Assembly: GCA_002841375.1 (NCBI GenBank)
Contig: PGZO01000003.1
Location: 1-64,000 of the forward strand
DNA length: 64,000 bases
From: Firmicutes bacterium HGW-Firmicutes-7
GTDB lineage: Bacteria; Bacillota; Clostridia; Lachnospirales; Vallitaleaceae
Direction of reading: 5' to 3'
Below the pieces are notes generated by a model. That model saw nothing but the letters and a program-made list of their open reading frames with translations, did no database searches and was not told the origin of the DNA. Made by a program: the position numbers and the translations under genes. How positions within the stretch are numbered: the stretch's first letter is position 1; each line of letters starts with the position of its first letter. Below are positions 1 to 64,000 of the stretch, in pieces.

Positions 1-89
1 TCTAAATTAGGATTGATCATCTCGTTCTTGATCATAACCAATCCTATTCCAATACCACTAGAGGCAGGAATACCTTGTAGTTCTATCAT
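1..89 (-). CDS. ptsI: Phosphoenolpyruvate-protein phosphotransferase (PTS Enzyme I), N-terminal fragment
   Basis: Only the first 29 codons are inside the window; the gene runs off the left edge. The translation begins MIELQGIPASSGIGIGLV, which matches the conserved N-terminal strand of Enzyme I (G-I-x-A-S-x-G-I-x-I-G). Enzyme I takes phosphate from phosphoenolpyruvate and passes it to HPr in the cytoplasm. The ATG has an excellent TAGGAGG site 4 bases upstream that overlaps the end of the HPr gene, whose stop lies 8 bases away. The two are therefore co-transcribed, as in most Firmicutes. The fragment is short, but motif and context agree. Confidence 0.85.
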   Translation of the reverse strand, partial: MIELQGIPASSGIGIGLVMIKNEMINPNL

Positions 90-97
90 CGTTCCTC

Positions 98-367
98 CTA
101 GTTAAAACCATTTTTAAAAAGTTCAGTAATTATATGTATTGCTTCTTCTTCATCTGCACCATTTGCAATAATTGTAAGTTCATCTCCTTTTATTGCACCC
201 ATACTTAGAACTGATATAATGCTTTTTGGATTATATACTTTGCTTGCTTCTCCATTTTTTAACACTTGGATATCACACGCAAATTTCATAGCAGTCTTAG
301 AAAACAAATTAGCTGGCCTAGCATGAATACCTTCTTCATTTTTTAATTTTATGACTATTTGCTTCAT
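98..367 (-). CDS. ptsH: HPr, phosphocarrier protein of the PTS
   Basis: An 89-residue protein of normal HPr length. Residues 13-19 read GIHARPA, with the phosphorylated His15 and the conserved Arg17. The segment NPKSIISVLSMG carries the Ser46-type site used by HPr kinase in Firmicutes. HPr accepts phosphate from Enzyme I and hands it to EIIA domains, and seryl-phosphorylated HPr acts in carbon catabolite repression. It sits directly before ptsI and after an HPr-like gene and an EIIA gene. This is the canonical copy of the two HPr genes here. Confidence 0.93.
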   Translation of the reverse strand: MKQIVIKLKNEEGIHARPANLFSKTAMKFACDIQVLKNGEASKVYNPKSIISVLSMGAIKGDELTIIANGADEEEAIHIITELFKNGFN

Positions 368-397
368 CTTTTATCTCCTTTGGATATTCTTAATTGT

Positions 398-652
398 TTA
401 TTCTTTATATTGTTCAACAAACTGCACCAATCTTTTCTCTGCAATTTTTGCATCGCAACCCTCTGCATGTATTTGAATGGTTTCTCCCTCAACAATCATC
501 GCCATCATTATGCTGACGATACTTTTTCCATCATATTCCTTGGCATCCTTAATTACTGTAATATTTGAACTATACTTTTTTGCTAAGTCAACAAAGAGAC
601 TAGCTGGCATTGCGTGTAGACCAGCTTTGTTTTTAATTACTACAGTTGTCAT
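398..652 (-). CDS. HPr-family protein with an atypical active site (Arg17 replaced by Met)
   Basis: An HPr-fold protein of about 84 residues. Its active-site loop reads AGLHAMPAS, so the phosphorylatable His is kept but the arginine two residues later, which stabilises phospho-His in classical HPr, is Met. A Ser46-like segment, DGKSIVSIM, is also present. I start it at ATG 652, 13 bases after AGGAGG. A GTG at 664 is in frame but only 1 base from that site, which is too close. It lies between the EIIA gene, whose stop is 8 bases upstream, and canonical HPr. It may be a dedicated or regulatory carrier; catabolite-repression HPr (Crh) is a precedent for altered HPr proteins, though Crh instead loses the His. 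Confidence 0.85.
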   Translation of the reverse strand: MTTVVIKNKAGLHAMPASLFVDLAKKYSSNITVIKDAKEYDGKSIVSIMMAMIVEGETIQIHAEGCDAKIAEKRLVQFVEQYKE

Positions 653-660
653 ACTTTTCT

Positions 661-1152
661 TCACTCCTCCTTCATCACTACCTTACCAATGTTATCTTTA
701 ATTTTATACGTCTTATAATTAATCTTTATGCTTTCAATGCATTCAATATTAGTAATTACGATTGGAGAAATAATGCACTTTGAATGCTTTTCCATTATTT
801 CCATATCCATTTGAAGAAGTGAATCTCCACTCTTTACATGCGCACCTACTTCAACCAATCTTTTAAAGCCTTCCCCCTTCAGCTGAACCGTGTCTAACCC
901 TATGTGAAGAATAATGTCTAATCCCTGAGTAGAATGTATGACTAATGCATGATTTGTTGGGAATATTTGCAGTACTTCACCGTCGCAAGGACTACATACA
1001 AGTCCATTTGTAGGTTTTATTGCAAATCCATCGCCCATCATTTTCTCCGAAAAAACTTTATCTGGCACATCTTGAATTGGTATAATCTCACCCTCCATTG
1101 GTGCAACAAAATGGCATGTTTTATTATGACTTTTTTTAAAAAACTTAAACAT
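661..1152 (-). CDS. crr: PTS glucose-type EIIA domain protein
   Basis: A single-domain EIIA of the glucose/N-acetylglucosamine family, 163 residues. The core motif LDIILHIGLDTV contains the His that accepts phosphate from HPr, with a partner His upstream in NHALVIHSTQG. The conserved N-terminal part APMEGEIIPIQDVPD is also typical. The adjacent permease NagE carries only EIIC and EIIB, so this free EIIA very probably completes it. ATG 1152 has a GGAGGAACC site. A 399-base gap separates it from nagE upstream, so it may also be transcribed on its own. Confidence 0.9.
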   Translation of the reverse strand: MFKFFKKSHNKTCHFVAPMEGEIIPIQDVPDKVFSEKMMGDGFAIKPTNGLVCSPCDGEVLQIFPTNHALVIHSTQGLDIILHIGLDTVQLKGEGFKRLVEVGAHVKSGDSLLQMDMEIMEKHSKCIISPIVITNIECIESIKINYKTYKIKDNIGKVVMKEE

Positions 1153-1427
1153 ACGGTTCCTCCTTGTAACGATTAATTAGAAAATTTTAAGTCTATTTTT
1201 TGTCTTTGTCTCTGTTTACCTAAATATTAACGGTAAGATAGCAGTTATAGCACTCATAGCACTTATAGCACTTTCTATAATGGGTCAATCAATTGGAAGA
1301 CTAGTTTATCTTTCCAGTATCGATAAATGACTTTGAAAAACAATCTAAATGCTAAATTCCTTTTCAAACTTATTAATCTAATCATATATTTGATGTATAT
1401 GTTATTATTTAAAGCATTTGTTTTGGC

Positions 1428-1468
1428 AGGCAGGAAAGGTTCAAATCATTTTTGAACTTTCCTTACCT
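1428..1468. repeat. Imperfect stem-loop in the nagE-crr gap
   Basis: AGGCAGGAAAGGTTCAAA pairs with TTTGAACTTTCCTTACCT across a short loop, with a few mismatches that are partly G-U pairs on the minus-strand transcript. There is no T-run after it on either strand, so it is not a standard terminator. It could stabilise or process the polycistronic mRNA. The rest of the 1153-1551 gap holds no convincing gene, and I found no RAT motif in it. Confidence 0.5.
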
Positions 1469-1485
1469 ACTAAAACATCTACTCA

Positions 1486-1518
1486 AACTTAGTACTAAAT
1501 ATAATTTAGCACTAAGTT
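1486..1518. repeat. Near-perfect 15-bp inverted repeat after nagE
   Basis: AACTTAGTACTAAAT and ATTTAGCACTAAGTT form 15-bp arms around a 3-base ATA centre, with one mismatch that is a G-U pair in one transcript. It lies 34 bases past the nagE stop. The tract after it on the minus strand is only weakly T-rich, so attenuation or mRNA 3-prime-end protection between nagE and the EIIA gene is possible. A palindromic protein-binding site is the alternative. Confidence 0.55.
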
Positions 1519-1551
1519 AAACATTTTAAAAATTGTCTAGTGCTTCATTGT

Positions 1552-2940
1552 TTATAATAAGCTTTTAATTTCTTCAGCTATTAGTTCGGCTTTGGTTCCA
1601 ACTATAACTTGAATGTTATATTTATTTGGCTTAATAATACCACTTGCACCTAATGCTTTACAAGCCTGTTCGTTTACAAGTTCGTTATTTTTAAGCGTAA
1701 TTCTAAGTCTGGTAATACAAGCATCGATTTCTTGAATATTTTCTTTACCACCTAGAACCTTTACATATTCTTCAGCAATATAAGAAATACCTTTTTCAGC
1801 CAATAACTCTTCATTACCTGTTTCATCATCCATTCTTCCTGGCGTAGGTAAATCGAATTTCTTGATAGCGAATACAAAGATTACATAATAAATAACACCA
1901 AATACAAGTCCAACACCAATTAATAAAACTGGTTTGCTTGCTAACCCAAAACTAACTACATAATCTATAAATCCTGCTGAAAATCCGAATCCGCTTAATA
2001 TTCCTAACATATGACATACTGCCATTGAGATACCAGTCAAAACCGCATGTATTACATAAAGACCTGGTGCTAAAAACATAAACATAAATTCTAATGGTTC
2101 AGTTATTCCTGTAAGAAATGCTGTAAAAGCTACTGAAAACATTAAGCCTCCAACTGCTTTTCTGTTTTGTTTTTTAGCTGTAGTGTACATAGCAAGTGCA
2201 ACGGCTGGTAAACCAAACATCATTACTGGGAAGAAACCTGTCATGAAAACACCAGCAGTTGGGTCTCCAACAAAGAATCTACTAAGGTCACCTGTTGCTC
2301 CATTATATTCACCAAATACAAACCAAACAAAGGAGTTGATAACATGATGTAAGCCTGTTGGAATTAATAATCTGTTTAATAGACCAAAGGCAAAAGCACC
2401 TACAGAACCTGATGCGATCATCCATTCACCAGTACTACCAATAATTTTTTCAATTACTGGCCATAATACACCAAAAATTATACCAACAAAAATTGTAAAG
2501 ACTGAAGTAACGATCGGAACAAATCTTTTTCCACCAAAGAAACCTAACCACTCTGGCAACTTAATGTTATAAAACTTGTTATACAACGAACCACCAATTC
2601 CTCCAGCAATCATCCCTGCTAGAACATTGTTATTAAGAACAAATGCTTCTTCTACAATTCCAAAGGTTAATGCTGCTGCAGGCGCTACTCTAGTAATAAC
2701 TAAGTACCCTATTGCTCCTGCAAGAGCTGCTGCTCCTTGATTGTTCTTTGCTAACCCAAAAGCTACACCAATTGCAAAGATTATTGCTAAGTTGTCAAAA
2801 ATAGCTGCCCCCGCTGCTGTTACAATTTGGATGTCCCAAAGCACACCTAGCCTTAATAACAATGCTGCTATTGGCAAAGCTGCTACAGGTGTCATTAACG
2901 CCTTACCTAGTTTTTGTAATGAACCAAACGTTTTGTTCAT
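1552..2940 (-). CDS. nagE: PTS N-acetylglucosamine-type permease, EIICB
   Basis: A 462-residue membrane permease. About the first 370 residues are an EIIC domain with many hydrophobic helices and the conserved GITEPLEF segment. A linker then leads to a C-terminal EIIB domain with the phosphorylated Cys in DACITRLRITL. It imports and phosphorylates a hexosamine, most likely N-acetylglucosamine, given the nagA gene in the same locus; glucose cannot be excluded. It lacks EIIA, which is supplied by the separate downstream gene. ATG 2940 follows AAGGAGG. Upstream is an antiterminator target with an overlapping terminator, so expression should depend on the PRD regulator encoded next door. Confidence 0.9.
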   Translation of the reverse strand: MNKTFGSLQKLGKALMTPVAALPIAALLLRLGVLWDIQIVTAAGAAIFDNLAIIFAIGVAFGLAKNNQGAAALAGAIGYLVITRVAPAAALTFGIVEEAFVLNNNVLAGMIAGGIGGSLYNKFYNIKLPEWLGFFGGKRFVPIVTSVFTIFVGIIFGVLWPVIEKIIGSTGEWMIASGSVGAFAFGLLNRLLIPTGLHHVINSFVWFVFGEYNGATGDLSRFFVGDPTAGVFMTGFFPVMMFGLPAVALAMYTTAKKQNRKAVGGLMFSVAFTAFLTGITEPLEFMFMFLAPGLYVIHAVLTGISMAVCHMLGILSGFGFSAGFIDYVVSFGLASKPVLLIGVGLVFGVIYYVIFVFAIKKFDLPTPGRMDDETGNEELLAEKGISYIAEEYVKVLGGKENIQEIDACITRLRITLKNNELVNEQACKALGASGIIKPNKYNIQVIVGTKAELIAEEIKSLL

Positions 2941-3079
2941 AGAATAATAACCTCCTTAGATCATTTTTTATAGTTAAGAAAATCGACTATGCTAAGATAA
3001 AATCCCGAAGCTATTGTCGCTTTTCTTAATTACTCACTAACATAATAATTATGTAGTCTGGGCAGTTTCCCAATAAAGC

Positions 3080-3127
3080 AAAAAAAATGAGCCTATTGAA
3101 TGTGATCAACACCATCCATAAGCTCAT
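3080..3127 (-). terminator. Attenuator terminator upstream of nagE
   Basis: On the minus strand ATGAGCTTAT pairs with ATAGGCTCAT (10 bp with one G-U), followed by eight T. Its 5-prime arm overlaps the end of the RAT element, so the terminator and antiterminator folds exclude each other. Confidence 0.85.
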
Positions 3128-3150
3128 GCCTGATTAAACAGTAACACGCT
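3121..3150 (-). promoter_or_regulatory. RAT (ribonucleic antiterminator) element for nagE
   Basis: The minus strand reads GCGTGTTACTG then TTTAATCAGGCATGAGC, the GTTACTG...CAGGCATGAG pattern of GlcT-type antiterminator targets. It begins immediately after the stop of the antiterminator gene. nagE may therefore be expressed by read-through from that gene's promoter, conditional on binding of the regulator here. Confidence 0.85.
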
Positions 3151-4008
3151 TTAACTATTTTGAATTTTTGAAAGTAATTGCAATCTATTAATATGTATTG
3201 CAAGATAAGCTAATTCATCCTCTGTAATTACTAATTGTACTCTATTCTCAATCTCTTCCTTCACCTCTAACGCAATCTTGTAAGCTTCCTTTAACTCTAC
3301 TCTCACAGCTTCTTGTAACGGATTCACAATATTTTCTTTGTGTTGTGTTCTAAACACAAGACCCTTTAAATGGTTAATAAATCGATTATACGGTGTAGAA
3401 TTGACATCTAGTGTGTAATTTATCCGTTCTTCAACTGTTTCGATAATGGCTTTAATAAGCCTTGTAGACTTTACATTCTCAGCAACATTTTTATTTTGCT
3501 TCCCTGCATTTAAATGCCATGCAATAAAACCAACTTCATCTTCTGAAATATCAATACCCATTGAATGAATAAATAGTTCGCGTCCCATTTGAGCAATCGT
3601 ATACTCTTCTGGATATATGTTCTTAATCTCGTAGATAAAAGGGTTCTCTATCTTCATCCCCATTTTAATTCTTTCGAGCGCAAAACTAATATGATCTGTC
3701 AAGACGATGAGTAATTTTGGGCTTAGTTCTCCAAGCTTCTTTTCAGCTAAAGATACTAATTCAGCACAAGTTCCAAAAACCTTACTATCCATGTCTCTAA
3801 ATAAAACATGATAATCATTTTTTAGTTTTTCATCATAAGTATAAAAAGCTTTTTCAATCTGTTCAGAAGGTATTGTTGTTATTACACCACATTTTTTTTG
3901 GAAACCTAGTCCTTTTCCAATCAATACACTTTCCAAATCATCTTCAATACGCCTCACAAGGATAACATTGTTATTCATTATTTTTGCAATCTCATACTTA
4001 TGCTCCAT
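3151..4008 (-). CDS. glcT: BglG/GlcT-family transcriptional antiterminator
   Basis: A 285-residue RNA-binding antiterminator of the usual length. Residues 1-55 are the CAT RNA-binding domain. Two PTS-regulation domains follow, with the expected conserved histidines (HISFALERIKMG, WHLNAG, FINHLKGLVFR, AIHINRL). These are phosphorylated by HPr or EIIB proteins and set its activity. I start at ATG 4008, 7 bases after GAGGT; a longer frame upstream begins without a good site. The three RAT elements nearby match the GlcT type more than the LicT type, hence the symbol, but inducer specificity is inferred and probably N-acetylglucosamine here. Its own leader carries a RAT, implying autoregulation. 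Confidence 0.88.
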   Translation of the reverse strand: MEHKYEIAKIMNNNVILVRRIEDDLESVLIGKGLGFQKKCGVITTIPSEQIEKAFYTYDEKLKNDYHVLFRDMDSKVFGTCAELVSLAEKKLGELSPKLLIVLTDHISFALERIKMGMKIENPFIYEIKNIYPEEYTIAQMGRELFIHSMGIDISEDEVGFIAWHLNAGKQNKNVAENVKSTRLIKAIIETVEERINYTLDVNSTPYNRFINHLKGLVFRTQHKENIVNPLQEAVRVELKEAYKIALEVKEEIENRVQLVITEDELAYLAIHINRLQLLSKIQNS

Positions 4009-4093
4009 GCTACAACCTCGTTTCTTACAATTATGTTGTTTTTCCCAAATCCTTGTACCATAGCACCCCAACAAAAAAATAAATCCGTAAATT

Positions 4094-4139
4094 AAAAAAA
4101 CATAAACTACCTGATTCTAAATCGTCATGTAGGTTTATG
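4094..4139 (-). terminator. Attenuator terminator upstream of the antiterminator gene
   Basis: On the minus strand CATAAACCTAC pairs with GTAGTTTATG (one bulged base), followed by seven T. It overlaps the 3-prime part of the RAT at 4131-4162. Confidence 0.82.
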
Positions 4140-4162
4140 CCTGCTTTAACAGTAACACACCG
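4131..4162 (-). promoter_or_regulatory. RAT element of the antiterminator gene
   Basis: The minus strand reads GGTGTGTTACTG, then TTAAAGCAGGCATAAACC, very similar to the RAT before nagE and the one at 5686. It implies positive autoregulation of the antiterminator. Confidence 0.83.
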
Positions 4163-4188
4163 AAATTATTTAATTATAGCGTACTTAT

Positions 4189-4217
4189 AAGTTAACATGA
4201 TTTGTGTTAAATGTCAA
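4189..4217 (-). promoter_or_regulatory. Sigma-A-type promoter of the antiterminator operon
   Basis: TTGACA (4212-4217), a 17-base spacer, then TAACTT (4189-4194). The -35 is perfect and the -10 weak. It lies about 27 bases before the RAT. The rest of the 4218-4396 interval shows no gene. Confidence 0.6.
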
Positions 4218-4396
4218 CCAGCAAACCTACATCTCTTATTTTTTGTTATTATTGACTATCACATATAGGCTCACATGATGGATATTCTTTTTTTTATATG
4301 AATATTTACCAATCACACATTAGCCAGCGCTTCTCTAGTTATATACAAATATTTCTTGCTAGCTCCTATCAAAACAAAGGATGCTCTTCGATCACT

Positions 4397-5542
4397 TTAA
4401 TCTTTCTTTTCATACAAAACTTCGCCTTCTTTGATGGTATAAAAAACATCGACTTGTTCATTTACTATTACAATATCTGCGAATTTTCCATGATCCAGTG
4501 AACCAATATATTCAAAAGAATTAATATATTTTGCTGGGTTTTCTGTAACAAATCTTACTGCCTTCTCAAAATCAATGGATGTTTGATGAATAAAGTTTCT
4601 TAGTCCACGATTGAGTTTTAATGTACTTCCTGCCAAAGTACCATCCCCTAACACACACTTCCCATCTTGTACAGTTACTTTTTGACCACCTAAGTCATAT
4701 TGTCCATCAAGCATACCACCGGCTCTCATACAATCAGTTACTAAAAGAAGATGCTCTTCTTTTTTAATTTTAATTAATAGATCATACATAGCTGGGTTCA
4801 TATGAATATTGTCTGCAATAATTTCACAGTAAAAATCCTGTAACAAAGCTGCGCCTACACAACCAGGTTTTCTGTGATGCAGCCCAGTCATAGCACTAAA
4901 TATATGAGTAATGCCCTTTGCGCCATGATCATAAGCGTTTAGAACTGTCTCATACTCGGCACCTGTATGTCCAATTGAAACCGTAACACCTTTCATTGCC
5001 ATTTTTTCAATAAAGCTCATAGCATGATCCATCTCAGGCGCAATTGTAATAACTTTAATAACATCCTCATATTCCATCAACAAATCAGCGTTCGGTGTAG
5101 TAATATATTCGTCATTTTGAGCACCTTTATAATCTTTACTAATAAATGGCCCTTCAATATGTGCACCTAGAATTCTAGCACCTTTATGGCATTGGGTCTT
5201 CATATGCCTTAATCGTCTTAATGCCTTATGAATATGTTCCTCGGACATGGTCATGGTCGTTGGTAAAAAAGAAGTCACACCATTTTTAATAATTCCCTCG
5301 CTAATCTTACTTAGCGATAGCTGTGAATCATCCATTGTATCAAAACTACCGTAACCATGAATATGTACATCAATAAACCCTGGAAGTACGAATAAGCCCT
5401 TTGCATCAATTATTTCATCATAATCACTTATTACGGCTTTTGTATGATCAATTACCGCTTTAATCTTTGTATCATATAGGAGTATTTTATCTTTTAATAA
5501 CTGATGATCTTTATAAATAACACCATTAATGATTGCCTTCAT
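4397..5542 (-). CDS. nagA: N-acetylglucosamine-6-phosphate deacetylase
   Basis: A 381-residue amidohydrolase-fold enzyme of normal NagA length. It removes acetate from GlcNAc-6-phosphate to give glucosamine-6-phosphate. Visible family motifs are PGFIDVHIHG, the metal-binding HIEGPF, SIGHTGA, the substrate loop THIFSAMTGLHHR, the catalytic Asp in LLVTDCMRAGG, and GTLAGS. ATG 5542 follows GGAAGGGAG. The gene shares a 257-base divergent intergenic region with the TIM-barrel-like gene at 5800. No nagB is in view, so the deaminase must be elsewhere. I saw no RAT in front of nagA. Confidence 0.95.
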   Translation of the reverse strand: MKAIINGVIYKDHQLLKDKILLYDTKIKAVIDHTKAVISDYDEIIDAKGLFVLPGFIDVHIHGYGSFDTMDDSQLSLSKISEGIIKNGVTSFLPTTMTMSEEHIHKALRRLRHMKTQCHKGARILGAHIEGPFISKDYKGAQNDEYITTPNADLLMEYEDVIKVITIAPEMDHAMSFIEKMAMKGVTVSIGHTGAEYETVLNAYDHGAKGITHIFSAMTGLHHRKPGCVGAALLQDFYCEIIADNIHMNPAMYDLLIKIKKEEHLLLVTDCMRAGGMLDGQYDLGGQKVTVQDGKCVLGDGTLAGSTLKLNRGLRNFIHQTSIDFEKAVRFVTENPAKYINSFEYIGSLDHGKFADIVIVNEQVDVFYTIKEGEVLYEKKD

Positions 5543-5645
5543 ATTGTTTAGCTCCTTCCCTTTTTTCTAACTTTTAAATAATTAGCTCAACTTCTCCTTG
5601 TTTTCAAATTAACATCATATGTGTTTATTTGTCAACAATTATTTC

Positions 5646-5674
5646 TTGACATACCTAATAAATTGGTTTATCAT
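5646..5674 (+). promoter_or_regulatory. Sigma-A-type promoter upstream of a RAT
   Basis: TTGACA at 5646-5651, a 17-base spacer and TATCAT at 5669-5674. The RAT element starts about 12 bases after the -10, so it lies at the very start of the transcript. Confidence 0.75.
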
Positions 5675-5685
5675 CATATCATATT

Positions 5686-5713
5686 AACGTGTTACTGGTA
5701 AGGCAGGCATGAG
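5686..5713 (+). promoter_or_regulatory. RAT element upstream of the gene at 5800
   Basis: AACGTGTTACTG followed by GTAAGGCAGGCATGAG. This is the best GlcT-type RAT in the window, close to the known ptsG target (GTTACTG...CAGGCATGAG). It overlaps the left arm of the terminator at 5700-5740. Confidence 0.88.
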
Positions 5714-5740
5714 TTCTGAGGACTCATGCCTGCCTTTATT
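5700..5740 (+). terminator. Attenuator terminator overlapping the RAT
   Basis: A perfect 15-bp stem, AAGGCAGGCATGAGT (5700-5714) with ACTCATGCCTGCCTT (5722-5736), has a 7-base loop and is followed by TATTT. Its left arm is part of the RAT, the classic mutually exclusive arrangement. Confidence 0.85.
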
Positions 5741-5799
5741 TAACCTAACGAACGTGGAGGTTTTGTATCATTGACTATAATTATTAGGAGGCACGCAGA

Positions 5800-6720
5800 A
5801 TGAAAAAAAGATTATTAGATTGTAATACTTCAGATTTACAACAATTAACCAAACGTATGAAGCTAGAATCAATTGTCGCAAGCGAAGGCAGAGTTGTGGT
5901 TTCAGAAATAATTGGACTTTTGCAACCAGTACTTGTACATATTAGCAATGCGGAACTAGCTTCGGCTTTTGGTGCTGACATATTGCTGTTAAATATGTTT
6001 GACGTTTATAACCCTGTGTTCAACGGCATACCAAAGGTTGAAAAACAGGAGATCATAAGAAAAATCAAAAGTCTTACTGGCCGGCTTATTGGAATTAACT
6101 TAGAGCCCGTTGATTTAAATGCCGAAACAATTGGAGAAATCACCTCCATTTCAAGCGGTAGGTTAGCAACAGTAGATTCAGCAAAAAAGGCTATTGATAT
6201 GGGCGCTGATATGCTAGTACTTACCGGTAATCCTGGTACTGGTGTTACAAATAAAGCTATTGTAAGCTCACTAAATAGTATTAACGAGGCCGTTGGTAAT
6301 CAAGTAATTCTTGTAGCAGGAAAGATGCACGCAGCAGGTTCTTTAAGGGAAGCTGGCGAAAATATTATAGCTAAGAAAGATATTTGTGAATTTTCTAAGG
6401 CTGGTGCTGATATTATATTATTACCTGCTCCTGGTACAGTACCTGGCATTACGCTTGAATATATTAAAGAGCTTGTTACTTATACTCATAGTTTAGATAA
6501 GTTAACGATTACTGCTATTGGCACATCACAAGAAGGCGCGGATTCAAGTACGATAAAACACATTGCACTAATGTGTAAAATGACCGGAACAGACTTACAT
6601 CACATAGGCGATAATGGATTTCCTGGAATAGCAATACCCGAAAATATCATGGATTATAGCATTGCAATAAAAGGAAAAAAACACACCTATACTCGTATGG
6701 CAAGATCCATAACAAGATAA
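5800..6720 (+). CDS. Conserved TIM-barrel-like protein of a PTS-linked family (DUF7916-like), function unknown
   Basis: 306 residues. I recognise the family from conserved segments (IVASEGRVVVSEI, NAELASAFGADILLLNMFDV, TGNPGTGVTNKAI) but know no proven function; members are often labelled hydrolases and lie near PTS genes. Repeating strand-helix units with GAD at strand ends (FGADILLLN, MGADMLVLT, AGADIILLPAP) suggest a (beta/alpha)8 barrel with a phosphate-binding end. ATG 5800 follows AGGAGG by 9 bases. A RAT-controlled promoter drives it, so it should be co-induced with nagE. That points to a role in hexosamine use, perhaps on a sugar phosphate, which is inference. Confidence 0.75.
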   Translation: MKKRLLDCNTSDLQQLTKRMKLESIVASEGRVVVSEIIGLLQPVLVHISNAELASAFGADILLLNMFDVYNPVFNGIPKVEKQEIIRKIKSLTGRLIGINLEPVDLNAETIGEITSISSGRLATVDSAKKAIDMGADMLVLTGNPGTGVTNKAIVSSLNSINEAVGNQVILVAGKMHAAGSLREAGENIIAKKDICEFSKAGADIILLPAPGTVPGITLEYIKELVTYTHSLDKLTITAIGTSQEGADSSTIKHIALMCKMTGTDLHHIGDNGFPGIAIPENIMDYSIAIKGKKHTYTRMARSITR

Positions 6721-6872
6721 AAATATATTATTCACCCTTTATTTATAATCTTATATCTTGTATAATAAATGTAACAACAACATATACTCAACATAATCAT
6801 TTTAACATTATATGACACTTTCCATGGAAGTAATGGGTAGAAATCAAAAATATTACAGGAGGGATTATAGTA

Positions 6873-8090
6873 TTGGAACTTAAAGGAAAAGTTGTTATTG
6901 CACAGGGTGGAGGTCCAACAGCTGTTATTAATCAAAGTCTAGTTGGAGCTGTTCTTGAATCTAGAAAATTTCCACAAATCACTAGGGTTTATGGTGCTAT
7001 CAATGGTGTTGAAGGAATTATTAATGAAGAGTTTATGGACTTATCTCAAGAGACAACGCACAATTTAGAACAGGTTGGTTTAACACCTGCATCAGCATTA
7101 TTATCAACAAGAGTAAAACCTGATGCACAGTATTGCAAAGAAATTTTTAGCGTTTTAAAAGCACATGATGTTCGTTATTTTTTTTACATTGGTGGAAATG
7201 ATTCCGCTGACACTGTCAGAATTGTAAATGAAAATGCCAAAAAATCCGACTATGATTTTAGAGCAATTCATATACCCAAAACCATTGATAATGATCTGGT
7301 TTTAAACGATCACACACCCGGATATGGCTCAGCAGCAAGATATGTTGCTCAATCTTTTATTGGATTAAACCTCGACAACCGGGCATTACCAGGGGTTTAT
7401 ATTGGTGTCATTATGGGAAGACATGCTGGTTTTTTAACTGCCTCTTCTTCTATGGCACAAAAATATCCTGATGATGGTCCTCATTTAATTTATTTGCCAG
7501 AAAGAACCTTTAATGTGGATAAATTTCTTAAAGATGTACACACGGTTTATCAAAAATACGGAAAATGCATTGTAGCTGTTTCCGAAGGAATTGTTGATGA
7601 AAATGGTCAATCTATTGTAGCTTCTTTGAGTGACTCTGTAGAAAAAGATGCACATGGTAATATCCAACTTTCTGGTACTGGTGCACTTGGCGATATGCTT
7701 TCAAAGCTTGTGAAAGAAAAATTAAATATAAGTCGTGTACGATCTGATACTTTAGGATACCCCCAAAGAAACTTTATTGGCAGTATTTCAGATATTGACC
7801 AACATGAAGCAAGGGAAGTTGGGGAAAAGGCCGCACAATTTGCCATTTGGCATAAAATTGATGGCTCAATCATCATTGAAAGAACAGGATTTTACTCTGT
7901 TGATTATAAATTAGTTCCTCTCGAACACGTTGCAGGAAAAACAAAAATCATGCCGAATGAATTCATTAACGCAGACGAAAATAATGTTACAGATGCTTTT
8001 AAATTTTACTTAAGGCCGCTACTCGGTTCCGGGTTCGCGACAGCTCATAGACTTAGAGCTCCGATGGCACCAAAAATATTGAAGTTATAG
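6873..8090 (+). CDS. pfp: Pyrophosphate-dependent 6-phosphofructokinase
   Basis: 405 residues. Converts fructose-6-phosphate to fructose-1,6-bisphosphate, probably using pyrophosphate rather than ATP. Near the N-terminus is the GGGPTAVINQSL nucleotide-binding loop, then GGNDSADTV and the catalytic loop PKTIDNDL, then MGRHAGFLTA, all typical of the longer PFP-type enzymes. The start is a TTG at 6873, 9 bases after GGAGGG; there is no ATG at the right place. It follows the PTS-linked gene by 152 bases and places a glycolytic step next to the sugar uptake genes. Cofactor use is inferred from family type. Confidence 0.9.
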   Translation: MELKGKVVIAQGGGPTAVINQSLVGAVLESRKFPQITRVYGAINGVEGIINEEFMDLSQETTHNLEQVGLTPASALLSTRVKPDAQYCKEIFSVLKAHDVRYFFYIGGNDSADTVRIVNENAKKSDYDFRAIHIPKTIDNDLVLNDHTPGYGSAARYVAQSFIGLNLDNRALPGVYIGVIMGRHAGFLTASSSMAQKYPDDGPHLIYLPERTFNVDKFLKDVHTVYQKYGKCIVAVSEGIVDENGQSIVASLSDSVEKDAHGNIQLSGTGALGDMLSKLVKEKLNISRVRSDTLGYPQRNFIGSISDIDQHEAREVGEKAAQFAIWHKIDGSIIIERTGFYSVDYKLVPLEHVAGKTKIMPNEFINADENNVTDAFKFYLRPLLGSGFATAHRLRAPMAPKILKL

Positions 8091-8113
8091 TTTCTGGTTC
8101 CTTTTATTTTTAA

Positions 8114-8162
8114 CAAAAAACCCAGTAGTAAGATGTATCTATACGTCTTTTACTGGGTTTTC
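8114..8162. terminator. Bidirectional terminator between pfp and rplT
   Basis: AAAACCCAGTA and TACTGGGTTTT form the stem, with A-rich and T-rich flanks on both sides. It serves pfp on the plus strand and rplT on the minus strand. Confidence 0.85.
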
Positions 8163-8175
8163 ACTATATATAAAT

Positions 8176-8532
8176 TTAGTTTACTTTTGTTTTTGCAGTT
8201 TCAACTAACTTTGCAAATCCTGTAGCATCACTAACAGCCATTTCTGCTAACATCTTTCTGTTAATGTTAATGTCTGCTAATTTTAAACCATGCATGAATG
8301 TGCTGTATGACATACCATTGATTCTTGTTGCAGCATTAATTCTTGCAATCCATAATTTTCTGAAATCTCTCTTTTTAAGTCTTCTTCCTACATATGAATA
8401 AACGCCTGATTTCATAACAGCTTGCTTTGCAGTTCTAAATTGTTTTGATTTGGCGCCTCTATATCCTTTAGCTAACTTCAGTACTCTTTTGTGTCTCTTG
8501 CGTGTGTGCAATGCACCTTTTACTCTAGCCAT
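8176..8532 (-). CDS. rplT: Large ribosomal subunit protein bL20
   Basis: 118 residues, basic, with the typical start [24 protein letters not shown] broken here to [15 protein letters not shown] and the conserved [11 protein letters not shown] and [14 protein letters not shown]. It binds 23S rRNA early in 50S assembly. It is the last gene of infC-rpmI-rplT, and in Firmicutes this protein represses the operon by binding the leader. Confidence 0.97.
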
Positions 8533-8554
8533 TTCATTTTCCTCCTAACACGAT

Positions 8555-8752
8555 TTATAAGTATGGTAACATTTTTTTAATTACTTTTTCATTCGATGGT
8601 GACATCACAACGCCAGGTCTAGCTTGTCTTTTAACTTTTGAACTTTTTTTAGTTAATATATGTCTTTTGAAAGCTTTACTTCGTTTAAGTTTTCCAGTTC
8701 CTGTAGCTTTAAAACGCTTTGCAGCACCACGATGTGTTTTCATTTTAGGCAT
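8555..8752 (-). CDS. rpmI: Large ribosomal subunit protein bL35
   Basis: 65 residues, very basic, starting [15 protein letters not shown] as in all bL35 proteins. It lies 22 bases before rplT and 48 bases after infC. Confidence 0.97.
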
Positions 8753-8800
8753 TTCTTTTTCCTCCTTGTATGTTAATCTAAAAAATAGATTATTTCAAAT

Positions 8801-9313
8801 TTAGACTGTTTTTTTTGGATTAAGAAACAACGTCATGCTTCTTCCTTCCATTTTTGGTGGCTTTTCAATATCACTGATTTCTTCAAGCCCTTTTGCAAAC
8901 TCAAGAAGAATCTTTCTTCCGACTCCAGTATGTGCCATTTCTCTACCTCTAAAGCGTACAGAAACCTTAACTTTATCGCCGTTTCCTAAAAACTTTTCGG
9001 CCTGTTTCTTCTTAGTATTAATATCATGCTCCTCAATATTAGGTGATAAGCGCACTTCTTTTAAAGTTATGATATTTTGTTTCTTACGAGCTTCTTTTTC
9101 TTTCTTAGCCTGCTCATAACGAAATTTACCATAATCAATAATTTTGCATACTGGTGGAATTGCTTTTGGTGAAATTTTCACCAAATCGAGGTTCTTTTCT
9201 CTTGCTAACTTTTGGGCATCCTTTGCTGACACTATGCCTAACTGGTTACCATCTTCATCAATAAGTCGAACTTCTCGATCTCGAATTTGCTCATTAATCA
9301 TATGTTCACTAAT
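8801..9313 (-). CDS. infC: Translation initiation factor IF-3, AUU start
   Basis: About 170 residues with the two-domain IF-3 pattern: INEQIRDREVRLI and the VCKIIDYGKFRYEQ linker helix, then LSPNIEEHDINTK and VRFRGREMAHT. It binds the 30S subunit and checks start-codon pairing. I place the start at ATT 9311-9313, which is 9 bases after GGAGG and codes ISEHMINEQ. The in-frame ATG at 9301 is 21 bases from that site and has none of its own. IF-3 genes characteristically start with AUU, allowing the factor to repress itself. Confidence 0.93.
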   Translation of the reverse strand: MSEHMINEQIRDREVRLIDEDGNQLGIVSAKDAQKLAREKNLDLVKISPKAIPPVCKIIDYGKFRYEQAKKEKEARKKQNIITLKEVRLSPNIEEHDINTKKKQAEKFLGNGDKVKVSVRFRGREMAHTGVGRKILLEFAKGLEEISDIEKPPKMEGRSMTLFLNPKKTV

Positions 9314-9358
9314 AGTCCTACACCTCCATTAAAATAATTATTTGGTTCGTTTATGACA

Positions 9359-9490
9359 ACAAAAAAAGGATAGCTATTCTATCCACATATACAAGTACAC
9401 CAACTTAAACAAGTTGGACTTTAAACTTATATAACCTTATCAGTTCTAACACTATAAGGTGAGAGTGGATACTCTTCTTCTTTTCTCGAA
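9359..9490 (-). promoter_or_regulatory. L20-type leader with attenuator before infC
   Basis: The transcript between the promoter and infC contains CTCACCTTATAGTG pairing with ATAAGGTTATAT, a short CCAACTT/AAGTTGG hairpin, and at its end GGATAG-loop-CTATCC followed by seven T (9359-9384). This layout matches the autoregulatory leader of Firmicute infC-rpmI-rplT operons, where excess L20 favours the terminator. Assignment is by position and structure; a covariance-model search would settle it. Confidence 0.8.
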
Positions 9491-9492
9491 TA

Positions 9493-9521
9493 ATTGTAAC
9501 ATGGTTTGCCATGCATGTCAA
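9493..9521 (-). promoter_or_regulatory. Sigma-A promoter of infC-rpmI-rplT
   Basis: TTGACA (9516-9521), a 17-base spacer and TACAAT (9493-9498), close to consensus. It starts the leader transcript about 180 bases before infC. Confidence 0.88.
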
Positions 9522-9600
9522 ACATTTTCCAATATAATTTTTTTCATATTATCATTATAAAATCATGTTATTTTTAGTGTGTTAGTAATTGACTAATAGA

Positions 9601-9625
9601 AAACCCGCAAAAGATTTGCGGGCAT
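9601..9625 (-). terminator. Terminator of thrS
   Basis: On the minus strand CCCGCAAA-TCT-TTTGCGGG is followed by TTTTC. It lies about 20 bases after the thrS stop. Confidence 0.85.
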
Positions 9626-9646
9626 ATATGTGCTGTATTGAATTGT

Positions 9647-11575
9647 TTAGTTTTCCTCTACTTCTCTTTCAATAATTAATTTTTTGTTTATCTCATCTTT
9701 TATCTTTATAACAAAGTCATCAATGGATGAAACACCTTCATCACCCTTTGCTCTACTTCTAACTGATACAGTACCTTGCTCTTCTTCACTTTGACCAACT
9801 ACCAACAAATAAGGCACTCTTTCCATTCTAGCTTCTCTAATCTTATAACCTATTTTTTCTGCTCTTTCATCAAGCTCAACTCTAATGTTTGCGTCATTAA
9901 GCTTTTCCCTTACCTTATGTGCATAATCGTGATACTTTTCAGAAATCGGTAATATTTTTACTTGAACTGGTGATATCCATGTTGGAAACGCTCCAGCAAA
10001 ATGCTCTATTAGTATTCCAATAAATCTTTCGATGCTACCAAATGCTACTCTATGGATCATAACCGGACGATGTTTTTCTCCATCCTTTCCAACATAATCA
10101 ATTTCAAATCTTTCAGGCATTTGGAAGTCCAATTGAATTGTTCCACATTGCCAAGTTCTGCCTAGACAATCTTCTAAATGAAAGTCAATCTTAGGTCCGT
10201 AAAATGCACCATCACCTTCATTAACAACGTAGGATAAACCTTTTTCATCTAACGCTTCTTTCAGGGCTGTTGTTGCTTTATCCCAATCCTCGTCACTACC
10301 CATGCTATTTTCTGGTCTGGTTGAAAGTTCCATTTTATATTTATAACCAAATACACTATAGATTTGATCAATTAGTTCAATGACGCCTTTAATTTCATCT
10401 TTGATTTGTTCCGGTAGCATATAAATATGGGCATCATCTTGGGTGAAGTTTCTTACACGCATTAACCCATGAAGAGCTCCAGACATTTCGTGTCTGTGAA
10501 CTAGCCCCAACTCTCCCATTCTGATTGGAAGATCTCTATAAGAATGTTGTTTTGTTTTATACACCAATAAGCTACCTGGACAGTTCATCGGTTTAACAGC
10601 AAAATCGGCTTCATCAATAATTGTTGTATACATATTATCTTTATAATGGGCCCAGTGGCCAGAACGTAACCACAACTCTTTATTTAGTATAATTGGTGTA
10701 GAGATTTCCATGTAACCAGCTTTCCTATGAACATCTCTCCAATAATCAACTAGCGTATTCTTTAAAATACTACCTTTAGGTAGGAAAAACGGAAAACCTG
10801 GGCCTTCATCTAATAGCGCAAAAAGTTCTAGCTCTTTACCTAATTTTCGATGATCACGTTTCTTTGCTTCCTCAAGCATTTGAAGATACGCTTCTTGATC
10901 AGCTTTTTTAGCAAACGCTGTAGCATATATTCTTGAAAGCATTTTATTGTTTTCATTGCCACGCCAATATGCACCTGCCACTGACAAAAGTTTAAAAGCC
11001 TTTACCGCCTTCGTATTCATTAAATGAGGACCTGCACAAAGGTCAAGAAATTCACCTTGTTTGTAAAAAGATATCTTAGAATCTTCTGGTAAGTCCTTAA
11101 TTAATTCAACCTTATAATCTTCTCCCATTTCACTCATAAGTGTAATAGCCTCTTTTCTTGGAAGCTCAAAACGTTCAATCTCTAGTCCTTCTTTAACAAT
11201 CTTTTTCATTTCTTTTTCGATTGCATTTAATTCCTCTTCAGTAAAGGCCTCTTCACGATCAAAATCATAATAAAACCCATTATCTATAGCAGGACCAATT
11301 GCAAGCTTAGTATTTGGATAAAGGCGTTTCACTGCTTGAGCTAAAACATGTGAAGCTGTATGCCTAAATGCTTTTTTACCTTCTTCATCATTAAAAGTAA
11401 AAATACTTAGTTCAACATCTTCATCTATTTCTTTTCTTAGATCAACAACCTCACCATTAACTAACGCACAACAAGCCATACGAGCAAGCCCCTCGCTGAT
11501 GCCGTTTGCAATATCTAATACACTCTTTTTGTTATCAAATTCTATTTTTGAACCATCTTTTAATTGTACAATCAT
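9647..11575 (-). CDS. thrS: Threonyl-tRNA synthetase
   Basis: 642 residues, normal length. An N-terminal TGS domain (from MIVQLKDGSKIEF) is followed by the editing domain with RHTASHVLAQAVKR, the class II core with the zinc cysteine in PMNCPGSLLVYK and HRHEMSGALHGLMR, motif 3 in HRVAFGSIERFIG, and the C-terminal anticodon-binding domain from PVQVKILPIS. It charges tRNA-Thr. ATG 11575 follows AAGGAG by 9 bases. It is 23 bases downstream of the hemerythrin gene, and the T-box leader precedes both, so the two genes form one threonine-responsive operon. Confidence 0.97.
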   Translation of the reverse strand: MIVQLKDGSKIEFDNKKSVLDIANGISEGLARMACCALVNGEVVDLRKEIDEDVELSIFTFNDEEGKKAFRHTASHVLAQAVKRLYPNTKLAIGPAIDNGFYYDFDREEAFTEEELNAIEKEMKKIVKEGLEIERFELPRKEAITLMSEMGEDYKVELIKDLPEDSKISFYKQGEFLDLCAGPHLMNTKAVKAFKLLSVAGAYWRGNENNKMLSRIYATAFAKKADQEAYLQMLEEAKKRDHRKLGKELELFALLDEGPGFPFFLPKGSILKNTLVDYWRDVHRKAGYMEISTPIILNKELWLRSGHWAHYKDNMYTTIIDEADFAVKPMNCPGSLLVYKTKQHSYRDLPIRMGELGLVHRHEMSGALHGLMRVRNFTQDDAHIYMLPEQIKDEIKGVIELIDQIYSVFGYKYKMELSTRPENSMGSDEDWDKATTALKEALDEKGLSYVVNEGDGAFYGPKIDFHLEDCLGRTWQCGTIQLDFQMPERFEIDYVGKDGEKHRPVMIHRVAFGSIERFIGILIEHFAGAFPTWISPVQVKILPISEKYHDYAHKVREKLNDANIRVELDERAEKIGYKIREARMERVPYLLVVGQSEEEQGTVSVRSRAKGDEGVSSIDDFVIKIKDEINKKLIIEREVEEN

Positions 11576-11598
11576 TTATTTTAACTCCTTTTCATTAA

Positions 11599-11997
11599 TT
11601 ATCTCAACAAATGTACATACTTGCTATCTGTATCTAGTATGTGCTTCGTAATCCAATCTAATAGGAAAAATGTAATTTGTTCGATTTTTTCAAGTTGATC
11701 TTCATCTAAATCATCACTCATAAACTGACTAATTTTTCTAACAAATATTTTATGCTCCATTTTATGTCCAATTAATCCATCATAATTAACTGAATCCATT
11801 AAGTTTTCTTCAAAGTTAAAATGATAAACTGTATAATCCACCAATTCTTTTAATACTTGCACAACCTCATCATAGCAATCATCTCCATCTTCTGCTGCAT
11901 ATACTAAATCTTTCGTTTGCTCAACTAAATCTACTAATTTCTTATGTTGCTCATCAATTTCTGTAATTCCTAAAAGGAATTTGTCGTTCCACATCAT
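11599..11997 (-). CDS. Bacteriohemerythrin-family protein
   Basis: A 132-residue four-helix protein. The diiron ligands typical of hemerythrins are visible: ITEIDEQHKKLV, YTVYHFNFEENLM, GHKMEHKIFV and WITKHILDTDSKY. Such proteins bind oxygen or sense or store it, and are common in anaerobes. I begin at ATG 11997, 8 bases after GGAGG; a longer reading from TTG 12012 would start inside that ribosome-binding site. It is the first gene after the T-box and lies 23 bases before thrS, an unusual place for it. The functional link to threonine supply is unknown. Confidence 0.9.
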   Translation of the reverse strand: MMWNDKFLLGITEIDEQHKKLVDLVEQTKDLVYAAEDGDDCYDEVVQVLKELVDYTVYHFNFEENLMDSVNYDGLIGHKMEHKIFVRKISQFMSDDLDEDQLEKIEQITFFLLDWITKHILDTDSKYVHLLR

Positions 11998-12082
11998 TTT
12001 ATTGTCCTCCAATTATGTAAATATTATTTTAGCAGGAAGCAAAAAAACTTCCTCGTTAACCTATGTGTTTAATTTTAGAAAA

Positions 12083-12325
12083 CAAAAAAACTCGCACTCA
12101 CTAATTATATATTAGTAAGGGGCGAGAATCATTTCCCGCGGTTCCACCCTCATTGTTCCATAGAAACCACTTGTTATGATGATAACGTAATCAACGGACT
12201 GTATAAAAGTCACTCAGAGGTAGTCTTCAAATGGTTCAAATTAAAAGCCTTTCAGCATATGGCCTTCTCTCTACAATTCTACGCATTTTACTCGTCTCTT
12301 CATCGTATTTTTTGTATTCTTTTAT
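12083..12325 (-). promoter_or_regulatory. T-box leader (tRNA-Thr-sensing) of the hemerythrin-thrS operon
   Basis: The minus strand contains the T-box core AGGGTGGAACCGCG (12137-12150). Upstream is a stem I region with GAACCATTTGAAG, in which ACC at 12233-12235 is a plausible threonine specifier codon. Downstream is a terminator, CTCGC...GCGAG with an inner TTACTAAT/ATTAGTGA stem, followed by seven T (12084-12126). Uncharged tRNA-Thr should bind and allow read-through. The specifier fits the gene controlled. Its exact loop placement is my reading by eye. Confidence 0.93.
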
Positions 12326-12328
12326 TCT

Positions 12329-12356
12329 ATTATAGCACCCACATCGTATTTGTCAA
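12329..12356 (-). promoter_or_regulatory. Sigma-A promoter of the T-box operon
   Basis: TTGACA (12351-12356), a 16-base spacer and TATAAT (12329-12334), both perfect hexamers. Confidence 0.9.
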
Positions 12357-12383
12357 GACATCTGAGTCGTTCACACAGAACTA

Positions 12384-12917
12384 TTATTCATTTAAATACC
12401 AATTGTTTTTTTCATTCTTCAGAACTTCCTTTTCTATTGTTATAAACTGTTTTGAATATTTATTGTTCGGTGAAACACTCATACTACTTGCATAGCCCTC
12501 ATTTAATAGTTGAAAATTAAACATGTTTGTTATATTTTTTTCATTATCTGGTTTACTTGTCCATACATATCTTAGCAATCTATTATATTTGTCCTGATCT
12601 TCAATATCCTTTTCTAGATATATTATGCTTCCAAGTAAATGATCACTTGTAAATGACTTGGCTTCCTTGCCACCCTGCGTATTAAGCTCTGGACAATCGA
12701 CACCTATAAATCTCACTTGTTGATTAAACCCATTTACAAACACTTCAATCGTATCACCATCTATAATTCTTAATACTTCAGCAACATCATAGGATATAAT
12801 TTGGTCAGAGGACGTAATAAAGAAACTCGTTCTAACCTGAAACAAATCAACAACGAATACAAAAAGACCTATAATAACAAGTACAAAAATACTCCTAAAA
12901 CAATGATTCCTTTTCAT
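12384..12917 (-). CDS. Thermonuclease-family (SNase-like) protein, membrane-anchored or secreted
   Basis: About 177 residues from ATG 12917, which follows GGAG by 8 bases; a TTG further up lacks a site. An N-terminal hydrophobic stretch (SIFVLVIIGLFVFVVDLF) is a signal peptide or anchor. The staphylococcal-nuclease fold follows with its catalytic set: IIDGDTIEV (metal Asp), VRFIGVDCPE (Arg, Asp, Glu) and DKYNRLLRYVW (second Arg). It probably cuts DNA or RNA outside the cell. It stands alone, ending just beyond the T-box promoter. Confidence 0.88.
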   Translation of the reverse strand: MKRNHCFRSIFVLVIIGLFVFVVDLFQVRTSFFITSSDQIISYDVAEVLRIIDGDTIEVFVNGFNQQVRFIGVDCPELNTQGGKEAKSFTSDHLLGSIIYLEKDIEDQDKYNRLLRYVWTSKPDNEKNITNMFNFQLLNEGYASSMSVSPNNKYSKQFITIEKEVLKNEKNNWYLNE

Positions 12918-12958
12918 ATTACGATCTCCATAAAGTCCACCCTTCAAAAGCGCAAACC

Positions 12959-12990
12959 ACAAAGGGCCAGAAGATTCCAGCCCTTTGATA
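12959..12990. terminator. Stem-loop upstream of the nuclease gene
   Basis: CAAAGGGC and GCCCTTTG form a clean 8-bp stem with a 13-base loop. T-runs are weak on both strands. It could end transcription coming from the 13-kb side. Confidence 0.45.
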
Positions 12991-13284
12991 TTTTAAAACA
13001 TTAAGTTGTTTAGATAAAAATATTAGATTCTCCGCAGTATATTAGCTATTGATTGATAACACCTAAATACCCAAAACATCTGTTCAAAATCATAATTCTT
13101 TACAATTAGCTTTCTATCAAAATCATAATAACAAAACTACCTTAAATAACCTCTCACTATACTTACAATTAAACATCTTCTTAATTCTAAATAAATTAAA
13201 CTAATTCAAAATAATTCTTTACTCATTATTATAATTAAATCATACTCACTCTTAATTACTTTACACTTTATTAAATAATTAATT

Positions 13285-13516
13285 TCAACTAAATGTCTGT
13301 TCACTATCTCCATCAATAACTATTTTAGCTTGCCAATAGTAGTGACCTTCTTTTTCATTAAGAAACCATGATTATTTAAGTATCAAACTTATTGGCACTT
13401 ACACTTCATCTTCTTTACGATAAAGTATAAAAATATACTGCTTCTTCGCCCATGAAATCTAATGGGCCGTATTACACTGCCCTTATGCGACCTACCGATT
13501 GGAGTATCATTTTCAT
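13285..13516 (-). pseudogene. Possible gene relic in a 690-base non-coding stretch
   Basis: Between the nuclease and hslO (12990-13680) I found no intact gene. An ATG at 13516 has a good AAAGGAG site but reads only 14 codons (MKMILQSVGRIRAV) before TAA. The same frame continues YGPLDFMGEEAVYFYTLS, then stops again. Another frame further on reads FLNEKEGHYYWQAKIVIDGD and ends at 13285. The pieces look protein-like and are probably a decayed small gene. I cannot assign a family. The remainder of the interval is very AT-rich and shows nothing else. Confidence 0.35.
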
Positions 13517-13679
13517 ACAATCACTCCTTTTAAATGTTTTAGTAAATTACTTTACCTATGACATTTATTCGTTTAAAAGGCTTTTCCGGAAAGTTCCTTT
13601 AACAATATTATACGCCTGAAACTTCGTTTTTGCAAGTATTATTTTCATTATTTTTCCCATAAGAAGGAAATATTTCATA

Positions 13680-14555
13680 TTAAGATTTTCTTAAAATATC
13701 TTCTAGTTCTGCCGGGGTAAAGTTATATTTTTTACTGCAAAAATGACAATTCAACTCTATTAAATTACCATCATCTATCATTTCTTGAATATCTTTTCTT
13801 CCAACGCTAATTAAAGCTTTTTCTACTCGTTCTTTTGTACAATTACAAGAAAATTTTGTTTCAAGTTTTTCATGTACTGTAAATTCTAAATCACCCAATA
13901 CAAGCTGTATCATATCTTCAGGTGTGTAGCCTTTTTCTAACAGGGTGGTGACTGACGGCATTTTTGTTAGGTTTCCTTCTAACTTTTCAATCAAATATTC
14001 CTCTGCATTTGGCAGCAGTTGAAGAATAAAACCACCACTTTGCTTAACGCTTCCATCTCGATCAATAAGAACGCCTAACGCAACAACTGAAGGAACCTGT
14101 TCTGAAGTTGCAAAATAATAAGTTAAATCTTCTGCTATTTCACCAGTAACCAAGTGAGTTTGTCCGATATAGGGATTCTTTAGGCCAATGTCTTTAATAA
14201 TAGACATTATACCTAACCCTAACGCTTCTGAAACATCTAGTTTTCCAGCTTGATTTAGTGGAATATCCACATCCGGATTATATACGTAACCTTTGACCTC
14301 TGCTTTTGCGTTCGTTGTGACAACGATTCCTTGTATTGGACCTGAACCTTTTATTTGTAAGGTTAATAAGTCACCTTCACCTTTTAATTGAGTTCCCATC
14401 ATAGCTGCAGCAGTCATAAGCCTTCCAAGCGCAGCCGTAGCAACTGGTGACGTTTGATGGAGCTGCCTTGCTTTCTCAATGGTTTGCTTGTTCGTTACCG
14501 AAAAAACACTTATTTGATTGTTTGCTGCCATACCTCTAATTATGTAATCCTTCAC
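13680..14555 (-). CDS. hslO: Hsp33 redox-regulated molecular chaperone
   Basis: 291 residues, normal for Hsp33. The N-terminal domain starts MKDYIIRGMAAN, followed by the conserved RLMTAAAMMG region. The C-terminal redox switch has the four zinc cysteines as CNC near residue 237 and CHFC near 269. On oxidation it releases zinc and holds unfolding proteins. It overlaps the end of the methyltransferase gene by 20 bases, so the two are coupled. Confidence 0.96.
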   Translation of the reverse strand: MKDYIIRGMAANNQISVFSVTNKQTIEKARQLHQTSPVATAALGRLMTAAAMMGTQLKGEGDLLTLQIKGSGPIQGIVVTTNAKAEVKGYVYNPDVDIPLNQAGKLDVSEALGLGIMSIIKDIGLKNPYIGQTHLVTGEIAEDLTYYFATSEQVPSVVALGVLIDRDGSVKQSGGFILQLLPNAEEYLIEKLEGNLTKMPSVTTLLEKGYTPEDMIQLVLGDLEFTVHEKLETKFSCNCTKERVEKALISVGRKDIQEMIDDGNLIELNCHFCSKKYNFTPAELEDILRKS

Positions 14556-15309
14556 TTTGTTTCTCCTTTAATTGTTCTCTCGCTACAAAGTATATTCGCT
14601 CTGATGTAGCTACCTCTTCATCAAATGTATTATCATCATAAATCGCTTCTACTTTTAGCCCCGCTGACTTTAATAAAGACTTAATAGTTTCTATACTATA
14701 TGCTTTTTCATAATGCAATTCTTCATATCTTGAATACTTATTATTCTCTTCAATAAATATGGTTAAATTATATTCATTCATTTTCTCTTCATCATAATAA
14801 TAATTATCCCAGATATAAGCACATTTTTCATAAGCTTGAGCAAAGGTATTATCTCCTAGTACTTCTTTGAATTTATACACTGTATTTAAATCAAATATGA
14901 AAAGCCCCCCAGGTTCTAGATAATTATTAACCAGCTTAAATACCTGTAGGAGCTGTTCTTCTTCCGTAATATAGTTCAAGCTATCACAAACTGACACGAC
15001 ACAACCTACTGTACCATAGAGTTCGAAGCAAGTCATATCTTGACAAAGATATAATATATCAAGGTTTGACTTATGAGCTTTCTCTTTTGCCGTAATAAGC
15101 ATATCCTCGGATAGGTCAACCCCTATCGTTTCATAGCCCTTTTCAGCCAATAGTTGTGTCATAGTCCCTGTGCCACACCCTAAATCTAATATCATTTCAG
15201 GAACAGCATCATACTTTACCATAATTGCTTCTAGGTAATTGGCCCATTGCTCATATGGAACGTCTTGCATCATAATATCATATACACTAGCAAACTTTTC
15301 ATATCCCAC
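14536..15309 (-). CDS. Class I SAM-dependent methyltransferase
   Basis: 257 residues starting at a GTG after AGAGGTG. The SAM-binding motif LDLGCGTGTMTQLL lies near residues 40-55, followed by the acidic strand end TIGVDLSEDML. The rest is of the small-molecule methyltransferase type (YggS-neighbour or UbiE-like fold); the substrate is not visible. It lies 12 bases after the spore-protein gene and overlaps hslO, suggesting one transcript. Confidence 0.85.
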   Translation of the reverse strand: MGYEKFASVYDIMMQDVPYEQWANYLEAIMVKYDAVPEMILDLGCGTGTMTQLLAEKGYETIGVDLSEDMLITAKEKAHKSNLDILYLCQDMTCFELYGTVGCVVSVCDSLNYITEEEQLLQVFKLVNNYLEPGGLFIFDLNTVYKFKEVLGDNTFAQAYEKCAYIWDNYYYDEEKMNEYNLTIFIEENNKYSRYEELHYEKAYSIETIKSLLKSAGLKVEAIYDDNTFDEEVATSERIYFVAREQLKEKQSEGLHN

Positions 15310-15321
15310 AAATATTCACCT

Positions 15322-15513
15322 CTATTGATCCTGGTTAGGATTATTTTCTTTTTCTCTTTTTCTTTTAGTCATTAATCCACCAATCCTTCCACTTTCCTTT
15401 GCTGTTAATGATTTCCATCCAGTTTGATTAATTTTATCCGTTAATCCAAGCTCTTCTGCAATCTCATACTTGAGCAGATCATTTTCAATATTTCTTTTTG
15501 TATTTTCTTTCAT
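15322..15513 (-). CDS. Small acid-soluble spore protein, alpha/beta-type (SspF-like)
   Basis: 63 residues. The C-terminal core LTAKESGRIGGLMTKRKR matches the conserved G-x-x-GG-x-M-x-K segment of DNA-binding spore proteins, and LLKYEIAEELGL matches the N-terminal helix. It belongs to the shorter, SspF-like branch seen in Clostridia. It would coat and protect spore DNA, so the organism is probably a spore former. ATG 15513 follows AGGGTGG. I could not pick out a clear forespore (sigma-G) promoter. Confidence 0.85.
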   Translation of the reverse strand: MKENTKRNIENDLLKYEIAEELGLTDKINQTGWKSLTAKESGRIGGLMTKRKREKENNPNQDQ

Positions 15514-15586
15514 AAAACCACCCTTTTTATTCTATATAATTTGATTATAGGATGATTCACGTCGATTTATACATGATAATTTAAAT

Positions 15587-16525
15587 TCAAATAAATAAGC
15601 TTAACAAAAAGCTAAAAACGCCTGCAACCAATGGGGTTCCAACCCAACCAAATAGAATATTTCTCAATAGCTTTAAATTAATTGTTTTGATGCCTAGTTG
15701 AAATCCAATACCAATAATTGCCCCAACAACCGCTTGAGATGTGGACACCGGAATTCCTATAAGTGCATATATATATACAGTTATTGCTACTGAAATAACA
15801 ACTATAAAACCCGCTACTTTAGAAAGTGGAACAATACCTTGTCCAACTGTAGACATGACTGGTTTACTAAAGGTCAAAGCACCAAATGCAATGGATATTC
15901 CACCTAATAGTGCTGCTTGTTGAACATTTAACATATTAAGCTTACCCGCAAAAACTGCAGTTACATTTGCAACATTATTTGCGCCCAGAGAATATGCGCC
16001 CATAATTCCAGCAATAATATATCCAAAACGTATAAAGACTTCATAAAATCTATACGCTGTTAGTCTCGTTCCAATCCTGTTACTGATTAATTTATATAAT
16101 AAATTAGCTATAATCATAGCGCCAATTGGCGTAAATACCCATGCGCTAAAAAACTGTATTCCTGCCGAGAAATCTGTTGTACCACGGTTAATTCCGCCAC
16201 CAATTATAGCCCCTATTACCGCTTGGGAGGTGGATACAGGTAATTTTAGAAACGTCATAGCGGCAACAGTAAAAGCAGCTGCAATCATAACAAAAAATGC
16301 CTTTGTTTCCGTATCAATTCCTCCGTTAAATGCATAGCTACTTAACTTTTCAATACCATGGGCACCGTCAAGATAGGCGCCAATAATTACAAACACAGCT
16401 GTTAAAATAATAGCTGTAGAATATTTTACAATTCTAGTATATACTGCTGTTCCAAAAATATTTGCTGAGTCATTTGCTCCTAAACCCCAACCTAAAAACA
16501 TCCCTGCAAGTAATAATGGGTTCAT
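15587..16525 (-). CDS. pit: Inorganic phosphate transporter, PiT family
   Basis: 312 residues with about nine hydrophobic helices. The two PiT signature repeats are visible: GANDSANIFG near residue 16 with PVSTSQAVIGAIIGGG, and GANNVANVTAVF near residue 183 with PVSTSQAVVGAIIG. It is a low-affinity cation-coupled phosphate permease of the plasma membrane. It is 6 bases after a DUF47 gene, the usual pairing. Confidence 0.93.
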   Translation of the reverse strand: MNPLLLAGMFLGWGLGANDSANIFGTAVYTRIVKYSTAIILTAVFVIIGAYLDGAHGIEKLSSYAFNGGIDTETKAFFVMIAAAFTVAAMTFLKLPVSTSQAVIGAIIGGGINRGTTDFSAGIQFFSAWVFTPIGAMIIANLLYKLISNRIGTRLTAYRFYEVFIRFGYIIAGIMGAYSLGANNVANVTAVFAGKLNMLNVQQAALLGGISIAFGALTFSKPVMSTVGQGIVPLSKVAGFIVVISVAITVYIYALIGIPVSTSQAVVGAIIGIGFQLGIKTINLKLLRNILFGWVGTPLVAGVFSFLLSLFI

Positions 16526-16531
16526 AAATTG

Positions 16532-17179
16532 CTACACCCTTCTCGTCATCATGATGATTTCTATTTCATCGGAAACATCTTCAATAATATCAGCTAAATT
16601 ACCAACTTGCCCGATTAATGTTCTCATTTGCGTTTTTTCCGCAAGTCCAATTGGTAAGTCAAACACTGCTTTGATAATACTATGTTCGATAGCATCTACC
16701 TCTGTTTCAAGCTTTTCAATTTGACTAATGTTCTCAAGCATTTCTTTTAAATCATATGTTTCAACTGTTCCTCTAACTGCATATACGAGCAACTCAAGCT
16801 GTTTATTTGTTATTTCATGAATTTTTCTAATAGGTGCTTTTACAATATCTTGTATGCACATATTTTGCATATAAATTTCTTGAATTATATCTTCACATAC
16901 GCCTACAACACTATCAATGTCTTCAATCATCCTAAGCAATGATACGCGTGTGTCAACAATAATACCACCATCTAACATTTGCCTAATAATCTGATGTCTT
17001 ATTTCGTCTGACTTTTTCTCATACTCTTCCATTTTCTGCATTAATTGTAGCGTTGTTTCAATATTTGCATCTTCAAAAAGTTGCTCCATTGCTTGCATAT
17101 AAAATGTAAAGCTGTTCGTAACAGATTCTAAATAAACTACAATCCATTTCTCAATATTTTTATTAATTTTAAAAAACAT
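16532..17179 (-). CDS. DUF47 (PhoU-like) phosphate transport regulator
   Basis: 215 residues, nearly all helical, with PhoU-like repeats (DEIRHQIIRQMLDG, MIEDIDSVVGVCEDI, VDAIEHSIIKAVF, NLADIIEDVSDEIEI). Proteins of this family partner PiT transporters and are thought to gate them. It has a perfect AGGAGG site and is translated just before pit. The addA gene ends 18 bases upstream, so read-through from addA is possible. Confidence 0.9.
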   Translation of the reverse strand: MFFKINKNIEKWIVVYLESVTNSFTFYMQAMEQLFEDANIETTLQLMQKMEEYEKKSDEIRHQIIRQMLDGGIIVDTRVSLLRMIEDIDSVVGVCEDIIQEIYMQNMCIQDIVKAPIRKIHEITNKQLELLVYAVRGTVETYDLKEMLENISQIEKLETEVDAIEHSIIKAVFDLPIGLAEKTQMRTLIGQVGNLADIIEDVSDEIEIIMMTRRV

Positions 17180-17197
17180 ATTTTTCCTCCTGATTTG

Positions 17198-20100
17198 TTA
17201 ATATACCTGCACTTGTACTGAAGCATTTAATGCATATATGATTACCTCTTTTACTTTTTTGCCCATGATTTGCTCTAATGCTCTTTTATAATAATTCATT
17301 TGTTCTTTGTAGCGATCAGCTAGTATTTGTTCTTGTCCTACTTGTACAAAATCAGTCTTATAGTCAATGAGTACAATGTCACCATCTTCTTCATAAAAAG
17401 CATCAATCACACCTTGCACCATGATTACATCCGTCGCTGATTTTTCTAAATCAGCATACATCTCACTTGCAAGAACGCCTACTACAAACGGCGTTTCCCT
17501 TCTTAATGTATCTAAAGCTTTTAACATTCGTTTGCACAAGGAACTTTTCAGAAAATTCATAATTGCTCTTTCATTAATACTCCTTACTTCCAGTTGAGTT
17601 AAAATATCTCTTTCTTGTAAATTACTTAAACAATGTTTTATATTTTCCAAGCTAGGTTCAAGTGATAAATCAATATAACACATAACTTTATGATATGCTG
17701 TACCCTTCTCAGCTGCTGTAAGGCCTTCTTCTTCTCCAATAAACTTCGGTTTAATTGCGGTTTTTTCAAAACCATCTTCAACAGTTATTTCGTGCATTCT
17801 CTTCACATCAGATACAGACATCTGCACCTTAGAATGAATAAGTGAATTAAAGGCATATTTATAATCTAATCTTTTCGAAATTTTATCATCAACAATAGCC
17901 GCTTCTTGCTTCCATTGATTTAAAATATCAATTAATACATCTTCTTTCGTCGTTAACTTTTCATTTGAATATTCAAGCAAATTACTAGCACTTATTAATT
18001 GAAACTCAAGAAGTAATGGATCATCTAAAAAGGCAATAGGCCCATTCAATTCACAACCTACCAATTCTCTAATTTCTTTTCCCCGAGGATGTCTTATAAA
18101 CGCGCCCATTAGCCAATCCAAGTAACATGAACAGTTATTTATATAGTTGAGATTAATGGCTTCTCCATTATTATAAAGACTTTCGCACCATTTTATCCCT
18201 TTATTCTCAAGATTATTAACAGCTCCAACTAAAATTAATTTTTCCTTTGCTCTAGTTAAAGCAACATAAAGAATCCGCAATTCCTCTGATAATAGTTCCT
18301 TCATCATTTGAACCTTTATCATTCGTTTAGGTAGTGTTTCTACTTTATATCGGTCTTCATAGTTAACATAGTCTGTACCAATTCCTAAATCTTGGTGACA
18401 TACGATAGATTGTCTTAAATCCTGTTTATTAAATTGTTTTCCAAGTGCGGCCACAATTACAACTGGAAATTCTAGCCCCTTACTTTTATGAATACTCATT
18501 ATTTTAACTAAATCGTCTCGTTCAGAAAAAACAGTGGCTTCTCCTGTATCAATATCAAACTTATGAATGTTTTCTACATATCTAATAAAATTAAAAACAC
18601 CTCTATAGCTAGACTTTTCATAGGCAACAGCTTTATCAACAAACATATCTAAATTTGCTTTTCTCTGAACGCCATTTAACATTAATGCCGTATAATGATG
18701 ATAATCTGTCTTCTCAAATATTTCATTTATCAACTCATCCATTGGCATATAGCGAGATATCCTTCGAAAGTAATTGAGCTTATCCATAAATTTGTTTAGC
18801 TTAATACCCAACAAATCTTCCTCAAGGCAACCTTCAACATAATAAAGCATAGCATCATACATTTCAGCATCAAAGGCAGTTCTTATTTTGACTAATTCCT
18901 CTCCTTTAAGTCCCACGATTGGAGATCTTAGCACTGCAACAAGGGGAATATCTTGCCTTGGATTGTCTATAAGCTTCAACAAATTCATCATCGTTTTTAT
19001 TTCAAGCGTCTCAAAGTAGCCTGTTGTCGTACTTGTATATGCAGGAATACTTCGTTCACTTAATGCATCTAAAATAATATCCGTCCATCCAGAAGTTGTT
19101 CTAAGCAAAATAACAATATCCCTATATTGTATTTCTCTATACTCACCGGTTTGTTTGTCAAGAACCTTCATCTTCTCTTCACAGTTAATTAGGTTATATA
19201 CGCTATTGGCAATAGTTTTTGCCTCTAGCTGCTTTTGTGTAAATTCAGATTCTAAATCATCCTCGGCGTCTTCTTGATGAACTATAATCATTTCAGTCGC
19301 ATAATTTGTTTCAATAAGCTCTTCATAATTTGCTCCAACATTAAGAACTGCTTCTTCATCATAAGTTACATCACCAACCTCCTTAGACATTATTTGCTTG
19401 AAAAAGAAGTTAATGGTATTGATCACTTGTGATCTACTTCTAAAATTCTTATGTAGATTAATCCGTTGGTAACAGCTATCTTCTTTACTATACGTTGAAT
19501 ATTTATCCATAAAAAGCTCTGGTTTAGCTAATCTGAACTTATAAATACTTTGTTTAACATCACCAACCATAAACATATTAGGAGAATTGGTTCGTTCCTT
19601 TGAAACTGAAGTTAATATTGTCTCTTGTACCAAATTGCTATCTTGGTATTCATCAATTAAAATTTCTGTAAATAAATCACTATAGATGTCTGCTACTGCA
19701 GTCGCTTGAAGTTCATCTTGTTCATCATAGGCAACTAATATATCGAGTGCATAATGTTCTATATCATTAAAATCAATAATATTTTTTTCTTCTTTTGCCT
19801 TTTGATAATGGGTTGCAAATAGCTTCGTTAAATCCACAAGAACCTTCATCATTTTATACGTACCTTGAATATCATTTATTACATCTGATAGTTCATGCTT
19901 ATAATTAATTTCTTTAATTTCTTTAAGCTTGTCCTTTGCTAAATCGATTAAACTCTTGGCTCGATCTTTAAGCACTGGGTCGAAGCCCTTTTTTTTCCCA
20001 GGAAGCCTTAAGCTCTCAAATGAATCAAGCCCTTGCTTAATATGAACATAACCTTGGCTTAATAATTCTCGTATTTTTAAAACCTGATCTATATATGCCT

Positions 20101-20854
20101 CGGTGGTATCTTTATAATGTAGCGGTCCCTCTTCGAGTAACGTAATACTTTTTGCTTCAGTAAGAAGCTGGACAATTTCATCTATAGAGGTTTTTGTATT
20201 TAACAATAGACTTTTATAATAATCTGCATTTAACAAATCCTCTTCATCTTTAATATTCAGATTCTCTATATGATGTTCAAGCCACACCTGTGGGCGAGGA
20301 TTGCTCGTTGAAAATCTATGAAGCGTTAAAATAAGTTCTTCAATTATTACATCAGATTTAGAACTAGAGAAGCTTTCAACAAAATTCAAAAAATCTTCAG
20401 TACTTTCTTCATACTTTTCTTCAATGATGTCTTTTAGCACATCATTCTTTAGAAGCATTAGTTCATTTTCATCACCAATTCGAAAGCTTGGATCTAATTG
20501 AATCTCATTAAAGTGATTTTTTATTACTTTCAAACAAAAGGCATGAATGGTCATTATATTCGCATTAGATAATAGGGCGAGTTGTTTATGTAATCTCTTT
20601 TGGGTAGGATTCTCTTCTATTTTTTTTTCTATTGCATCAGAAATACGTTCTCTCATTTCTGCTGCAGCGGCGTTTGTAAAAGTTACGACAAGTAGTTGAT
20701 CTATATCAATAGCATTATCCTTATCTGTCACCATTTGAATAATTCGCTCAACTAATACAGCCGTCTTGCCTGAACCTGCTGCGGCTGATACTAATAGATT
20801 TCTATTTCTAGTTTCAATAACCTTAATCTGTTCGTCTGTAAATGAAACGCCCAT
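17198..20854 (-). CDS. addA: ATP-dependent helicase/nuclease subunit A (AddA)
   Basis: 1218 residues, normal AddA length. Superfamily 1A helicase motifs: Walker A AAAGSGKTAVLVERI (residue about 25), LIDEYQDSN, GDVKQSIYKFR, IMSIHKSKGLEFPVV and VALTRAKEKLIL. The C-terminal RecB-type nuclease has VLIDYKTDFV near residue 1160. AddAB resects double-strand breaks for RecA loading and degrades foreign DNA. Normally addB lies directly upstream, but here an ABC-F gene diverges instead, so addB must be elsewhere or absent. ATG 20854 follows AAGGAG. Confidence 0.95.
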   Translation of the reverse strand: MGVSFTDEQIKVIETRNRNLLVSAAAGSGKTAVLVERIIQMVTDKDNAIDIDQLLVVTFTNAAAAEMRERISDAIEKKIEENPTQKRLHKQLALLSNANIMTIHAFCLKVIKNHFNEIQLDPSFRIGDENELMLLKNDVLKDIIEEKYEESTEDFLNFVESFSSSKSDVIIEELILTLHRFSTSNPRPQVWLEHHIENLNIKDEEDLLNADYYKSLLLNTKTSIDEIVQLLTEAKSITLLEEGPLHYKDTTEAYIDQVLKIRELLSQGYVHIKQGLDSFESLRLPGKKKGFDPVLKDRAKSLIDLAKDKLKEIKEINYKHELSDVINDIQGTYKMMKVLVDLTKLFATHYQKAKEEKNIIDFNDIEHYALDILVAYDEQDELQATAVADIYSDLFTEILIDEYQDSNLVQETILTSVSKERTNSPNMFMVGDVKQSIYKFRLAKPELFMDKYSTYSKEDSCYQRINLHKNFRSRSQVINTINFFFKQIMSKEVGDVTYDEEAVLNVGANYEELIETNYATEMIIVHQEDAEDDLESEFTQKQLEAKTIANSVYNLINCEEKMKVLDKQTGEYREIQYRDIVILLRTTSGWTDIILDALSERSIPAYTSTTTGYFETLEIKTMMNLLKLIDNPRQDIPLVAVLRSPIVGLKGEELVKIRTAFDAEMYDAMLYYVEGCLEEDLLGIKLNKFMDKLNYFRRISRYMPMDELINEIFEKTDYHHYTALMLNGVQRKANLDMFVDKAVAYEKSSYRGVFNFIRYVENIHKFDIDTGEATVFSERDDLVKIMSIHKSKGLEFPVVIVAALGKQFNKQDLRQSIVCHQDLGIGTDYVNYEDRYKVETLPKRMIKVQMMKELLSEELRILYVALTRAKEKLILVGAVNNLENKGIKWCESLYNNGEAINLNYINNCSCYLDWLMGAFIRHPRGKEIRELVGCELNGPIAFLDDPLLLEFQLISASNLLEYSNEKLTTKEDVLIDILNQWKQEAAIVDDKISKRLDYKYAFNSLIHSKVQMSVSDVKRMHEITVEDGFEKTAIKPKFIGEEEGLTAAEKGTAYHKVMCYIDLSLEPSLENIKHCLSNLQERDILTQLEVRSINERAIMNFLKSSLCKRMLKALDTLRRETPFVVGVLASEMYADLEKSATDVIMVQGVIDAFYEEDGDIVLIDYKTDFVQVGQEQILADRYKEQMNYYKRALEQIMGKKVKEVIIYALNASVQVQVY

Positions 20855-20998
20855 CTATGTACTCCTTTAAGATCTATTATAAACATTTTATCGTATGTTG
20901 TGATAATTATCTAGTTTATCCTTATAAATATTAAACTAGACGCCTATATTTGTCAACAAATCATGACAAAGGTAAGGGACGTACTGCTCATCCTATCA

Positions 20999-21040
20999 CA
21001 CTTTAGTAATAGAATGGGCAGTCTAATAATGAATTGAGAT
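20999..21040 (+). other. Non-coding gap before the ABC-F gene
   Basis: The 20855-21123 interval holds no gene. It contains a loose inverted repeat, ACTGCTCATCCTAT with ATAGAATGGGCAGT, around 20979-21023. Leaders of antibiotic-resistance ABC-F genes often carry attenuators, but I see no T-run or short leader peptide that would support one here. Confidence 0.3.
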
Positions 21041-21123
21041 ACAGACACTAATTGTTCCTTTTCTTGCATTTTTATGATAGAATAAGGGTTAATAAATACT
21101 CATTAAATGAAGGACGATTTCAT

Positions 21124-23028
21124 ATGACAACAATACTATCTATTGAAAATATAAGTAAAAGCTATGGCATTAAAAGGCTTTTTGATAACATTTCCTTTAC
21201 AGTCACGGATGCAGATAAAATTGGTTTAATAGGCATTAATGGAACAGGAAAGTCGACATTACTTAAAATTATTGCAGGTTTAGAAACCGCTGATTCTGGT
21301 AATATAAGTTATTCAAGAGGCGTTAAAATTGAATATTTACCCCAAAACCCTAATTATGACCTAGCGTCCACGATTCTTGAACAAGTTTTTAAAGGCGACT
21401 CTCCCTCTATGAAATTACTACGAAGCTATGAAGAAGTGCTTTTAGCAATAGATCATAAGCCTTCTGATGTCCTTTTACAGCAGCAACTACTCAAACTATC
21501 TAATGAAATGAAAGCTTTAGATTTATGGGATATCGAAAGCCAAGTTAAAACAATTCTTACAAAGTTAGGAATTACTGACTTTAATAAAAAAATGGCGCAC
21601 TTGTCAGGTGGGCAAAAAAAACGTGTTGCCCTTGCTAGTGCACTAATAACACCTTGTGATCTGCTCATTTTAGATGAACCAACAAATCACATGGACAACA
21701 GCACCATTGACTGGTTAGAAAAATATTTAGAAAACCGAAAAGGATCACTGCTCATGATTACCCATGATCGGTATTTTTTAGATCGAGTCGTTAATAAAAC
21801 GATTGAGCTAGATAAAAGCCAGTTGTATTCCTATGACGGAAACTATACATTATTTGTTGAAAAAAAGATGGAAAGACAAGCGCTTGAAAATGCTAGCGAA
21901 CGCAAACGTCTAAATCTATATCGAAATGAATTAGAATGGATGCGAAGAGGTGCTCGTGCAAGAACGACTAAACAAAAAGCGCGTATCCAAAGATTTGAAG
22001 ACATTGAAAATAACGAAAAAGTAGTAGATAATGATAAAATTAATATTTCTGTTGGTCATTCAAGATTAGGCAACAAAATAATAGAGCTACAAAACATTAG
22101 CAAATCCTACACTCAACAACCTTTAATAAAGGATTTTAGTTATATTTTACTACGGGATGATCGAATAGGCATTATAGGTGATAATGGTATCGGCAAATCA
22201 ACCTTATTAAATATTATAACTGGAAAAGTCACCATTAATAAAGGTTCAATAGATATGGGTAGTACGGTTAAAATTGGTTATTTTTCTCAAGAATCAGAAG
22301 AGATGCCATTAAACCTTCGCGCCATAGAATATATTAAAGAAACTGCCGAGTATATTACAAATGGGGCTGGAATAAAAATAAGTGCCTCTCAACTTATGGA
22401 AACCTTTTTATTTACTGGAGATATGCAATGGACACTTATTTCTAGTCTTTCCGGTGGTGAACGAAGACGCTTATACCTTCTAAAAATTCTTATAGAAGAA
22501 CCAAATATCCTCATTCTAGATGAACCAACGAATGATTTGGATATCGATACATTGAAAATTCTAGAAGACTATATGGATGGGTTCAAAGGCGCAGTTGTTA
22601 CAGTATCTCATGACCGTTATTTTTTAGATCGGACCTGTAAAAAGATTTTTGCATTCGAAGGCGAAGGGAAAATCACAGAATATCCAGGCAATTATTCTGA
22701 CTACTTACTAAACAAACCTGATTCCCTTGCTTTAAATCAATCAAAAGCACCGATAAAGTCAAAGCAAGATAATATCAATAATCAATCAAAAAAGCCCAAA
22801 TTTACTTACAAGGAAAAATTGGAGTTTGAAAAAATAGACCAAGAAATTGAAAGCCTTGAGATGATCTTGATTAAAATTGATGAAGATCTACAACAAAATG
22901 CAACGGATTTTGTAAAGCTACAAGAGCTAACAGAGAAAAAAGATAAGACAGAAGAAGATCTTTTATATAAAATGGAACGGCAAGAATATTTCATGCTATT
23001 AGAAGAAGAAATTAAAAGCTTTCAGTAG
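21124..23028 (+). CDS. ABC-F family ATPase (Uup/YfmR-like)
   Basis: 634 residues from ATG 21124, preceded by GAAGGA; the frame is open further upstream but without a good site. Two ABC domains: Walker A GINGTGKSTLLK and GDNGIGKSTLLN, signatures LSGGQKKRVAL and LSGGERRRLYL, Walker B LLILDEPTNHMD and ILILDEPTNDLD. A charged linker joins them, and a C-terminal coiled coil (about residues 560-630) ends the protein. No membrane helices. Such proteins act on the ribosome, and the C-terminal coiled coil points to the Uup/YfmR branch rather than drug-resistance forms. Confidence 0.88.
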   Translation: MTTILSIENISKSYGIKRLFDNISFTVTDADKIGLIGINGTGKSTLLKIIAGLETADSGNISYSRGVKIEYLPQNPNYDLASTILEQVFKGDSPSMKLLRSYEEVLLAIDHKPSDVLLQQQLLKLSNEMKALDLWDIESQVKTILTKLGITDFNKKMAHLSGGQKKRVALASALITPCDLLILDEPTNHMDNSTIDWLEKYLENRKGSLLMITHDRYFLDRVVNKTIELDKSQLYSYDGNYTLFVEKKMERQALENASERKRLNLYRNELEWMRRGARARTTKQKARIQRFEDIENNEKVVDNDKINISVGHSRLGNKIIELQNISKSYTQQPLIKDFSYILLRDDRIGIIGDNGIGKSTLLNIITGKVTINKGSIDMGSTVKIGYFSQESEEMPLNLRAIEYIKETAEYITNGAGIKISASQLMETFLFTGDMQWTLISSLSGGERRRLYLLKILIEEPNILILDEPTNDLDIDTLKILEDYMDGFKGAVVTVSHDRYFLDRTCKKIFAFEGEGKITEYPGNYSDYLLNKPDSLALNQSKAPIKSKQDNINNQSKKPKFTYKEKLEFEKIDQEIESLEMILIKIDEDLQQNATDFVKLQELTEKKDKTEEDLLYKMERQEYFMLLEEEIKSFQ

Positions 23029-23036
23029 CTATATGA

Positions 23037-23156
23037 ACAATTATAAGGGGGACTCCAGGTATTGATACAATTTACATCCAGAACCTAGTTTCAGATAGAG
23101 TTCCTAAAAGTACAAATCCAGATATCATGATGATTTCAGAACCATATTTCAAGTAA
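23037..23156 (+). pseudogene. 39-codon gene remnant downstream of the ABC-F gene
   Basis: After a TGA at 23034 the frame reads GTPGIDTIYIQNLVSDR, then NPDIMMISEPYFK and TAA at 23154. The composition is protein-like and it has a proper stop, but there is no start codon, so it looks like the C-terminal end of a lost gene. The PDI(M/V)...EP ending recalls the tail of alkaline phosphatase-superfamily proteins, which is a weak guess. Confidence 0.4.
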
Positions 23157-23186
23157 AACAAATTTATATAATGGGTACAGCATTAA

Positions 23187-23237
23187 AACAAAATCTCCTT
23201 TATGGTTTTTCAACTATACCAAAAAGGAGATTTTTTA
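23187..23237. terminator. Bidirectional terminator between the ABC-F gene and phoA
   Basis: AAAATCTCCTTT and AAAGGAGATTTT make a strong stem, followed by TTTTTT on the plus strand and TTTTGTTTT on the minus strand. Confidence 0.85.
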
Positions 23238-23258
23238 CTACTTAAAAAATGTTTTATT

Positions 23259-24896
23259 TTATTGAATTAAATCTATTGCATCTTGTGGTACATATGTGCT
23301 TATTCCATTATATACAATAACGCCATTGAGTTCTACATCTGTTCCATTATAAACAGCCTTATTCGTATGTACGAACAACTCTAATAAATTTTCTCCTTTT
23401 GTTACTGAAATAATTGGATTGTTTATATCTGTTCCATTCCAAGCCACAGTTGCACCTTTTGCTTCAAACCCTTGTCTTGCGGGCACAAATAATGCGCTGG
23501 TTGTTTCTGCTAAATTAACGCCTAGTTTTCTAGCTATATATAAGGCAATATCAGTGTTTTCTACTACTCCCGTTAAACGATCTTGATCAGGAGCATAAAT
23601 GAAAAGCACAACATCTTCTCCTGTATGCCCAGTTGTAGTCCACCCAATTTTAGCTCTTTCACTAATCATTGGTCCAACTGTAGCATTCATACTACTTAAC
23701 TTTACTTCTTTAATAGCAGCAATTTCAACTTCTGTTAAATCTGTTATACCATAATATGTAGCCATTACTTCAACGATATTACTTCTATCGGCATTTAATT
23801 TTGTTGCAATGCCTTCGCCTGTTAGGGTTGCTGCTTTTAAAGGGTCAAGGAAGCTTGATAATGGTTCCTTATCATACCCCTTATTCAAACTGGAATTTCC
23901 AATACTAATACCACCATTTCCATGATCTGGTACAATAATTACAACTGTATCTTGATTTTCTTTTGCATAATCAAGTGCGACTTTTACTGCTTTATCAAAG
24001 GCAAGTAAATCACTAATTATTCCAATAGGATCGTTAGCATGAGAAGCCCAATCCACTTTACTACCTTCAACTAATAAGAAAAATCCATCTTCATCCTTAC
24101 TTAATGTACTAATTGCTTTTTCTGTCATAGCTTCTAGTGTTGGTACACTACCATTATTATCAAAGTCATAAGGAAGTGACGCGTCAGCAAAAAGCCCCCA
24201 CGCTTTATCACCATCAAAACTTGTAAATTCTTCTTTTGAAGTTAGAACCTCGTAGCCTTTCGCTTCTAATACACTTACCATATTTTCTTCATCATCACGG
24301 CCTTCAGGCATCATAAACTCATAACCACCACCGAAAACTACATCAACATTATTATAGACCATATGCTTACTTAAGATATCATATGCACTTCTATCAGGAT
24401 AATGGGAACTAAATGCAGCTGGTGTAGCATGCATAACTTCTGAGGTTGCCACTAAGCCCGTTGCTTTATTTGCCAACTGCGCTGCTTCAAGTACAGATGC
24501 CACAGGTCTTCTTTTATCGCCCTCTGCTAGAGGGGCAAGCCCAGGCATACTATTTTCATCTGGAAGTACACCAATAAATCCAGTTTTACTTTTAAATCCA
24601 GTTGCCATCGCATTTGCCGCGGGAGCTGAGTCTGCTATTGGAGAATCAGAATTATATGTTCTTACAAGACCACAAGCAAATTCATCCATGGCTAACGGGC
24701 CCCCACCATTGTACCATCTTGCTAATGTTATTGAATCCATCCTCGTTCCATCAGGCACTAAAATAATTACATTTTTAATCGTTGCTTCTTGAATAACTTC
24801 TAGAATTACTTCTTGCTCTTCTTGAGCAAAAATAAAATTCATAGATGTAATCATTAAAATTAGTACCATAAATAATGCCAAACTACGTTTTTTCAT
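23259..24896 (-). CDS. phoA: Alkaline phosphatase, secreted
   Basis: 545 residues with a clear signal peptide (charged MKKR, hydrophobic core, cleavage near FAQ-EE). The active-site Ser is in DSAPAANAMATGFKSK. Metal ligands fit PDGTRMDSI, ATPAAFSSHYPDR, VEGSKVDWASHAND, VVIIVPDHGNGG and TTTGHTGEDV. It frees phosphate from organic esters outside the cell. Together with the PiT/DUF47 pair it forms the phosphate theme of this stretch. ATG 24896 follows AAAGGAG. About the last 80 residues form an extra beta-rich tail. Confidence 0.93.
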   Translation of the reverse strand: MKKRSLALFMVLILMITSMNFIFAQEEQEVILEVIQEATIKNVIILVPDGTRMDSITLARWYNGGGPLAMDEFACGLVRTYNSDSPIADSAPAANAMATGFKSKTGFIGVLPDENSMPGLAPLAEGDKRRPVASVLEAAQLANKATGLVATSEVMHATPAAFSSHYPDRSAYDILSKHMVYNNVDVVFGGGYEFMMPEGRDDEENMVSVLEAKGYEVLTSKEEFTSFDGDKAWGLFADASLPYDFDNNGSVPTLEAMTEKAISTLSKDEDGFFLLVEGSKVDWASHANDPIGIISDLLAFDKAVKVALDYAKENQDTVVIIVPDHGNGGISIGNSSLNKGYDKEPLSSFLDPLKAATLTGEGIATKLNADRSNIVEVMATYYGITDLTEVEIAAIKEVKLSSMNATVGPMISERAKIGWTTTGHTGEDVVLFIYAPDQDRLTGVVENTDIALYIARKLGVNLAETTSALFVPARQGFEAKGATVAWNGTDINNPIISVTKGENLLELFVHTNKAVYNGTDVELNGVIVYNGISTYVPQDAIDLIQ

Positions 24897-25060
24897 AATA
24901 ATTCTCCTTTAAGTTTTATTGCTAATTTAACAGTCCTGCTATAATTAGTTACTAAAAATACTATAGATTTTCAGCCATAAGCTCAATCCAAAATTATCTT
25001 TTATAGTTAAATATTCTATACACTTTTATAAACAAAAAAAAACAGATAATATTCTGTTCT

Positions 25061-25855
25061 TTAATGTGATAAACCATATTTAAATTCCATTGGTGTAACG
25101 CCAATATATTTCTTAAATATAACGCAGAAGTATTTCGAATCCTTATACCCTACTTTTTCAGATACCTCATAAACTTTTATCCTATAATCCTGTAACAATG
25201 AAATTGCCATTTTTATTCTGTAGGCTGTTACGTATTCAATAAATGTATAATTCGTATACGCTTTAAATAATTTACTTAAATAGCTTTTGCTTATATAAAG
25301 ACAATCGGCAGCATCACTTACTGTGATCTCTTTATAATAATTTAATTTTATGTATTCAACTGCTTCCGAGACATATTTTATCCTGCCATCATAATTATTC
25401 TCAACAAAGTTTTCATTGAATAACTGTAGCTTACAGTTTTCCATTTGTGCACAATGATTGGCACCATATAGATGCTTCTGTTTCATTTTTACAACGTCAA
25501 TTATTTTTTTCAAGGTATTATAAAACTCTGAATCCTCTATGGGCTTCAACAAATAATCTTGAACGCCTAGTTTAATAGCTTGTTGTGCATACTTAAAATC
25601 ATCATATCCAGAAATAATAATATATTCTGAATCTACGTTGCCAAATAATTCTCTTATCATCACAATGCCATCCATAATTGGCATTCTAATATCGGTAATA
25701 ACAATGTCTGGATTCAACCTTCTAATTAATTGAATACCCTCTTTGCCATTTTTTGCTTCACCAACTACTTCACAATTAAAATCATCCCAAGGCGTTGTCA
25801 AAACCATTCCTCTTCTAATAAACTCTTCGTCATCCACAACTACGACTTTAATCAT
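25061..25855 (-). CDS. Response regulator with AraC-type DNA-binding domain (YesN-like)
   Basis: 264 residues. N-terminal receiver domain: acidic pair in VVVDDEEF, phospho-acceptor Asp in PDIVITDIRMPIMDG, conserved Lys in DYLLKPIED. The C-terminal AraC domain (from about residue 165) has two helix-turn-helix units (ITVSDAADCLYISKSYLSKLFK; see YEVSEKVGYKDSKYFCVIFK in part). I start at ATG 25855, 11 bases after GGGGG; a GTG at 25867 touches that site. No sensor kinase is adjacent, so it is an orphan; kin usually control carbohydrate transport. Confidence 0.9.
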   Translation of the reverse strand: MIKVVVVDDEEFIRRGMVLTTPWDDFNCEVVGEAKNGKEGIQLIRRLNPDIVITDIRMPIMDGIVMIRELFGNVDSEYIIISGYDDFKYAQQAIKLGVQDYLLKPIEDSEFYNTLKKIIDVVKMKQKHLYGANHCAQMENCKLQLFNENFVENNYDGRIKYVSEAVEYIKLNYYKEITVSDAADCLYISKSYLSKLFKAYTNYTFIEYVTAYRIKMAISLLQDYRIKVYEVSEKVGYKDSKYFCVIFKKYIGVTPMEFKYGLSH

Positions 25856-26017
25856 ATTGTATTTCACCCCCTATTAATAAGGTCTGTGTATTGAATATTC
25901 CCATCATGTTTATCCCCATTTCTGTTATATAAATATTTTAACCTATCTGTCGTAATATTTCTAGAATTATTTATAGATTCTATATATGTTTATAATATTT
26001 CTTTCAAATTAAGCTAA

Positions 26018-26062
26018 AAAAATCTCTTTTCTGATAATTTACTTATCATAAAAGAGATTTTA
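26018..26062 (-). terminator. Terminator of rubrerythrin
   Basis: On the minus strand AAATCTCTTTTATGATAA pairs with TTATCAGAAAAGAGATTT with one mismatch, followed by a T-run. It lies 36 bases beyond the stop. Confidence 0.88.
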
Positions 26063-26097
26063 AATATTTAGAAATACTTTAATCTAATTATATTTAT

Positions 26098-26682
26098 TTA
26101 ATAGGCCTCAACAAATAACTCAAAATGGCTTTTTGGATGTGCACAAGCAGGACATAGGTCAAGCGCACTTGTACCTTCATGTATGTAACCACAATTGTTA
26201 CATTTCCATGTTACCACTGTTTCTTTGCTAAAGACTTGATCCACTTCAATGTTATTTAATAGCTTGCGATACCTTGCTTCATGATGTTTTTCAACTTCAG
26301 CGATTTTATTAAATACTACAGCTACTTCTTTAAATCCTTCTTCTTCTGCAATCCTTGCAAACTCAGGATATAATTCAGACCATTCTTCATTTTCACCATT
26401 AGCAGCAGCCAAAAGATTAAATTTTGTATCCCCTAAAGCGATTGGATAGTTTGCTTGAATCTCTACCATTTCGCCATTTAAGCTTTCTTTTAAGAATTTA
26501 AAAAATCTTTTTGCATGTTCCTTTTCATTATCTGCAGTTTCGATGAATAAATTGGAAATTTGTACATACCCTTCTTTTTTTGCGACAGAAGCATAGTATG
26601 TATACCTATTTCTTGCTTGTGATTCCCCTGCAAATGACTTTAGTAAATTTTCAGCTGTTTTTGTTCCTTTTAATGATTTCAT
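26098..26682 (-). CDS. rbr: Rubrerythrin
   Basis: 194 residues. A ferritin-like diiron domain ([39 protein letters not shown]) is followed by a C-terminal rubredoxin-like domain with iron cysteines in [12 protein letters not shown] and [11 protein letters not shown]. It reduces hydrogen peroxide in anaerobes. ATG 26682 follows GGAGGT. It lies between aconitase, an oxygen-sensitive enzyme, and the orphan regulator, transcribed on its own. Confidence 0.96.
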
Positions 26683-26792
26683 TCATTACCTCCATTTATT
26701 TTTTTATACATTGTTGACAAGTAACTTTAAAAAAAACGCTTTTTTCTCAATCCGAAAATCTTTTAACCCTTGAAACTTTAATTGGTCAATGT

Positions 26793-29495
26793 CTATTTCA
26801 TAAACTGTCTTAATACCGTTTGTAAAATTCCACCATTGCGATAGTAATCGACTTCAATCAAACTATCTAATCGTAGTTTTGCTGAAAACTCTATATGCTT
26901 ATCGTCTTCCTGGGCAAGTACTTTTATAATTTCTCCCGGAACAGGCTCATTAGATAGACCAATAATGTTATACGTTTCTTTTCCGGATAAACCTAACGTT
27001 CTCCAACTTTCTCCTTCTAAAAATTGTAATGGTAATACGCCCATTCCAACCAAATTACTCCTGTGTATTCGTTCAAAACTTTCAGCTATAACTGCTTTAA
27101 CACCCAACAATAAAACGCCTTTTGCAGCCCAATCTCTTGAGCTACCCGTTCCATATTCTTTGCCAGCTAGAATAATTAACGGGTTGTTTTCTTTTTGATA
27201 GTTCATTGAAGCATCGTAAATTGACATCACTTCATTATTTTTAAAATAAGTTGTAACGCCCCCTTCTATTCCTGGTGTTAGCTGATTTCTTATCCTAATA
27301 TTGGCTAGTGTTCCTCTCATCATGACCTCATGATTACCACGTCTAGACCCATATGAGTTAAAGCCTTCTTTTGGTACGCCATGGTCAACTAGATACGTAC
27401 CTGCTGGGCTTTTTTCAGAGATATTCCCTGCAGGGGAGATATGGTCTGTTGTTACAGAATCACCCAATAGTGCCAATACTCTTGCTCCTTCTATTGTTTC
27501 AATATCACCAACCTTTAACTGAAGGTCTTTAAAGAAAGGTGGTTCTTGAATATAGGTCGATGCTGGATTCCAGCTATATCCTTTTCCTCCACTAATCAAA
27601 ATATCATTCCAGCGTTCATTAACCTTAAACACATTACTATATTTTTCTTTAAACATTTGTGGATTAATTGCTTTTAATAGTGCTTCTTGAATTTCCTTAG
27701 ATGTTGGCCAAATATCTTTTAAATAAATTGGCTTGTCATCACCATTATAGCCAATGGGTTCAGTTGTTAAGTCGATATTCACTGTACCTGCAAGTGCATA
27801 AGCAACAACTAACATTGGTGACGCCAAGTAATTTGCTTTCACGCCAGCATGGATACGTCCTTCGAAATTACGATTTCCACTTAGAACAGATGCAACTGTT
27901 AAATCATTATCTAACACTACCTTACTTACTTCTTCTGGTAATGGCCCACTATTTCCAATACAAGTTGCACATCCATATCCTGCAACGTAGAAACCAAGTA
28001 TTTCTAAATATTCTAACAACCCTGATTTCTTTAAATAATCTGTAACAACTAAAGATCCAGGTGTTAAGCTACTTTTTACATACCCAGGCTTCTTCAGGCC
28101 AAGTTCTACAGCTTTTTTAGCTACTAACCCCGCACCGAGCATAACGTTAGGATTAGAAGTATTGGTACAACTAGTAATCGCTGCAATTACAACAGAACCA
28201 TTTTTCAAAAATTCTGTATTTTTATTTAAAACCTCCAGTGGGAATTCACGGTTTATTTTCTCTTCTGATAAGCCATATCCCCCAGCTTCTATAGGTGTTC
28301 TTATAATTGCGTTAAAGTTTTCTTTCATCGCTGTAAGATGGACCAAATCTTGAGGTCTTTTAGGTCCAGCTAAACTCGGAACAATTGTTGATAAATCTAA
28401 TTCAAGGGTAGTACTAAAAACCGGATCTTGTGTAGTCGTTGTTCTAAACATTCCCTGGGCTTTATAATATGCCTCTACAAGAGCAATTTGTTCTTCATCT
28501 CTTCCAGTAGCTCGTAAATAATTCAGCGTTTCTTCGTCTACTGGAAAAAATCCAATTGTCGCACCATACTCAGGTGCCATATTTGCAACTGTTGCACGAT
28601 CTGCCAAACTGATATTATCAAGGCCTGAACCGTAGTATTCCACAAATTTTCCAACTACACCAACTTTTCTTAACATTTGAGTAATTGTTAAAGCTAAATC
28701 TGTGGCTGTTGCACCTTCACTTAATTTTCCCATTAATTTAAAGCCCACAACATCAGGCGTGATAAAATAGAGCGGTTGTCCTAACATTGAAGCTTCCGCT
28801 TCAATACCACCTACACCCCAGCCGAGAACACCGAGCCCATTTATCATCGTTGTATGAGAATCTGTTCCAACAAGTGAGTCCGGGTATACAATTATTTCAC
28901 CCTCCACATTTTTTGTTGCAGCAACGGAGGCTAAGTATTCTAAATTAACTTGATGCACTATACCTGTCGCAGGAGGCACTACTCTAAAATTATCAAAAGC
29001 AGTTTGAGCCCATCGTAGAAAACGATAACGTTCATCATTACGTTCAAATTCCTTATTTACATTGTATGCTAGCGCATCCTTTGTTCCAAAATGATCTACC
29101 ATCAAAGAATGGTCAATAACTAAATCAACTGGTACAATAGGATTGATTTTTTCCGGATCACCACCACAACTGATCATTGTGTCGCGCATCGCTGCCAAAT
29201 CTACAACTACAGGAACGCCAGTAAAATCCTGTAATAGAATTCTGGCAGGTATAAAAGGAATTTCCTTTTTTGATTCAATGTTGTTATAATCTAAAATTTG
29301 TTGTATATGGTCAAGGGTAATTGCTCTCCCATCAAGTTGGCGAATTGTAGACTCTAACAACACCTTCATAGAAAAAGGCAGTCTAGAAACGATTCCAAAA
29401 CCTTCCTGCTCAAGTGCTTGAAGTGAATAGTAAATGTATTCTTTATTATTCTCTTTTAGTTTTTGTCTGAGTGATGACATATTGTTTTTTTTCAT
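26793..29495 (-). CDS. acnA: Aconitate hydratase, AcnA type
   Basis: 900 residues from ATG 29495, 8 bases after AAAGGA; in-frame codons further upstream lack a site. It interconverts citrate and isocitrate with a [4Fe-4S] cluster. Cluster cysteines are in [17 protein letters not shown] and in [14 protein letters not shown]. The swivelling domain shows [15 protein letters not shown] and [17 protein letters not shown]. Length and order are those of the monomeric AcnA/IRP1 type. It lies near Re-citrate synthase and isocitrate dehydrogenase and supplies the middle step, though it has its own promoter. A short ATGGT-5-ACCAT inverted repeat precedes the start. Confidence 0.96.
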
Positions 29496-29647
29496 ATTCA
29501 TCTTCCTTTCATCTATTTTATGGTTATACACCATTATACTACAAAATACCTCCTAAATAAAAATCAATTTAAAATAAGAATGCAATATTTTCATCGATAA
29601 AAGCCATAATATTAAAAGTAGCATGAATCTTAAGTTGGAGGTATTCT

Positions 29648-30157
29648 ATGAATAAAGATAATAAATACTTTACAACATTTTTATTAATCCACTTTTTGCC
29701 TACCTTACTTTTTCTCTTTTTATGGCTTATTTCAATCCTTCTGTTACATTTTATATGGAATATAAGCATATTCACTAATCAAATGCTATTAATCTATGTT
29801 GCCCTATATTATTGGTACTTATTATCATGGAACTTAAAACAAGAGATCCATTCATCTAGAGATCAAATGAACAAAGCAACCAATAAGACTAATAATAACA
29901 AATTAACTAATAATAAATTAATTACCATTGAACAACGTGATATTAAACTTTTAAATTGGCAAAATATAAGAATTCTTAACTTCGCACTTCCTCTTATCTT
30001 CATTGTTATTGGTCTTTGTATATCCTATTGCTTCGATTCATCCTCTTGGTCCCGATATGACCAAAATAGTATAAGAGTCTATTCTATTTCTGTCTCTTTA
30101 ATATTGTCAAACTTATTAATCAGTATAAAGTATTTTAAACAAAAACGAAAAATATAA
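29648..30157 (+). CDS. Small integral membrane protein, function unknown
   Basis: 169 residues starting 6 bases after GGAGG, which supports a real gene. Two hydrophobic helices near the N-terminus (FLLIHFLPTLLFLFLWLISI; IFTNQMLLIYVALYYWYLL) are followed by a polar stretch rich in Asn, Lys and Thr (residues about 75-105), and then two more helices (ILNFALPLIFIVIGLCIS; SISVSLILSNLLISI). I recognise no family. It is divergent from acnA and convergent with the GntR operon, with a shared terminator. Confidence 0.7.
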   Translation: MNKDNKYFTTFLLIHFLPTLLFLFLWLISILLLHFIWNISIFTNQMLLIYVALYYWYLLSWNLKQEIHSSRDQMNKATNKTNNNKLTNNKLITIEQRDIKLLNWQNIRILNFALPLIFIVIGLCISYCFDSSSWSRYDQNSIRVYSISVSLILSNLLISIKYFKQKRKI

Positions 30158-30204
30158 GGGGTATCCCTATATAGCATTACCGTCTATTCTGAGATGCCCC
30201 TTAT
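30155..30204. terminator. Bidirectional terminator
   Basis: ATAAGGGGTATC and GAGATGCCCCTTAT pair across a 24-base loop. It separates the membrane-protein gene (plus) from the GntR gene (minus). Confidence 0.65.
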
Positions 30205-30208
30205 TCAT

Positions 30209-30901
30209 CTATTCATCTAACTTCAAATTTTCCATAATTTTTTTATCAACAACGTTCTTAGACGTATTTATGATATGCTCATTTGTAAGGGCTTCTACCT
30301 TTAGATAGTTTCCTTCCCTAATGGCTTCTAAAATATTCTTATGCTCCAAAATTGATTTCTCTGCTCTTTCATAAGAGGATAAGGAAGCTTTCCTAACTCT
30401 TTGAACATAATGGTGAAAATCTGATAAAACATGTCTTAATATTTTACTATTAGAAACATCATATAACTTCTCATGAAATCTATTATCGAGTTCATATAAT
30501 TGTTCTAAATGATTTTTACTTAGATGGAACTCGGAAAGATAAACAATTTCCTCTAACTCTTCAATCTGCTCAGTAGTTATATTTTGTGCTGCCCACTTAG
30601 CAGATAGACCTTCAATTAAAGATCTAATTGCATATATGTCTTCAATGTCCTTAGAATTAATTCCTGATACTATAACACCTTTGTTAGGTATACTTGTAAC
30701 TAAACCTTCAAGCTCTAACTGTCTTATTGCTTCTCTAACCGGCGTACGGCTTACTCCTAACTCCTCAGAAATCTTTACTTCTATTAATGCTTCATTTTGC
30801 TTGTATCTTCCTCGCAAAATATCTTCCCTAATTCTATTAAATACTCGTCCTCGCAGGGAATAATTATCAGAAACTTCATTTCCACCAACATAACTACTCA
30901 T
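30209..30901 (-). CDS. GntR-family transcriptional regulator, FadR/FCD subfamily
   Basis: 230 residues. N-terminal winged helix: ISEELGVSRTPVREAIRQLE with the following wing NKGVIVSG. The C-terminal FCD domain is all helical, with metal-binding candidates D and H in LDNRFHEKLYD, HH in DFHHYVQR and H in ILEHKNILEAI. It is the last gene of the citrate synthase-isocitrate dehydrogenase operon, 21 bases after icd. It probably senses a carboxylate such as citrate and autoregulates the operon through the palindrome at its promoter; this is inference from position. Confidence 0.92.
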   Translation of the reverse strand: MSSYVGGNEVSDNYSLRGRVFNRIREDILRGRYKQNEALIEVKISEELGVSRTPVREAIRQLELEGLVTSIPNKGVIVSGINSKDIEDIYAIRSLIEGLSAKWAAQNITTEQIEELEEIVYLSEFHLSKNHLEQLYELDNRFHEKLYDVSNSKILRHVLSDFHHYVQRVRKASLSSYERAEKSILEHKNILEAIREGNYLKVEALTNEHIINTSKNVVDKKIMENLKLDE

Positions 30902-30921
30902 AACATTCCTCCTAAAGCTAA

Positions 30922-32067
30922 TTATAGCTTTTCAATGGTTTCCATGAGGTAGTCAGCAAATGCAGCACTTGTTGCACCAGTTTCTCTGCCAGTTATTACC
31001 AATTTCTTTTCTGTATTGCCACATATATCTAAAGCTTTATATAGCTTGTCTGCCTCTTTCGTATAGCCAATATGAGCTAAAAGCATAGCCCCACCTCTTA
31101 CAACACTTGAAGGATCAGCATAAATATCCCTACCTTCGTCAACCATTCTAGGTGCTGAGCCGTGAATCGCTTCGAACATAGCATATACCTTGCCAATGTT
31201 TGCACTGCCTGCTGTGCCAACACCACCTTGAAATTCAGCTGCCTCATCTGTTAAGATGTCTCCATATAGGTTAGGAAGTACCATTACTTGAAATTGGGAC
31301 CTTCTTTTTTCATCTACTAATTTAGCTGTCATGATATCGATATACCAGTCATCAAATTCTATACCTTCATATTCTTTTGCCATTTCTTTGCAGATGTCTA
31401 AAAATTTACCATCTGTTGTTTTTATTACATTTGCTTTTGTAATACAAGTGACTTTCTTTTTACCATTTTTCTTAGCAAATTCAAAAGCTGCTCTAGCAAT
31501 TCTCTCCGTACCTTGTGTCGTAGCAACTGTAAAATCAATAGCAATATCTTCATCAATATGCACGCCTTTACTTCCAAGTACATATGCACCCTCAGTGTTT
31601 TCACGGAAGAAAGTCCAGTCAATACCTTGTTCTGGTACATTAACAGGTCTAACATTTGCAAATAGGTCTAATTCCTTTCTCATAGCAACATTAGCACTTT
31701 CAATATTTGGCCATGGATCACCTTTTCTAGGTGTTGTTGTTGGTCCTTTTAAAATTACATGGCACTTTTTAAGCTCTGCTAAAACATCGTCAGGAATTGC
31801 CTTGTTTGCCTTTACACGATTATCAATCGTCAAGCCTTCAATCGTTCTAAATTCAATCCTTCCACTCTTTACGTCATCACTTAAAAGATATTGAAGTACT
31901 CTTTGAGCTTGTGCTGTTATTGCAGGACCAATTCCATCACCGCCACATACACCAATAATAATTTTGTCTAATTCCTCATATTTTATAAAGTCCTGTTGTT
32001 GTTTCATCATTTCAACTCTAGCCAGTTGCTCTTTAATAATTTGTTCAAACTTTGCAATATAATCCAT
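30922..32067 (-). CDS. icd: Isocitrate dehydrogenase (decarboxylating), NAD-type family
   Basis: 381 residues of the isocitrate/isopropylmalate dehydrogenase family. Visible are VCGGDGIGPAITAQ near the N-terminus, the substrate helix around VAMRKELDLFANVRPV, the catalytic Lys region ITKANVIKTTDG, and the signature NLYGDILTDEAAEFQGGVG with GSANIG. A 50-residue N-terminal extension is unusual. Context with citrate synthase and aconitase, and no leuCD, favours isocitrate over isopropylmalate. Product is 2-oxoglutarate for glutamate synthesis. Cofactor is inferred. Confidence 0.88.
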   Translation of the reverse strand: MDYIAKFEQIIKEQLARVEMMKQQQDFIKYEELDKIIIGVCGGDGIGPAITAQAQRVLQYLLSDDVKSGRIEFRTIEGLTIDNRVKANKAIPDDVLAELKKCHVILKGPTTTPRKGDPWPNIESANVAMRKELDLFANVRPVNVPEQGIDWTFFRENTEGAYVLGSKGVHIDEDIAIDFTVATTQGTERIARAAFEFAKKNGKKKVTCITKANVIKTTDGKFLDICKEMAKEYEGIEFDDWYIDIMTAKLVDEKRRSQFQVMVLPNLYGDILTDEAAEFQGGVGTAGSANIGKVYAMFEAIHGSAPRMVDEGRDIYADPSSVVRGGAMLLAHIGYTKEADKLYKALDICGNTEKKLVITGRETGATSAAFADYLMETIEKL

Positions 32068-32143
32068 TCTTAATTTTCCTCCAATGTTTTTATACTATTA
32101 TAGGTGTAATAACTTGTTTTAGCAAGGTATAACAACATATTTT

Positions 32144-33526
32144 TTATTCTACTACTTTTATATTCAATTCAATACACGCTTTATCAATTTCTCTTACGAG
32201 CTCTTCTTCGGCAATAAATGAAACTCTTCCTGCTTCATATTCAGCGTCTACCCATTCCTTTACTTTTGCAATGACTGGACTTTTCTTATCGATTGCTTTG
32301 TCCCCTTTTAAGCGATAAAAGGTATTCATCCAATGTGCAATCCCTGATAAACCAGAAGTATCCGTTACCGCTACCCTAACCGGCCTGTTTAACAACTTAT
32401 CTGTATCAAAAATATTATATATTTCTTCATTTTTCAGTAACCCATCTGCGTGAATACCTGCACGTGTAACATTAAAGTTCTTCCCTACAAAAGGCGTTCT
32501 TGCTGGGATTTCGTTTCCAAATTCCTTATCAAAGTAGTCTGCAATTTCAGTAATTATTCTTGTATCAACACCATCAAAACTTCCTCTAAATTGAGCATAT
32601 TCAAAAATCATTGCCTCTAGTGGTGTATTCCCTGTTCTCTCACCTATTCCAAATAAAGAACAGTTAACACTTGAACATCCATATAGCCAAGCTGTAGACG
32701 AATTTTGAACAGCCTTATAAAAGTCATTATGTCCATGCCATTCTAGCATCTCAGAAGGCACTCTTGCATGGTGATGTAGTCCATAAATGATGCCTGGAAC
32801 GCTTCTTGGTAGAACTGCACCTGGATAACTAACCCCATAACCCATCGTATCACAAGCTCTAATTTTAACTGGAATTCCTGATTCAACACTTAATTTATTT
32901 AATTCTGCTACAAAAGGTACAACAAAACCATAAAAATCAGCTCTTGTAATATCTTCTAAGTGACATCTTGGTTTAATTCCATAAGACATACATTCTTTTA
33001 CAATACCTAAATAATAATCCATCACTTGTTTACGCGTCATTTTCATTTTATAAAAGATATGAAAATCAGAACAACTTACTAAAATACCAGTTTCTTTAAT
33101 ACCAATTGCTTTCGCTAATTCAAAGTCTTTTTTTGACGCTCTGATCCAAGTGGTTACTTCTGGAAACTTATAACCTCTTTCAAGACAACTATAAACAGCA
33201 TCTCTATCCTTCTTACTATAAATAAAAAACTCACTTTGTCTAATGACTCCCTGATCTCCACTTAATGCATGTAAGTAATCATAAATCTTTACAATTTGCT
33301 CGGTAGTAAAAGGTTCTCTAGATTGTTGTCCATCTCTAAAGGTTGTGTCTGTAATCCAAATATCATCGGGCATATTAATAGGTACCAAGCGATGATTAAA
33401 TGCGACTTTAGGTGCTTCATCATATGGAAATAAATTTCTATATAGATTAGGCTCAGTAACATCCTGAAGTGGGTAGCTAAATTCTGTTCTCTCTAATAAA
33501 TTTAATCTCTTGTCATAATTAATCAT
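32144..33526 (-). CDS. Re-type citrate synthase (isopropylmalate synthase-like)
   Basis: 460 residues, a DRE-TIM metallolyase: WITDTTFRDGQQSREPFT is the metal and acetyl-CoA site, with further motifs CHLEDITRADFYG, IRACDTMGYG and WHGHNDFYKAVQN (metal His pair) and NCSLFGIGERTGNTPLEAM. The sequence is closest in my memory to the Re-citrate synthase of clostridia rather than to LeuA or NifV. It makes citrate from oxaloacetate and acetyl-CoA in anaerobes that lack GltA. Directly followed by isocitrate dehydrogenase. Homocitrate synthase is the main alternative. Confidence 0.83.
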   Translation of the reverse strand: MINYDKRLNLLERTEFSYPLQDVTEPNLYRNLFPYDEAPKVAFNHRLVPINMPDDIWITDTTFRDGQQSREPFTTEQIVKIYDYLHALSGDQGVIRQSEFFIYSKKDRDAVYSCLERGYKFPEVTTWIRASKKDFELAKAIGIKETGILVSCSDFHIFYKMKMTRKQVMDYYLGIVKECMSYGIKPRCHLEDITRADFYGFVVPFVAELNKLSVESGIPVKIRACDTMGYGVSYPGAVLPRSVPGIIYGLHHHARVPSEMLEWHGHNDFYKAVQNSSTAWLYGCSSVNCSLFGIGERTGNTPLEAMIFEYAQFRGSFDGVDTRIITEIADYFDKEFGNEIPARTPFVGKNFNVTRAGIHADGLLKNEEIYNIFDTDKLLNRPVRVAVTDTSGLSGIAHWMNTFYRLKGDKAIDKKSPVIAKVKEWVDAEYEAGRVSFIAEEELVREIDKACIELNIKVVE

Positions 33527-33565
33527 ATGTATCCTCCATAATCAGCAACAATGTTCTTATGTATC

Positions 33566-33594
33566 ATTGTATACAATAATACTTTGCGTGTCAA
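33566..33594 (-). promoter_or_regulatory. Promoter with overlapping GntR-type palindrome
   Basis: TTGACA (33589-33594), a 17-base spacer and TACAAT (33566-33571), near consensus. ATTGTATACAAT at 33566-33577 is a perfect 12-base palindrome over the -10 box, of the kind bound by FadR/FCD GntR repressors. The regulator encoded at the end of this operon is the obvious candidate. The 33600-33890 stretch beyond holds no gene I can support. Confidence 0.8.
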
Positions 33595-33890
33595 GTGAAA
33601 AAGCTAGTACAATTCAATTTCTCATAGCTTATTTACAAACAATTTTTATTGTTTTCTGAATATAAGCATTCTTTTCCACATTATCCACACTCTTATTCAC
33701 AGTTTCCAAAAATCATATTCCATTTCCATGCAATTTCCTTTTTTTCATCAAATATAGTTATATCCGTATGCATTTTCTCTTATTGTTCCAATATTACCGT
33801 TACATCTTTTTCTTCACAAATCAATAATGAGCTTCATACAATATATTATACAAAAGAGAAAGAATACATTGTTTTGAAAGGAGGTATATC

Positions 33891-34061
33891 ATGAATCAAT
33901 TTTCTTCAGGAAATAATATGTTCTTTTTGTTCTTCTTATTACTATTATTCAATGACAATGGATCACCATGTGGTGGTGGCAAGCAATCCTTTGCAGAAAA
34001 TAGTTTATTCTTTTTCTTATTGTTATTTATGATGTTATTTGGTGGTATGGGCCATTACTAG
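33891..34061 (+). CDS. Small hydrophobic protein, 56 residues
   Basis: ATG 33891 lies 7 bases after a perfect AAAGGAGG. The product has two hydrophobic runs, NNMFFLFFLLLLF and NSLFFFLLLFMMLF, separated by a polar Gly- and Cys-containing turn (NGSPCGGGKQ), and ends GGMGHY. It is probably a membrane hairpin. Tiny proteins of this character occur in clostridial sporulation loci, but I cannot name a family. A short GACAT-loop-GTGTC stem with ATTTTT follows at about 34144-34163. Confidence 0.75.
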   Translation: MNQFSSGNNMFFLFFLLLLFNDNGSPCGGGKQSFAENSLFFFLLLFMMLFGGMGHY

Positions 34062-34169
34062 GCTTGTCACTTGTAAAAATTGACAGAAAAATTGACTACA
34101 CGGAAAAGCTATGAAATTTCTTAAAAATGCTTTTCTTAATAGAGACATGTACGTGTCATTTTTCTAAGC

Positions 34170-34380
34170 TATTACTTATGCGGAGTTGATCAGGGTATTC
34201 ATCCTCTGCATTCGCTACGAGCTTGTAATCCCAAATAGTAGCGAAGCTACTATAAGCAAAAACGCAAGCTCTACTTGCCCAAGTTAACGCTTGGAAGCCC
34301 CTCAGTCTAAGATGGAACTTACTTCGTTAGGTTTAAAACATCTAAAATGCCTAGGTTTTTCCCTAGGCATTTTGTTTTAC
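34170..34380 (+). ncRNA. Candidate structured non-coding RNA ending in a terminator
   Basis: No reading frame fits here, yet nested helices do: TGCGGAG (34179) with CTCTGCA (34204); GAGCTTG (34219) with CAAGCTC (34265) enclosing the perfect hairpin ATAGTAGC-GAA-GCTACTAT (34235-34253); and CCAAG-TTAACG-CTTGG (34279-34294). A perfect 12-bp stem, AAAATGCCTAGG/CCTAGGCATTTT (34344-34373), followed by GTTTT closes it and also serves the protease gene from the other side. It does not match RNase P, tmRNA, SRP RNA or riboswitches I know. I could not find a convincing promoter, so strand is inferred. Confidence 0.5.
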
Positions 34381-34400
34381 TTTTCAATTTAAGTACATAC

Positions 34401-35699
34401 TTACTCATTTTTAACAATATATTCATATAACGACTTTATATCAATTAGCCCCCATCCTTGTTGTTCTTGCCCAAATCCCAAATCATTTGTTGAATATTTA
34501 AGGCTTAACTTAATATCCTTATTGGTTAAATTAGGATAATCTGATAATAAACGTGCTATAATCCCCGTGACAACTGGTGTTGCCATAGAAGTACCGCTTT
34601 TCTTAATATACCCTATGTTTTCTTTTGGATATTGAAATCCATTGAATAAATATGTTGGATTGCAATGGCAGGAAAATATATTAGAACCTGGCGCCACTAC
34701 ATCGGGTTTTTTAACACAACTTTTAGTAGGTCCTCTACTTGAATAATTTGAAATCATGTCACCTAAGATTCTAACTTCTTGTGCATCATCTGAAGAACCC
34801 ACGGTAATCACTTTCCTGCTAATACCAGGCGTAGTAATTGTACTATTTGATGGACCATTGTTACCCGCGGCACATAATACAACAATATCACGATCCCAGG
34901 CAACATTTACCCCTCTTACTAGCGCAGAAGTTTCCCCTTCTAGATCCTCCATACCTACTGATAAGTTCATAACCTGAATATTATACTTCTCCTGATTATC
35001 TAATACCCATTGAATTCCTGCTAGAACGTCAGATATATTACCAGCACCATCTTTCCCAAGTACCTTTACTGCAACAACATTGCAAAGTGGTGCAATACCT
35101 TCATATTTACCTTCACTTTCAAAGCCGTCTCCTGCAATTATACCTGCTACGTGGGTGCCATGACCATTATCATCATAGGTGTATTGTTGATTGTTTACAA
35201 AGTCTTTAAAAGCAAGAATTCTATCGTTTTTTTTTACAAGATCATTGTGTGGATATAATCCAGTATCTAATATTGCTACAGTAACGCCCTTTCCCATGTT
35301 ACTTGATTCTGCTTGCCAAGAGGCGTGGATGTTCTCTCTAGCAGAATCCATCTGAGCTGTAATATTGGCATCTTGTTCAACTTTTACCACGCCTTTAAGA
35401 CCTTGGAGTTGACCTATATTTTCTTCATAGATTTCTAAAACATAGGAATTAATCATTGGAAGTGAATATTTTAAGGTTCCTATTTTTTCTAATTCTTCTT
35501 TATACATTTCACTTTCTTGACAGTTGACGATGACTTGTATTTTTTCACGTTCACCTACTAGCATCTCATTTTCTAGATGGGCACTTTCTAGGTGCTCATT
35601 TATAAGTTGCTCATCTTTAAGTTGCTCATCTTTTAGGTTATTTTGTGCACTCGTCACTTTTTGCCTTAATAATATTGGTAGTAACGGCAATAAGCTCAT
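34401..35699 (-). CDS. Subtilisin-like serine protease (S8)
   Basis: 432 residues from ATG 35699, 10 bases after AAAAGGA; a TTG at 35729 is in frame but has no site. A hydrophobic N-terminus (LLPLLPILL) may be a signal or anchor. A short propeptide-like region (residues about 50-120) precedes the catalytic domain. The triad is complete: Asp in VAILDTGLYPHND, His in GHGTHVAGIIAG, Ser in SGTSMATPVVTG, with oxyanion Asn in CAAGNNGPSNST. It marks the left side of the accessory island. A decayed copy lies at 54484. Confidence 0.93.
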   Translation of the reverse strand: MSLLPLLPILLRQKVTSAQNNLKDEQLKDEQLINEHLESAHLENEMLVGEREKIQVIVNCQESEMYKEELEKIGTLKYSLPMINSYVLEIYEENIGQLQGLKGVVKVEQDANITAQMDSARENIHASWQAESSNMGKGVTVAILDTGLYPHNDLVKKNDRILAFKDFVNNQQYTYDDNGHGTHVAGIIAGDGFESEGKYEGIAPLCNVVAVKVLGKDGAGNISDVLAGIQWVLDNQEKYNIQVMNLSVGMEDLEGETSALVRGVNVAWDRDIVVLCAAGNNGPSNSTITTPGISRKVITVGSSDDAQEVRILGDMISNYSSRGPTKSCVKKPDVVAPGSNIFSCHCNPTYLFNGFQYPKENIGYIKKSGTSMATPVVTGIIARLLSDYPNLTNKDIKLSLKYSTNDLGFGQEQQGWGLIDIKSLYEYIVKNE

Positions 35700-35815
35700 A
35701 AGCCCCATATCCTTTTTATAGCGTTTCAATCTATATGTATTCTTGTATTGTGGGGAATATGATTTAAATATCTGTTTATGTTATAGTGAACTATATTGCA
35801 AACGCTATTATAATA

Positions 35816-35945
35816 GTGAGCCACTTTCAGCAAAAACGATTATCAATTTTTGAGCCACTCCATTAAGTTTTCCTGTATGATGATACTAATAAATCATCGT
35901 ATAGGAGCGTGAAAGGCATTATAATTGACTTGGACCTTTGAATGA
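35816..35945 (+). mobile_element. Probable IS21-family end remnant
   Basis: The octamer GAGCCACT occurs twice (35818 and 35852), followed by GTATGATGATACTAATAAATC and AGGAGCGTGAAAGGC. Repeated T/GGAGCCACT or GAGTCACT motifs ahead of a GGAGNGTGA tract are characteristic of IS21-like ends as I remember them. No istA or istB follows, so only the end remains. It begins exactly where the similarity between the two protease copies stops (after CGCTATTATAATA). Confidence 0.45.
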
Positions 35946-35982
35946 TAAATAACTTAAACAAAAAAAAATTTCCCAAAATCAC

Positions 35983-36439
35983 CTATGAGTCAAATTTTGC
36001 TCTAGATTGTTTTTTTATATGTCTCTTTTTGGCAAATATTCCTACCAAATAAGCTGAAATTATAGTTAAATATGTCATAGAACCACAATAAAATACAAGT
36101 TTAATATCTGCAGGTATTCTTATAAACTGTCTTAATCCATATATTGGTCCAAACGTTATAAATACTGAAGGCAGACTTACCAATATCTCATCAGTATAAT
36201 ATCCCAGAGCAAATAAGAGTACCCCTATACCCCAATATAAACTGTTGAAAAGCAAATACCACTTTTCCTTATAATATCCACATTGTAAACTTATTCCGCT
36301 CCATATAAAAATATATAATATCGAGAAAAAGTTTGTAATGGGTCGGCATGGACCCCATTAAATAAGCATTAAAGTTAATAAACGATGAAAGGATTGTAAT
36401 ACTAAATAGTAGAATTAGTTTCTTATTTCTATTGATCAT
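35983..36439 (-). pseudogene. Frameshifted membrane-protein gene
   Basis: ATG 36439, after AGAGG, opens a frame reading MINRNKKLILLFSITILSSF that soon drifts and stops near 36268. In the next frame the sequence becomes hydrophobic (TNFFSILYIFIWSGISL) from about 36335 and runs without a stop to 35983, ending AKKRHIKKQSRAKFDS. Joined, they give a protein of about 150 residues with four hydrophobic segments. A single frameshift near 36340 explains both halves. Family unknown. Confidence 0.6.
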
Positions 36440-36451
36440 TTATTATACCTC

Positions 36452-36640
36452 TTAATTTGTTGGTAGAGAACTCTTTACCAATGCAAGATAGTTTGTTTGT
36501 TTTTTAAGAGTAATTGCAATCCCACTATGATGATCTTTAATTTTTGCTGAATGCTCAGTGACATCCCAATAATCATTTGATCCATATACACGATAACCAT
36601 ACCATTCATATATGTATTCAACCACTCCATCACATCTCAT
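36452..36640 (-). pseudogene. Small open frame without a start signal, probable fragment
   Basis: 62 codons from ATG 36640, but the frame is open back to about 36690 with no start codon, and no ribosome-binding site precedes the ATG. The product is polar, rich in Tyr and Asp (YIYEWYGYRVYGSNDYWDV). It looks like the 3-prime end of a secreted or surface protein gene. It lies between two membrane-protein genes. Confidence 0.4.
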
Positions 36641-36669
36641 TGAACTGATTTCATCTGGTAAAATTATAT

Positions 36670-37119
36670 CTATTCTTCTATTGTAGACGAGTTGCTAACA
36701 TTCGTATTCTTATTTATAAAATTAAAAAAATTCTGAAAAGTAATCATCCCCAAAGCTATGCTACCGATGCCCGTTAACATATTTCTAGAATTTGCAATCC
36801 AAGTCGGATAAATTTTTTCATATATTTCAGGTGCACCAAAGAGGGCGCTAACTCCACTTAAGCTAAAATAGATAAATGAAAAAGCAAATATAATCTGAAT
36901 TGTCAATTTCATTGTTTTCAATTGTTTCGAAAGTGAAGTAATCATGATGCCTAATATTATATACGCACCAATCGATAACCAATAGCCAAATGTAATATAT
37001 TTATAATCATATGTCATTTGTAATTCCTTATTAAAAATGGCAAGAATGTTTCCCAAAAAGTGACTCCCTAATATGATTATACTGTTCCAAATGATAAAAT
37101 ACATTAAATTTCTTTTCAT
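36670..37119 (-). CDS. Four-helix membrane protein, function unknown
   Basis: About 149 residues from ATG 37119, 11 bases after GGAGG; a GTG at 37137 overlaps that site. Hydrophobic helices at about residues 5-25, 40-60, 68-90 and 110-130, then a Ser/Asn-rich tail ending STIEE. No family recognised. It is upstream of the frameshifted membrane gene, so the two may be relics of one small operon. Confidence 0.65.
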   Translation of the reverse strand: MKRNLMYFIIWNSIIILGSHFLGNILAIFNKELQMTYDYKYITFGYWLSIGAYIILGIMITSLSKQLKTMKLTIQIIFAFSFIYFSLSGVSALFGAPEIYEKIYPTWIANSRNMLTGIGSIALGMITFQNFFNFINKNTNVSNSSTIEE

Positions 37120-37137
37120 TATTTTCCAAACCTCCAC

Positions 37138-37529
37138 ATAAGGATATTTTTATAGGCCTTGTCAATTTATTAGCTCAAACTTCCCACACACACTGATAAA
37201 GTGTTTTCATAGGAAATGTTATTTTCAAATCTTAACTAAAGTCTAATTACACTCATCTAAGACAATAACAGTGTGCATGATAATATGATACGCTGCATCG
37301 ACTTATCTGAACAGACTAAGTTATACAATTTTCGAAATTCTTGTGTCATTCGTTCAGACCGATATCAATACAGCTTATTTAAAGAAAACAATGAACTGAT
37401 TGCCTTAATGTTGGTGCCTAAATGTCATCAATATGGTTTGAGTACTAACTACTCAAACTTCGCACATGTATAAGTTATAATATGATTTAGACGTACGAAG
37501 TTTGCGTCAATTAGCAATTAACTATGCTA
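37138..37529. other. Non-coding interval in the island
   Basis: A plus-strand frame at 37273-37473 (starting MHDNMIRCIDLSEQ, ending NYSNFAHV) has no ribosome-binding site and no family I know. It might be a fragment of a mobile-element protein. Nothing else is supported in this interval. Confidence 0.3.
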
Positions 37530-38222
37530 TTAAAATGGTGAAGGCCACATTGAACCAATTACTATTTCATTATGAAGGCTAAATATCCAAGTGCTTGTTC
37601 CTCTTTTGATTTTTACTGACTGGTTTATACCACAAAATCCATGCGCACTAGGTACTGTAGATACATAGTTAGTAAATGAGTAAGAATAATTAAAAGTGTT
37701 AGCTGTTGGAGTTTTCTTTACCCAAAGTACGTCATTATTCATATCTTTATTTGCTGCCACAACTTCTCTATTGGTGATTGAGAATATTTCTGGGTCTATA
37801 ACTTGAAATTTGCCAGAGCTGCTGCTAGTCAACTTATAGGCATAAGATCCATTTACAGATTTTTTATCGTACTTAATAGTCGAAGACATATATACACCAT
37901 AACTATCATCATATTCGCCTTTAGACTGGCTACCTGCTACTGCTACTGCTACTTGATTCAATGAAGCAAGCATTAGTCCAGATGATTTATTTAAACCAAT
38001 AGGCGAATCTGATTCATCGTCATAGATGACGTATCTAGAAACATAATCTGTTTGTAGCTTCTCAACTTTAGTACCATCGACTACTTCAGTTGATAGTACT
38101 GTAGTATTTTCATACTTTTCAACTTTATAATCTTTTTTTCCCTTTTCATCGTGGACAATTTCCTCGCCCACCTTTGACAATATGTTCGGAATAATCCCAA
38201 ATGACATGGTCCACTGTTTCAC
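37530..38222 (-). CDS. Hypothetical protein, probably N-terminally truncated
   Basis: 230 residues, rich in Ser, Thr, Tyr and Val and probably mostly beta structure (VVDGTKVEKLQTDYVSRYVI, KKSVNGSYAYKLTSSSSGKF). This composition is typical of exported Gram-positive proteins, but there is no signal peptide. The first usable codons, GTG 38222 or ATG 38207, have no ribosome-binding site, and the frame begins against the stop of the pseudogene upstream. I think it is the 3-prime part of a longer secreted protein gene. Confidence 0.45.
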   Translation of the reverse strand: MKQWTMSFGIIPNILSKVGEEIVHDEKGKKDYKVEKYENTTVLSTEVVDGTKVEKLQTDYVSRYVIYDDESDSPIGLNKSSGLMLASLNQVAVAVAGSQSKGEYDDSYGVYMSSTIKYDKKSVNGSYAYKLTSSSSGKFQVIDPEIFSITNREVVAANKDMNNDVLWVKKTPTANTFNYSYSFTNYVSTVPSAHGFCGINQSVKIKRGTSTWIFSLHNEIVIGSMWPSPF

Positions 38223-38780
38223 TTACCGGTGCATTGGTTTTAATCCGTGTATGTCGATTGTAATACGATTCACTTCATCTGGCTTATCATTGCCATCGAA
38301 GACAAATAGGTTCTCTATGCCAAGTTCTTCCCTTAATAGATCCGAAAGATCCGTACCATCGATTTCATATTCCGCACAAAGAGATCCTCTAAATGAAAAA
38401 TCTCTGTCCTCTTCGTTGGTTATAGTCATTTCCCATGAATCTATGTCCGTAGCAAAAACGTCATCAAACTCTCCACTGAAAAACCGGCTAAAGGCAGAAA
38501 AAATGATTTTCAGTGCATCTAGGTCCGCCTCAAGAACTTTCAGGCTCTTCTCATCGCCATGACCGATAGCATGAATAACAAGCACACATTTTTCTACACC
38601 TTTAAGATGCTCCTATTCAATAAGTCTTTCCACGCAGCCTGGGTTTAAGTATGGATCTTGTGAATTCAAGTTTAAAATCACTTTACTCTAGGCATACCAT
38701 ATTGGAGAAGGTGCAAACAGCAAATCGTAGGATGCTCCAATACCTTCTTGATTGTTCTCAAAAACTAATGTAAATCTCAT
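38223..38780 (-). pseudogene. Gene interrupted by two in-frame TAG codons, downstream of the Wadjet operon
   Basis: ATG 38780 lies 8 bases after GGAGG and reads MRFTLVFENNQEGIGASYDL up to PIWYA, then TAG (38688-38690). The same frame goes on SKVILNLNSQDPYLNPGCVE to a second TAG just after RLIE (about 38626), then EHLKGVEKCVLVIHAIGHGD and 120 more open codons to TAA 38223. Read through, it would be a 185-residue acidic protein ending RITIDIHGLKPMHR. Family not recognised. It follows jetC by 31 bases. The two TAG codons are the only defects. Confidence 0.7.
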
Positions 38781-38811
38781 AGTCTCTTCCTCCATATTAT
38801 ATTTAATGATG

Positions 38812-41800
38812 TCAATCAATCTCCATATGATCAAATAACTGCATTTGAATGATTTCTTTTGATTCCGTTTTTTCATTTCGTATTGTATTAATGAACTGAC
38901 CTTTTTCATTCTTGGTTTGTTCAATAATCATGTGTTTATCAAATAGTATCTGTGCTGAACTTGGTACATTATGCGCAACACATAGTAATTGAGCATTGCT
39001 CTTATCTAAGAATCGCCTTACTGGTTCCCAAAGTTCTATAGATGAAGCTGAAGCAAATGGATTATCCAAGAATATAAAAATAGGCGCTTTCATTTTATCA
39101 CTAATAATTGTTACATTATTGAAATATTTTATCATGGTTATGGCAAACATAACGTAGGTAACATAACTTTGTCCTGATGATGCTGAAAGTTGCCCCCATC
39201 GATAATATTTAGGCTTTTCTTGTTCGATTTTTAGTATCTGAATATTTAGTTTTTCAAAATCAATACCATACTGCATGATATTATTAATGCTTAGTCGATT
39301 CTTGATGTCTTTTTTAGTCATACCCTCATTTTGAACAGAATTTGCCAATTCGTACACATAGGCTTTCAGGCGACTTAGCGCAATATCATTTTCTATCCTA
39401 CAGCTATTCTCATCGCTCAAATTGATTCTAAATGACTCCTTCGTATACTCTCCGTACTTAAACTTTGAATATTCAGGAATTTTTGCAATCTCATCCAATA
39501 TTGTTTTAAGCATTCTGAACACTTGCTCAGCAATCTCTTCATCAAGTCGGCCTATATTATCTATCGATGTTTCAAGATTTCGTATCGTTGAACGGATTAT
39601 ATCAGCTGTCTGATTAAGGAGTTTTATCAGCTGCGTTGTTTCATTAAATGACTGTTTGTTGTTAAGGTATTCTTTTAGCTTGGACTTCAGTTGCTCGCTG
39701 ACACTCAGTTTCTGTATAGTAATATCAAGCTTTTTGATTTCTGTATTGATTTTACCAATAGCTTTATCATAATCTACTTTGACAATTGCATAACTTCTAT
39801 GCATATCTTCATATGAATACTTGATATCAGCTTGCTTAGCTGTTTGCCATTTTAAGAAGTTTGTATCGCAGAAAACTTTATACTGCTTAAGCTCGCTATC
39901 ATCATTTCTCTGCTTATCTTCTACCTCTATGATGGATCTTTTATTCGCATTTTGTTGATCAATTATTTTTAATACTGCAACTTTGCATTCCCTCTCAAGA
40001 CCTGATAATTCAAAGGAATCCATTGCTTGGAATTTTTCAAAATATACTGTAATCTTTTCTTCTTGTTTTTTATAATTATTCCTACAAGATATCACTTCAG
40101 CTTCCGCTGTGCTTTTCTCTTCTTCAAGATGCCCTTTTTTGTCGGTTAATTCCTTTATTTTCATTTCTAAGAGCTCAAATTCTTTTGAACTTATCTTTTT
40201 GACATTGTTCAGTCCATAAATTTCTGTGAACTCAACCTTGGAAAATCGATGGTCATCTCGGATTCCCTTCATATAATTATCTAGTTTTCTTTGTTGCTCG
40301 ACTAAGTCCTCATAATTTTGGACTTTAATATCAAATGAGCGTTTAGCTGCCAGAAACTTACTGTACATATTAGTAATGTCCTCAATATCTACAAAGTCAA
40401 ACCTGTCATCTTTATATCCTTCTGCATCACGAATGTACTCATTGTATTTTCTGATATTTTCATTAACTCTTGCAAGAATTTCAGCAAATTGTTTCTTTTC
40501 TTTTTGAGCTTTACTAATATCTGCTTGATTATTATCAAGATCATATTCGACTTCAGCTTTTTCTTCAATTATGCCTTTTAATTGTACTGTTATTTTCTTA
40601 AGCGTTTCATCCAAGAACATTTTTTCACTTAGCAATTTATGCTTCTCAAAAACTTCGATTTTTTCTTGCTCAAGTTGTTTTTGTTGATTTTTGAGTTTTT
40701 CAACTTTTAGTTCTAGCTCTCTTATCAATTGTTCTTGACGAAGCTTTTGTGCTTTTAGATCAGAGATTGCATTCTCTAGCTTTTTCACCTCATCAAAATA
40801 CTTAGCTGTCAATTTCTTTGGGTACTTATGAACATGCATACTCATCAACTCAATTTGTGATTCAATGATTTGTTTTTCCTCACCTAGCATTTTCAGCTTT
40901 ACTGACAGCTTGCTAACTTCATTCTTCCTGTCATTAATAGCTTCTTTAGGATTTAGAAGATTCTTATAATACTCTCCATTGCGCGTAAGAAGGTACATCG
41001 ATTCAAATTGCATACTATCATCAATCCTATTTATGACAGACCAAGGCATTATAACAAAATTTTCTTTTGCAACTGTTACACTTACAATTTTCTTGCCCAT
41101 GGAAACCCGGCTATAATCTTCATCCGGCACAATGACAACTTCAGCGAACCCAGGGAATCGGTCTAGTATTCTAATAGCCTTATCTTCCTCCATTTCTCTT
41201 AATAGATCCGAACCGAATCTGGCAAATTTCCAGTCACCAATTACAGAATTCAACGCATCATACTTTGATCTTGTTCTTAGAAATCCATAGTCTTCGAGTA
41301 TCGATATTTCACTTTTTAAATTTTCTATCATTTCATTGATATAAGCTTCATTTCTAATAAGTTGCTCAATTTGTGATCTCAATTGTTCAGATGATTCTAT
41401 TATATTAGATTCACTAGCTGTTGTTTTAAGTTTAACTTCCTGCAATGAGGCCTCATACTCATCAATCCAGTCTGTTTTTTCTTTTAAATTTTTCTCTCTC
41501 TCCCAAATGATTGATTCTGTATTTTCTTTATCTTTACCAGTTGCAATTTGATCCGTGTTATTTTTTGATATAGCTTCTTTGACCTCACTCAGCTCCTCTT
41601 CCATGCTTACCTTAAGTTCTTCTAACGTAGCTAGTTCATCTTCATCAAAGAGTGAATTACTATAATGAGGGAATGTACTGATATCCTTTTCAATATCAGC
41701 CCATTCTCGCTCAGCCTCATATTTTTGATCATTCAACTTTAAAAGGCTGCTCTTACACTGGTCGATTTGGTTCTCCAATCTGCCTTCCGCTTTTTTTAAG

Positions 41801-43224
41801 TGACCCAATACGCGTTCATTTTCATCACGACGTTCTTCATGACCTTTTCTCTCAATCTCAAGATTACTTTTTTCATTTTCTGCAAGCTTGCATATGGTAT
41901 TGGCAAGTTCAGAAGCAACCCTTTTTTCGTCATAATTTTCACTAGTGAGCTTTTCAAGTCTTTCATCTATTCCAATTTTATCTGATTCATGTTGCTTATA
42001 GTCAATGACTAAATTGATTGCTTCAAGCCTTATTCTTTCGTAGTTCTTTTCATCAATCTCATCGGTGAGTTGATTCAGCAAATTCTTCTTTTGCAAAAAT
42101 ATCTTCTCTAGATTTTCAAGTTCAATTTGAATCTTCCGAATTCCAATATTCTCAAGTTCTTTGTCCAGAATACCTTTTTTCTCTTCCAGCCTAATCCCCT
42201 CTGCCTCGTGGTATCTATGTAATTCTTCCATTTGTCGAAGCGCAAATGTATAAACAGCTACTTGTTTCGGATATTCACTCAGATGTGTATCATATGCCTC
42301 AAGAATATGAACTTTTCCATTCACAAATTCAATGAAAGTTGAGATTTCATCACGCAATCTTTCATATTCTGCTTTATCCGCTTGAAACTTATTAAGTTCA
42401 TTCAAGCTCTGGGATTTTTCAAAAAGAGACTCAGCCAATTGACCAGATCTATCAACTTTTTCTAGTTTCATAACGAAAGCTCTTGAATCAAGTGCCTTCT
42501 CCGTATTTGGCACAATAAAATTCATCAGTAGATCTTTGGGCTTTCTACATTTCTCTTCAAAAAATTGTTTTATAAAGTTTTCATCCTTATTGATTTCTCT
42601 TAAGAATTCGAAAACTTCTGAATTAATACCAAACCGCTTCAACTCTTGGTAATACTTACCCTTCTCATTTTCAAATATTTGTATATAGAAAAACCGGCCA
42701 TGCTTTTCACTTTTCATTTTACCTTGTAAGAATTCCTTTAAGTTCTTATAGCTTAAAGGCGTGATGCTTTCACCTTCGTTCTTACATAACGGCAGTGTAT
42801 CCATTGACAAAGAATCTGTTTCTAAATTATTGCCTGCTATGACATAATTCATGTATTTAAGACCAAGATCTGTGCTATCAACAGAATCCAGATTATCATC
42901 ACTATTTCTCGGCTCAGCCATTGCAGCAAAACCCAAATATAAATTGTTGAATTGATGTCCTTCAATACTAAAGTGAGATACCGTATGCACAGTAGATCCG
43001 CCAGTTACTCCAGCAAACAAATTTACGACTTGATTCTTATCCGAAAAATAAGAATTTGGCAAGATTGTCTGAAATAACATCTGCGCTGCTAAAGTCTTCC
43101 CACCGCCATTCTTCATATCAAGCAATGCATTCTTTCCATCAACAAAAAAGCATTCATTGGGGTAAATAATCCTATTATGATTTGCATGTACATTAACTAA
43201 CCTGAACCCTTGCAATTTTGCCAT
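38812..43224 (-). CDS. jetC: Wadjet system SMC-like ATPase JetC
   Basis: 1470 residues, a MukB/SbcC-like ATPase. Walker A is split to the N-terminus (DMKNGGGKTLAAQM, residues 36-49). Two very long coiled-coil arms run from about residue 250 to 1250, with a hinge-like globular part near 640-760. The C-terminal head has the signature SASSGQSYVTYV and Walker B IFIFLDNPFASAS. In Wadjet the JetABC complex extrudes circular DNA and JetD cuts it, removing small plasmids. ATG 43224 follows AAGGAAGGG; jetB ends 29 bases upstream. Confidence 0.9.
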   Translation of the reverse strand: MAKLQGFRLVNVHANHNRIIYPNECFFVDGKNALLDMKNGGGKTLAAQMLFQTILPNSYFSDKNQVVNLFAGVTGGSTVHTVSHFSIEGHQFNNLYLGFAAMAEPRNSDDNLDSVDSTDLGLKYMNYVIAGNNLETDSLSMDTLPLCKNEGESITPLSYKNLKEFLQGKMKSEKHGRFFYIQIFENEKGKYYQELKRFGINSEVFEFLREINKDENFIKQFFEEKCRKPKDLLMNFIVPNTEKALDSRAFVMKLEKVDRSGQLAESLFEKSQSLNELNKFQADKAEYERLRDEISTFIEFVNGKVHILEAYDTHLSEYPKQVAVYTFALRQMEELHRYHEAEGIRLEEKKGILDKELENIGIRKIQIELENLEKIFLQKKNLLNQLTDEIDEKNYERIRLEAINLVIDYKQHESDKIGIDERLEKLTSENYDEKRVASELANTICKLAENEKSNLEIERKGHEERRDENERVLGHLKKAEGRLENQIDQCKSSLLKLNDQKYEAEREWADIEKDISTFPHYSNSLFDEDELATLEELKVSMEEELSEVKEAISKNNTDQIATGKDKENTESIIWEREKNLKEKTDWIDEYEASLQEVKLKTTASESNIIESSEQLRSQIEQLIRNEAYINEMIENLKSEISILEDYGFLRTRSKYDALNSVIGDWKFARFGSDLLREMEEDKAIRILDRFPGFAEVVIVPDEDYSRVSMGKKIVSVTVAKENFVIMPWSVINRIDDSMQFESMYLLTRNGEYYKNLLNPKEAINDRKNEVSKLSVKLKMLGEEKQIIESQIELMSMHVHKYPKKLTAKYFDEVKKLENAISDLKAQKLRQEQLIRELELKVEKLKNQQKQLEQEKIEVFEKHKLLSEKMFLDETLKKITVQLKGIIEEKAEVEYDLDNNQADISKAQKEKKQFAEILARVNENIRKYNEYIRDAEGYKDDRFDFVDIEDITNMYSKFLAAKRSFDIKVQNYEDLVEQQRKLDNYMKGIRDDHRFSKVEFTEIYGLNNVKKISSKEFELLEMKIKELTDKKGHLEEEKSTAEAEVISCRNNYKKQEEKITVYFEKFQAMDSFELSGLERECKVAVLKIIDQQNANKRSIIEVEDKQRNDDSELKQYKVFCDTNFLKWQTAKQADIKYSYEDMHRSYAIVKVDYDKAIGKINTEIKKLDITIQKLSVSEQLKSKLKEYLNNKQSFNETTQLIKLLNQTADIIRSTIRNLETSIDNIGRLDEEIAEQVFRMLKTILDEIAKIPEYSKFKYGEYTKESFRINLSDENSCRIENDIALSRLKAYVYELANSVQNEGMTKKDIKNRLSINNIMQYGIDFEKLNIQILKIEQEKPKYYRWGQLSASSGQSYVTYVMFAITMIKYFNNVTIISDKMKAPIFIFLDNPFASASSIELWEPVRRFLDKSNAQLLCVAHNVPSSAQILFDKHMIIEQTKNEKGQFINTIRNEKTESKEIIQMQLFDHMEID

Positions 43225-43253
43225 ACTTCACCCTTCCTTTACCGATTTATCAT

Positions 43254-43988
43254 TTATTCTGTAATCATATTATCCAAATAATCATATATTTCGTTCTGAA
43301 TCTCATCATCATTATAAGCATTAAGAATAGTAGCATTAAAGCGTTCTGTAATATATATCGCTTTGTCTCCATTCATTTCAACCAATTGAATCAACTCTTG
43401 GCTTTCCAAGAACCGGAGTGTTGTATTAAGAAGTTGAATTTTTGAGGTTTTACCATATTCCTTTTTACTATCGCCTTCACCTTTATCAAGCTTTACTCTC
43501 TGTAAGTCCATCCACTTTTTAACCACTACTTCAAAGTTATATGACTGTTCGTATGAAATTTCCTCAAGATTTACCTGTTCAGCAAGAATTTCAATTTTTT
43601 TATCAATAACATCCATCAAATCATTACTCTTCAGAAATGATTTAATTGGAGACGGACTTGCTTCTGGAAAAAACTCGGTTATTACATTTGCAATGATAAA
43701 GAGTGCAGTATAAAGATCTTCATTTTTGAAGTGGTAGTAGATTTCCTTACGCAACTCCTCATTTGTATATCCAAATGTTCTCATCCCAGGCACCGGTGAT
43801 ACATAGAAAATACCGCTTCTTTCATTGAGAAAAAGTCCCAACGTTTGGCATATTTTCTCCAAATCACCGAGAACATCTCCATCACTAATTATATTTTCAT
43901 GGATTATCGGAAATTCATCTCTAGAAAGGCTGCCCTTTTCGATGAGTATTTTTAATGCATTCCCAACTGCTTCGATATTTTTAGCCAT
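43254..43988 (-). CDS. jetB: Wadjet system subunit JetB (MukE-like)
   Basis: 244 residues from ATG 43988, 8 bases after AAGGAAG and 1 base after the jetA stop. Mostly helical with winged-helix character and a conserved GYTNEELRKEIYYHF region, of the DUF6063-like type that I associate with one Wadjet subtype. It would bridge the kleisin JetA and the ATPase JetC. Identity rests on position between jetA and jetC plus size; sequence motifs in this subunit are weak. Confidence 0.82.
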   Translation of the reverse strand: MAKNIEAVGNALKILIEKGSLSRDEFPIIHENIISDGDVLGDLEKICQTLGLFLNERSGIFYVSPVPGMRTFGYTNEELRKEIYYHFKNEDLYTALFIIANVITEFFPEASPSPIKSFLKSNDLMDVIDKKIEILAEQVNLEEISYEQSYNFEVVVKKWMDLQRVKLDKGEGDSKKEYGKTSKIQLLNTTLRFLESQELIQLVEMNGDKAIYITERFNATILNAYNDDEIQNEIYDYLDNMITE

Positions 43989-43989
43989 T

Positions 43990-45558
43990 CTACAAACTTC
44001 CTTTCTCAATCAAACGAATTTTTATGTTTCCAATAGTCCTATCCATATCTCCATTAATCTGTATCTTCTTCATTGGTTCTGTTGATACATGAATTTCAGC
44101 ATTGTAATCCATTTTTAATTTATCAAACCAGAAAAATGTCAATAATTCTTGAACTTGAAATACCTCAATAGGTTTATTCTGAATCCATCTATTTTCATTC
44201 AATTGAATAACTTGAGTATTTTCAGTACCAAAGCCGTTTTCTCTTTGAGCATCAGGTAAATAACTCAAGCTTAACAAAAAGCTCAAGAAATCTATGGATG
44301 AAATTGCCACACTACCTTTTCCTTGTTCCACATAAACCAAGAAATCCGATACATCCTCAATCTCTGAATCTATTTTTGTCAAGTATTCAATCAATAGCTC
44401 AAATAATTTCAAATAATTATTTTTCATTCGACCTTCAAAAAGCGCTTCATAGTCCTCATGCTTTTGCGTCTTGATATTAATCTCTTCTACCGGAATGTTA
44501 TCAAATTGTCTTGAAACCTTCTGTCCTGCTAAAGCCGTAGTTAATCCGAAGCGCTTATTTCGTTTAGGCAACAACAAAGGCTGAATCGAGTTTAAAAATG
44601 CCTCTATAGGAGTATCCACTTTGGACAATTCTTCAAAATGCTCTTTCAAGTTAAACAAACTAAGGAAAATATTGATCATCGATGATTTGTCAATCTCCAG
44701 CATCTCCACTGGCATTTTTGAAATCTCATTCGTATAGACTGCCTGAAGATTTGAACTCTTTCCTAATTCAATTTCTATAGCCTTTAGCACCTCAATATCT
44801 TCAGGCGTCAGCTTAATATTGTTATTCTCTAAGTACTCACTTTCTTTATACAGCTGTAAGCGTTCTTTAGCTCCCTCGTAATGACTTGACTCTTCACTTC
44901 TAAGTTCATAGAAATCACCCCAGTATTTTTGATATAATCGGCTTGCTTCATCCCTTCCATATCGGTTCATCGACAGAATCTCATTTTTAACATCCAACTG
45001 TCTCAACGTTTCCAGGTTAATATTTTTAATTGTATTTAAGGCAGCTCTATATTTTTTCTTCTCCAATTGAAGTTTGAACAGATACAATGCCACTGTCAAC
45101 TTAGCTTCTTGAGGTATTTCTTTTGATGAAATGAGAAATTCTAATCCTTTATCCGTAATCTTAAAACCCTCATCCTTCAGACTATAATCAATGTAGGCAA
45201 TCTTTACTGATTTCGTTGCTCTTATTTCATGATCATAGTATTCAAATTTTATTGGATCGCCATTTGGTTTTGCACCCTGAAGCTTTGATATCAAATTTTC
45301 TGCAATTTCATCAAGATTATATTCTTCTTTATACTCGATTCCGATCAAGTAATCATATATAAAAGACTTAATTTCATATACCTTCATTGCATATGAATTA
45401 AGACGTCCTTCTTCAACCATGTATATAAGGAGTGCTATAAGCAAATTTCCTACTTCAAATGCGTAAGATGTTGTCGTCACAATATAAAAATACAAGGAAT
45501 ATATGCCTATAATCTCTTGCCTACTGCTCGCATCAGAATAATCTATATTGTAGTTCAT
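43990..45558 (-). CDS. jetA: Wadjet system kleisin-like subunit JetA
   Basis: 522 residues. N-terminal winged-helix-like domain (ASSRQEIIGIYSLYFYIVT), helical middle, and a C-terminal part ending IRLIEKGSL, consistent with a MukF-like kleisin that links the JetC heads. No enzymatic motif is visible, as expected. Its ATG overlaps the end of jetD by 26 bases (ATGGATGAAC), so the two are translationally coupled. Assigned largely from gene order and length. Confidence 0.83.
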   Translation of the reverse strand: MNYNIDYSDASSRQEIIGIYSLYFYIVTTTSYAFEVGNLLIALLIYMVEEGRLNSYAMKVYEIKSFIYDYLIGIEYKEEYNLDEIAENLISKLQGAKPNGDPIKFEYYDHEIRATKSVKIAYIDYSLKDEGFKITDKGLEFLISSKEIPQEAKLTVALYLFKLQLEKKKYRAALNTIKNINLETLRQLDVKNEILSMNRYGRDEASRLYQKYWGDFYELRSEESSHYEGAKERLQLYKESEYLENNNIKLTPEDIEVLKAIEIELGKSSNLQAVYTNEISKMPVEMLEIDKSSMINIFLSLFNLKEHFEELSKVDTPIEAFLNSIQPLLLPKRNKRFGLTTALAGQKVSRQFDNIPVEEINIKTQKHEDYEALFEGRMKNNYLKLFELLIEYLTKIDSEIEDVSDFLVYVEQGKGSVAISSIDFLSFLLSLSYLPDAQRENGFGTENTQVIQLNENRWIQNKPIEVFQVQELLTFFWFDKLKMDYNAEIHVSTEPMKKIQINGDMDRTIGNIKIRLIEKGSL

Positions 45559-46561
45559 CCATAATCACCTTCATATCATCATAATTTAAAGCTTCTTGAG
45601 GTATACATCCATCGTTTTCTAGGATTGACATAACAACAGACTTGTCTTCATCAAATAAACTTAAAAGTATACCTTCAGACTTTGTTTTGTCTATCTGTCT
45701 TTTAAAATTTAAAGACCTACCTTCATCTTTGAGAAGGTGATGATACAGTATTTTCGATAATTTAATGTTATACTCTGGATAACGTTCAATCAGAGATCTT
45801 GCTATATCAAAGCCTTCTTGATCTACATCACCATAGTAGAAAAATGTTCCAACGTGCTCGAGTCCGTAGATATGTAAAAAACTAAAAATTTTAACTACCG
45901 CTCTACCTTCACCAAATATTATTCCTTTAATATTTGTCTGTCTTTTGCTTAGCAGACGCAACAGCGTAAAGCATGTATCTTTGTTCTCAATAACTAAAAC
46001 AGCATCACCAGTTGAAGAAGTTGGAAAATAAAACGGGGATATTGTATCAGCACCACTTAAGCATGCTATGTCTAGTCCCAGCTTACTGAGTATCTTTTTC
46101 CCATCGACTGAAGATTTAACTGGCTGAGATAATGCTTTTTCGTCTCTAAATATCTCATAAGCTATCTCATTCAGTGTTAACTCGTCTGATTTGTTTTTCA
46201 GATAGTCTCTAAGTCTTTCGATATGTTTCAAATCCTTACGATATTCATCTGTATTTTTCAAATAATAAGATGCATCCATTCCTAAATCAAAACGAATCAA
46301 ATCAAAGGACATATTTTCTGATTGCCCTGCAAAATTCCAATTGTTTATGGTAATTCTTCTATGAATGGTATCAAGGTTCACTTCGCCTTTTTTACTTCGC
46401 GTAATTTGTATTATATTATTGTCATTCAACTCTTGCAGTTGTTGTATATACTCACGAACCTCTTCACGAGACCATTCATAAAATGGCTTTTTCCTATATT
46501 CGTAGGCTAGTTCGTAAATATCAATCGTTTTCTTTCTGCTTTTCTTTAATATTTCTATCAT
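45533..46561 (-). CDS. jetD: Wadjet system nuclease JetD (Toprim, DUF2220-type)
   Basis: 342 residues from ATG 46561, 8 bases after GGAGG; a GTG 9 bases earlier touches that site. The N-terminal half is winged-helix-like (DUF3322-type). The C-terminal Toprim fold has the glutamate in AVLVIENKDTCF and the Asp pair in FFYYGDVDQEGFDIA. The tail CIPQEALNYDD is typical of DUF2220. It is the subunit that cleaves DNA after loop extrusion. Here it is the first system gene, giving order D-A-B-C. The region that would encode the end of an upstream WYL regulator has been replaced by the jetD start. Confidence 0.9.
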   Translation of the reverse strand: MIEILKKSRKKTIDIYELAYEYRKKPFYEWSREEVREYIQQLQELNDNNIIQITRSKKGEVNLDTIHRRITINNWNFAGQSENMSFDLIRFDLGMDASYYLKNTDEYRKDLKHIERLRDYLKNKSDELTLNEIAYEIFRDEKALSQPVKSSVDGKKILSKLGLDIACLSGADTISPFYFPTSSTGDAVLVIENKDTCFTLLRLLSKRQTNIKGIIFGEGRAVVKIFSFLHIYGLEHVGTFFYYGDVDQEGFDIARSLIERYPEYNIKLSKILYHHLLKDEGRSLNFKRQIDKTKSEGILLSLFDEDKSVVMSILENDGCIPQEALNYDDMKVIMDELQYRLF

Positions 46562-46898
46562 ACACTCCACCTCCGTTAATCAGCTCATTACTTTTCTTAT
46601 GGGTCACAAACTTCGAACATTGTACGGCATCTACCAAGAATTTCAGCTCCGGCAACTCAAATAATCTGCTAGCCACATAGTAGTCTGTCGTTTTACTTTT
46701 CCGCATGGCTATATCGAGACCATAATGTCTAAGCGCTTCTAAGTCATCATAGATAGATTTGCGTTCAGCTGTAATGCCATACCGATTCAATTCATCAATC
46801 ATATCGCTAATCGTCATGGTATTTTCTTCATCGGTATTCTCATTTAACATTTTAAGCAAGTATATCAGTTTCAGTTTTTGGTGCTAGCTTTTGGCCAT
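46521..46898 (-). pseudogene. Truncated WYL-family regulator with an in-frame TAG
   Basis: ATG 46898, after GAGGTG, reads MAKS, then TAG at 46884-46886, and continues in frame HQKLKLIYLLKMLNEN, the usual start of the large WYL regulators that begin MAKS.NQKLKLLYL. The helix-turn-helix AERKSIYDDLEALRHYGLDI and linker ELPELKFLVDAVQCSKF follow. After THKKSNELI the sequence becomes GGGVYDRN as it runs into the jetD ribosome-binding site, so the whole WYL domain is missing. WYL regulators often govern defence operons including Wadjet neighbours. Confidence 0.8.
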
Positions 46899-46985
46899 AT
46901 CAATCACCTCAGAGATTTTTTCCAAATAATAACACCTCTAATGAATCATATTATCAGGAGAGGTATCCATTAAAACGGATAGTGA

Positions 46986-48110
46986 TTATAAAGTTTGTTT
47001 CAATTTGCCGATATGTTTCTTCAATGCATCATTTAAGCGAATCATATGCTCTATTAAAAATTCCTGCATCTCAGGCCAATCATCATCGTTAAAGACATTG
47101 ACACCTTCTAATATAGATGTAATTCTAGACATCTTTTTATCATCAAGTCGCTGCCACGATAAGTCTTTTCCAAATGCCTCTTCAATTTCATCCTTATGTG
47201 CGATTAGTGTATCGTAGATTGCTTTATTATCCTCTTTGACCGATTTATTGATACCTAACTCAACCGCAGCGTACTTCTTGGTAATAACAAAGCTATAACC
47301 AAGCCCACTCATTCCTGCCCCAGCCGTGAGCCAATGATCGTAATGGTTTGCTTCTGTGCTAATACCACTATACAACTGTGAGCGTGCATTCATCTTAGGA
47401 AGTAGCTCATTCCAGAAACGATTACGAATAATTTCCCTTTCAGCTATTTCTGCTCCAGTTACAATCTCATCATGCGCTTTTTCATCTAAAGATATCGTAA
47501 TATCTGCCACATCTTTTACCGGGATGATCTGTTCAGTATCAAGCAACAAATGCCCCTCAAAAAGATATGGTATTACCTTGATGCACTGAATCTGAATCCT
47601 AAACTTTCTTGCCCATAAAACAGTCGATGTTACTTCTTTTCGGAATTCTCTGGCTACAAGTATGATTCTCTGGGACAAATCATGGTTCAGCTGCACTTCA
47701 TCAAAATCTGATTTGTTCAGGAAGTCACAGATTTTGTCTTCAGCAACAATTCCAGGCTCAGTCTTATTCAGATATTCTTGATAAATCTTCCGAATGCCAT
47801 CCTTAGCAAGGGTTGAGCAATAGGATGCATATTTCATTGCCTGCCATGTAACATCTTTCCCGGAATCATCCAACTTATTTTCAATGATGACAAGATTACC
47901 TTTGCGATCGATGGCGAGCAAGTCCAGTCTTTCATTGGTATCTGAAAAGCCACTAAATTCTTTCTGAATAATGAGTAACTCTTCTCCCAAGATAGCCGGT
48001 TCCTTGACAATCCATTCCTGCAGATCATCACGTTCCTTTAACCCTAGTGCTGAGAAGGTAATTGCTTCTATTTTTTTTGATTCTTTACTGTTCGTATTGA
48101 TGATATACAT
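46986..48110 (-). CDS. DUF4268 protein with PD-(D/E)xK-type nuclease domain
   Basis: 374 residues. The N-terminal domain has the nuclease-like core RLDLLAIDRKGNLVIIENK (Asp63, Glu77, Lys79), followed by a helix SGKDVTWQAMKYASYC. The C-terminal half (from about residue 225, RNRFWNELLPKM) matches the DUF4268 fold. Standalone genes of this kind are common in defence islands and resemble endonuclease NucS in their core. ATG 48110 follows AAGGGGTG. It lies 39 bases after the helicase gene, so they may be one transcript and act together; function untested. Confidence 0.82.
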   Translation of the reverse strand: MYIINTNSKESKKIEAITFSALGLKERDDLQEWIVKEPAILGEELLIIQKEFSGFSDTNERLDLLAIDRKGNLVIIENKLDDSGKDVTWQAMKYASYCSTLAKDGIRKIYQEYLNKTEPGIVAEDKICDFLNKSDFDEVQLNHDLSQRIILVAREFRKEVTSTVLWARKFRIQIQCIKVIPYLFEGHLLLDTEQIIPVKDVADITISLDEKAHDEIVTGAEIAEREIIRNRFWNELLPKMNARSQLYSGISTEANHYDHWLTAGAGMSGLGYSFVITKKYAAVELGINKSVKEDNKAIYDTLIAHKDEIEEAFGKDLSWQRLDDKKMSRITSILEGVNVFNDDDWPEMQEFLIEHMIRLNDALKKHIGKLKQTL

Positions 48111-48149
48111 ATGTCACCCCTTTTCAAATTTTCTGGTAAGGTTCAAATT

Positions 48150-51100
48150 CTATACTACTATCACTTTACCATCAATTTCTTTGACCTTTTGACTTAATTT
48201 CAATTGTTCATAGGCCTCCAACATAGAACTGTTTATTTTCTCTGATTTTCTTTTAAATCCATAGGCTCTTGCCGTTTCTGAACAAATTGAGTCTACTGTA
48301 GCTCCCACACAAATTTTGGCCACATGATACATTGCAACAGCAAGTTCTTCAGTGTTAATATGCTGAATTGGTCTGGTGTTATTTTGCATTGGCTTAATAA
48401 CAACTTCCTTATTCGGCAAAAGAAAATCACCTTTTTTAATGACATGGTTCTTCAAATATGGAAGTTTATAATCGACTTCTTTTCTAACGGTCGATGATAC
48501 TTTTTCTAGCCCAAATAACGGTGCAATACGCTTACATAATAAATCATAATGAACAGGGTACTCTTTGTTAACAACTTCCAAAATACAATCACCAAGATCT
48601 AAATAACCACCTGAATTTCTTGGGAGACTATTAAAGTTTGCATCATCTCTTATCTCAAATTGATACGGGTTATCGTTCTCTTCTTCCTGAACATCTTTAA
48701 TATCAATCGTTAAATATGATTGCTCCGTATTTTTACGGTCCGATATTTCAATACTTTCAATATTGAAATTATCCGTTTCATGATTATAATCAAGTAGTGC
48801 TTTTTCAACGGCTTCGACTAATTTTTCGCCTTCTGTCACAGGATCTTTAATCCAGTCAGTAGACCAGATTCTATAAATACTCCATCCCATATCTTCCAAT
48901 ACAGATTGTCTTAGTCTATCTCTTTCTCTGGCTGTTCTTGCTGAATGATAAGCAGCACCATCACATTCAATACCCAGTACATATTTACCACTATGGGTTG
49001 GATGTTTTATAGCTAGATCAATACGATAGCCGGAACAACCAATTTGAGTTCCTACGTGATATCCTTTTCTATCCAGATAATTGAATACGGCTTCTTCGAA
49101 TGCTGAATCATGTTCTATAATACTATTCTCAATGGTTTCAGAAAGTAATACAGAAGGACCATTGATTGCAAAATCAATATAACTTCTCAACAGCTTTGGT
49201 CCATCTGAAGACACTCTATTCAAGTCAATATCCGTCGGCATAATAGATCCCACAAGTTTTACATTGTGTTTTGCTCTTGTAATAGCAACATTCAAACGTC
49301 TTTCCCCACCTGATTTACTTAATGGGCCAAAGTTCATATGCATCTGTCCACCTTGAGGGGGTTTTGCATAGCCGATACTGAAAATTATTGTATCTCTTTC
49401 ATCACCTTGAACATTTTCCAAATTTTTAATGAAGAATGCTTCTACCAAATCTTCCTTGAAGAATTTTTCATACGTTGGATTTTTCATCCTAAGCTGTCTT
49501 ACAGCGCCATCGATTGCCTGTTGCTGAACTTCACCAAAGGCTATGACACCTAATGATCGGATTGGACTTTTTCTAAAATTTTCAAATACCATCTCAGCAA
49601 TTTTTTGTGCTTCAATAACATTACCCTTTTTCCCACCACGATCATAAAATCCTTCTTTTACGTAGATGTATTCAACGCCGTGGTCTTTTACTTTTTCCAC
49701 ATTAGATGGGAAAGTAACCAGCTTATTCTTATAAATCTTTGCATTTGAAAATGCAATCAGATGTTCATGTCTGCTTCTGTAATGCCATAAAAGTGTTCTT
49801 TCCGGCAGCAGGTTAGCTTCATCCAAAATTGATTCATAGGCATACACATCATCCATTTCATCATCTTCGTCATTGTCAAAGTCTTCATCAGAAACTGATG
49901 CTGAGAAAAAATTAGTAGGCGGAAGCTGCTTGCTGTCCCCGGCAATAATCACTTGCTTCGCCCTCGAAATTGCTCCAATGGCGTTCTCAGTATTGATTTG
50001 CGATGCCTCATCAAATATTACCATATCAAATTCATAGCTTTCTGATTCAAGAAAAATGCTAACAGAAAGCGGTGACATCATTAAACATGGTTTTAATGTC
50101 AGTAACAGATTAGGAATTTGGGCAAACAACTTTCTGATGGGCATAATTCTTCTTTGTTTACTTAATTCCCTTTTCAAAATGCTGATTTCATCCGCGCCAT
50201 TGGTGAACCTAGAAAGTGACGGTAAATTTTCAATAAGTTTCTTCTTAATTCTGGCTTTAGCAATATCCAATTGTTCTTTGTCGAGTGTAGAGAATTCATT
50301 TATAATAAAGTCCTGATTTCTTCTTCTAAAATTCATAACCTCCGGATATTGAGGCAGTATTGCATCCAGCCATAAACGATAGAACCGCTTTTTAAACACC
50401 GGTATGATTTTACTGGTTTCAATCTGCATTTCCTTGATTTTGTTAATGTAATCTTCAAGCCCTTCGTTCACACAGTTTTCCTGCGCAGTTCTAAAATCAA
50501 TCCATTCCTCAAGACTTGCAAGACCATTCTTACATTTGTCAATCCTTCCAAGCAACGCATTAATAGTACACTCTTGCAGCACATCTTTTTCATCAAAAAG
50601 TGCCAAGACCCATGTGAATTCTCGATCGATTTGCTGCAATGAATCGTTTACCTCCGATAAAAATCTACCGCATAAACTTACTTTATCACTACTTCTACAG
50701 ATGTTTTCTATAAATTCCACATTAATACCATACTTTTCAATTGTTTTTCTAAAGTCACTGGCCCATTCCAGAGTTTTCGTCACTTGTGTCCAGTCTGTAT
50801 TCAGCCCACAATATAAGCCTTCATAGTGATTCTTTAGCTTAATATCATTTGATTCAATCAAATTCGTCATTTCTTTCAGATCGTTCAATGAAACAAGTCC
50901 TAATTCGAGATTAGAATACTGTTCCAACATTGCTGACAACGTATTTAGGTCTGTATTTTTACTTTCATAGGCTTCAAAGAACTGCATTTGATACTCTTTT
51001 GTGTTTTCAGACAGCCAATCGGATATTTCTGCCATTTGCTTTAATATTATAAGTGTCTGCACAACTGTTTCATCATCGTTTTTTTTGACAATTGATTTAT

Positions 51101-53204
51101 ATTTCCCTAGAATCTCTTTCTTATCCAATTTATATTGTTTTTTGAAAATCTTGAAGAATGATGTATACTCCGTTTTATATCTTAAAAACATCGACTGATA
51201 ATCAATGTCAAGAATTTCATTTTCAAAGGTGCTCAGTAAGTCATCCTTTAGTTCACGATATTCATTAAGTTTACTGCTCAGGGTATTATATAAATTTTTA
51301 GCCTTTTCAAAGCTACCTGTTCTATTCCAAGTTGCATAGGATTGATTCTTAACGATATATTCATTCCATTTTTGAACAACATGGTCAATCTGGCTTGAAG
51401 TTAACAGTTCACGATCTTCACTTCCGATCAGATGAGATTCCACATTTTCAATCATATGATAGACAGAAAATAAATTCTCTTTTGTTTCAAGGTATTTCAT
51501 TTTGAGCGCTGAGAATTCATCGATTTCTTTAAAGAGCCCTGTCAAATCATCACTTGTTATCCAACTAACAGGAACTAATGGTGAATGTGAAGAAACTTCC
51601 AAAACTTCAGATAGATTCTTTAACCCTACATATGAATGAAACCCTTTTATGCCAAGAGTATTTTCAATGGTATTTACTAATTCAATCGCCTTTTCCAGCT
51701 TCGGCATCAGGTTTTTCAGATTGGAACTTATATCATGCCTCAATTCATTTGTAACGGCTTGAACATTTGCACTGTTCCAAGGATTTGCCTTATAATCATC
51801 TATCATTTTCCCTAATGTATGAACGAATTGATTTAGCAGGTTTATAAACCGATTGTATTTTTGAGATGTTACCTCATTAATACCTGGTACACTGAAAATA
51901 ATATCCTCATAGATATTCAGGTTTGCCAATATACCATTAACCTCATATATCGTCTTTTCTAGAGTTAATACTTTTGTATGGATAGCATTGATATAAGCGT
52001 TTAGCTTCTCTTTGTCTGTCTGTAATTGATCGAGTTTTTGAAAAGCTTCATCATTCAATTTAACTGTATTTTGAGTAAACTCAAGAACCGTGCGAAGTTG
52101 TTCCAAGACTTCTTTCTTATTTGCTTTATGGCTATGTAAGGTTAGACAAAAATCTTCTAATCCTGACATGGATAATCTTCTGTGCACGACCTCTAACGCT
52201 GCCATTTTTTCTGATACAAATAAAACCTTTTTCCCATCTGCAATGCTTTCTGCAATGATATTGGTTATAGTTTGGCTTTTTCCAGTACCTGGAGGGCCTT
52301 GCAGTACAAAGCTAACGCCTTTCTTTGCGCTTACAATCGCATCCTGTTGACTTGAATCCGCATCAACCACTTGGAATACATCGACCGGTTTCGTTTGTTT
52401 ATCATGATCAAAGTTGTTGATACTATCGACGTCATAACTGGATGCGCTTGCATCTCCTGAAATAGTCCTGATTACATTATGAGCCTTGATTTTATCCTTA
52501 TGTTTATCAATATCTCTGTACATGTTTATTTTCAAAAATGACAGCAGACTAAGACTGGCATCCTCAACCAAATCCCATTTGTTTTTCGATATGAGTTCCC
52601 TTATTTGATTAAAATAAGACTTCAAATCCTGATCTTCATCAATTTCGGGTAAAATAATACCGAAGTCATTTTCCAATTTATATTTCAATGTTGGGTTAAT
52701 AACAATTTCGTCTTCATGAATGTTAAGAATATATGGATCATTGATAGATTCTATCGTTAATGATGCCGGCACTAACACAAGCGGCGACATCAAATACTGT
52801 TCTGATATTCCTGACTCGGTCCATCTTAAGAAACCAAAGGACAAATATAGAATATTAACACCAAGTTCTTCAACAGCTGTTTTAGCTTTTTCTCTTAGTG
52901 ATCTTAATGTCCTATGCTGTTCTTTAATTGTTTGATTGGTCTGAATATAGCTTTGCATTTCAATAGGTTCATCGTCTATCAAGCTCAATTGCTCACTATT
53001 TGTATCAGATGATTCTTCGTCAAAAAAAGGAAATTCTATTGCCCTTTCATTAATGACAAAGTCCTGCCATAGATCCAAAATATCAGGTTTAACGATCTTT
53101 AAATTTGACCTTTTGGTCTCTTTATAATTGATTAATCGGTTTCTTTTTCCAATGTCAAGCAATTTGTTTTTCCATGCTTCCAATTTTAAATCTATGACGG
53201 CCAT
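48150..53204 (-). CDS. Giant DUF4011 helicase with Vsr-like nuclease (Hhe-like defence protein)
   Basis: 1684 residues. DUF4011 N-terminal region (DIGKRNRLINYKE at about 17), superfamily 1 helicase with Walker A QGPPGTGKSQTITN (about 308), Walker B MVIFDEASQI (about 1065), NVQGDERDTIIFSIG and LNVAITRAKHNVKLVGS. A Vsr/DUF559-type nuclease domain follows (GYRIDLAIKHP, GIECDGAAYHSA, about 1400-1440) and a C-terminal DUF3320 (about 1600-1670). This order equals the single-gene Hhe antiphage system as I recall it. ATG 53204 follows GGGAGTG. A large central helical region is spliced between helicase motifs. Confidence 0.87.
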   Translation of the reverse strand: MAVIDLKLEAWKNKLLDIGKRNRLINYKETKRSNLKIVKPDILDLWQDFVINERAIEFPFFDEESSDTNSEQLSLIDDEPIEMQSYIQTNQTIKEQHRTLRSLREKAKTAVEELGVNILYLSFGFLRWTESGISEQYLMSPLVLVPASLTIESINDPYILNIHEDEIVINPTLKYKLENDFGIILPEIDEDQDLKSYFNQIRELISKNKWDLVEDASLSLLSFLKINMYRDIDKHKDKIKAHNVIRTISGDASASSYDVDSINNFDHDKQTKPVDVFQVVDADSSQQDAIVSAKKGVSFVLQGPPGTGKSQTITNIIAESIADGKKVLFVSEKMAALEVVHRRLSMSGLEDFCLTLHSHKANKKEVLEQLRTVLEFTQNTVKLNDEAFQKLDQLQTDKEKLNAYINAIHTKVLTLEKTIYEVNGILANLNIYEDIIFSVPGINEVTSQKYNRFINLLNQFVHTLGKMIDDYKANPWNSANVQAVTNELRHDISSNLKNLMPKLEKAIELVNTIENTLGIKGFHSYVGLKNLSEVLEVSSHSPLVPVSWITSDDLTGLFKEIDEFSALKMKYLETKENLFSVYHMIENVESHLIGSEDRELLTSSQIDHVVQKWNEYIVKNQSYATWNRTGSFEKAKNLYNTLSSKLNEYRELKDDLLSTFENEILDIDYQSMFLRYKTEYTSFFKIFKKQYKLDKKEILGKYKSIVKKNDDETVVQTLIILKQMAEISDWLSENTKEYQMQFFEAYESKNTDLNTLSAMLEQYSNLELGLVSLNDLKEMTNLIESNDIKLKNHYEGLYCGLNTDWTQVTKTLEWASDFRKTIEKYGINVEFIENICRSSDKVSLCGRFLSEVNDSLQQIDREFTWVLALFDEKDVLQECTINALLGRIDKCKNGLASLEEWIDFRTAQENCVNEGLEDYINKIKEMQIETSKIIPVFKKRFYRLWLDAILPQYPEVMNFRRRNQDFIINEFSTLDKEQLDIAKARIKKKLIENLPSLSRFTNGADEISILKRELSKQRRIMPIRKLFAQIPNLLLTLKPCLMMSPLSVSIFLESESYEFDMVIFDEASQINTENAIGAISRAKQVIIAGDSKQLPPTNFFSASVSDEDFDNDEDDEMDDVYAYESILDEANLLPERTLLWHYRSRHEHLIAFSNAKIYKNKLVTFPSNVEKVKDHGVEYIYVKEGFYDRGGKKGNVIEAQKIAEMVFENFRKSPIRSLGVIAFGEVQQQAIDGAVRQLRMKNPTYEKFFKEDLVEAFFIKNLENVQGDERDTIIFSIGYAKPPQGGQMHMNFGPLSKSGGERRLNVAITRAKHNVKLVGSIMPTDIDLNRVSSDGPKLLRSYIDFAINGPSVLLSETIENSIIEHDSAFEEAVFNYLDRKGYHVGTQIGCSGYRIDLAIKHPTHSGKYVLGIECDGAAYHSARTARERDRLRQSVLEDMGWSIYRIWSTDWIKDPVTEGEKLVEAVEKALLDYNHETDNFNIESIEISDRKNTEQSYLTIDIKDVQEEENDNPYQFEIRDDANFNSLPRNSGGYLDLGDCILEVVNKEYPVHYDLLCKRIAPLFGLEKVSSTVRKEVDYKLPYLKNHVIKKGDFLLPNKEVVIKPMQNNTRPIQHINTEELAVAMYHVAKICVGATVDSICSETARAYGFKRKSEKINSSMLEAYEQLKLSQKVKEIDGKVIVV

Positions 53205-53435
53205 ATCTACACTCCCTGTCTACGAATAATTAATTCTGTTATTTTAATTTCTTTGAGAAACATATTTTCAAATACATTCTACATAATCAATGGATTCCAC
53301 GCCACACCCAAAGCTTTAAACACAGCTCTCTAAATATTACAAATGATATTTCTAAAAGAACCCATTAGTTCCATCGGCACCGTCGACAGCGTCAACTAAT
53401 GTCTAGGTGATTCCGATACCATTTAAGTCCTGGTG
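53205..53435. other. Non-coding stretch upstream of the helicase gene
   Basis: No intact gene. It is somewhat less AT-rich than its surroundings at 53370-53430. Short readable bits on the minus strand (for example TLVDAVDGADGTNG) suggest relic coding sequence. I see no clear promoter for the helicase gene. Confidence 0.3.
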
Positions 53436-53976
53436 TTAATCAGATATTCGGATCGCCTTTAAATCATATATTCTTGTATATTGATTTCCTTCTGGCAACC
53501 TTTGAAAATTATATACAAATGTACTTGGGTACATATTTTTCAACCTCAATACATACTCCTACTGGAGCTGCCAAGAAAAGATGTATTTCATTGTAATTGT
53601 AATAAATCCTATCTAGTTCAATTTTCAATGTTTTCTTTAACCTTTGAACGTCAGCATAATAATTCAAGTATGATAACCGCGGATTATCTACCCCGATAGA
53701 TAGAAGGTCAAAATCTACATTTAGTGCTGATTCAATGTCACGAATATCAATAGCTGCGCTTACATTAACCGATACCGCTAATATTTTTGAACCATTCGCT
53801 TTCGAATCTAAAACAATTTTTATATTGTTATCTTGTTCATTATAAACCCATTTATCTTCATTTTCAAAGTACTGATAAATATTAATATTAGGATTGTCAT
53901 TTTGAAGCAAATATCCAAAAACTACAAGTAACGGAATCAAACTTCCCATTTTTGCTATAGCGCGTATATTACTCAA
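53436..53976 (-). pseudogene. SAVED-domain protein remnant (lost CBASS effector), frameshifted
   Basis: The frame from 53976 reads LIPLLVVFGYLLQNDNPNI, then DIRDIESALNVDF and IHLFLAAPVGVCIEV, the strand pattern of SAVED domains that bind cyclic nucleotides in CBASS effectors. There is no N-terminal effector domain and only a TTG start with no site. After CIEVEK the frame ends at 53509, but a one-base shift at the run of A near 53540 continues NMYPSTFVYNFQRLPEGN and RIYDLKAIRISD to TAA at 53436. It is therefore a doubly damaged effector gene. No CD-NTase gene is in the window. Confidence 0.7.
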
Positions 53977-54483
53977 TTTCCAATATTAGACATAATACAA
54001 TAATCTTTTTCCTCATATATCCTTATAACACTAAAGCCCTCGAAATAAACTTAATTGAAGAATTTGTAGTATTTATTACAAACTATTTCAACAGCTCACC
54101 GAGGGCAATTTCATATATATTTATTTTAAACCTATAAAATTGTATTTATCCTAGTTGTCTAATTCTTATAATGTCAATACCCTCTCCATTACCAACCTAT
54201 ATAATATATCTCTGAGAAAAGTATATAATATTTTCTTTTAACATACAAGTAAAATTTATATATTACGACAAATGTTATCAATTTATGTAGAATAAATTTG
54301 ATTCATAACAACCATTAGCTTCTTTATGCAATGTATGTATACGATAGTCTTTGATATTAATGTCTCAGGTAGATATTGGGTTGATCTCTAAACATAATTA
54401 TAGGGCAGTAGTTGCTTTACCAACACTGCCCTTCTAGCTGATTATTACCCTAGTTTTAGCCATTTCCCTTATCCTCCTTGAGA
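53977..54483. other. 507-base gap between the SAVED relic and the protease fragment
   Basis: No reading frame is supported. It contains the 71-base imperfect inverted repeat listed separately and a hairpin AGGGCAGT (54402) with ACTGCCCT (54425). The rest is AT-rich and featureless to my eye. Confidence 0.4.
54036..54106. repeat. Long imperfect inverted repeat, 71 bases
   Basis: GCCCTCG at the left end and CGAGGGC at the right end pair perfectly. Inside, TTGAAGAATTTGTA pairs imperfectly with TACAAACTATTTCAA around GTATTTAT. The whole can fold as one hairpin. It lies just upstream of the truncated SAVED gene and may be a small non-autonomous element or a transcription terminator without a T-run. 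Confidence 0.5.
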
Positions 54484-54888
54484 TTAGCAATAATCTATCT
54501 GTGTCATATGTGCATCATCTGAAGAACCCACGGTAATCACTTTCCTGCTAATACCAGGCGTAGTAACTGTACTATTTGATGGACCATTGTTACCAGCCGC
54601 ACATAATACAACTATATTACGATCCCAAGCAACATTTACCCCTCTTACTAGCGCAGAAGTTTCCCCTTCTAGATCCTCCATACCAACTGATAAGTTCATA
54701 ATCTGAATATTATACTTCTCTTGATTATCTAATACCCATTGAATTCCTGCTAGAACGTCAGATATATTACCAGCACCATCTTTCCCCAGTACCTTTACTG
54801 CAACGATATTGCAAAGTGGTGCAATACCTTCATATTTACCTTCACTTTCAAATTCGTCTCCTGCCATATCCTTTTTATAGCGTTTCAA
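54484..54888 (-). pseudogene. Decayed second copy of the subtilisin-like protease
   Basis: The first 8 codons (LKRYKKDM) and upstream sequence match the protease at 34401-35729. It then jumps directly to AGDEFESEGKYEGIAPLC, losing about 180 codons including the catalytic Asp and His, and ends after GSSDDA with an unrelated tail, losing the catalytic Ser. The shared core is about 95 percent identical in DNA (I count roughly 15 differences in 345 bases). The authentic start codon is gone. It cannot be an active protease. Same orientation as the intact copy, 20 kb away. Confidence 0.9.
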
Positions 54889-54963
54889 TCTATATGGATC
54901 TTGTATTTGGGGAATATGATTGAATTATATGTTTATGTTATAACGATATATATGTAAACGCTA

Positions 54964-55725
54964 TTATAATAAGTTATTTTCAATTTTACTAACTGTGTCT
55001 AATATTGAGATATATTTTTCTAACTCTTCTTCAAGATATTTTGTGATCATTTGAGTAAGCATAATAGAATTATTGTCTTTACTTTGATAATCTGTAAAGC
55101 AATTATAATAGCTTCTTCTGTCTTTAAATTTAATATTTACAGGTGGGTAACCTTCCTTCATTAATTCGAAATTTAATAATAATCTACCTGTTCTTCCATT
55201 ACCATCAATAAAAGGATGTATTCCTTCAAACTTCAAATGAAGTAACGCTACTTTTTCTATCAAGTGTATATCTCCCATTTCCTCGTTATACTCTCTTATT
55301 AATTGTTCCATCTGTATTGGTACGAGAAATGGCTGAGGTGGTTCATGAATTGCTCCCTGTATTACTACTGGAATTCTCCTATAAGTCCCTCTATATTGTG
55401 GCTTGTCCATTAAAACTAGATTCTGGATATCTCTAATAGTTTTTTCTGATAATCCTTGTTTTTCTTTTACTAATTCTTCAATATAGTAAAATGCATCTTT
55501 ATGTGCAACTGCTTCTAAATGTTCCTTTAAGGGCTTTTCACTTATAGTAATACCTTCTTTTAAAATCATAGCTGTCTCTTGCAATGTAAGCGTACTTCCT
55601 TCAATGGCATTAGAATTATAAGTGAAATTGATTAAGAATTCTTCTCTAAGTCTACGAACTTCCTCAGTAGTCAAGGGCCTATATTTATTTAATTGCTTTT
55701 TTAATTGTTCTACCTTGTCAAACAT
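54964..55725 (-). CDS. Fic-domain protein (probable AMP-transferase)
   Basis: 253 residues. The Fic core HPFIDGNGRTGR lies near residue 169, with the usual flap and helix pattern. An inhibitory motif of the S-x-x-x-E-G type is present in NSNAIEGSTL near residue 38, so the enzyme carries its own autoinhibitory helix. Such proteins add AMP or other groups to target proteins and often sit in accessory or toxin loci. ATG 55725 follows AGGAGGG. Its stop is 75 bases before the protease relic. No separate antitoxin is seen, consistent with self-inhibition. Confidence 0.92.
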   Translation of the reverse strand: MFDKVEQLKKQLNKYRPLTTEEVRRLREEFLINFTYNSNAIEGSTLTLQETAMILKEGITISEKPLKEHLEAVAHKDAFYYIEELVKEKQGLSEKTIRDIQNLVLMDKPQYRGTYRRIPVVIQGAIHEPPQPFLVPIQMEQLIREYNEEMGDIHLIEKVALLHLKFEGIHPFIDGNGRTGRLLLNFELMKEGYPPVNIKFKDRRSYYNCFTDYQSKDNNSIMLTQMITKYLEEELEKYISILDTVSKIENNLL

Positions 55726-55842
55726 AAACTCCCTCCTATACCTTTTAATACCATGTATTACCTTTTAATAATCCTATTATATTATGAAAAAATTATTATT
55801 CCATCTCATATTCATCCCCAACATGGAATTTTCTTTTAGAAG

Positions 55843-56022
55843 TTATAAAGCAAGTACTTCATCAATAATGCTTTCCATTTCCTTTTGACTTTAGTTATCT
55901 CTAAAATATTTACTAGCTATCTCTAGCTTATTAAAAAATTATCCTGATAAAATGCCTAAAATTTGTATAATATCCTCTTCAGTAAATTCCTTATTTTCAA
56001 GCTCTTCTTTAATTACCCTTTC
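55843..56022 (-). pseudogene. Sixty-codon gene relic with two in-frame stops
   Basis: One frame reads ERVIKEELENKEFTEEDII, then QILGILSG, TAA, FFNKLEIASKYFRDN, TAA, SQKEMESIIDEVLAL and a final TAA at 55843. The helical, charged character persists across the stops, which indicates a decayed gene. The 5-prime part is missing. It separates the Fic gene from the dynamin operon. Family unknown. Confidence 0.45.
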
Positions 56023-56038
56023 TTATGTTATAGACGAC

Positions 56039-56497
56039 TTACTTAATTTTCCTACTTTGAATTGCTGGAATCTTAGATCTTGATGCTTGAGGCTTATAAG
56101 TTATTTTTAATAAGTCACCATATCCAATAAAAAATGAAGCTGCAGCATTCCCTGTTTTTAATCCAGCTGAATTGATTGCCAGCACAGTAATTTCATGGTG
56201 ACCTGGTTCAATATTATATACGATTTCTGTATTTTCATATACATTAAAATTAAGTTTATGATCAATAGAAACATTTAATCGATTAGCTAAGGATAATAAT
56301 GAATTATTCTGTTCAAACCTAAAAATAAACGTAGAACCTTCCATGTTTTTGGATACATAAATTTGTTCAAGCATTTTTTCATAAGAAGAATCCACCCTTG
56401 GTAGCTTCATAAATTGTTCCTTTATAAGCAATCCGCAGCTTAAACAAAAAAACCTTGTATCATTTAATTGCCCTCCACAAAGACCACAAAAAGCCAC
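56039..56497 (-). CDS. Zinc-ribbon protein with C-terminal beta domain
   Basis: 152 residues from a GTG with AAGGTGG just upstream. A zinc ribbon at the N-terminus has CGLCGG and FCLSCG (residues 4-21). After a helical linker comes a beta-rich part, with YENTEIVYNIEPGHHEITVL resembling a PEGA-like or carbohydrate-binding sandwich. No membrane helix. Last gene of the dynamin operon, 31 bases after the first GTPase gene in its direction of transcription. Function unknown; the zinc ribbon echoes that of the CD225 protein in the same operon. Confidence 0.8.
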   Translation of the reverse strand: MAFCGLCGGQLNDTRFFCLSCGLLIKEQFMKLPRVDSSYEKMLEQIYVSKNMEGSTFIFRFEQNNSLLSLANRLNVSIDHKLNFNVYENTEIVYNIEPGHHEITVLAINSAGLKTGNAAASFFIGYGDLLKITYKPQASRSKIPAIQSRKIK

Positions 56498-56528
56498 TCA
56501 ACCACCTTCTCACTTTTCCATTATAAGA

Positions 56529-58328
56529 TTATAATTCAAATCTCTTTTCAAATGCTTCAACCTTTGATTTTGTCAAGTTTATAATTTCATTTGCAGAAGC
56601 TAATCCGTCTATAATTTCTTTTTTATCAGATTCTTCCGTTAGTGCTATATCTTGTGCCTGCTGAATAGCCTCTAAGGACGTCTCAATTTGCTTTTTATAA
56701 ATTTTATCTAATTCCTCACTTGAGAATCGCATTATTTGTCCATAAACCTTATCCATTTCAACCAGCACCATATCTTTTAACTGATCATAGCCATCCAAAA
56801 TAGCACTGATATACTTTTTTTGTTGTCCTTGTGTATTAGCCTGCTTTACAAACCCTAAGATGGATTGACCAAGTACTGCCAACATTTCAAATCCAGGAAT
56901 AAAATTCAAAGGTACAATAGCCGAATCATAATTTGTCCATGAAACATCAACAATTGAACTTGAAATACTCTTTGACACAGATACTGAGACATTGATTTCA
57001 TTTGCCATTGCTTCTGTCACATTTTCAATTAACACAGCAATTTTTTTCATATGTGCATTGGTACATTCCATGATTGCCCCACGAACAGAATCTATCATAT
57101 AAAAATGAAAATACTTTTCAAGTGTTTCAATAGAGATGCTTTCAGAATTCTTAATCTCTGAATACATTCTTGATAAAAATAATGTCATCCACTCCTTCGC
57201 TTCTATAGACATTTCTTTCACTTCTAGTTTTATTGTTTGTTTATGTTGAGCGACGCGCTTTAACAATTCAGAATTATCGTTCATGAATGCATCAGATAAA
57301 TCATCTAGTTTCTGTTTGTTTAATTCTAATAAACTACTTATAAATTGAACTTTACTTGACAGTTCATTAATTAAATAGTTGAGCATATTAGAAGCACGTT
57401 GTATTTGAATGATATCCTTTTGAACAATAATATCTTCTTTTAAATCAAGACGCATTTGATCAAAACTCTTAGCTAACATATCTGAAATTTCAGAATTCGG
57501 CCTTTTTAATCCTTTTATTCTGCAATATTCATCCAACCCACTTACACCATATATTTGTGCATTAGGAAATATATCAGAAACACGGTTTTCGATAAGGTTC
57601 TTGATTTTGAAAACCTCATCTTCTGATTCGAGACAATCCATCATATTAACAACCACAAAAAGCTTATAGAAATTCTGCGGCAAAATAGATGCACATAAAA
57701 AAGTTTTTTCACTCTCTGATAGTGGTGTAAGTGCAGAAACAATATAAATGATTGCATCTGCGTGAACTAAATAATCCTTAATTTGATCATCAAATTGATT
57801 CAATAAATCACCAATTCCTGGCGTATCAACAATTCTAATCCCTTTAAGCATTTCATTTGGCACCTTAATATCAATGCATTCTACTGGTGAAGACGTTTCA
57901 GCTATTATGTTTTCTAAGTGCTCTCTTTTAAGTTCATCATAGGTTAATTCAATTTTTCTACCATCCTTAAATACTAACTCAGAATGAAACATATCATTAT
58001 AAGAAACACGATTAATTGTAACCGTTTCAGGAGTGACGTTGGTTGAAACAATCTTTTCACCAAGAAGGGCATTAATAAAAGTAGATTTACCTCTTTTAAA
58101 ATCGCCTATAACAACGATTGAGAAATCATCTTTAATCCTTTTTTCAATATTACTCTTCCATTTATTCAGCTTTTCGGTATACTCTACCCCCATTGCTTTA
58201 CGAATCTTGTTATCGAACTTAAAAAATAACAATTCATCTAGGATGAGGTTTAGATCTTCGCTTGCATGATCAAAGTCTACGCTCAATCTGTTTAATGCTG
58301 AATTTTCATTTTTTATATTTTCGTCCAT
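56529..58328 (-). CDS. Dynamin-like GTPase 1
   Basis: 599 residues. GTPase motifs: G1 GDFKRGKST (75-83), G2 threonine in NVTPETVT, G3 DTPG (168-171), G4 weak as NMMD (227-230). After the G domain comes a long helical stalk. A mildly hydrophobic segment near residues 470-500 (VPLNFIPGFEMLAVLGQSIL) could be a membrane paddle. Bacterial dynamin-like proteins bend or fuse membranes. ATG 58328 follows AGGAGGGG. It lies 11 bases after the M48 protease gene. The F-K-R-G-K-S/T P-loop is shared with both other GTPases here. Confidence 0.9.
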   Translation of the reverse strand: MDENIKNENSALNRLSVDFDHASEDLNLILDELLFFKFDNKIRKAMGVEYTEKLNKWKSNIEKRIKDDFSIVVIGDFKRGKSTFINALLGEKIVSTNVTPETVTINRVSYNDMFHSELVFKDGRKIELTYDELKREHLENIIAETSSPVECIDIKVPNEMLKGIRIVDTPGIGDLLNQFDDQIKDYLVHADAIIYIVSALTPLSESEKTFLCASILPQNFYKLFVVVNMMDCLESEDEVFKIKNLIENRVSDIFPNAQIYGVSGLDEYCRIKGLKRPNSEISDMLAKSFDQMRLDLKEDIIVQKDIIQIQRASNMLNYLINELSSKVQFISSLLELNKQKLDDLSDAFMNDNSELLKRVAQHKQTIKLEVKEMSIEAKEWMTLFLSRMYSEIKNSESISIETLEKYFHFYMIDSVRGAIMECTNAHMKKIAVLIENVTEAMANEINVSVSVSKSISSSIVDVSWTNYDSAIVPLNFIPGFEMLAVLGQSILGFVKQANTQGQQKKYISAILDGYDQLKDMVLVEMDKVYGQIMRFSSEELDKIYKKQIETSLEAIQQAQDIALTEESDKKEIIDGLASANEIINLTKSKVEAFEKRFEL

Positions 58329-58339
58329 CTCTACCCCTC

Positions 58340-59314
58340 CTAATCTATTGTTTTTTTCTTGGATAATACAGAAATGAAGCTCTCACACCTTTTATCTGCT
58401 TCTTCTTTTGAAATTAGATTCATATCTGGCATTTTCCATTCAGGTCTCCATGTATAGAGTACATCACAAGACTCGAATACTTTATTTGCTAAAATTCTTT
58501 TTGCTGTTAATGGATGTGTTCGCTCCATTTCTAAAAAGCGTACAGGTGTTGCCATCATTTGATCAATTTGCTTGATATATTCTTCTATATTGATATGTTC
58601 GAGAGATTTTGCGCCACCAAAGCCCAGTTTGGCATCTGTTCTTGAAACATCTTCTATACAATTTGAGCAGATAGCACCAGCTCTATCACAGGTAACCTCA
58701 GCTGCACGTATCCAACTATAGAACATCCATCTAACACCTGTTGTAACAAATTTCAATACTTGTTGCAACCCTGGAATTAAAGCTATTGCTCCTACTGTCG
58801 CAGTGTTTAATATGACAGATCCTGCAGCATTATAGATGCCATGATTGTTATGTATATGGCCACATTCATGGCCAATAACCGTTTTTAATTCACCAGGTGT
58901 TAGTCTTTCGATTAGCTCACTAGTAACGACAATTATAGGTGCTGAGTCATCAGAAGCATAAGTAAACGCATTCAGGACAGCAATATCGGGTTGTACGAAT
59001 ATTTGTGGCACACCAATTCCCAGTTTTCTTGCACATTCCTGACCCATCTCATAAATATCTGAATATTGATTAGGCCCAACTGCTATGCAACTTAAATTGT
59101 ATTGTTGTTTCATGTAAGGCACCAAGTACTTATTAACTGCTTTAAAAAACTGGAACATGCCTGGCGCAGCATTTATTTTTTGGCGTAATTTAAAATCTAG
59201 TGAAAATGAGTAATCTGGCACACCATTGATCATATGAGTAGCAAAACTTTTTTGACGTGTATTGACATAGTTTTTAAAACTAATGTCTACATCATCTGTT
59301 GGGTTTATTTGCAT
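58340..59314 (-). CDS. M48-family metalloprotease
   Basis: 324 residues. Zinc motif HECGHIHNNHG near residue 149 and the third-ligand helix RAAEVTCDRAG near 203, as in M48 (HtpX/Ste24/Oma1) enzymes. Hydrophobic stretches around AAGSVILNTATVGAIALIPG suggest membrane association. The stretch before the motif (PIIVVTSELIERLTPGEL) is typical. It is sandwiched between two dynamin-like GTPases with 11- and 37-base gaps, so it may process them or membrane proteins under stress. ATG 59314 follows GGGAGG. Confidence 0.9.
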   Translation of the reverse strand: MQINPTDDVDISFKNYVNTRQKSFATHMINGVPDYSFSLDFKLRQKINAAPGMFQFFKAVNKYLVPYMKQQYNLSCIAVGPNQYSDIYEMGQECARKLGIGVPQIFVQPDIAVLNAFTYASDDSAPIIVVTSELIERLTPGELKTVIGHECGHIHNNHGIYNAAGSVILNTATVGAIALIPGLQQVLKFVTTGVRWMFYSWIRAAEVTCDRAGAICSNCIEDVSRTDAKLGFGGAKSLEHINIEEYIKQIDQMMATPVRFLEMERTHPLTAKRILANKVFESCDVLYTWRPEWKMPDMNLISKEEADKRCESFISVLSKKKTID

Positions 59315-59351
59315 AAGTGATTTCCTCCCTTTTTATCATTTCATAAGAAGC

Positions 59352-61382
59352 TTATTTTTCTAGTAAAGCTACCAATTGGTTATTGATTTCATAGGACGTT
59401 TTAATAAATTTTTTTACATTACTACTAACTTCAGACAAAATGATTTTTTCTTGTTCTGTCATAACAAGATCTTTGTCAATACTTCTCTTCAAATTATCAA
59501 GGGTATATTGAGTGTCATTAATGATCGTATCTGTTTCAACTTCAACCTTAGATTTAAGCGCATTAAAAGCTGAATCAATCTGTTCTCTAACTTTAGATGC
59601 AAAATTATCACTGCTTTTCATTTCAGATAATCCACTAAGAACTGAATCCTTCAAACCAGTTTTGAATTTCTCTATGCTATCCTTAGCAAATACTTTTTTA
59701 GTAACCCAGTTTCCTGTGAAGAAGGAAACAACACCCAGTGCTAATACGGCAGGCCATATAAGCGGAATCCCTATTAGACTCAAAATCATCGCGCCACCAA
59801 AAGCACTCCCAAAGCCAGATAATCCACCAACAAGTGCACCTTTTGCTCCTGCAACACGATATCCAGAAACGACACCACTAAAACCCGATATCAAAAACGA
59901 TGAAGCTGTTGCAACTAACCCTTCTTTTACTAAATCAGTACTTTGACCTAGTGGCGTAAACATATTATGTACCTTCGACATGGTTAATGCCACATCACTT
60001 TCAAAATCTTGAAGACGCAACACTTCTGCATCAAGTTCTTTTGCTATTTCAACTTGTATCTTTTCAGTAAAGTTTTGAGAACAAATTTTCAATTTCTCTG
60101 TTACTTGATCAATGAGTTTTTGCTGTGTTGTTTCAATATTATCTTTATCTAAATCATTAATTGTAATATCTGCTTGTTCAATTAAGATACTGGTTTCATT
60201 TTCTAAGTCAATCCAAAACCTAGATAATAAGGGCTGGATATTCTTAAAAGTTGTTTTTGCAGCGTTATTAATTTTGGAGAGTTCTTCCTTTTTCCTTGTA
60301 CGTAAAGCACTCATTTCGTCTACTGCTACTTGATATTTTCCTTCAAATTCTTCCTTCTTCATGGAGAGCGCATTTTCCTGTAAATCTATACTTTTCAAGA
60401 TTTCTGCTGATGTACTCAAAATTCTATTAATGGGTACTTGCAAGAAAACTGCACCTCTATCTTCAGTTAAAAACCTTTCTAATTCTTTTTCAAATGCATT
60501 AAAACAACTCTTTTCCAACAAATCATTGTTACCGGTTAATTTTGCTTTTAAAGCTTGTTTAGCAGAGATACCAAAAACTTTTGGTTTTCCAATTTTTCTT
60601 CTATACACCGCAAACTCATCGGAGTCTTTTCCGAAGGTCTTCTCAGCCTTTTTAATTACGTATTGTTCAATCCTAGTTGAAATGGATTTCAATACTCTTT
60701 CAACTTCATCATCCTCACATCTGTCTATACCTGTCACAACAAACATAACTCTTCCTAAATCGTTCGTTAATAATTTATTTTCAAGAAAATCCCGTTCAAA
60801 CTCTGAAAATGGGGCCTGGGCCATGATAACCAGAATAGCTGCATCTACTTGAGGTAAAACAGAAAGTGTAACTTCTGTCATACTTTTATCATCATTTAAC
60901 CCGGGTGTATCAATGATATCAACATTATTCCTACAAAAATTTATTGGATAATAAACCGTAGCTTCTTTGATTGTTTCAGATATCTTTTCTGACTCTTCAG
61001 TGAGTTTCGTAACATAGTCTGGTAACGCATCAACTTCTATTTCTTCCACTCTACCATCTTTGTAATCAATTTTTACCATCGGTGTAATATTATAGGTAAT
61101 TCTATTAAGTGTAGCCGAGCACGGTAAAATATCTGTGGGTAATACATCCTTACCTAATAGAGCATTTATTAGCGTGCTCTTTCCCCTTTTAAACTCACCG
61201 ACAATAGCAATATCAAAGGAGTCATTTGCAATACGTTTTAGTACTTCATCAATAAGGTCATTATTACTATGAAGCTTTAGCAGATTACAGAATTCCTTTA
61301 ATTTTTTTAGATCCGTCGTTAAATCAATTATTAATTGCCTATAGTTGATAAAATTACTAAAGTCAACTTTTGAAACACTCAT
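59352..61382 (-). CDS. Dynamin-like GTPase 2, with hydrophobic hairpin
   Basis: 676 residues, the largest of the three. G1 GEFKRGKST (62-70), G3 DTPG (158-161), G4 TGID (217-220). A long helical stalk follows. A strongly hydrophobic, Gly-rich region lies at about residues 490-570 (SSFLISGFSGVVSGYRVAG; MILSLIGIPLIWPAVLALG), likely a membrane-inserting hairpin. Then a C-terminal coiled coil. This architecture resembles bacterial dynamin-like proteins such as DynA or BDLP. ATG 61382 follows AGGAGG. Very probably acts with the neighbouring GTPases as a heteromeric pair. Confidence 0.92.
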   Translation of the reverse strand: MSVSKVDFSNFINYRQLIIDLTTDLKKLKEFCNLLKLHSNNDLIDEVLKRIANDSFDIAIVGEFKRGKSTLINALLGKDVLPTDILPCSATLNRITYNITPMVKIDYKDGRVEEIEVDALPDYVTKLTEESEKISETIKEATVYYPINFCRNNVDIIDTPGLNDDKSMTEVTLSVLPQVDAAILVIMAQAPFSEFERDFLENKLLTNDLGRVMFVVTGIDRCEDDEVERVLKSISTRIEQYVIKKAEKTFGKDSDEFAVYRRKIGKPKVFGISAKQALKAKLTGNNDLLEKSCFNAFEKELERFLTEDRGAVFLQVPINRILSTSAEILKSIDLQENALSMKKEEFEGKYQVAVDEMSALRTRKKEELSKINNAAKTTFKNIQPLLSRFWIDLENETSILIEQADITINDLDKDNIETTQQKLIDQVTEKLKICSQNFTEKIQVEIAKELDAEVLRLQDFESDVALTMSKVHNMFTPLGQSTDLVKEGLVATASSFLISGFSGVVSGYRVAGAKGALVGGLSGFGSAFGGAMILSLIGIPLIWPAVLALGVVSFFTGNWVTKKVFAKDSIEKFKTGLKDSVLSGLSEMKSSDNFASKVREQIDSAFNALKSKVEVETDTIINDTQYTLDNLKRSIDKDLVMTEQEKIILSEVSSNVKKFIKTSYEINNQLVALLEK

Positions 61383-61409
61383 ACTTTCCTACCTCCTAAA
61401 TACATTGAA

Positions 61410-61829
61410 CTAGTAACTTGCAAAACTCAAAATAAAGATACTGATCATAATTAGAAATCCCGATATTGTTCCGATAATATTTACTATTTTTGCAGTTGCT
61501 AAAGCTTGATCAGCATCAACTTGGGTTAACGCACTATTAGCTTTACTAACATAAACAATACCCACAATCCCTAATGGTAAGCAACAAAAAATCGTATTTA
61601 ATATTGACCATACTAAAAAGGATGTCGTATCTACCACGGGCTTTTGAAAATTAGAATTGGACTGTTGGTTGGTACTTGGAGTTGAATTCTGAACTTGATA
61701 ACTTATGTTTTGACTAGAATTACTGGATTGATTTTGGTTCTGTTCTTGTGGCTTTTCTAATTTTTTACCGCAACTTGGGCAAAAAATCAAATAATTATCT
61801 ACCTGATTACCGCATTGACTACAAAACAT
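61410..61829 (-). CDS. Zinc-ribbon plus CD225/dispanin-type membrane protein
   Basis: 139 residues. N-terminal zinc ribbon MFCSQCGNQV with FCPSCGKKL, then a 40-residue Gln/Asn/Ser linker, then two membrane helices with the CD225 pattern: FLVWSILNTIFCCLPLGIVG, a charged loop with KANSAL and ALATAKIVN, and a second helix. CD225 is the domain of eukaryotic IFITM antiviral proteins; in bacteria its role is unclear. ATG 61829 follows GGAGGG. Encoded between the DUF2752 gene and GTPase 2. Confidence 0.9.
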   Translation of the reverse strand: MFCSQCGNQVDNYLIFCPSCGKKLEKPQEQNQNQSSNSSQNISYQVQNSTPSTNQQSNSNFQKPVVDTTSFLVWSILNTIFCCLPLGIVGIVYVSKANSALTQVDADQALATAKIVNIIGTISGFLIMISIFILSFASY

Positions 61830-61861
61830 ACGAAGGACCCTCCAAAAATTATTTTAAAATG

Positions 61862-62290
61862 TTACGGGGCAAACCAGTTCCATGGACTTACTGGAATATT
61901 CCTTATAATTGCATACAGAAAAATAATGATAAGCACCATCATACACGTCCGATAAGAAATATAAAAAAAGGGCAGTATATCTTTAGCTAAGATAATTGAT
62001 ATGTAAACCTTTAAACCATAATAAGCTAAAAAAGGAAGCATAATTAAAAAAGCAATATTGTGGTTAATTACGCCAATAATATCCAAGTGGATCAAGTCAT
62101 ATGCAGCTCTTCCACTACCACAACCAGGGCAATAAAATCCTGTAAAGAAATTAAAAGGACACTTTAAAATGCTCCCATAGTGATATAAAAAAGCGGTTGC
62201 TAAAAGCAATAATAAGGGTACGCATAACCCAATAACCCATCTCAAAACAAAGCTTTTTTTAATGTGGCTACTTAGGGGTGCTTTATTCAT
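61862..62290 (-). CDS. DUF2752 membrane protein
   Basis: 142 residues with about four hydrophobic helices. The family motif is clear: CPFNFFTGFYCPGCGSGRAA broken here to GFYCPGCGSGRAAYDL with LKCPF upstream. DUF2752 proteins often neighbour CD225 or TM2 genes but have no known function. ATG 62290 follows GAGGTG and overlaps the end of GTPase 3 by 8 bases, so they are translationally coupled. Confidence 0.9.
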   Translation of the reverse strand: MNKAPLSSHIKKSFVLRWVIGLCVPLLLLLATAFLYHYGSILKCPFNFFTGFYCPGCGSGRAAYDLIHLDIIGVINHNIAFLIMLPFLAYYGLKVYISIILAKDILPFFYISYRTCMMVLIIIFLYAIIRNIPVSPWNWFAP

Positions 62291-64000
62291 AATTCACCTC
62301 AATTAATTCATATATTGCTTTCACATTTTGTCTTATTTCATCGATATTCTTTGTTTTATTCTCGTATAACACACTGAGATTTGCTAATTCGTTTTGTAAT
62401 CGTCTTTTTTCAACATTGGCATCTTTTTCTATCTTCAATTGTAACTCAAGTATTTCATTTTCTAATCGCTTCATCCACCACTGAATGACTGCATTAAAAA
62501 ATATGTTCCAGTGATTAAAAAATGTTTGAACAGATACGTCTACAGCATGAATAGCATTATTTAATAGATGATAAGATTCATACAAATTCTTTACTGGTAT
62601 TGGTGATGCTTGCCAGTGAAACATTGGCGTTCCAAACGACTCAAAGATTTCTTCCAAATCCTTATGAGTATAATCATAAGCCTTTAATAAGTTTGTTTCC
62701 ACCTCCGACAAAAATTGAGTATGACTTAATATTATGCTTCTTCTTTCTTCTATCAATTCATTTAATCCTATATATAATTGATTTACAAATAATACACTTA
62801 ACACTTTTCCTTGTTGATCAGCTTCATTAGAACAATCCATTGCAACTAATTCCAAAGCGTTCACTGTCGAGTCTTTGTCTGTATTATTATCCAATATATG
62901 CGTTAGCCTCTCCAAAAATTTATTTTTATACTTAAATAATTCAGTAGAGGACTTATGAGCAGTCATTTCAATAGCTACGAGTACATCCCTAAACTGTTTC
63001 TTATATCTTATGCTGTTATCTTTTAAACATGAAATCTTATAATCAATGTTTTCTATCTTATTTTGATACGCCATTATCATAGTTGGGCATATCACATCAA
63101 AATGATTACAAGAATTAATAATCGTTTTTATCGATTTTGATAAGGTATTAAGACCTTGCTGAGAAGTTAAATTTTTATATAGTTCTGTTTTAAAGGTTTC
63201 ATACCGGCTTTGTTCAAGTAGATTTCTGTCACCCGTTAAAAATGATTTCAGCGCCATTGTCGAAGATACCCCGAAAATAAAAGTATGACTTAACTCTTTT
63301 TTTGCTAATTCTAATAAATCCTTTTTTGTCTTATCATTTAATAATTTATAAACATTATCACATATCCTTTTGTATATTTTAGAAATAAACTGATCTCTCT
63401 CACTTTCATCTATTTGATCGATATAAGTCACAACAAACATGATATTTTCAATATTATCTTTTTCTATTAAATCAATAACAAACTTACATTCTGTATCCCC
63501 AAAAGGTGATAATGCCGAAATAACTACAATGGCAGCATCAATGTCTTCTAACATATCTAACGTAATTTTACTCATATCATAATGGTCACTTAAACCTGGC
63601 GTATCAATAATATCCACGTGATTCTGGCATAATACTGTTGGATACCGGACCACTGCCTCTTTAATTTGCGCTGCACATTCCTTTGCTTCTTCCGTAAGCA
63701 TGGTAACGTACTGACCAATATCAGAAATGTCCACAATTTTGACTGCACCGTTGTGAAAATGGATTTCTAATGATGGTTCAGTCCCATAGGTAATCCGATT
63801 GATTGTTGCTGTTGTTGGCGTTACATCAGACGGCAAGACCTTCATCCCTAATAACGCATTAATTAAAGAACTTTTCCCTCTTTTAAATTCACCAACTACA
63901 GCCACTTTATATTTTCTTATATGTATCAATTCTATGACATCCGTAATCTTTTGGATTTCTTCGGAATCTAATTTCATACCTTTGAAAATGTCCAGTAACT
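62283..64000 (-). CDS. Dynamin-like GTPase 3, 5-prime end outside the window
   Basis: At least 570 residues; the frame is open beyond ATG 63977 to the window edge (reading LLDIFKG before it), and by comparison with GTPase 2 about 40 N-terminal residues are missing. From ATG 63977 numbering, G1 GEFKRGKSS is at 29-37, G3 DTPG at 125-128 and G4 TYID at 184-187. Closest to GTPase 2 through the G domain. The stalk is helical, with a mildly hydrophobic part near 470-500 and a C-terminal coiled coil. It opens the visible part of the operon; more genes may lie to the right. Confidence 0.9.
   Translation of the reverse strand, partial: LLDIFKGMKLDSEEIQKITDVIELIHIRKYKVAVVGEFKRGKSSLINALLGMKVLPSDVTPTTATINRITYGTEPSLEIHFHNGAVKIVDISDIGQYVTMLTEEAKECAAQIKEAVVRYPTVLCQNHVDIIDTPGLSDHYDMSKITLDMLEDIDAAIVVISALSPFGDTECKFVIDLIEKDNIENIMFVVTYIDQIDESERDQFISKIYKRICDNVYKLLNDKTKKDLLELAKKELSHTFIFGVSSTMALKSFLTGDRNLLEQSRYETFKTELYKNLTSQQGLNTLSKSIKTIINSCNHFDVICPTMIMAYQNKIENIDYKISCLKDNSIRYKKQFRDVLVAIEMTAHKSSTELFKYKNKFLERLTHILDNNTDKDSTVNALELVAMDCSNEADQQGKVLSVLFVNQLYIGLNELIEERRSIILSHTQFLSEVETNLLKAYDYTHKDLEEIFESFGTPMFHWQASPIPVKNLYESYHLLNNAIHAVDVSVQTFFNHWNIFFNAVIQWWMKRLENEILELQLKIEKDANVEKRRLQNELANLSVLYENKTKNIDEIRQNVKAIYELIEVNYE

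Follow-up and report, generated by a model that had tools for sequence, protein, structure and literature searches.

A bacteriohemerythrin gene stands between a threonine T-box and thrS in Vallitaleaceae and a second family

The window analysed here is a stretch of 64,000 nucleotides from contig PGZO01000003.1 of Firmicutes bacterium HGW-Firmicutes-7, a member of the Vallitaleaceae. On its minus strand a promoter, a threonine T-box leader, a terminator and a bacteriohemerythrin gene follow one another, and thrS begins 23 bases further on. The promoter (12329–12356) reads TTGACA-N16-TATAAT, agrees with the consensus at 12 of 12 bases and carries the TG of an extended −10 element. The T-box leader (RF00230; 12115–12312) was identified by an Rfam match of 101.9 bits (E = 2.4e-21), above the gathering score of 93 bits, and contains the antiterminator T-box core AGGGTGGAACCGCG with its UGGA (12137–12150). 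The hemerythrin gene (11599–11997) starts with an ATG at 11997, preceded by a GGAGG, and codes for a single-domain protein of 132 amino acids. It is followed by thrS (9647–11575), which specifies a threonyl-tRNA synthetase (ThrRS) of 642 amino acids and matches TIGR00418 with 740 bits against 383.65 for the model. The next gene is infC (8801–9301; named from sequence). Between thrS and infC lies a terminator-like site on the same strand (9603–9623), a nine-pair stem with a T run; the simple terminator scan that includes this site returned two sites compared with 1.5 in shuffled sequence, which is near chance.

The T-box terminator (12084–12126, minus strand) is absent from the list of that scan but is strong by folding. 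Its hairpin and U run have a predicted energy of −15.5 kcal/mol (z = −6.6), and none of 200 shuffled sequences was equally stable. On its own, the hairpin on the antiterminator side is weak (z = −1.54), and the fold of the whole leader is no better than that of shuffles (z = −1.15), a value that is uninformative because the 361 nt have two alternative states. The first-pass annotation had already described the consensus promoter, the T-box core with its terminator, and a hemerythrin-family gene with thrS 23 bases on. All of these were confirmed, the T-box by the Rfam match and by folding against shuffles, and the hemerythrin gene by Pfam and NCBIfam models together with the coordinates.

One detail of that description had to be replaced. 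An ACC specifier candidate had been named, with no position, whereas the specifier loop in the Rfam alignment reads GAAG-ACU-A and so gives the threonine codon ACU at 12224–12222. ACU is preferred because of these loop columns, because of the register seen in other T-boxes and because of conservation among leaders. Indeed, the same register fits five of the six other T-boxes of this genome with a nameable next gene, as judged from the translations, and the expected codons stand in these columns for ilv (AUC), proS (CCU), glyS (GGC), trpB (UGG) and leuA (CUC); the exception is the T-box of hisS, which reads AAC. Among the 13 leaders that precede both a hemerythrin gene and thrS (see below) the specifier is ACU in 12 and ACC in one (genome G042), and ACU or ACC stands at the same place in 10 of 14 scanned thrS leaders that have no hemerythrin gene, the other four being unfit for the simple pattern. 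The sequence GAACCA at 12232–12237, considered as an ACC specifier, lies outside the specifier loop and is not conserved among the leaders. The tRNA stretches that were read contain four tRNA-Thr genes (GGU, CGU and two UGU), all with a discriminator U73, which the UGGA of the T-box matches.

The protein behind the T-box is a canonical di-iron hemerythrin, as judged from its family and ligands. It matches PF01814 (8.5e-16) and passes both bacteriohemerythrin models, NF033749 with 110.6 against 84 bits (E = 5.5e-32) and TIGR02481 with 107.7 against 51.75 bits. An AlphaFold2 model built from a 12-row alignment (mean pLDDT 90.6) is a four-helix bundle like the solved hemerythrins, and Foldseek matched it to DcrH-Hr (2awc) with a TM-score of 0.82 and 31% identity. 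Five histidines, one glutamate and one aspartate form the canonical ligand set of O2-binding hemerythrins; in the window protein these are H18, H59, E63, H78, H82, H119 and D124, and from family and ligands it would be expected to bind O2. All seven ligands are intact in 13 of 13 thrS-linked copies, while among 97 unlinked hemerythrins the third histidine (H78) is replaced by glutamine in 30 and the first is missing in one. Values of dN/dS between 0.06 and 0.19 were obtained for six hemerythrin pairs (nine pairs were taken; two of them consisted of identical sequences, and for one no dS could be obtained), which is indicative of selection that has maintained the protein. A degenerate hemerythrin is thus ruled out by the intact ligands and dN/dS.

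Next, the arrangement was sought in other genomes, as a check that had been proposed for it. A hemerythrin match is present in 38 of 59 genomes searched, and the order T-box, hemerythrin, thrS occurs in 13 of the 59, the present genome included, so that an order unique to one assembly is ruled out. These 13 genomes span three genera of the family of the window, one of them Vallitalea, and one genus (g29) of a second family; by genus, thrS follows the hemerythrin gene in 2/2 genomes of the window's own genus, 6/6 of g3, 3/4 of g4 and 2/2 of g29. When 20 hemerythrin loci were scanned with Rfam (E ≤ 0.01), a T-box was found in 12, exactly those with thrS after the hemerythrin gene, and in none of the other eight. 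Seven of the 12 pass the gathering score (8/13 counting the window), four score 82–92 bits, and that of G042 scores 46 bits, probably owing to its enlarged 5′ part. In all 13 operons a perfect TTGACA-16-TATAAT promoter stands upstream of the T-box and the hemerythrin gene is the first gene behind it. The leader of G001 is unusually long between the T-box core and the hemerythrin gene.

The pairing is not universal in the family. The reading of thrS leaders covered 55 of the 59 genomes (all but G026, G048, G050 and G054), and 11 of 22 family members have no hemerythrin gene at this place, with a T-box core 80–375 nt before thrS. As these retain the core, the hemerythrin is dispensable. The exact T-box core, a pattern to which the variant core of G042 does not conform, was absent, in the stretch examined, from every locus without thrS among 140 hemerythrin loci; 14 of the 140 count as having thrS, one probably being the same gene with other match borders (13 of 110 in the tree set). 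Wider searches gave no further examples: thrS adjoined none of 29 new loci in a class search (391 genomes) and none of 11 in a phylum search (398 genomes). In a search of the order (392 genomes, 125 with a match) 13 of the best 30 matches have thrS, and these are the 13 best, while among the best 80 of 326 relatives in a contig search the five with thrS correspond to G003, G009, G010, G017 and G018 and are no extra cases. A more distant hemerythrin adjoining thrS elsewhere could escape searches of this kind.

The spacing of the genes bears on whether they are expressed together. In G010, G014 and G018 the end of the hemerythrin gene runs 1 or 4 nt into the thrS start, and the hemerythrin start lies only 20–29 nt past the T run of the terminator, which leaves no room there for a separate hemerythrin promoter. 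The gap between the two genes is 14–103 nt in the other ten. The simple scan lists no terminator between hemerythrin and thrS in the window, and in the long gaps of G021 (98 nt) and G009 (103 nt) the folded hairpins end without a T run. The nearest promoter-like site to the junction in the window (TTGAGA-18-TAAAAT, 11607–11578) would start transcription inside thrS, and a weaker one (9 of 12 bases, 12021–11993) spans the hemerythrin start; promoter-like sites in 9500–13700 number 24 as compared with 19.7 ± 4.7 in shuffles. An internal thrS promoter in the window was rejected, there being no good site between the two genes. At a threshold of 10 of 12 bases, no site was found in the hemerythrin gene plus gap of the window or of nine other operons, and one was found in three of the 13 (G001, G042 and G055), near the chance rate of 0.10–0.46 expected per operon from codon shuffles. 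The sites of G042 and G055 share their position, and a thrS promoter inside the hemerythrin gene is possible in these three genomes.

A separate promoter and terminator that would uncouple the two genes were therefore looked for in the window and neither was found, and the anatomy supports the earlier view of one T-box operon. Co-transcription of hemerythrin and thrS under the threonine T-box is well supported on these grounds, and as members of one T-box operon both should respond to the switch: from the anatomy and the T-box class, hemerythrin would be expected to rise on threonine starvation or on loss of tRNA-Thr charging.

The thrS genes behind the hemerythrin are of two types. In G013 and G021 a single T-box core heads hemerythrin, thrS-B and thrS-A, one directly after the other, and the other eleven of the 13 have a single thrS of either type: only A in the window's own genus and four g3 genomes, only B in three g4 genomes and g29 (E ≤ 1e-80). 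The B genes are 53–57% identical to the thrS-A of the window and differ in the motifs surrounding the active site, with the editing residues present in both. In a tree of ThrRS sequences, thrS-B of these groups clusters with that of the hemerythrin-less G005, G007, G011, G015 and G035 (support 91) and thrS-A with that of G006 and G035 (support 86); neither branch is starred in that tree. G035 also has a tandem thrS pair behind one T-box core, with no hemerythrin gene in the slot. The simplest reading of these sequences is that the ancestral unit was T-box, hemerythrin, B, A, that B or A would afterwards have been lost from it, and that hemerythrin would have disappeared on several occasions.

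Hemerythrin phylogeny is compatible with a single origin, though it does not amount to proof. The tree, built on 137–138 columns, is poorly resolved, and the thrS-linked label needs two changes on 110 rows or three on 62. A single clade of the 13 linked rows plus two rows from genus g8 was not rejected (P = 0.81) and scored better than the free search, and nor was a clade of the 13 linked rows alone (P = 0.68). In the two g8 genomes, G012 and G016, the hemerythrin belongs to this clade and is not next to thrS, and no T-box was matched at either locus; the G012 copy, as read, is without its N-terminus and first iron ligand. Taken together, the data are consistent with an arrangement that arose once, was kept for a long time and was lost several times. 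A single origin would also mean that the 13 genomes represent few independent events. The gene had been called ‘captured’, and this fits a single ancient event passed on by descent, not a recent insertion.

The genes upstream of the unit are less constant. In the window a nuclease-like gene (PF00565, SNase; 12384–12917), 53% identical to that of G001, is the immediate upstream neighbour of the promoter; in four g3 genomes this position is taken by a gene for a membrane protein. Further upstream on the same strand is hslO (Hsp33, PF01430; 13680–14555), which codes for a redox-controlled chaperone. A methyltransferase-like gene and hslO occur upstream in the window's own genus, in four of six g3 genomes and in the hemerythrin-less G005; neither was found in the 5.5–6.7 kb upstream of G009, G021, three g4 and two g29 genomes. 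As G005 has hslO and no hemerythrin, this neighbour is not tied to the hemerythrin gene. Upstream neighbours change and the unit stays, which indicates that it outlives its surroundings.

T-box control of thrS is reported for at least 29 of 34 Firmicutes (PMC2494555), and in its promoter, Thr-specifier T-box (RF00230), terminator and thrS the present locus is of this kind. It differs from the usual T-box thrS in that the gene of an unrelated di-iron protein stands between switch and synthetase, and in that two diverged thrS genes follow in two relatives. Likewise, the protein resembles other single-domain bacteriohemerythrins (NF033749; DcrH-Hr 2awc and 4xpx) in fold, length and the seven ligands, but unlike theirs its gene lies under a threonine T-box. 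It is further distinguished by Cys41, a residue shared by 11 of 13 linked copies and both g8 ones and found in 0 of 95 others compared; the g29 copies have a tyrosine there. As judged by listing or title, no paper returned by searches of an open full-text library pairs hemerythrin with thrS or with a T-box, most subscription journals being outside the scope of that search. In its structure, this is a real and conserved T-box synthetase operon arrangement, undescribed as far as our searches reach.

The first-pass annotation knew of no reason for the pairing. One can be proposed, from the editing cysteine of ThrRS and by analogy with HerA. The editing residues of the window ThrRS, H72, H76, C180 and H184, correspond to H73, H77, C182 and H186 of the Escherichia coli enzyme, in which C182 is reported to be oxidised by air and by peroxide, leading to Ser-tRNA-Thr; the authors of that study raise the possibility that ThrRS editing serves bacteria as an oxidant sensor (PMC4041444). 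The Campylobacter hemerythrins HerA and HerB are reported to help shield O2-labile enzymes (PMC4257069), and Vallitalea guaymasensis L81 is described as obligately anaerobic (PMC6163223).

The reading that we favour, tentatively, is that co-made hemerythrin buffers O2 or oxidants for ThrRS. Uncharged tRNA-Thr would pair with both the specifier (ACU) and the bulge (UGGA), transcription would continue past the terminator, and one transcript would then provide both hemerythrin and ThrRS, as the class of the T-box implies. Made together with ThrRS, the hemerythrin would keep levels of O2 or oxidants low near the protein-synthesis machinery of a presumed strict anaerobe, the likeliest target being the editing cysteine, C180. 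Were ThrRS to fail, tRNA-Thr would be left uncharged and the switch would raise both the protector and the enzyme. In favour of such a role are the restriction of the T-box to thrS-linked loci, the perfect promoters, the overlaps, the intact ligands and the low dN/dS, as well as the persistence of the unit through changes of upstream neighbour and thrS type. The proposed client is unlike the Fe-S oxidoreductases that are the clients of HerA and HerB, and we know of no link of these two proteins to a synthetase. Against the role stand the small number of independent events that a single origin implies, the absence of hemerythrin from the slot in half of the family and the report that human ThrRSs are insensitive to H2O2 (PMC7337905). 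In addition, all 59 of the 59 ThrRS sequences read have the editing cysteine, whether or not hemerythrin is present, and a residue shared by all of them does not explain a pair limited to this clade. The number of cysteines in the ThrRS of hemerythrin carriers is not clearly different either.

Plain hitchhiking is nearly as likely. The hemerythrin gene would have landed once behind the thrS promoter and gained steady housekeeping expression for general O2 defence, with no link to ThrRS or threonine, and it would persist because the protein is useful and because disrupting an essential operon is costly. The tree, with which a single origin is compatible, would suit this account, as would the vacancy of the slot in half of the family and the g8 hemerythrins of the same clade that lie away from thrS with no T-box match. 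So would G035, in which a small zinc-ribbon membrane protein gene, described from its translation, occupies the same slot (locus L188, 2022–2422). Harder to reconcile with it are the retention of the unit despite changed thrS type and neighbours, the stop/start overlap in three genomes, and the fact that, in the loci examined, hemerythrin stands behind no other T-box; moreover, of the two copies outside the operon it is G012's that has lost its N-terminus and first ligand.

A less likely account makes the threonine T-box itself a damage sensor, so that loss of charging caused by O2 induces hemerythrin as a general defence and not as a guard of ThrRS. That hemerythrin comes directly after the switch in each of the 13 operons, and that the T-box and tRNA-Thr features match, would agree with this. 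In E. coli ThrRS, however, it is the editing cysteine that is reported to be oxidised, and the cysteine that binds zinc in the charging site seemed to resist (PMC4041444). A synthetase that no longer edits would not leave more tRNA uncharged.

Hemerythrins bind several small ligands, and the relevant one might conceivably be nitric oxide, peroxide or iron and not O2, with ThrRS shielded from S-nitrosation or other di-iron chemistry at work; we consider this improbable, the ligand set being the canonical one of O2-binding hemerythrins, even though human mitochondrial ThrRS is reported to be sensitive to nitrosative and not to peroxide stress (PMC7337905).

A much more specific form of the oxygen-guard reading can be built on Cys41, which the structure model places in the loop before helix 2. 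This residue may simply reflect common descent, or it may be a contact for a redox partner. That the hemerythrin is a dedicated partner of ThrRS, docking on it or forming a mixed disulfide through Cys41 to guard the editing cysteine, with the threonine T-box serving as an oxygen-damage sensor for translation, is a speculative proposal to which we give little weight.

Production of hemerythrin and ThrRS from one T-box transcript would bring oxygen defence under the control of an amino-acid riboswitch, in addition to the functions already placed there. This clade, whose members are presumed to be strict anaerobes, would offer a natural test of oxidant sensing through ThrRS, and the long-standing placement of the gene hints at a link between oxygen defence and protein synthesis. 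A hemerythrin poor in threonine, as might suit a protein made during starvation, was not convincingly seen, the threonine content being 3.34% in linked and 3.66% in unlinked copies.

Two minor observations concern other T-box leaders. In G011 and G006, inverted repeats of the AACTTTCCCAC type lie after the terminator and before thrS, like a small mobile element. In the genome of the window, the T-box before hisS (contig C42, 125991–126207) has the asparagine codon AAC, and not a histidine codon, in its specifier columns, together with a GGTGGC core. G73 is the discriminator of asparagine and aspartate tRNAs and would fit this core, so that this T-box perhaps heads a mixed hisS operon.
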